Shown one piece after another: positions 1 through 23,226 of a stretch of DNA of 23,226 bases (position 1 is its first letter; every line of letters begins with the position of its first letter). Under the pieces are notes generated by a model. That model worked only from the letters and a program-made list of their open reading frames with translations. It did not search any database and had not been told where the DNA came from. The stretch is from Candidatus Zixiibacteriota bacterium. Lineage in GTDB: Bacteria; Zixibacteria; MSB-5A5; GN15; PGXB01. The stretch spans positions 2,845,482 through 2,868,707 of the forward strand of contig LS998015.1 of the NCBI GenBank assembly GCA_900498245.1. Direction: 5' to 3'. A program made the translations under genes and the position numbers.

Positions 1-759
1 GTCCTGCCCCGACACCCGGATTCCGCAATCCCGGGGAATACGGACCCGCAATCTGGCGTCGGAACCGGAAATATCGGCATCAACTTTCGGTCGGAGATCG
101 CCTAATTTCAGACTTATGTCGCCGTTACGGTCGCTGATCTTGATTTGCTCCAGCGGTATCGATTCCATATTCAGCAGGAGATCGGAATTGTGCCCGCGGC
201 ATTCCAGCCGCAAGGGGGTTTCTTCCGAAAAAGAAATGTTCCAATCGCGGCCGAACCTCCCTCGATTTATGATTACCATGCCGCCGTCCCAGAGGGAACC
301 GCTCTTCAAATTCAGATTAGCGACGCCGTCCTTCTTGTCAAAATCGATTTTTGGTTTTCGTGAAAAACGATTGAAGCGGGCCGAGGCCAGATCGTCGCCG
401 CTACTTATGAACAAATCCGATCGCCCGTGATCGATAGTGGCATCAATTTCCTTAATGGATGGATCGGCGCTTTCTTCCCAGCGATACGACGAGAAATAAT
501 CGTGGAGTCGATCCTGCGATCCGACATCAAAAGCGATATAAACCATGGCCACGACTAAAATCAACGGCGCCAGGTAGGAGATGAACTGCAATTTGCTTTT
601 CAAAAATATTTTCTCGATACCGATAGCAATAAGAATCAGGGGCCACCACATCAACAGCTCTCCCCAGTAGTCCCATGACAGAGCCCCCGAATTATTCAGA
701 AGTAACATTATGCCGACGGCAATAAAGAGTAGTCCCCAACGAAATCGGCTCGGCGTCAT
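1..759 (-). CDS. LiaF/toast-rack-like membrane protein, C-terminus cut by window edge
   Basis: The frame stays open for 253 codons from the ATG at 759 to the left edge, so the C-terminus is missing. Residues about 8-22, 35-50 and 59-74 are hydrophobic, a DUF5668/LiaF-type membrane region of short helices with WW and GI motifs. From about residue 105 the protein turns into alternating beta-type sequence (KEIDATIDHG, ANLNLKSGS, DISLKLGDL) like the DUF4097, toast-rack and LiaF C-terminal domains found outside the membrane. The ATG shares one base with the stop of the PspC gene before it (TAATG), so translation is probably coupled. PspC plus toast-rack proteins usually sense or respond to envelope stress, and the sigma/anti-sigma pair upstream fits that. 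The fold is well supported; the exact role is inferred. Confidence 0.75.
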   Translation of the reverse strand, partial: MTPSRFRWGLLFIAVGIMLLLNNSGALSWDYWGELLMWWPLILIAIGIEKIFLKSKLQFISYLAPLILVVAMVYIAFDVGSQDRLHDYFSSYRWEESADPSIKEIDATIDHGRSDLFISSGDDLASARFNRFSRKPKIDFDKKDGVANLNLKSGSLWDGGMVIINRGRFGRDWNISFSEETPLRLECRGHNSDLLLNMESIPLEQIKISDRNGDISLKLGDLRPKVDADISGSDARLRVRIPRDCGIRVSGQD

Positions 760-1202
760 TACAACACCTCCGCATGTTGCTGATGATTGATATTATTTGC
801 CTCCTTTTTCCCTGCCGTAAAAATTAAAAGCGCGCCCAGAAGCACCAGCACGATGGCCAGGGCGAAACTGAAACCGAACCACCAGAAAAGATGGTCAAGC
901 AGGAAAAGGCCGCCGATGAGTATCAGGATAGCTCCCGGCAGATACCGGGACCAGCCGTTATTATGGGTCGGAGCGGATGAGGCGGCCGTCGGCTCGGACG
1001 GTTCGGCGGCGAATTCGAACGGCTTGCGAGGCATAGCAATCCAGGCTACGATATAAGCTATCAGGCCGACGCCGTGCGCCAGAATCATGAGAAGGAAGAT
1101 AATCCGGATCAAAGTGGGGTCGACATCGAAATAATCCGCCAATCCCCCGCATACCCCGGCAATTTTGCTGTCTACACGAGAACGGTACAATCTTTTTCGC
1201 AT
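759..1202 (-). CDS. PspC domain membrane protein
   Basis: This 147-residue protein has a classic PspC domain at residues 1-60: RLYRSRVDSKIAGVCGG, then a DPTLIR turn and a transmembrane helix ending in AMPRKP. A linker follows (about 61-85). Two more hydrophobic segments (about 86-105 and 108-128) resemble the DUF5668 helices of the next gene, so the two proteins may sit together in the membrane. PspC proteins belong to phage-shock and other envelope-stress systems and act at the cytoplasmic membrane. The ATG at 1202 follows a good ribosome binding site (GGGAGG) about 5 bases upstream. A 67-base gap separates it from the anti-sigma gene, and its stop overlaps the start of the downstream LiaF-like gene. 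No PspA or PspB is visible here. Confidence 0.88.
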   Translation of the reverse strand: MRKRLYRSRVDSKIAGVCGGLADYFDVDPTLIRIIFLLMILAHGVGLIAYIVAWIAMPRKPFEFAAEPSEPTAASSAPTHNNGWSRYLPGAILILIGGLFLLDHLFWWFGFSFALAIVLVLLGALLIFTAGKKEANNINHQQHAEVL

Positions 1203-1269
1203 CGGACCTCCCGTTTGAAAATTAATTCCGTTATCTATGATTGATTTACGGAAGTAATTTAAAAAAGAT

Positions 1270-2448
1270 TCAATTATTGGGGGTCTGCAGGAATCCGAGA
1301 TAGTTTTTGACGAGAATTTTCATTACTATGTCGGAACGGTGCAAGAGGGTCTGAAGGTTAGCGATCATTTCGGTGCGTTCGGACGGATTCGGAGTAAGGC
1401 GGGCAATATTATAGTAGGCATCGGCAAATCCCGCCAGCGTAGTGCGCTGCGACGTTTCCGTTATGCGCGCCTTGGACGCTGATTCATAAATATGACCGTT
1501 TAAGACATTCCCGTAGCGGGCCTCAAGATATTCGAGACGACGACGCCATTCGGCATATGTTTCAAGATTGTTTTCTTTTGAAATCGAGTCGATGGCACTG
1601 GTCCGGCCGTCCGCGGCATAACCGGAGGCTTCTTCCGCCGGGGCGAACGCCCGTGCGGCGGCATCTTTCTCGGCCTTAGGAACGGCCGCCAAATTGATTG
1701 CATTTTGCGTCGGCATCGGTCGTTCTATTTGGCCTAATTTTAAATTTTGCACCGGTTCACTCTTCTTCACCGGCGGCGAAGTTGCGGCCTTTTTATCTGG
1801 AGGCTGCAGATTCTTATCGTGATCAGATAATTGATCCCCCGCGGGCGCCGCCTTTTCGGCGGGAGCGATAAAGTCCTCCTCCGTGAGGGAGACTGTCGTC
1901 TCAGGAGTGAGAGCGGTGCCGGATTTTTTGGCCGGTATCTTTGGCTCTTGAATCGGAGCCTGGGAAGGTTTTGCCGCCCCCGCCATAATTTGCCCCGAAG
2001 TGTCAACCGGCTTTTTTGCCGCCGGTTCGATTTGAATGCTCTTTGCTGCCGGTCTGGCTCCGCGGTCAAATATTACCGATTCAGGATGGGTCACCCGATA
2101 TTCGCGAATTGAAATGAAGGCGACCAGAGCCACTGAGGCCGCCACGGCAGTCCATTTAAAAATCGGTCCCAATTTCCCTTTGCGCGATATGGGGACGATT
2201 TTGGCATTTTCGGCTTGATCGATTCGCTCCAGAATCTTATCCTTCTGGGCCAGCCAAAAGTCATTGTCGCCTTCGAGCATGAAGGACTTCGCTTCATCAT
2301 GCAGGCGCAGGAGATTCTTATAGTACGACACACAATCGGGACACTCTTTTAGATGCGCCGCGACAGTGACCTGCTCGGCCTGATTTAAAAGACCGTCGAT
2401 ATTTCGGCTCAATAGTGGCCGAATCCTGTCACATTTCTTTTCCGTCAT
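1270..2448 (-). CDS. Zinc-finger anti-sigma factor with long extracytoplasmic domain
   Basis: This 392-residue protein starts with a putative zinc-finger anti-sigma (zf-HC2/ZAS) domain: Cys6 and the H32-x3-C36-x2-C39 motif. A single membrane helix follows at about residues 97-114. The remaining 275 residues are on the far side of the membrane and rich in Pro, Ala and Lys to about residue 245. The end (about 285-392) looks helical (EWRRRLEYLEARYG). The ATG overlaps the stop of the ECF sigma gene by 4 bases (ATGA), the usual layout for a cognate pair. The N-terminal domain should hold the sigma factor inactive at the membrane. The long outer domain may sense an envelope signal, but I recognise no known sensor domain in it. 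Confidence 0.85.
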   Translation of the reverse strand: MTEKKCDRIRPLLSRNIDGLLNQAEQVTVAAHLKECPDCVSYYKNLLRLHDEAKSFMLEGDNDFWLAQKDKILERIDQAENAKIVPISRKGKLGPIFKWTAVAASVALVAFISIREYRVTHPESVIFDRGARPAAKSIQIEPAAKKPVDTSGQIMAGAAKPSQAPIQEPKIPAKKSGTALTPETTVSLTEEDFIAPAEKAAPAGDQLSDHDKNLQPPDKKAATSPPVKKSEPVQNLKLGQIERPMPTQNAINLAAVPKAEKDAAARAFAPAEEASGYAADGRTSAIDSISKENNLETYAEWRRRLEYLEARYGNVLNGHIYESASKARITETSQRTTLAGFADAYYNIARLTPNPSERTEMIANLQTLLHRSDIVMKILVKNYLGFLQTPNN

Positions 2449-3053
2449 AGCGAATCTCTCAACATTTCTAACAATTTTTCCCGCGCCCGGTGCAACCGGG
2501 AATCGACCGTGCCCACAGAAATATCGAGACTTCCGGCGATCTCTTCATAACTCATCTCTTCGAAGGTTCTCATTACGAAGACGGATCGGAAGGGAACCGG
2601 AAGAGCCAGAACCGCCTTCATGAAGCGCCTTTCATTCTCTTTCTCAATCATTCTATCGAGCGGATTGGCTCTCGTATCGGGGGTATTCATGACCAATTCC
2701 ACCGATTCCGGATCTTCTATCGGTTTTTCTTTCTCTTCGCGCTTAATTAAATTAAGAGCCAGATTGCGGGCGATTGTTGCCAGCCAGGGGTAAAACGGCC
2801 TTTCCGCGTCAAAATCATTGAGGGCCAGATACCCCTTAACAAACGATTCCTGCACAATATCTTCCGTCACGTCAAATCTTCCTGTCAGCATCGAAATAAA
2901 CCGAAAAAGCCGCTTCTGGTATTTAAGAACAAGCCGCCCATAAGCTTCCTTGTCGCCATCCCGGGCTTCCTCAATATCCCGGCGGTCATCCGGTATTTCA
3001 TTCATACCGGTTACAAACGGAGTCTCTTTTTCTTCCCGGTTTCTTTTATCCAT
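2445..3053 (-). CDS. ECF (RpoE-like) RNA polymerase sigma factor
   Basis: This 202-residue protein has sigma-70 region 2 (AYGRLVLKYQKRLFRFI, then DVTEDIVQESFVKGY and FYPWLATIARNLALN) and region 4 (LPVPFRSVFVMRTFEEMSY, then EEIAGSLDISVGTVDSRLHR). The open frame begins at a GTG at 3080, inside the end of holA. I prefer the ATG at 3053, 11 bases after the holA stop, because the extra nine residues match nothing and the GTG would need a 17-base overlap. Neither start has a strong ribosome binding site. The next gene overlaps by ATGA and encodes the likely anti-sigma factor. The targets are unknown; the PspC and toast-rack genes downstream suggest envelope stress. Confidence 0.9.
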   Translation of the reverse strand: MDKRNREEKETPFVTGMNEIPDDRRDIEEARDGDKEAYGRLVLKYQKRLFRFISMLTGRFDVTEDIVQESFVKGYLALNDFDAERPFYPWLATIARNLALNLIKREEKEKPIEDPESVELVMNTPDTRANPLDRMIEKENERRFMKAVLALPVPFRSVFVMRTFEEMSYEEIAGSLDISVGTVDSRLHRAREKLLEMLRDSL

Positions 3054-3063
3054 TATGTCACTT

Positions 3064-4050
3064 TTATCCGGCCAAGGCACAGATATTAAATATCAATCTC
3101 TCTAAAACCATACTTTCCGGGCGGATATTGTTTCGTAAATCGATGTCTGCGTCGGAGAGGAGCTCCAAAATCTTCTCCAGATCCTCGTTTTCGAAAAAGC
3201 CGGCTTGAGTTCGCAAGGCCTTGATATACATACTCCTTGACTGTTTCCATACCGCGATCGGTTTGCGGTTTTTGATAAGATACAAATCGGCGAAGTGATC
3301 CCCCAGCCAAAAGAGGATGCCGGAGGCCCGTTCCCCCTCTTTGAGATAAAAATTTATTATTTGAAGAGCGCGATCGAATTCCCCCCTGGCGGCGGTATTG
3401 GCCAGTTCATAAATATCAAAGACCTGATAATTGGAGCAAATTTGGGCGATATTTTCTTTCGCCACTTTTCCGCCCGGGCCGATAAAATTTATTAATTTAT
3501 TTATCTCTTCGGTCAGCCCTCCCATGTTGCCGTCGGCGAGCATGGCCAGAATATTTTCGGCGTCGTCATCTATGGTAATCTGGTATTCCCCGAGCATGGT
3601 CTTAATCCGCTTGATTGACAGAACATCGGAAAGGCGGTTGAATTCTACCGCTCCCGTCTTTCCGGCGAGCAATTTGAAGGTTTTTGTATTCCTCTTAGGG
3701 ATTTTTTCCGAAGGACTGGTAAAAATGACTACCCGGTTTGGATCCGGCGGCTGCAGAAGGGCGAGGACTTTTTCAATTTCATCAGGATCAAGGGACTGAA
3801 TATCGGTAATGGTGAAGACCTGGCGCTCCCCCAGCATGGGAAAAACGGCCAGTTCACTCATTACTTCGGATAGGCTCTGCTTGGCCCCTGATAAAATCGA
3901 ATGGTTTACGGCTAATTGCGATTTGGGCAGGAATCTTTTTATGAGAGATTTTTCGGCCTCTTTGATCCGGTAATCTTCCTCGCCGTAAAAATAATAAACG
4001 GGGCGGAATTTGCCCGCTTCCCATTCCTGATTAAGTTCGGCCGGTGTCAC
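3064..4050 (-). CDS. holA: DNA polymerase III delta subunit
   Basis: At 328 residues the length matches HolA. The start PVYYFYGEEDYRIKEAEKSLI is the family signature (YLFYGEE...L..E). The middle FPMLGERQVFTITDIQSLDP also matches, as do the conserved helical segments RIKTMLGEYQITIDDDAENIL and LAMLADGNMGGLTEEINKLI. HolA is the clamp-loader subunit that opens the sliding clamp; it has an AAA+-like fold without a Walker motif. The start codon is GTG, with GGGAG lying unusually close upstream. A 31-base gap separates it from the RNase H-like gene, and the sigma factor gene follows after 11 bases, so the stress-module genes may be partly read from the holA transcript. Confidence 0.9.
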   Translation of the reverse strand: MTPAELNQEWEAGKFRPVYYFYGEEDYRIKEAEKSLIKRFLPKSQLAVNHSILSGAKQSLSEVMSELAVFPMLGERQVFTITDIQSLDPDEIEKVLALLQPPDPNRVVIFTSPSEKIPKRNTKTFKLLAGKTGAVEFNRLSDVLSIKRIKTMLGEYQITIDDDAENILAMLADGNMGGLTEEINKLINFIGPGGKVAKENIAQICSNYQVFDIYELANTAARGEFDRALQIINFYLKEGERASGILFWLGDHFADLYLIKNRKPIAVWKQSRSMYIKALRTQAGFFENEDLEKILELLSDADIDLRNNIRPESMVLERLIFNICALAG

Positions 4051-4081
4051 ACTCCCAAATAACGGAGGCGGCCATCATCTG

Positions 4082-4459
4082 TCAATCAAAAAGGGAACTG
4101 GTGGCGGGGTTGTGATTCGGCGGAACCCAGCCGAGACTGAAATGATATTTTTCCTTGTAATCGAGAGTCTTTTTGAGGAGTTCGGTGAACTCGTAGGCAC
4201 AGACGGCCTTCATATTGACCTGATTGACGAGATCAAGACTATTGCCATAGATTTTCAACGGCTTTCCCCTGAACATTTTAAAATTGAGCTCGACAAATTC
4301 CAGCAGTGTCAATAATGACGCATACTCGGTGTGCAATTTTTCCCCGGCGAAAGGGGCCTTGAAAGAAATGCCGGCTTCGGGAATCGAGAAACAAACCAGC
4401 ATCCCATTATTTCCCGCTCGAGACATCTGACGTTGGTATGAGCCAAAGAATAGTTCCAT
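4082..4459 (-). CDS. Degenerate RNase H-fold protein
   Basis: The 125-residue product follows the pattern of small RNase HI-like (RVT_3) proteins: strand LFFGSY, a central EYASLLTLLEFVEL helix, strand LKIYGNSLDLVNQVN, helix LLKKTLDYKEKY, and the end LGWVPPNHNPA. In active enzymes these spots read DG, E, GDS and N-x-x-AD. Here the acids are G6, E45 (kept), N73 and T120, so three of four catalytic carboxylates appear lost and nuclease activity is unlikely. It may bind nucleic acid or act as a scaffold. I chose the ATG at 4459 because it begins the first strand; a TTG at 4495 would add 12 unrelated residues. No strong ribosome binding site is seen at either. The gene lies just ahead of holA. The fold is a pattern judgement. 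Confidence 0.5.
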   Translation of the reverse strand: MELFFGSYQRQMSRAGNNGMLVCFSIPEAGISFKAPFAGEKLHTEYASLLTLLEFVELNFKMFRGKPLKIYGNSLDLVNQVNMKAVCAYEFTELLKKTLDYKEKYHFSLGWVPPNHNPATSSLFD

Positions 4460-4815
4460 ACCGGGGTATCGGGCAAAGAATATGCCGGCCAACAAAATAA
4501 AGGATTAGTTCTTATTCTGTTCTCTTTCAAACAGATAGCGAAACAAATCGACCGCTTCAATTGTTTAATATGAATAGAGATACACAACTTGGGATTTCCG
4601 CTTCACTCTGGAGGCGTTGTTTTGTCAACGTTGCAGGGAAGCGAAATGGAGCACAAGGGAGTGCCCGATCGGGATACTTGGTAGTTTCCTAGCCCCCTCT
4701 ACCTTTTCCGGTCGCGCTCCCTTTTTTATTATCCGGACTAGAAAATATCATTGCACATTTTAAGTTCCGCTGTATTCTATAAGTGAAGGCAATAGTCAAG
4801 AATCTTGGGGGATAT
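4460..4815. other. Divergent intergenic region, 356 bases, little recognised
   Basis: This gap separates the leftward RNase H-like/holA unit from the rightward dockerin protein gene, so it should carry promoters for both. For the plus strand the best pair I see is TTGCAC (4751-4756), 16 bases, TATTCT (4773-4778); it is only a fair match to consensus. For the minus strand there is a perfect TTGACA (complement of 4623-4628) but no matching -10 box at 16-18 bases. A ribosome binding site GGGGGA sits before the ATG at 4816. No RNA gene, repeat or convincing hairpin was found. Confidence 0.3.
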
Positions 4816-7800
4816 ATGTTCAGGATTTTTATTATTTTTGCGGTCTTGCTATCTATCTCTGCCTCCATTACGAGTACTGAAGCAAGGAATCTATATAATG
4901 GGGTTTCTATTAAGGCGCAATCGCTGCCGGTAACCCGGTTGGAGCAAGTGAGCCAAGGCATGGATTATATGGCGATCAATTGGCCGGTATATATAGGTGT
5001 ACAGCAAACCGGTGCGGTGGACGCCTCATTCAACTGCTATGGCCAATTCGGCCTTGGTCTTATGGGCAGCGGAGTTGATCCGGCGACAGGTTGGCCACAG
5101 GCGTCATTCGTGACTCCACCGGGAAGTGGAACAGAATATCTGTTCGGCGGCGCCATATGGGTGGGCGGGATTGTAGATCAGGACACATTGGTTTCGGTAG
5201 GGGCCGACGGCTGGCAAATTACGATGGAAATGTGGCCGGCGGGGATGCCGCCGCGACCCGCGATAACCAGATTTAATTATATCGCAGATTATTCCATGCG
5301 GGCCGAGTTCTATGATACTTTGACCGATCCAAATTATGTGGAATCTGATCCTATTGACGGGAGGCCTCATAAGCCGCTTAATATTCGGCTGGTCAATCGC
5401 AGTCATATCTGGCAAGCGGACTCTGCAAACGAAATAATATTATATGATTTGGTCATAACCAATATCGGTTCCAGAACCATTGAAAATGGATATTGCGGAT
5501 TTTATTTTGACGGGGATGTCGCCAACAAAATGACGCAATATTCGGGTTATACTGATGATTTAACCGGCGCAATACGGCCGAATGGAATTGCCTATATAAT
5601 TGATAATGATGGTGACACTCTGCAGGGCAATTTTGACCCGGTATATTCACCGACTAAGGCTTTCTGTTACAAGGTCTCGGAATGCTCAACGCCTATAGTT
5701 GACACCAATTATAACTGGTGGATTTCCGATGCTGAAAGTATTTACGATTTTGGTCCCCGGCATAAAGGAACCCCTTCCGATCCGTTTCGGGATTTTGGCG
5801 GATTCCTTGGAACGCCCGAAGGGGATCGAAACAAATATTACATAATGCGCCACAAGGAGTGGGATTATGATGAGGCTTATATAAAGGTCATAGACAGCAT
5901 CGACACTACCTGGGTCTCCCCGCCCGTCTCTGTGGCAGATTATTTCCAGAGAAGCGACATTCGTTTCCTGATATCCGTGGGGCCATTCAACCTTTCTCCC
6001 GGCGAAAGTTATCGAATCGTATATTCCACTTTTACGGCCGACTCAGTCCATCATGTTATTGGCAACTTAAACAACCTCCCCGACCATCCGGAGCAGTATG
6101 AGGCTAATCTTCATCTCGATAAAATTGTAAGGAGCGGCGAAATTGCCGATTCTCTGGCGGGCCTTATTACTGACTGGAATAATCCGATCATAGGTTTAAG
6201 ATCGATATATCGGAACGAAGACTCCGTGGTTATCGAATGGGACCCCTGGGTTTTCGACAATGTTGACGGTTATGAATTGTACTTGTCTCCGGTGTCATAT
6301 GATTCCTTCCCATACCCCGGAGTTGTTCCGCCATGGCTGAAGCCCGAATTTCTCAATGAATATGCAAGCGTGGGAGTAGCGGAACAATTCACCTTTACAG
6401 GCCTCGATCCGGACAAAGTCTATTTTGTCAATGTGGCCAATCGCTCCGGGGGTGATATTGGTGATGCCGGCGTACCAATTTTTGTCAAACAGAGCAAACC
6501 TCTGATTGCCCCGGACGTGAATAATGAATTCATTTTTGCTCGCCCCGGCGATCCGGCCCATGTTGCCTGGCATCCCTTATCGGGCTTCAATATAGATCAT
6601 TATAATATTTATAGGTTTACTGACAGCATTGAGGCGGCGGCCAAATACCTTCCCTTCTATGACAGCGGTTATTGCGCTCAATTTATCACTTCCCGGGATA
6701 CTTTCAATGCATACGGCAGGAATTATTATTACTATGCTATTGCCCCCTTTATTCAGATCGGCTCGAGCGATAGTAATTATGCCGACTATGGCGCGAAAGA
6801 CGGATATTTATATGCTGTCTCTGCGGTGGACAATAATGGGTTTGAATCGCCTTTTTCCAAAAATATTTATTTCAACTGGCGCCAAAGCCGGACCAAAGAT
6901 ATTCTTGTAGTAGTCAACCGTATCAGCAATGCGGTGGATTTGGTAACTTATAAAATCATCAAGGATTTTTATGATTCAGTACTGGCAGGATATGATTATG
7001 ATTTCTTTAATATTACCGACTCCATGAAAAATCCCGTCTGTAGCGGACAGGCGGCACTATGCCTGGACTGGCATGACCTTCTCCCCTATCAATTCGTAAT
7101 AATTGAAGATGGATTTTCAGGGCAATCGGATAATGTCAGTTTCGAAAAGTATGGCCATGCTTATTCGCGTTACCTTGAGTCGGGCGGAAAACTGTGCATT
7201 TTCGGGTCGTTGCTCGATTATATGGGCTTTTCTAATCCATATCAATTTGCACCTGGATTTTATGCTGTCAATAACTCTTTCCTTCAAAAATACTTTGCCA
7301 TCGATTCAGTCTACTGCATCGGTCTTGATTATTATTATTTCAATTCCGCGCCGCCTTATGTGGATTCTCTATTTGGCTTCGTGACCGCCGAAAGCACCTT
7401 GCCGGGAGTTCCCTCTTTATCCTACGACACGACTCGCTATCCTTTTTATGGCATGATGGAGACCTTATGGCCGCACAATACGGCACCCGGGGTTTCAATA
7501 TTTAGACCCCGTGACGACGCCGTAATCACTCATCGTTACAGATCACTCATGCCGGAGAAGTCGCGGCTCGAAAACGGCTGTGCCGGGCTTGAAACCGATG
7601 TGCCGGGAACGAGAACCTATTTGTTCGGATTCCGTTTATGGTATATGAATTACGGTGACGCCCGCAGTCTGATTCAATATATGCTTGAAGACCGGGCTAC
7701 GTCATATGTCTGCGGCGATATAAATAACGACGGTGATTTGAATCTATCCGATATAATTGCGCTTATCAATTACATATATAAAAGTGGATCGGAGCCGAAT

Positions 7801-7944
7801 CCTTATGAAGTGGCCGATATCAACAACCGTGCCGGAATAAATATCATGGATATCGCCTGGTTAATCAATTATTTGTATCATGACGGTCCGACTCCGTCAT
7901 GCCGCCTTTCAAATGATGTAAAATCGATTGGAAATGATAAATGA
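4816..7944 (+). CDS. Large secreted protein with Fn3-like regions and C-terminal dockerin
   Basis: The 1042-residue product begins with a signal peptide (MFRIFIIFAVLLSISAS, cleavage near TEA). I take the ATG at 4816, which has GGGGGA in front, over a GTG at 4783 that would spoil the signal. Two beta-sandwich regions of fibronectin type III character are seen (SVVIEWDPWVFDNVDGYELY, about 480-505, and VAWHPLSGFNIDHYNIYRF, about 580-600). A mixed alpha/beta domain of unclear family follows (about 690-860: DILVVVNRIS, FVIIEDGFSG, ESGGKLCIFGS). The end is a dockerin: GDINNDGDLNLSDIIALINY with a full calcium loop, then a second repeat in which the loop is degenerate (ADINNRAGINIMD). No cohesin is visible in the window. 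It stands alone and converges with the dgt operon, leaving only 10 bases between. Confidence 0.8.
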   Translation: MFRIFIIFAVLLSISASITSTEARNLYNGVSIKAQSLPVTRLEQVSQGMDYMAINWPVYIGVQQTGAVDASFNCYGQFGLGLMGSGVDPATGWPQASFVTPPGSGTEYLFGGAIWVGGIVDQDTLVSVGADGWQITMEMWPAGMPPRPAITRFNYIADYSMRAEFYDTLTDPNYVESDPIDGRPHKPLNIRLVNRSHIWQADSANEIILYDLVITNIGSRTIENGYCGFYFDGDVANKMTQYSGYTDDLTGAIRPNGIAYIIDNDGDTLQGNFDPVYSPTKAFCYKVSECSTPIVDTNYNWWISDAESIYDFGPRHKGTPSDPFRDFGGFLGTPEGDRNKYYIMRHKEWDYDEAYIKVIDSIDTTWVSPPVSVADYFQRSDIRFLISVGPFNLSPGESYRIVYSTFTADSVHHVIGNLNNLPDHPEQYEANLHLDKIVRSGEIADSLAGLITDWNNPIIGLRSIYRNEDSVVIEWDPWVFDNVDGYELYLSPVSYDSFPYPGVVPPWLKPEFLNEYASVGVAEQFTFTGLDPDKVYFVNVANRSGGDIGDAGVPIFVKQSKPLIAPDVNNEFIFARPGDPAHVAWHPLSGFNIDHYNIYRFTDSIEAAAKYLPFYDSGYCAQFITSRDTFNAYGRNYYYYAIAPFIQIGSSDSNYADYGAKDGYLYAVSAVDNNGFESPFSKNIYFNWRQSRTKDILVVVNRISNAVDLVTYKIIKDFYDSVLAGYDYDFFNITDSMKNPVCSGQAALCLDWHDLLPYQFVIIEDGFSGQSDNVSFEKYGHAYSRYLESGGKLCIFGSLLDYMGFSNPYQFAPGFYAVNNSFLQKYFAIDSVYCIGLDYYYFNSAPPYVDSLFGFVTAESTLPGVPSLSYDTTRYPFYGMMETLWPHNTAPGVSIFRPRDDAVITHRYRSLMPEKSRLENGCAGLETDVPGTRTYLFGFRLWYMNYGDARSLIQYMLEDRATSYVCGDINNDGDLNLSDIIALINYIYKSGSEPNPYEVADINNRAGINIMDIAWLINYLYHDGPTPSCRLSNDVKSIGNDK

Positions 7945-7954
7945 AATGGGTCTA

Positions 7955-9106
7955 TTATTTTAATTCTTCGAACATCCGGGCGGCGTAGCGGTCGGTCATG
8001 CCGGCGATGAAATCGGAGATGATCAGTTCCACCGGCTCTTTATCAAGGCGCAATTTGAATTTGCCGTGAAGTCTCATCGGGTCGCGACGATATTTTTCAA
8101 ACAACGTCTCGATTATCAGGCGCGCTTCCTCCGACATGGCCCGGACCCTCGGATGCTGATACATATTTTCATACAAAAATCCTTTGAGAGCCACAATATC
8201 TCCCTGCATCTTATTCGAAAAAGAAACCAAGCGGGATGGTGCCTGACGGACATCATCGAGCGATGTTATGTCATTGGAAATCAGATTATCGAAAGTTTTA
8301 TTTATCAGATCGGTGACTTGCCAATCAACCAGCAATCGAACCATGACATGCCGCCGCAGTTTCGGATTTAAATCAGAATGACTTCTGTCGCTCGCCTCCA
8401 TGGCCCTTCTCCAGATCGGAACGCCGGCGAGGTCGTCCCAGTTCAGAATTCCGGAAGAAAGGCCGTCATCGACATCATGGCTGTTATAGGCGATGGCGTC
8501 GGCCAGATCGACCAGTGAGGCCTCCAAAGTCGGACGCTCGTCGGGCGGAAACTGCTCCGGCGATATCTGAGGACTGGAAGTCTCATGCTTGACAATCCCC
8601 TCGCGAACTTCGTAAGTCAGATTCAGACCCGGATAATCAGGATAGCGGCGCTCCAATAAGTCAACCACCCGCAGAGATTGACGATTATGATTGAATCCCC
8701 CAAATGGCGCCATCAGGCGGCTCAAAACGCCCTCACCGGAATGGCCGAAGGGGGTATGCCCCAAATCATGCACCAGAGCAATCGCCTCCGCCAGGTCCTC
8801 GTTTAAACCCAGGGTACGGGCCACGGTGCGGCTGATTTGAGCGACTTCAATAGAATGCGTCAAGCGGGTGCGATAGTGATCCCCCTCGTGATTGACAAAT
8901 ACCTGCGTTTTGTATTCCAAGCGGCGGAAGGCGGCTGAATGGATCACCCGGTCGCGGTCGCGCTGAAAGACAGAACGAAACGGGTGCTCGGCCTGAAGAT
9001 ATTGCCGTCCGCGACTCCTGGCGGAAAAGGCCGCATATGGGGCGAGAATTTTCTTTTCAAATTCGCTAATGCGGTTTTTCGGTGTGATGAAATCCATATA
9101 AATCAT
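7955..9106 (-). CDS. dgt: dGTPase-like HD-domain deoxynucleotide triphosphohydrolase
   Basis: This 383-residue HD-domain protein hydrolyses dNTPs (typically dGTP) to the nucleoside and triphosphate. The metal site is visible: H84 (RLTHSIEV), H113-D114 (HDLGHTPFGHSGE) and D203 (DLADAIAY). The start FRSVFQRDRDRVIHSAAFRRLEYKTQVF is typical of the dGTPase-like family. The open frame could reach back to 9250, but that part lies inside the preceding gene and looks random; the ATG at 9106 sits in a TGATG overlap with that gene's stop, so I choose it. Another ATG at 9097 is possible. It is the last gene of the six-gene operon and may help control nucleotide pools; why it travels with outer-membrane genes is unclear. 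Confidence 0.9.
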   Translation of the reverse strand: MIYMDFITPKNRISEFEKKILAPYAAFSARSRGRQYLQAEHPFRSVFQRDRDRVIHSAAFRRLEYKTQVFVNHEGDHYRTRLTHSIEVAQISRTVARTLGLNEDLAEAIALVHDLGHTPFGHSGEGVLSRLMAPFGGFNHNRQSLRVVDLLERRYPDYPGLNLTYEVREGIVKHETSSPQISPEQFPPDERPTLEASLVDLADAIAYNSHDVDDGLSSGILNWDDLAGVPIWRRAMEASDRSHSDLNPKLRRHVMVRLLVDWQVTDLINKTFDNLISNDITSLDDVRQAPSRLVSFSNKMQGDIVALKGFLYENMYQHPRVRAMSEEARLIIETLFEKYRRDPMRLHGKFKLRLDKEPVELIISDFIAGMTDRYAARMFEELK

Positions 9107-9909
9107 CACTTGCCCGCGGCAAAGCCGATGGCGACATTGTGCGAGAATCCCAGCACCGGGTGGTAGGAGACGGCATAATTTATCATAAATGACGAATAGT
9201 GCATTTCGATTCCGCCGCCATAAGTCAGCGGGTTTCCCCCAATGCCCCAAAAGAGTCCATTATCTCCGGCCAATCTGATAATTTGTCCAATGGCCAGCGA
9301 CGGTTTTTCATACTTTTCAAAAGTGGCCCGCCCCGTCATGGAGAATTTATTCACGCTTTCAATTTCCGTATAGAGACCGACAGTCGGCTGTTCCGCGGCG
9401 GAGGCGGAGGTCAATTTCGGCTTATTAAGGTTATCAGCGCTGAATCCAAAGCGAACTGATTTCAATTTTGCTCCCCCTCCGATACCGATAGAAGTCATAC
9501 TATATTTCCCATAATCATTTCCGAACTCGATATTTTTGGAACCCATAATGATGGCCAGATTAAATTGCCGATATTGTGCTCCCAATATGCCCTTGAATTG
9601 ACTTTCCGTATAATAATCGCTTCGTCCAAATTGGGAGAACCCGATCGCTCCGAATACGAAATGATACCGATAGGCCGCCGCTCCATAGGCTTTATCCAGA
9701 TCCTTCAATTCGAAACGGCGTTGGAAACCCGATTCAATGAGGATCTTCCCGTCATTCAGATTTACCCCAGGGCAGACCAGAAGATCGCTGGCCATCGGTT
9801 TAGAAAACAGGGGCATCCGACTTAATCCGAGGTTCCTTCCGGCTTCAAAATCAAAGGCCCCGGCTTGAGTTCCGGTCAATAAGAATAGTATCAGCAGAAT
9901 TTTCTTCAT
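9106..9909 (-). CDS. Predicted outer-membrane beta-barrel protein, PorV-like
   Basis: The 267-residue product has a signal peptide (MKKILLILFLLTGTQAGA), then GRNLGLSRMPLFSKP and a run of short amphipathic beta strands (YRYHFVFGAIGFSQFGR, SIGIGGGAKLKSVRFGFSADN, GLFWGIGGNPLTYGGGIEMH). It ends in strands FMINYAVSYHPVLGFSHNVAIGF, a pattern seen in PorV/PorQ-type and other UPF0164-like barrels of the FCB group, where the last strands close the barrel. The ATG overlaps the stop of the lamin-tail gene upstream (ATGA), and its stop overlaps the dgt start. It probably sits in the outer membrane and may help display the surface protein encoded just before it. The family assignment is by pattern, not by a full match. 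Confidence 0.65.
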   Translation of the reverse strand: MKKILLILFLLTGTQAGAFDFEAGRNLGLSRMPLFSKPMASDLLVCPGVNLNDGKILIESGFQRRFELKDLDKAYGAAAYRYHFVFGAIGFSQFGRSDYYTESQFKGILGAQYRQFNLAIIMGSKNIEFGNDYGKYSMTSIGIGGGAKLKSVRFGFSADNLNKPKLTSASAAEQPTVGLYTEIESVNKFSMTGRATFEKYEKPSLAIGQIIRLAGDNGLFWGIGGNPLTYGGGIEMHYSSFMINYAVSYHPVLGFSHNVAIGFAAGK

Positions 9910-11546
9910 GGAGCCACCACAATAGTCTGCTTATATTGCTCTCTGCCGAAAACTTCCAGATAGAGAATATATATACCGGGTTTAACCGGGCGCCCGCCAT
10001 CGCTGTTGCCGTCCCAGGTAACGGTTCCTTCAAGAGTCGGCAAATCGTCGGCCATGGTTTTTATTACCCGACCGTCAATATCATAGACTTTCATTGAGAA
10101 ACTCTCTCCCGGAGGCAGAGTATAGGTAATATTAGCAATCCCGTCTCTGGACAAGGAAAAGGGGTTGGGCTCGGTTTTGACATTAATAGCCGCTGCGGTT
10201 GGGGGGTAGAAGACATCGTTGGCGGCACCCGGTGTCCCGCCGACTTCTTTGGATCGTCCCCAGCGGCTGTTTTTATCATCATTATCCCCGCGAGCCCATG
10301 AATAATTATCGCCGAAAGTTGATGAATAGGCATAGCCGTCGGCCAAGTAGCCATAACTATCCAGAAGACGAATCATATCATGATCATTATTCAGAAGCGA
10401 CCAGGAAGATAATTCAAGAACAGGAATTGATGGATCGGGATAATAGGACCGAAATGCCAAACTATCCTTGACAAGAACGACATACCAATTGGTGTCAAGT
10501 ATATAATGTCCCGAGGAAACAGGATGCAGGCTCAACGTATCACCCAACAGCCAACTTCGCAAATCAATCATGCTGTCACTTATATTTTTCAATTCAACCC
10601 ATTCGGTTCCGAGAGGAGCCTGCGGGTCGGCAAGAAATTCCGAAATAACCACCGGCGGGAAATCTCTACCGGGCACGGTCAGACTTCTGACATTGTTGGC
10701 TAACCGGTCATCATCAGGGAGAAGACCCAAAATGGTCGGATAGGTCCCTTCAAGCTCCAGTACGGTTATGAGATTAAAGGTGTCGTTCACGTTCATTGCC
10801 GGTAGGTCGATGATTTCAATCAGATCTGCATTAGTAACAATACCGTCGCGATCCAAATCATAATACAGGTTCAACTGCTTCCCTGATTCGTAACTGAGAC
10901 CTATATCGGCAACTGTAAAGTACAATATAGTATTCCCTGACAACTGCGGTTCGGCCGATATTGAAAGGAAAGATAAATCGGAATTCCCCGGAGTTATGGA
11001 GTTTATCATTCCCGGCGTTCCGCTCCTGGGATCGATGCAGTTGCTGATGGCGGTCGAACCTGGACTGAATCTTTCCCACGAAACCCCGTCGGCCCCGGTC
11101 GTGATCCATTTAAAGGTCGATTTCGTCACACCGCCATATTTGAGAACAACTGTTCCAGAATCATTATTCAGCGCCATACCGATAAACTGATAGATAGGAT
11201 ATGACTCCGAGGCATCATCACCCCAGATCCCGCTGTTGTTCCCCCAGACTGATTCGAAACCGGCGGTCCCGCCCGAAGTGATCAAGCGGCGGCAAACGAC
11301 CATAAAATCATGAGCCCCGAGGGTCGCCCCGGGGAAATTGAACACCGTGTCGGCAAATTGTACCGTGTAAAATGACAGATATTTGGCACTGTCGGAATTG
11401 TTATACAATTCCACCCACTCCAGAGAAACCTGGCCGCCCGGTTCATTAGACAAGACTTCGTTCACTTCAATATCGCCGTACACCTGCGGAGAGAGAATTG
11501 ATATTGCCAATACGACAATGGCGATATAGCCGAGACACTTCACCAT
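9906..11546 (-). CDS. Lamin-tail-domain surface protein with FlgD-like C-terminal tail
   Basis: The 546-residue product has a signal peptide (residues 1-24, ending QVYG). It carries two lamin-tail (LTD) domains: one from IEVNEVLSNEPG through EWVELYNNSD (about 25-135) and one from VVISEFLADPQAP through EWVELKNISDS (about 303-410). Between them lies a beta-rich stretch with an acidic DLDRDGIVTNADL loop. The last 90 residues begin at EPNPFSLS and read ITYTLPPGESFSMKVYD, then WDGNSDGGRPVKPGIYILYL, the FlgD Ig-like/type IX secretion-like tail. Such tails mark proteins exported to the cell surface in FCB bacteria. The ATG at 11546 has a GAAGGAAG binding site and overlaps the upstream stop by 7 bases. 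LTD domains occur in many surface and nuclease-associated proteins; no catalytic domain is present here. Confidence 0.8.
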   Translation of the reverse strand: MVKCLGYIAIVVLAISILSPQVYGDIEVNEVLSNEPGGQVSLEWVELYNNSDSAKYLSFYTVQFADTVFNFPGATLGAHDFMVVCRRLITSGGTAGFESVWGNNSGIWGDDASESYPIYQFIGMALNNDSGTVVLKYGGVTKSTFKWITTGADGVSWERFSPGSTAISNCIDPRSGTPGMINSITPGNSDLSFLSISAEPQLSGNTILYFTVADIGLSYESGKQLNLYYDLDRDGIVTNADLIEIIDLPAMNVNDTFNLITVLELEGTYPTILGLLPDDDRLANNVRSLTVPGRDFPPVVISEFLADPQAPLGTEWVELKNISDSMIDLRSWLLGDTLSLHPVSSGHYILDTNWYVVLVKDSLAFRSYYPDPSIPVLELSSWSLLNNDHDMIRLLDSYGYLADGYAYSSTFGDNYSWARGDNDDKNSRWGRSKEVGGTPGAANDVFYPPTAAAINVKTEPNPFSLSRDGIANITYTLPPGESFSMKVYDIDGRVIKTMADDLPTLEGTVTWDGNSDGGRPVKPGIYILYLEVFGREQYKQTIVVAP

Positions 11547-13183
11547 ATCAGTCTTCCTTCAAGATAAAAGCCGGATTTTCCGGATTCGCTATAGGCGCGG
11601 CCGTAACGATATAAATATTTGGCCGTAACCTCAAGGTTTTTTATGGCGGTGATTATTTCCTGGAGGTATCCATAAAAATAATCGAGTCGTCCCGTGCGCA
11701 TATTTATCTTGGAGAAATTCAGCCAAAGATCGAGTTTGCCGGGCCCGACAGCCGCGGTTCGAATGCGCAGAAAGCAGGCCAAATATTTATTGCGGTTTTG
11801 GTCAAATAGATATCCCAGATAACTTCGCAGCGAAATTTCTCCGATTGTCCTTTTCAACTCGGCCCGAAACTGATGATCCGATATTGTGCCGTCGAACTCA
11901 TTTTGCTCCCGGTACCGATATTCCAGACGGGCCGTGCTCCTGTCCGACAGGGCGAAGTCAAAACCGTTTTGAAAAGCAAGAAAGCGCTGAAAACGATTCG
12001 GACCGAACGCCGAAAAACTGAAATGATACTTCATATTTTCGGCTATAGACGTAAGTCCTCGCAGAAGAGCGCCCTCTTGATCCGATCGGCGATCCCGAAA
12101 ATCGAAATCAAGGGTATCGATGCTGACTGTACGATAATATCGCCCCGAACGACCACCGCCGGTAAGATTGATATAATCATCATCATACTTCCAGAAGGAA
12201 CCCTGAAGGGTGGTCGATTGGGAACGATATTCAGTTTCGGCGACAATCGCCCCAATCAATCGCCGGGTCTTTTGTTGCAGTGCAACTTCAACGGCGGAGG
12301 TGACAATCTCGGATCGGAATTGGCCGTAAAAATCAAATTGATGAAAATTAAATTTTTCATGAGTGTGGATATTATCAACATTGGTCTGCAGGACGATTCC
12401 CTCAAGACGAAATTTTCTATATTGTCTCATCATGCTGGCGGCGGCGGTCCGGACTCGAGTAGTGTCATCGCGGTCATAATGAAGCAGCAATTTGACGGCG
12501 TCATTTTTTCGCCGGCTCTCGAGATAAGCGCCGTTAAAGGACCCATAATCGGGGAAGAAAAATGATTTATCGAATGTGGGGAAATTTTTATTCAGAACTC
12601 TTCCCCGATATCCGATGGCAAGCCCGAGGCCACAGCGGGCATTAAAATTCCCGAGGGCCATTCGCCGTATGAGTCCTTCCCAGCTCTTGTATGTCAGCGA
12701 GCGTTGTTTCCATTCCCGATTCCGCTGATTATCTTCGTTGACGCGCGCATCAAACAGAAAGCGGGGAGTAATCCGACCATTAATAAGATAATGATTCCTG
12801 CCCAGGGCTTCTTCGTCAAGGTCCTGATATCTCTTTATTTTCAGGTTGCCCGAAATGGCCGCACCCTTTGAAGTATCTGACGTAAGAAAGGGTTCCTCCT
12901 GCTCCCGCTCCAGTCCCCGGTATCCTCTCAGGCGGCTGTCGGAGAAGTAGCTCAGGTTGGGTATTTCATCCAGGAGATAAAGATCGCTGGAATCTATCCC
13001 TGTTTCAAATATTTCCTGCAGATTCAAATAGGTGGTATAATCGAACTCCCCCTGCATATAGGCGTCGAATAACTCTTCATCGGACGGATAAACATCCAGC
13101 GACAAACTCTGACCCGATGCCGGCCGGCCCGGATTGAAAATGATAGCGACCGCCAGGATGGATATAATTATACTTGCTTTCAA
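11540..13183 (-). CDS. Predicted outer-membrane beta-barrel protein
   Basis: The 547-residue product has a signal peptide (KASIIISILAVAIIFNPG, ending near ASG). A short helical region follows (about 30-80: LFDAYMQGEFDYTTYLN, DLYLLDEIPNLSYF), like the degenerate helix-hairpin-helix leaders of some FCB barrel proteins. The remaining 450 residues alternate strongly as beta strands (HYLINGRITPRFLFDARV, FNARCGLGLAIGYRGRVL, SEIVTSAVEVALQQKTRRL, KLDLWLNFSKINM), and the final strand ends in Trp, as outer-membrane barrels often do. The start is TTG at 13183, in a 4-base overlap (TTGA) with the sigma-54 regulator's stop, so coupled translation is likely. Function unknown: transport, assembly or DNA uptake cannot be told apart from sequence alone. 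Confidence 0.65.
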   Translation of the reverse strand: MKASIIISILAVAIIFNPGRPASGQSLSLDVYPSDEELFDAYMQGEFDYTTYLNLQEIFETGIDSSDLYLLDEIPNLSYFSDSRLRGYRGLEREQEEPFLTSDTSKGAAISGNLKIKRYQDLDEEALGRNHYLINGRITPRFLFDARVNEDNQRNREWKQRSLTYKSWEGLIRRMALGNFNARCGLGLAIGYRGRVLNKNFPTFDKSFFFPDYGSFNGAYLESRRKNDAVKLLLHYDRDDTTRVRTAAASMMRQYRKFRLEGIVLQTNVDNIHTHEKFNFHQFDFYGQFRSEIVTSAVEVALQQKTRRLIGAIVAETEYRSQSTTLQGSFWKYDDDYINLTGGGRSGRYYRTVSIDTLDFDFRDRRSDQEGALLRGLTSIAENMKYHFSFSAFGPNRFQRFLAFQNGFDFALSDRSTARLEYRYREQNEFDGTISDHQFRAELKRTIGEISLRSYLGYLFDQNRNKYLACFLRIRTAAVGPGKLDLWLNFSKINMRTGRLDYFYGYLQEIITAIKNLEVTAKYLYRYGRAYSESGKSGFYLEGRLIW

Positions 13184-14619
13184 CTCAGATTATATCTTTT
13201 AAGTTTACGGTACAGAGTCCTCTCCCCGATCCCCAGTTTGCGAGCCGCCGTTTTGCGATTCCCGCCCGATTCGCGCAGGACATTCGCGATCAATTCCTTT
13301 TCCATCCCCTGCATGGAGCCGCTGTCCGCCACTGAAGAGGATGGTGCAGGTCCGGTTGAGTTTATCTCATGATTGGAAGGCAAATTGGCGGTTATCAAAT
13401 CACGCAGAAGGCGAATTTCTGTCCCCAGGGATAATAAAGCCCGATAGATTAACTCGTGTCCGGCATCCTCAGGGGTGTGTCCGGTTACGACCGGCAGATG
13501 TTTTTGAGAGAAACCTTGTTCGGTGATAAACTGCTCGACATCAGCTATAGAAATCTCCTCCCCGGGATGAAGCGCACCCATGCGGGCGACAAAATTTCGC
13601 AATTGCCTTACATTTCCGGGCCAATCATAACGCAGGAGCATATCAATGGCCCCTTCGGAAAAACCTTTCAATTTCTCTTTGGCCGCGAAGTGGCACAGAA
13701 GCGGAAGGATATCTCCAGAACGTTCCAAGAGGGGCGGAAGGTTAATTTTGATGACGCCCAGGCGGAAATATAGGTCCTCACGGAAGGTCCCCTCCCGAAT
13801 CGCTTCATTCAAATCGCGATTGGTAGCCGCGATGACCCGGGTATTGGAGCGAACCGCTTTGTCGCTTCCGACCGGATAGAAATAACCGTCCTCCAGAACC
13901 CGCAGCAATTTTACTTGCATATCAGGCTTGGTTTCGACGATTTCGTCCAAAAAGATACTGCCGCCATCGGCCTGAACAAACAGACCTCCCCGTTTGCCGA
14001 CCGATCCGGTGAATGCCCCTTTCTCGTGACCGAACAGTTCCGATTCCAAGACTCCCTCGGCCAGAGCGCCACAATTTACTTCTACAAATCTCTTCTCGGA
14101 GCGGGCGGAGTGCCCGTGGATGGCGCGAGCAACTAGCTCTTTGCCGCTTCCCGACGGCCCAATAATCAGGACACTGATGTCAGTCGGGGCAATTTTCTCG
14201 ATAGTCTCGGCGACGGCTTTTAATTTGTCGGAGCGCCCTACCAAATTGAATTTTTTCAGAAGCGACTTCTGCCTTAAAATCTGTTTTATTTTCCGCTCCA
14301 ATATATCGGTCCCGTCGGCCAAATTGAAGCGGCCGTCAAAGATGGGAGTCTCTTCGGGCATGTGAGAGGAGCGCGATAAAATCTCTATCAACCAGATATC
14401 TGTCAGGGGGGAGCGAAGGCGCAGGCGACGGATAGTCGCCGGAGTGATCCCCGGATAGCCCTCTTCGATAAGAATCAGGTCAATTGTCCTTTCCTTCAGG
14501 GCATTGTACAATTCCGATATTTCAAAAACATATTCCCCGTGCGGCTTTAAGATCCGGTCAAGCTTATTGCCAGCGACAACGGTCTCGGTACGAACCAATA
14601 TGAGAACACTCTGTATCAC
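13180..14619 (-). CDS. Sigma-54-dependent transcriptional activator with degenerate receiver
   Basis: This 479-residue protein has three parts. Residues 1-115 look like a response-regulator receiver, but the phosphoacceptor region reads LILIEEGYPG, with Glu52/53 where Asp is expected and no acidic pair near the start, so it is probably not phosphorylated. Residues 125-365 are the AAA+ domain: Walker A GPSGSGKE (154-161), the sigma-54 contact loop GAFTGS (201-206), Walker B SIFLDE (221-226) and YDWPGNVRQLRN. Residues 440-479 are a Fis-type helix-turn-helix (GGNRKTAARKLGIGERTLYR). It should activate sigma-54 promoters from a distant site. The start is GTG at 14619, overlapping the rnr stop by 4 bases. 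Its targets may include the following surface-protein genes, but I found no clear -24/-12 promoter in the window. Confidence 0.92.
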   Translation of the reverse strand: MIQSVLILVRTETVVAGNKLDRILKPHGEYVFEISELYNALKERTIDLILIEEGYPGITPATIRRLRLRSPLTDIWLIEILSRSSHMPEETPIFDGRFNLADGTDILERKIKQILRQKSLLKKFNLVGRSDKLKAVAETIEKIAPTDISVLIIGPSGSGKELVARAIHGHSARSEKRFVEVNCGALAEGVLESELFGHEKGAFTGSVGKRGGLFVQADGGSIFLDEIVETKPDMQVKLLRVLEDGYFYPVGSDKAVRSNTRVIAATNRDLNEAIREGTFREDLYFRLGVIKINLPPLLERSGDILPLLCHFAAKEKLKGFSEGAIDMLLRYDWPGNVRQLRNFVARMGALHPGEEISIADVEQFITEQGFSQKHLPVVTGHTPEDAGHELIYRALLSLGTEIRLLRDLITANLPSNHEINSTGPAPSSSVADSGSMQGMEKELIANVLRESGGNRKTAARKLGIGERTLYRKLKRYNLS

Positions 14620-16760
14620 TTTTTCCGTTTCTTTTGCTTTGCCGGAATTTCTTTGCCCGTACTCTCGATCAGGAAAAGATTAATTTCATTGCGAATTTTA
14701 TCAACCGATTGAATTCCGACCAGAACCGGATCCCCCAAGCGGAAAGTTCTGCCGGTGCGCCGCCCCACGAGGCGAAAGTGCTTCTCGTCATGCTTATAGT
14801 AGTCGTCGTCCAGGGTCGATAATCTAACCATTCCCTCCGCCCCCGTATCACCCAAACGCACGAAAAATCCAAAGTTGAGAATACCGGAAATCACGCCCTG
14901 ATATTCCTGACCGATTCGTTTGGCCATGTAGGCGACCTGCTTAATCTTGATTGCTTCCCTTTCGGCCGCTTCGGCGGTCCGCTCCGTTTCGGAACAATGT
15001 CGTCCCACATTCACCAGCACCGTTGCCAATTGCTTGTTCAATTTATCCGAGTACCGGCCGTGCTTCAATTTTTTCAGCAAACGGTGGACCATCAAATCGG
15101 GATAGCGCCGTATCGGGGAAGTAAAATGGGTATAATGCGAGAAGGCCAGGCCAAAGTGCCCGATGTTCTGAGGCTGATAAACGGCTTTTTTCATTGAGCG
15201 AAGCATCAATTCATTCAAAAACTCCTCTTCCGGCTTACCTTTGAGGCGTTCCAAAAACCGAGCGAATTGAATCGGCTTCATATTGTCGGAAGCCGGAAAA
15301 TGGTAGCCGAGAGTCGAAACCAGATAGGAGAAGGCCTCGACCTTTTCTTTATCCGGTTTGTCGTGAACCCGGTAGAGAAATTTCTGACCCAACCGAAAGA
15401 CGTGCAGGGCCACGGCCCGATTGGCCGCCAGCATGAATTCCTCAATGAGGCGATGCGATTCCAGGCGAACCCGGTTGCTTATGGACGTTATCTCTCCTTT
15501 TTCGTCAACGGAAATTATTGCCTCGGGGAGATCAAAATCGAGAGAACCTTCGGCCATCCGCCTTTTAAACAGTATTCGCGCCAGTTCGCGCGCCGGCTCC
15601 AATCCGTCGGCCACTTTGCCAATCGCCTCATCAGCCCGCCCGGTATCGAAGAAATTTTGGACCTGTTCATAATTCAGTTTGGCTTTGGAACAAATAATAC
15701 CTTCCACAATTTCATAATCGTTCATTTTGCCGTTGTCATCGAAATTCATTATGGTGGAATAGACCAGCCGCTTGCGATGAGGTTTCAGGGAACATAAATC
15801 ATTGGATAATTTTTCCGGGAGCATCGGGATCACCATTCCGGGGAGATAAATAGAATTACCCCGCTCAAAGGCCTCTTTGTCCAAAATGGTATTTTCCCGG
15901 ACGAAGAAAGAGACATCGGCGATATGAACACCGAGTCGATAGCCGCGCCCGGTCTTTTCCACGGCGATGGCGTCATCATGATCCCTGGCGTCGACAGGAT
16001 CAATAGTATAAATCGATTCGCCGGTGAAATCGCGGCGGCGATTTAGCTCTTCGGGCGTAAAATACTCCGCCGCTTGCATGGCTTCATCGGATACGCGCCG
16101 CGGAAATTCCTCGGGAAGATTGAAACTCTTGATCACCGTCAAAAGATCCGTTCCCGGATCGCCGGGCATGCCGATTTTTTCTACGATTTCGCCATCAGGA
16201 ATGCGATATGGATCATCCCATTGCGTGATCTTCGCAATCACTCGTTCCCCATCGCGGGCTTTTTTTGACAATCCCGGAGCAATATGAATATCCCGATGGA
16301 TTTTTTTATTATCCGGGACGATGAAATCGAAATGTTCTCCCGAACGAAAAATGCCGACAATGTTCCGTTCCGCTCTCTCCAGAACTTTTATAACCTTACC
16401 GTGAATTTCTCCCTCTACCTCCCCACTCACGCGCACCATGACTTTATCGCCGTCAAGAGCGGTCAAAGTGTGTGTCGGTGCAATGACAATCTGCTGACCG
16501 GAATCTGATAGCACGATTCCTGAACCGCCTTTGGATATAGTAATCCGACCGACTACGAGATTCAGTTCTGAAGGCACCCCCAAACGACTTCTTCTTAATT
16601 TTACCAACCGCCCTTCGGCGAGCAATTGCTTGACCGTAGATCGAAACGAAGAGTAATCTTTTTCGGCGATACCCAGTTCCTTCGCCAACTCTTTGAGTTT
16701 GAGGGGCCTGCCAGCCTTATAGGCCAGAAAATCTATAATATATGCAGCGTTAATGTGCAT
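14616..16760 (-). CDS. rnr: Ribonuclease R
   Basis: This 714-residue 3'-to-5' exoribonuclease (RNase II family) degrades structured RNA. The N-terminal winged helix (about 1-60) is followed by cold-shock-type OB domains (about 65-200). The RNB catalytic domain has YTIDPVDARDHDDA (251-264) with metal-binding Asp254, Asp260 and Asp262/263, and FTSPIRRYPDLMVHR further on. The C-terminal S1 domain (about 615-700: EYQGVISGILNFGFFVRL) is followed by a basic tail KQKKRKK. The length is close to normal for RNase R. The ATG at 16760 has no ribosome binding site, and a TATAAT lies only 6 bases ahead, so the message may be leaderless. It heads the six-gene overlapping operon. Confidence 0.95.
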   Translation of the reverse strand: MHINAAYIIDFLAYKAGRPLKLKELAKELGIAEKDYSSFRSTVKQLLAEGRLVKLRRSRLGVPSELNLVVGRITISKGGSGIVLSDSGQQIVIAPTHTLTALDGDKVMVRVSGEVEGEIHGKVIKVLERAERNIVGIFRSGEHFDFIVPDNKKIHRDIHIAPGLSKKARDGERVIAKITQWDDPYRIPDGEIVEKIGMPGDPGTDLLTVIKSFNLPEEFPRRVSDEAMQAAEYFTPEELNRRRDFTGESIYTIDPVDARDHDDAIAVEKTGRGYRLGVHIADVSFFVRENTILDKEAFERGNSIYLPGMVIPMLPEKLSNDLCSLKPHRKRLVYSTIMNFDDNGKMNDYEIVEGIICSKAKLNYEQVQNFFDTGRADEAIGKVADGLEPARELARILFKRRMAEGSLDFDLPEAIISVDEKGEITSISNRVRLESHRLIEEFMLAANRAVALHVFRLGQKFLYRVHDKPDKEKVEAFSYLVSTLGYHFPASDNMKPIQFARFLERLKGKPEEEFLNELMLRSMKKAVYQPQNIGHFGLAFSHYTHFTSPIRRYPDLMVHRLLKKLKHGRYSDKLNKQLATVLVNVGRHCSETERTAEAAEREAIKIKQVAYMAKRIGQEYQGVISGILNFGFFVRLGDTGAEGMVRLSTLDDDYYKHDEKHFRLVGRRTGRTFRLGDPVLVGIQSVDKIRNEINLFLIESTGKEIPAKQKKRKK

Positions 16761-16766
16761 TCTATC

Positions 16767-16798
16767 ATTATATTACGGCAACATTCTTAAAAAATCAA
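16767..16798 (-). promoter_or_regulatory. Candidate promoter of the rnr operon, near-leaderless
   Basis: On the minus strand TTGATT (complement of 16793-16798) is followed after 17 bases by TAATAT (16770-16775), which overlaps a perfect TATAAT (16767-16772). From either -10 box the transcript would begin within a few bases of the rnr ATG at 16760. The region is AT-rich and lies between an upstream terminator and the gene. Inferred from consensus only. Confidence 0.5.
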
Positions 16799-16805
16799 TA
16801 TCGAA

Positions 16806-16831
16806 ATGGCATATTTCTGCCAAATTGGCAG
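16806..16831. promoter_or_regulatory. Palindromic candidate operator upstream of the rnr operon
   Basis: CTGCCAA-A-TTGGCAG (16817-16831) is a perfect dyad with 7-base arms. A further half-site ATGGCAT lies 6 bases to the left (16806-16812), giving TGGCA-N6-TGCCA next to the dyad. The array sits just upstream of the candidate -35 box, where an activator or a looping repressor would bind. The motif is not one I can tie to a named regulator. It is not followed by a T-run on either strand, so a terminator is unlikely. Confidence 0.45.
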
Positions 16832-16841
16832 GATAATATAC

Positions 16842-16873
16842 ATAAAAATAGCCCGCTTCTCGGGCGGGCTATT
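16842..16873 (-). terminator. Intrinsic terminator of the second ECF sigma operon
   Basis: AATAGCCCGC (16847-16856) pairs perfectly with GCGGGCTATT (16864-16873) around a 7-base loop, and on the minus strand the stem runs into TTTTTATG. It lies about 22 bases past the stop of the Met-rich LTxxQ protein, so it closes that operon and insulates rnr. Confidence 0.9.
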
Positions 16874-16894
16874 CCTGGCCTTCGCCTGTTTCAA

Positions 16895-17503
16895 CTATAT
16901 ATCTTCACCGTCATTATCAAACATAAGGCACTGCATGTTGCAGGGATGATTTCTCATGCCGACACCGGGGGCCTCCCCGCTGTCTTTCATCATCTGCCGT
17001 CTGAAATCGCGACGGGAACTATTTCCCGGCCCATCAAACTTCATTCCCGGTTTCATTTCCTGCCACTTCTTCAACTGTTCGGGGGTGAGGACAGCTTTGA
17101 CTTGGCGCATGTGTTCGAACCGTGCCTTCTGGATATCAGTTTTCATGAGGCCAATTTTATCCATCGCCGCGAGAATATCTTTATCCGGGGCGTTATTTGT
17201 CATCATGCTGCGAAGTTTCACCTGGGCCTTTTCGAGTTCGGCCCTTTTATCTATCATGGCCAGACGATGATCTTCCTGCAATTTCATAATTTGATCCTTC
17301 TGCTTGTCGTCCAGACCAAGTTTGTCGGCCATGCCCTGGAACATCATCATCCCCATGCCGTTTCCGCTTCTCCCCTGGTGCATACCCATACCCATGCCCT
17401 TACCCATTCCCATTCCCTGGCCGCAACATTGACCCTTCTGGGCAAAAGCGGCCGGTGCCAGAAGCAGGATTCCTGCCGTCATTATGGCCAGATACCGTTT
17501 CAT
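16895..17503 (-). CDS. Met/Cys-rich LTxxQ (Spy/CpxP-like) periplasmic protein
   Basis: The 202-residue product has a signal peptide (MKRYLAIMTAGILLLAP, cleavage near AFA). A GQCCGQ motif and a Gly/Met repeat (GMGMGKGMGMGMH) follow, together with a second Met cluster GNGMGMMMF. A helical core reads LGLDDKQKDQIMKLQEDHR and, near the end, LTPEQLKKWQEM, the LTxxQ motif of the Spy/CpxP/ZraP and heavy-metal-sensor families. The tail has HPCNMQC. The Met, Cys and His clusters suggest binding of copper or another soft metal in the periplasm; Spy-like proteins can also act as chaperones. A strong AAGGAG binding site precedes the ATG. It is the last gene of the unit, 33 bases after a shorter paralogue, with a terminator after it. 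Confidence 0.85.
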   Translation of the reverse strand: MKRYLAIMTAGILLLAPAAFAQKGQCCGQGMGMGKGMGMGMHQGRSGNGMGMMMFQGMADKLGLDDKQKDQIMKLQEDHRLAMIDKRAELEKAQVKLRSMMTNNAPDKDILAAMDKIGLMKTDIQKARFEHMRQVKAVLTPEQLKKWQEMKPGMKFDGPGNSSRRDFRRQMMKDSGEAPGVGMRNHPCNMQCLMFDNDGEDI

Positions 17504-17536
17504 AGATTACTCCTTTTCGGTTATATATTAATTGAA

Positions 17537-18052
17537 TTATGGATTCTCCGGGGCCATTTGTCCCATTCTGAACCCGCGAATATTTTCGATTAATTCTCTT
17601 TCGAATCTTTCCTCAAAGACCACTAATTTTCCCATCTGCTCCGGGGTAAGGAATCCGGCTATTTTTTCATGAAACTGCGCCAGTCTTTGTTCCCGCAAGG
17701 ACCGGAGTGAGGCTATGCGTGAAATGCTTTTATCAATTTGATCTTTTCGTATTTCTCCCGAAGTAAGGTTATCCGCCAGGCTGTCGACGGCGCTTTGAAG
17801 ATCATAATTGATTTGCCGCGTATCATTGCGGAAGGAAGAATAGGCTTCGATGAATTTGGGGCTCTGTTCATCGCTTAAATCAAGAACTTCCATTAGTTTC
17901 AAAAGCCTTAAATTTTCCAGATTCTTCATCCTTTGCTCATGCATGGCCTTATTATTCTGGTGCATTCCCCGACCCTGTGCCAGGACCGCATGACCAAAAC
18001 CAGCAATCAGCACCACCATAACAGCAAGTGCAACTGACCTGATCCTTTTCAT
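17537..18052 (-). CDS. LTxxQ (Spy/CpxP-like) periplasmic protein
   Basis: The 171-residue product has a signal peptide (MKRIRSVALAVMVVLIAGFG, cleavage near VLA). A helical body follows: LLKLMEVLDLSDEQSPKF, a long middle helix with many Asp, Arg and Gln, and FLTPEQMGKLVVFEERF, the LTxxQ motif. It lacks the Met/Gly cluster of its downstream neighbour, so it probably serves as sensor or chaperone rather than metal store. Its ATG overlaps the anti-sigma stop (ATGA), tying it to the sigma/anti-sigma pair. In CnrX- and ZraP-type systems such proteins sense metal and tune the regulator; that role is inferred here from family and context. Confidence 0.82.
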   Translation of the reverse strand: MKRIRSVALAVMVVLIAGFGHAVLAQGRGMHQNNKAMHEQRMKNLENLRLLKLMEVLDLSDEQSPKFIEAYSSFRNDTRQINYDLQSAVDSLADNLTSGEIRKDQIDKSISRIASLRSLREQRLAQFHEKIAGFLTPEQMGKLVVFEERFERELIENIRGFRMGQMAPENP

Positions 18053-18642
18053 AAAATGTCACCTGCTTTCAGTTTATTTTTCAGGTAATTCATCTCTTCG
18101 TCGCTCAAACCGCCCAGAAGAGCTTCATCGGCTCCGATGCCATAAGATTCCGTATAATTTCCAATGACCATATTCACATAGGGGTCATCAACCGGCTGAA
18201 TTTCAGTGGTATCCAATGTTTCCTCCCCCGTATTCATGGACGCGAAAATTTCGCTGATAGCCGAATCGACTGACAGTCTTGTCGAAGCCTTGTCCGGATT
18301 GCTGATTCCGTAATTGCCCGGCAGACGGCCGAAATATACAAGCAGGAGTAATAATGCGGCCGCCCCCGCGACCACTCCATATCGAACTGCAAATCTGAAA
18401 AAACGATTCGCCCGGCTCCGATAACTTACTATCTCATTATCCAGTTTCATCTGCATGGCGGCGAATTCCGAGGCGGTCATAAGCGGTTTTTCCGTCGATT
18501 GCGCCGCTCGTTCTAACGCGAGCAATTCCTCATAATAGGCGCTACACCGGGGACAGCCCGCCAGATGATCCCTGGCAGACAGACCCAGTTCCGCCCCGCC
18601 GAATTGCCTTGCCGCTTCTTTTCTGAATTCCTCGCACCGCAT
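18049..18642 (-). CDS. Zinc-finger anti-sigma factor
   Basis: The 197-residue protein has Cys3 and H26-x3-C30-x2-C33 (HLAGCPRC), the zf-HC2 anti-sigma motif. One membrane helix follows at about residues 86-106 (YGVVAGAAALLLLLVYFG), then an acidic outer domain of about 90 residues. The outer part ends in a helical stretch (DEALLGGLSDEEMNYLKNKL). It starts 5 bases after the stop of the sigma factor and overlaps the next LTxxQ gene. A GAGG binding site lies about 9 bases before the ATG. It should hold the preceding sigma factor inactive; the periplasmic LTxxQ proteins may provide the signal. Confidence 0.87.
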   Translation of the reverse strand: MRCEEFRKEAARQFGGAELGLSARDHLAGCPRCSAYYEELLALERAAQSTEKPLMTASEFAAMQMKLDNEIVSYRSRANRFFRFAVRYGVVAGAAALLLLLVYFGRLPGNYGISNPDKASTRLSVDSAISEIFASMNTGEETLDTTEIQPVDDPYVNMVIGNYTESYGIGADEALLGGLSDEEMNYLKNKLKAGDIL

Positions 18643-18647
18643 TGCTC

Positions 18648-19187
18648 TTACCTCAGGTCCTTTAATCCTTCTCTTAATTTTTCCACCGCTTTCTGATAAT
18701 TGGTCTTGACGGTCGATTCGCTCTTGCCCAGAATTCGGGCGATTTCGCCGAATGGCAATTGATCGAAAAAACGGAGATTGAAAATCAATTTCTGCTTGGG
18801 GGGCAAGATCGCCACGGCTCTGTTGATGCGTTCCGTCATCTCCGAATCGGCCATACTGTCGGCCATTTCATATGACGGTTCCGGGACATCACTCCCGCTA
18901 ATTGAAATGAATGATATTATCTTGCGTCTCCGCAGAAAATTAAGAGTCTTATTCGAAGCGATCCGATATAACCACGATGAGAAGTCGGCCTCGGCCCGGA
19001 ATTTCGGCAATTCCCGAAAGGCCGCCAGAAAGGTTTCCTGCACCAAATCAAGTGCCGTTTCGCGTTCCCCGGTCATTCTATAGGTCAATGCAAACATTTT
19101 ATCCTTATTTAGCCTGACCAATTGGTCAAAGGCCGCGCGATCACCGGCCTGAGCCCGGATCGCCAGTTCCCGTTCATTATGCTCCAT
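18648..19187 (-). CDS. ECF RNA polymerase sigma factor
   Basis: This 179-residue protein has sigma-70 region 2 (AAFDQLVRLNKDKMFALTYR, ETALDLVQETFLAAFRELPK, FSSWLYRIASNKTLNFLRRR) and region 4 (LPPKQKLIFNLRFFDQLPF, GEIARILGKSESTVKTNYQK). It differs clearly from the sigma factor near 3 kb, so the window has two separate ECF modules. The ATG at 19187 has no clear ribosome binding site. The gene starts its own unit: the mreB terminator lies about 55 bases upstream. I found no obvious ECF-type promoter in that short gap. Confidence 0.92.
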   Translation of the reverse strand: MEHNERELAIRAQAGDRAAFDQLVRLNKDKMFALTYRMTGERETALDLVQETFLAAFRELPKFRAEADFSSWLYRIASNKTLNFLRRRKIISFISISGSDVPEPSYEMADSMADSEMTERINRAVAILPPKQKLIFNLRFFDQLPFGEIARILGKSESTVKTNYQKAVEKLREGLKDLR

Positions 19188-19238
19188 TGATTTTAATCAT
19201 TCTGAATTTTAGACAGGTTGTCCATCGAAAAAGACTAA

Positions 19239-19268
19239 TAAAAAAGGCAAACTTTTCAAGTTTGCCTT
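19239..19268 (-). terminator. Intrinsic terminator after mreB
   Basis: An 11-base perfect stem (19244-19254 with 19258-19268; AAGGCAAACTT on each strand) with a 3-base loop is followed on the minus strand by a T-run (CCTTTTTTATTAG). It lies about 26 bases past the mreB stop. Confidence 0.92.
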
Positions 19269-19293
19269 AAGATATTTCAATGCAACAGGTTCC

Positions 19294-20322
19294 CTAATCG
19301 CGGCGGCTCTTTATCAAAACTTTGGCATACTGCGGCATATTTTCCAGGACTTTGCCGGTTCCGCGGACAACGCAGGTCAGAGGATCTTCTGCAACATTAA
19401 CCGGCAGATTGGTTTCTTGGCGAAGCCGCTTGTCCAGACAACGCAACAGGGCTCCCCCGCCGGTCAAAATGATACCGCGATCGAGGATGTCCGATGCCAG
19501 TTCGGGCGGAGTTCGCTCTAACGATTGCCTGACCGCTTCGACAATCCGCTCAATCGGCTCAACTAAGGCTTCTCGTACCTGAACCGATGACAGCCGGAGG
19601 TTCTTGGGCACGCCGGCCACCAGATCCCGTCCCTTGATCTCCATCGATAATTCTTTTTCCATCGGAAAGGCCGAGCCGATTTTTATTTTGATTTCCTCGG
19701 CGGTCAATTCTCCTATAAGCAGGTTATAATTTTTCTTGAGATACATCACAATGGCGTCATTCATTTCGTCGCCGGCAATACGGACCGAGATATTGTTGAC
19801 AATGCCATTCAGGGCGATGACCGCGATTTCCGATGTCCCGCCGCCGATATCAATCACCATTATACCGGACGGTTGATCGACCGGGAGCCCCACCCCGATG
19901 GCGGCCGCCATCGGCTCCTGAAGCAGAAAGACCTCCCGGGCCCCGGCATTTTCGGCCGAATCCCGCACGGCACGCTTCTCAACCTCGGTTATTCCGGACG
20001 GGACCGAAATGACAATCCGGGGTTTCATTAAATAGCGATGTTTCACGACCCGCCGGATGAAATCTGACAGAAGCCGCTCCGACATTTCAAAATCGGCAAT
20101 GACACCGTCTTTAAGAGGACGAATGGCGGCGATTTCGCCGGGGGTTCGACCCAGCATCTCTTTGGCCGCCGAGCCGACAGCCAAGACTTTGCCGGTGGCC
20201 CTTTCTATGGCCACCACCGACGGCTCATTGAGGACTATTCCCTGACCCCGGACAAAAACCAGCGTATTGGCGGTTCCGAGATCGATTCCAACATCGCTTG
20301 AAATAAAATCGAAGAAACCCAA
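19294..20322 (-). CDS. mreB: Rod-shape-determining protein MreB
   Basis: This 342-residue actin-like protein forms filaments that guide lateral wall synthesis under the cytoplasmic membrane. The nucleotide-binding motifs are clear: phosphate-1 DLGTANT (14-20), phosphate-2 DIGGGTSE (158-165), EPMAAAIG (136-143) and the adenosine motif [11 protein letters not shown]. The length is normal. The start is TTG at 20322 with AAGGGA about 5 bases upstream, and the first residues [15 protein letters not shown] align with the family. mreC and mreD do not follow; a terminator comes directly after, so mreB is transcribed as a short unit, perhaps with the small upstream open frame. Confidence 0.96.
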
Positions 20323-20331
20323 ATTAATCCC

Positions 20332-20457
20332 TTAATTACAAATCAGTTCCATTGACCAGTATGCATCTGCCCGGTCCAAACTTCCCGTCAGTTTAACTTC
20401 TCTGCCATCAAAAAGCAATAAAAAATCTTTCCATACCCAATAATTGTTTCGCGTCAC
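20332..20457 (-). CDS. Possible 41-residue small protein just upstream of mreB
   Basis: Reading from the GTG at 20457 gives 41 codons ending in TAA at 20332, only 9 bases before the mreB TTG. The sequence has protein-like texture: WVWKDFLLLFDGREVKLTG, then DRADAYWSMEL. The frame is open back to a stop some 35 bases further upstream without a better start, and there is only a weak binding site. It could be a small gene cotranscribed with mreB, a leader, or a chance frame. The opposite-strand frame of similar length has no such texture. Confidence 0.3.
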   Translation of the reverse strand: MTRNNYWVWKDFLLLFDGREVKLTGSLDRADAYWSMELICN

Positions 20458-20569
20458 TTCCGTCGCAGCCGGCAGGGCGAATATTATTATTCAGTTCGGC
20501 ATTATTTTAAATTTTTTAAACGACCGATGCGGGGCCGCGATAATTTGCGATGGAATAAATAAAAAATGC

Positions 20570-20597
20570 TTGACGCCCAGGGGCAGGGCGTTATATT
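20570..20597 (+). promoter_or_regulatory. Strong sigma-70-type promoter candidate
   Basis: TTGACG (20570-20575, 5 of 6 consensus bases) is followed after 16 bases by TATATT (20592-20597, 5 of 6). Transcription would start near 20604 and run right, into the leader and the Lnt-like and sorting-substrate genes. This is the best promoter match in the window. It points away from mreB. Confidence 0.65.
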
Positions 20598-20654
20598 TAA
20601 GTATCGTAGTGACTCTCAAAAATCCCTGTTTGACTGCTTTTGTATTCAAGATGT

Positions 20655-20678
20655 AAATAAACCTATCGGTTTATTTTA
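20655..20678 (+). terminator. Terminator-like or attenuator hairpin in the leader
   Basis: AAATAAACC (20655-20663) pairs perfectly with GGTTTATTT (20668-20676) around a TATC loop and runs into TTATCC. The 9-base stem is AT-rich and the T-run short, so termination would be partial. It lies about 50 bases after the predicted start, so it could end a short RNA of about 75 bases or act as an attenuator. The AAACC arm could also pair with GGTTT at 20728-20732, an alternative fold. Confidence 0.4.
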
Positions 20679-20793
20679 TCCTCACCAACCACAGGCTTTT
20701 AAAAAACCTTATTGAGCCGTAGGTTAAGGTTTATCAATCGTTCGGGAACGGTCAGGACGCCGATGGCGGTCCCGGAGAAACCGAAATATTTGG

Positions 20794-21519
20794 ATGGGAG
20801 GAATGTTCAGAGGGAAAAACATTCCGTTGATGCTGCGGGAGAATGCTCTTTGGGCCGCCGGGGTGGTACTGCTACTGAATTTCAAATATTTGCCACCCTC
20901 CTGGGATTTGATGTCCCTTTTGGCCCCCTCGCTTTTTATCTGGCGGGCGCGACGATGCAGATATTGTGACGCAATGATATTTGGAGTTGTTACCGGTATA
21001 TGCTGCGCTCCCTTCATATGCAAAAACGATAACAATAGCATTATCGCTATTTTGATTTATTGGCTCTTACTCAGTATCGCATTCTGGTTTATCGCCATTG
21101 CTATCGTTTTCATTACAGGATGGTTTCCCCGAAAAATTTTGCCCCTTTTCATTTTATCGATTCCGATCTTTTTAGAAATTTTTGGATACTCAAATTTCAG
21201 CGATAATCTGCTCCGGACCTTTGGCAACAATAATATCCTGATCGTATCGACATCCATTTTCGGTTCCCTGGCAGTATTCTTCCTGATAATATATCTTAAT
21301 TCAATATTGGCAATCTCTCTGGAAAAATCCAATCGCATCATACTGCAATACAATTATCTTTGTCCTCCCGATGATGGATTCCAATTGTTTCATTTAATTG
21401 AAGAGTTCGCTTCCGTGATTTTACTCCTTACGGCGGACAACCGTGCCCCTCCGCGACGCAAATCAATTTCCTTACTCTGTAATTTTAATTTGTATCACTT
21501 TGAAAAGCGGAGGAGATAA
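20794..21519 (+). CDS. Membrane protein like the transmembrane part of Lnt, no nitrilase domain
   Basis: The 241-residue protein has about five hydrophobic segments (about 18-30, 38-50, 61-73, 82-108, 114-130) plus a strong one at 148-176. The order resembles the membrane domain of apolipoprotein N-acyltransferase: LLLNFKYLPPSWDLMSLLAP early, IPIFLEIFGYSNF with P124 and E128 (the P-x3-E motif), and FGSLAVFFLIIYLNSILA with Asn169. In full Lnt a nitrilase-type catalytic domain follows; here only about 65 residues follow and they look unrelated, so no acyltransferase activity is expected. No hidden continuation fits before the next gene. The start may be ATG 20794 or 20803; neither has a well-spaced binding site. 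Its stop overlaps the next ATG (TAATG), linking it to the exosortase substrate. The homology is by pattern. Confidence 0.55.
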   Translation: MGGMFRGKNIPLMLRENALWAAGVVLLLNFKYLPPSWDLMSLLAPSLFIWRARRCRYCDAMIFGVVTGICCAPFICKNDNNSIIAILIYWLLLSIAFWFIAIAIVFITGWFPRKILPLFILSIPIFLEIFGYSNFSDNLLRTFGNNNILIVSTSIFGSLAVFFLIIYLNSILAISLEKSNRIILQYNYLCPPDDGFQLFHLIEEFASVILLLTADNRAPPRRKSISLLCNFNLYHFEKRRR

Positions 21520-22079
21520 TGAAGGCTTTGTTTAGAAAATCATTAATTTGTTTCGGATTAATTATTCCCTTATTGACCGCGACTGCACATAACACTCTGG
21601 CATTTACAATATCCAATTCAGCGGACACCCTATCAATCCCCGGTGCTATCACTTTCATTTGGGTTGTAACTCCGGGAGCGAGTGAATCCTTTAAGGACTT
21701 CCATGTATGGACAGATGATTACGCGATTGGAAATTACAATAATGCCAGCATGCCGGCAGGCTGGAATTTCAGTGTCACCAGTACTGCCAGCGGAAATTGG
21801 CTGAATTTCTATGGCGGTACCGCTCAGACGGGAGCCTCGACATTCAGTGTCAGGTATGTGGGAAATCTGAAATTGGGTTATCGGGCGGTTTGGAAATTGA
21901 CTTCCGATGGCAACGACAATGTGGCCGACGGCGTAATTGCAGGCGGTTACGGGGCAGCGGCCCCTTCGGCGGCTCAAGTCCCCGGCCTTACCTATCCGGG
22001 CTTATTTCTCCTATTATTATTGATCCTTCTTTCCGGATTCCTAATTTTGCGGCGAAAAAAAAGGATGGTATCGTACTGA
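21519..22079 (+). CDS. Secreted protein with IPTLxxWG-like exosortase sorting tail
   Basis: The 186-residue product has a signal peptide (residues 1-28, ending TLA) and a beta-rich, Cys-free body (FTISNSADTLSIPGAI, ESFKDFHVWTDDYAIGN, LGYRAVWKLTSDGNDN). The tail is a Gly/Ala/Pro linker, VPGLTYPG (154-161), a 16-residue Leu-rich helix and RRKKR. That three-part layout is an exosortase sorting signal, and VP-x-L-T-x-x-G fits a relaxed form of the IPTLSxWG box used by exosortase H. A strong GGAGGAG binding site precedes the ATG. The exosortase encoded about 600 bases away, facing it, is the likely processing enzyme. The function of the body is unknown. Confidence 0.75.
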   Translation: MKALFRKSLICFGLIIPLLTATAHNTLAFTISNSADTLSIPGAITFIWVVTPGASESFKDFHVWTDDYAIGNYNNASMPAGWNFSVTSTASGNWLNFYGGTAQTGASTFSVRYVGNLKLGYRAVWKLTSDGNDNVADGVIAGGYGAAAPSAAQVPGLTYPGLFLLLLLILLSGFLILRRKKRMVSY

Positions 22080-22098
22080 GTAACGTGAGTCATTAAAG

Positions 22099-22145
22099 AT
22101 TGAATCATAGCTGTCTATGGTGAGGAAGACGGCGTATGGTTCAAT
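22099..22145. repeat. Inverted repeat between convergent genes
   Basis: ATTGAATCATA (22099-22109) can pair with TATGGTTCAAT (22135-22145) over 11 positions with one G-U pair, with a 25-base loop. A smaller dyad CATAG-CTGT-CTATG (22106-22119) competes with it. There is no T-run on either strand, so this is at best a weak terminator or an RNA end-protecting hairpin. Confidence 0.35.
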
Positions 22146-22161
22146 AGGGGGAGAGCGCCGA

Positions 22162-22704
22162 TCAGTTCGGCGTCCCTTGATCGGCATCTCCCCGGCTATT
22201 TGCCCGAGTGCGGGAAAAATCGCTCTTCCCCCGGCGCATTCTCCTTTTGAGAAGACCTGACAATTCCGATAAAATTTCAGGATAAAAAAGAATCCAGAGC
22301 ACCAGGGGCAGGGCATCATTAATTAAGAAGAAAGGAAAGGTGCGTCGAAAGAAGGCTCGTGAAAAATGATATTGTTCGGAAAAATAATATACCGACCACG
22401 ATAATAGAATATGAAATCCGGCCAGAATAATCAGCCCCGCGACAAGCGCCACCAAAGTTTTTTTCCACTTTTTGAATATTCCCGGCATCGCCAGGACCAG
22501 CGCGGTATAGGGGACAATATTAGTAAAATGGTCAATAACCCACGATAATAGCCATTTTTTTACCCCGACCCATTGGAAAAAAGGCATGGCCGCCGGCGCC
22601 AATAAATGCGGATACAGAGATTGCAGGCGCCAGAACCACAGGTACCCCAGAATAAGGGAAAAGGATATCAATTTAAGCAGAAATATCAGCCGGCTTTTTT
22701 TCAT
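22162..22704 (-). CDS. Exosortase H-associated membrane protein
   Basis: The 180-residue protein has about four membrane segments (LIFLLKLISFSLILGYLWFW near residue 6, VPYTALVLAM near 64, TLVALVAGLIILAGFHILLS near 83, and FFLINDALPLVLWILFYP near 125). A basic tail follows (LKRRMRRGK). Its position directly after, and overlapping, the exosortase gene matches the xrtH-associated membrane protein family, and the length and helix layout fit. I take the ATG at 22704, which has GGTGG about 6 bases before it; this gives a 32-base overlap. A GTG or other start further up (22731) would overlap more. Its role in sorting is unknown; it probably helps the exosortase in the membrane. Confidence 0.68.
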   Translation of the reverse strand: MKKSRLIFLLKLISFSLILGYLWFWRLQSLYPHLLAPAAMPFFQWVGVKKWLLSWVIDHFTNIVPYTALVLAMPGIFKKWKKTLVALVAGLIILAGFHILLSWSVYYFSEQYHFSRAFFRRTFPFFLINDALPLVLWILFYPEILSELSGLLKRRMRRGKSDFSRTRANSRGDADQGTPN

Positions 22705-23212
22705 TATAGACCACCAGATATATCCATGCAATCCAGACGGCGCTTATCATTAATATCAAGGTTCCTTGCCAGAAATAAAGGTGCATAAAATCAAACAGCC
22801 GTTGCGAAACCGAGCCGGCAAGCAACAGGAAAATTATCCGAATAATATTGAGAATATATATGGCCGGAACTCCCAATGCGATACCTAGTATCTTCTTTTT
22901 AATGGGAGCGGCAAAAGCCAGGACGGCAGCCACGAAAATAAGCGCTTCAAAGAAACCGGTGCATTCGTCGATGATTTCTACTTGAAAACCACGGTAAGTC
23001 ACTCTGGCGTCCTGAATAGATACCCCCGATGAAAAGATCGAAAGGCTTTTGCCCGCAATTGCGGCGGTCGCGTTCATCATCCAGAGCGTTTGTTCATGAT
23101 AGGAGGTGATGAATTGGGAATAGAGTATGCCTACAAGAATTAAAAGGATAAGGAATTTTAATATGAATTTGATAGCCGGCCGGTTCGCCAAGAGGGACGT
23201 TTTCGGATTCAT
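22673..23212 (-). CDS. xrtH: Exosortase, XrtH type
   Basis: This 179-residue multi-pass membrane protein has the exosortase catalytic set: Cys84 in IDECTGFFEA, Arg125 in LNIIRI and His144 in FDFMHLYFWQG, each next to a membrane helix. Exosortases are membrane cysteine peptidases or transpeptidases that cut sorting tails on the outer face of the cytoplasmic membrane. The compact size without a C-terminal EpsI domain, together with the partner membrane protein and the VPGLTYPG-tailed protein nearby, points to the H type (IPTLxxWG-CTERM). The ATG at 23212 is 14 bases from the window edge, so the promoter is not visible and no binding site is seen in those bases. The gene is complete. Confidence 0.85.
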   Translation of the reverse strand: MNPKTSLLANRPAIKFILKFLILLILVGILYSQFITSYHEQTLWMMNATAAIAGKSLSIFSSGVSIQDARVTYRGFQVEIIDECTGFFEALIFVAAVLAFAAPIKKKILGIALGVPAIYILNIIRIIFLLLAGSVSQRLFDFMHLYFWQGTLILMISAVWIAWIYLVVYNEKKPADISA

Positions 23213-23226
23213 TTTAGTGCGGCTGA

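Follow-up and report, generated by a model that had tools for sequence, protein, structure and literature searches.

Near one end of the window, i.e., the whole stretch of 23,226 nucleotides of Candidatus Zixiibacteriota DNA analyzed here, genes for an exosortase, a partner membrane protein and a protein with a sorting tail are found next to a fourth gene that encodes another membrane protein. What does this fourth protein, termed the companion in the following, contribute to exosortase-dependent sorting, and why does its gene directly precede that of the substrate?

Enzyme, partner and substrate of the locus

The window genome consists of a single contig of 3.5 Mb; it is close to an uncultured Zixibacteria MAG, the sole relative obtained from a contig scan. 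All four open reading frames were confirmed at the coordinates of the initial annotation (Table 1). The companion and substrate genes overlap in the sequence TAATG, and the partner and xrtH genes overlap by 29 nt. Elsewhere in the window, positions 4783-7944 encode a secreted protein of 1053 aa with two dockerin-like repeats at its end, and for positions 19294-20322 we observed that in several relatives (L037, L038, L039) xrtH and the partner gene lie directly upstream of mreB, without a companion unit.

Table 1 Features of the exosortase H locus, in positions of the window.
Feature	Position	Strand	Basis
Sigma-70-like promoter match upstream of companion, TTGACG-16-TATATT	20570-20597	+	Consensus match only; weak
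Companion membrane protein gene	20794-21519	+	Lnt N-terminal-type domain, spacer and RAPP core
Conserved Asn169 codon, last membrane helix, start of 48-residue ruler	21298-21300	+	Alignment
RAPP core R217 A218 P219 P220, codons CGT GCC CCT CCG	21442-21453	+	Alignment of members
CCTCCGC, beginning in the PP codons, complementary to the substrate Shine-Dalgarno (21507-21513)	21448-21454	+	Sequence
Shine-Dalgarno of substrate gene, GCGGAGG	21507-21513	+	Sequence
TAATG, overlap of companion stop and substrate start	21517-21521	+	Sequence
Exosortase H substrate gene	21519-22079	+	Signal peptide and body with a sorting tail at the C-terminus
Sorting tail: VPGLTYPG, hydrophobic helix, RRKKR	21978-22064	+	Motif and syntenic place
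Partner membrane protein gene	22162-22701	-	Divergent XrtH_assoc (NF041730) relative
Exosortase H gene xrtH	22673-23212	-	TIGR04177 match and catalytic residues
xrtH His144 codon	22781-22783	-	Invariant in 21 relatives
xrtH Arg125 codon	22838-22840	-	Invariant in 21 relatives
xrtH Cys84 codon	22961-22963	-	Invariant in 21 relatives

Profile search placed the xrtH product in the exosortase family, with 88.2 bits on the exosortase H model TIGR04177, a narrow pass at a cut-off of 86. The same protein scored 89.5 on archaeosortase B, far under that model's own cut-off of 150. The Cys/Arg/His set that had been claimed for the enzyme corresponds to C84, R125 and H144, all of which are invariant among the relatives compared. 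The protein is a predicted exosortase H, with cleavage/transfer of IPTL-tailed substrates as its expected activity. A partner gene comes after xrtH in nearly all related loci. The window partner did not match the model of XrtH-associated membrane proteins (NF041730), on which partners from a second xrtH lineage scored 29.7 and 26.4 at a cut-off of 35; a profile comparison linked the window-type partners to this second-lineage group with a probability of 91% (E 1.1e-6). We assign the window protein as a putative coupled exosortase H partner and divergent relative of XrtH_assoc. In genome G072, the partner gene (L047:1940-2409) is spread over two overlapping frames, which probably reflects a frameshift or a sequencing error.

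The window substrate carries a signal peptide, a P-x-L-x-x-x-G-type motif, a hydrophobic helix and a basic end. The tail described in the initial annotation is present with all its parts, but its motif is degenerate and was left unmatched by the IPTL-CTERM model TIGR04174, both as window protein and in the search of its own genome. The protein could still be recognized as a substrate because the genes at the same syntenic place in the two nearest relatives, G001 and G004, end in PTLTEWG and PSLTTYG. On TIGR04174, the G001 substrate scored 23.6 (cut-off 20.5) in the genome search and 19.8 as protein. Judged by its sequence, the window protein is built like an IPTL substrate while lying outside the matches of TIGR04174. 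The identities that had been given to enzyme, partner and substrate are correct.

Linkage of the four genes, which had been expected in related genomes, is kept in G001 and G004, but in G005, G008 and G011 xrtH and the partner gene directly adjoin mreB and the companion-substrate unit is missing. In some genomes this unit adjoins xrtH and in others it lies far from it; the xrtH pair and the unit are thus separable modules. The proposal of one dedicated substrate did not hold, as the window genome has at least two companion-substrate units. The second one, found by profile search at ~200 kb (G000:C1:200174), comprises an RGPP companion with the end EVRGPPSAIL followed by a PSLTVWG-tailed protein. 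Further IPTL tails in this genome were counted by profile searches as well, and the IPTL model returned one chance match, in an MFS transporter.

The companion protein and its C-terminal motif

The companion is a multi-pass protein of 241 aa with an Lnt N-terminal-type domain at approximately residues 19-181. A second ATG at 20803, preceded by GGGAGGA, may be its true start. Promoter consensus matches such as the one listed upstream of the gene occurred 11 times in the region at an expectation of 5.6. The window companion itself had no match in Pfam or NCBIfam. PF20154 was found above its cut-off in the G004 orthologue and in other members at the same relative place in xrtH loci. Compared by hhalign with full-length Lnt, the window subfamily reached a probability of 91% (E 9.7e-7) and the whole companion family one of 97.8% (E 1.1e-12). 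The similarity stops near residue 181, where the nitrilase domain would start. An AlphaFold model of the companion built from two sequences had a pLDDT of 42.

Given this end of the similarity, the length of 241 aa and the lack of a nitrilase domain with its catalytic triad, the companion is not an Lnt enzyme; it is best described as a stand-alone copy of the Lnt N-terminal membrane domain (PF20154). The clear homology could also fit an active Lnt fragment or a decaying lnt duplicate. We regard this as very improbable, since members of ~220-360 aa offer no room for a nitrilase domain and full-length lnt genes are present elsewhere in the same genomes. In the tree, whose long branches leave fine placement unsure, one branch with a support of 100/99 splits all stand-alone copies from all 15 full-length Lnt domains. 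Size and tree, together with the spacing and the invariant motif described below, contradict a fragment or decaying duplicate.

Near the C-terminus, 57 of the 57 companion-family members with an intact end carry R[A/G/S/V]PP, at 0-24 residues from the stop, in comparison to 0/712 neighboring ORFs of the same loci with R[AGSV]PP in their last 35 residues. R217, P219 and P220 are the sole invariant columns in an alignment of 35 members with ~17% identity to the window protein. The second position is Ala or Gly, with Ser or Val being rare. The codons of the motif differ at their wobble positions across members, which argues that selection acts on its amino acids. Further complete members recovered by profile search all had the motif, a partial rather than blind test because the profile includes the motif columns.

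The last membrane helix contains a conserved Asn, which precedes the motif Arg by 48 residues in 49/57 members and by 47-50 residues in all 57. The linker in between is nearly unconserved, with an entropy of 3-4 bits at most positions. Between two conserved positions within the membrane domain, a comparison stretch varied in length from 101 to 109 residues. At the predicted stall, the C-terminal end of the last helix would lie ~43 residues from the peptidyl-transferase center. In E. coli model proteins, the pull of a helix on the chain ends when its C-terminal end is ~45 residues from this center (PMC7886326). On the basis of this published value, we infer that the stall is reached just when insertion of the last helix is complete.

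The main text of a proteome-wide survey lists RAPP/RGPP with the strongest stall cores known, and describes them as depleted from proteomes (PMC12992588). According to the same text, Gly at position 2 of ApdA/ApdP is fully permissive or better, while Ser and Val are partly so in some contexts. However, when proteins of E. coli and B. subtilis that carry RAPP-like motifs were tested in another study, most showed no efficient stalling (PMC10987492), and a motif of this kind is therefore not by itself proof of stalling. Taken together with the published RAPP biochemistry, the C-terminus of the companion represents a candidate ribosome-arrest core.

The usual task of the membrane domain in Lnt is the handling of phospholipid and lipoprotein. 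As a mature membrane protein, the companion might accordingly function together with exosortase H, e.g., by binding the lipid acceptor or the substrate, and its R[AG]PP tail might serve as a docking peptide. This would agree with the conservation of the domain as one group and with its association with xrtH, but the 0-24 residues that follow the motif show no conservation, and the linker has a fixed length without a conserved sequence, for which the ribosomal exit tunnel provides the better fit. The strength and the proteome-wide depletion of RAPP/RGPP cores also speak against a docking peptide, and we consider it unlikely. Docking and arrest are not mutually exclusive, and both could be true.

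Genomic association and coupling with the downstream gene

Directly downstream and on the same strand of 46/57 companions lies a gene with an IPTL-type tail (P-x-L-T-x-x-G, helix, basic tail), in comparison to 0/15 for full-length lnt genes. Among the other 11 companions, three (L073, L104, L144) run off their contigs, one (L079) is followed by the divergent tail PAITPVG and one (L128) has an IPTL-model match at G118:C5:30181; for those of L074 and L090, the first copy of L072 and three copies of L097, the next ORF is masked, short or very long. Nearly every chosen downstream start opens with a signal-peptide-like sequence. In locus L100, a companion copy ending in PRAPPA (L100:5442-6131) is found upstream of a 364-aa protein (L100:6217-7308) with its IPTL motif 105 residues from the C-terminus, which resembles the midcut-by-XrtH proteins of NCBIfam. 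Genome G033 (L097, L072) has seven companion-family matches, several of which precede very large ORFs (~730-1600 aa).

Among 128 genomes of the class, xrtH was found in 34 of the 36 companion carriers (Fisher p=1.8e-17, a value that overstates the number of independent events because the genomes are related). The two carriers without an xrtH call are G014, where split xrtH pieces are present, and G074, which is 69% complete. Conversely, 14 xrtH genomes of the class had no detected companion, and several of these are incomplete assemblies. In a sample of 386 genomes, no family member was found outside the class except in G188, which belongs to another phylum and holds the whole unit; the remaining matches were full-length Lnt frames. 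The phyla of G187 and G188 were sampled with one genome each. That most loci come from one class would fit a linkage by chance or by shared ancestry of a few loci. The probability of this is in our view negligible: the units occupy numerous unrelated sites, with several units in one genome and the low identity given above, and the one in G188 lies in a different phylum. Scattered and diverged units thus contradict such an origin.

Based on the TAATG overlap, translational coupling from companion to substrate is likely. The complementarity of CCTCCGC to the substrate Shine-Dalgarno is suggestive only, because the fold of the window was no better than that of shuffled sequences (z-score -0.42). 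Of 11 windows tested, one had duplexes between the motif region and its own start region that beat swapped pairs (p=0.005), and masking the stall site with a ribosome lowered the cost of opening the start weakly (p=0.03-0.16). With these values, a stem occluding the Shine-Dalgarno under control of the stall was rejected as a general feature. Loci may differ in how the two genes are coupled, or the coupling may depend on tethering of the mRNA at the membrane.

A proposed insertion-sensing arrest peptide and its relation to known systems

We consider it probable that the companion is a membrane-integrated regulatory nascent chain, i.e., an insertion-sensing arrest peptide controlling exosortase H substrates. 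The computed basis of this reading is formed by domain homology, motif, spacing, operon structure and co-occurrence with xrtH; stalling as such is taken over from published RAPP work. During synthesis, the Lnt-type domain would be inserted into the membrane and the ribosome would stall at R-A/G-P-P, with the last membrane helix ~43-60 residues from the peptidyl-transferase center and integration nearly complete. Release would follow once the domain is correctly integrated, folds or binds a ligand and thereby pulls the chain; failure would prolong the stall. While stalled, the ribosome would alter how the downstream cistron, which encodes a protein with signal peptide and exosortase H tail, is translated; it could do so by opening a structure that covers the Shine-Dalgarno of this cistron or by keeping the mRNA at the membrane. 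In this way, the cell could adjust substrate supply to conditions in the membrane or to those of the sorting machinery, in a manner similar to the SecM control of SecA. Which signal is sensed and in which direction regulation acts we purely infer; we speculate that the ligand is a phospholipid or the exosortase lipid acceptor, as suggested by the Lnt origin of the domain. A more specific version, which we put forward tentatively, is an arrest system dedicated to exosortase cargo, in which the domain, while it is being inserted, would sense either the lipid acceptor or the machinery for sorting, and local cargo synthesis next to the enzyme would be governed by the RAPP stall.

The stall might instead serve delivery and not feedback, with the anchored chain tethering the bicistronic mRNA so that the substrate is made beside translocon and exosortase. 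The multi-pass companion, its gene directly upstream on the same strand, the signal-peptide-like starts of nearly all downstream genes and its position before a substrate rather than an enzyme, unlike the sec and yidC arrest peptides, would all be in line with such a role. We nonetheless hold it to be somewhat doubtful, as substrates without companion exist. G095 and G121 have 12 and 18 IPTL matches, yet one companion each (on G095:C1 and G121:C1, near xrtH and one IPTL gene), and most of their cargo thus lacks a companion.

Regulation of exosortases and their acceptor are poorly known. A family that apparently pauses its own translation at a fixed post-insertion distance, in front of cargo genes, offers a testable handle on both, and points to a bacterial use of translation pausing in the control of proteins bound for exosortase sorting. 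If true, this would be the first arrest peptide tied to exosortase sorting; to our knowledge, it would also be the first in which an insertion ruler of 48 residues is fixed throughout a protein family. RAPP arrest peptides would be extended to a conserved multi-pass sensor domain, and 57 sequences with a fixed ruler and near-random linkers would provide a natural force-sensor set for studies of membrane insertion.

Arrest peptides have been described before, and so has exosortase H; what appears new is the companion family, as well as the connection of the two. No NCBIfam model names the Lnt-N/RAPP companion above its cut-off. In the literature searched, no work joining arrest peptides with exosortases or Zixibacteria with exosortases was found, IPTL-CTERM occurred in one paper, on Methylomirabilis S-layers, and the main text of the RAPP survey (PMC12992588) has no mention of exosortase, CTERM or N-acyltransferase. 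As far as this literature goes, exosortase systems are not known to include the fourth gene, in agreement with the initial annotation; as a candidate arrest peptide with an Lnt-N domain, it is more than the accessory gene that the word 'extra' implied.

With the exosortase H/IPTL-CTERM system (TIGR04177, TIGR04174, NF041730, NF033207), the locus shares enzyme, partner membrane protein and tail architecture, but the tail of the window substrate is degenerate (VPGLTYPG). Lnt (TIGR00546) has the homologous N-terminal membrane domain PF20154, whereas the companion has a RAPP tail and no catalytic nitrilase domain. As described in the main texts on RAPP/RGPP arrest peptides (ApdA, ApdP, ApcA, the RQH family, CruR, Streptomyces uORFs; PMC7897499, PMC10951233, PMC10987492, PMC12992588), these peptides have the same C-terminal R-A/G-P-P core, tolerate the same residues at position 2, and are likewise secretory or membrane proteins of less than ~300 aa upstream of a gene that may be regulated. 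In contrast to them, the companions share a conserved multi-pass Lnt-type domain with a fixed 48-residue spacing from helix to core, and precede exosortase substrate genes, which those main texts do not feature. As proposed for the companion, SecM-secA and MifM/CliM-yidC place a regulatory nascent membrane or secretory chain, released by pulling, upstream of its target gene; the putative target of the companion, however, is a sorted cargo protein and not a component of translocase or insertase.
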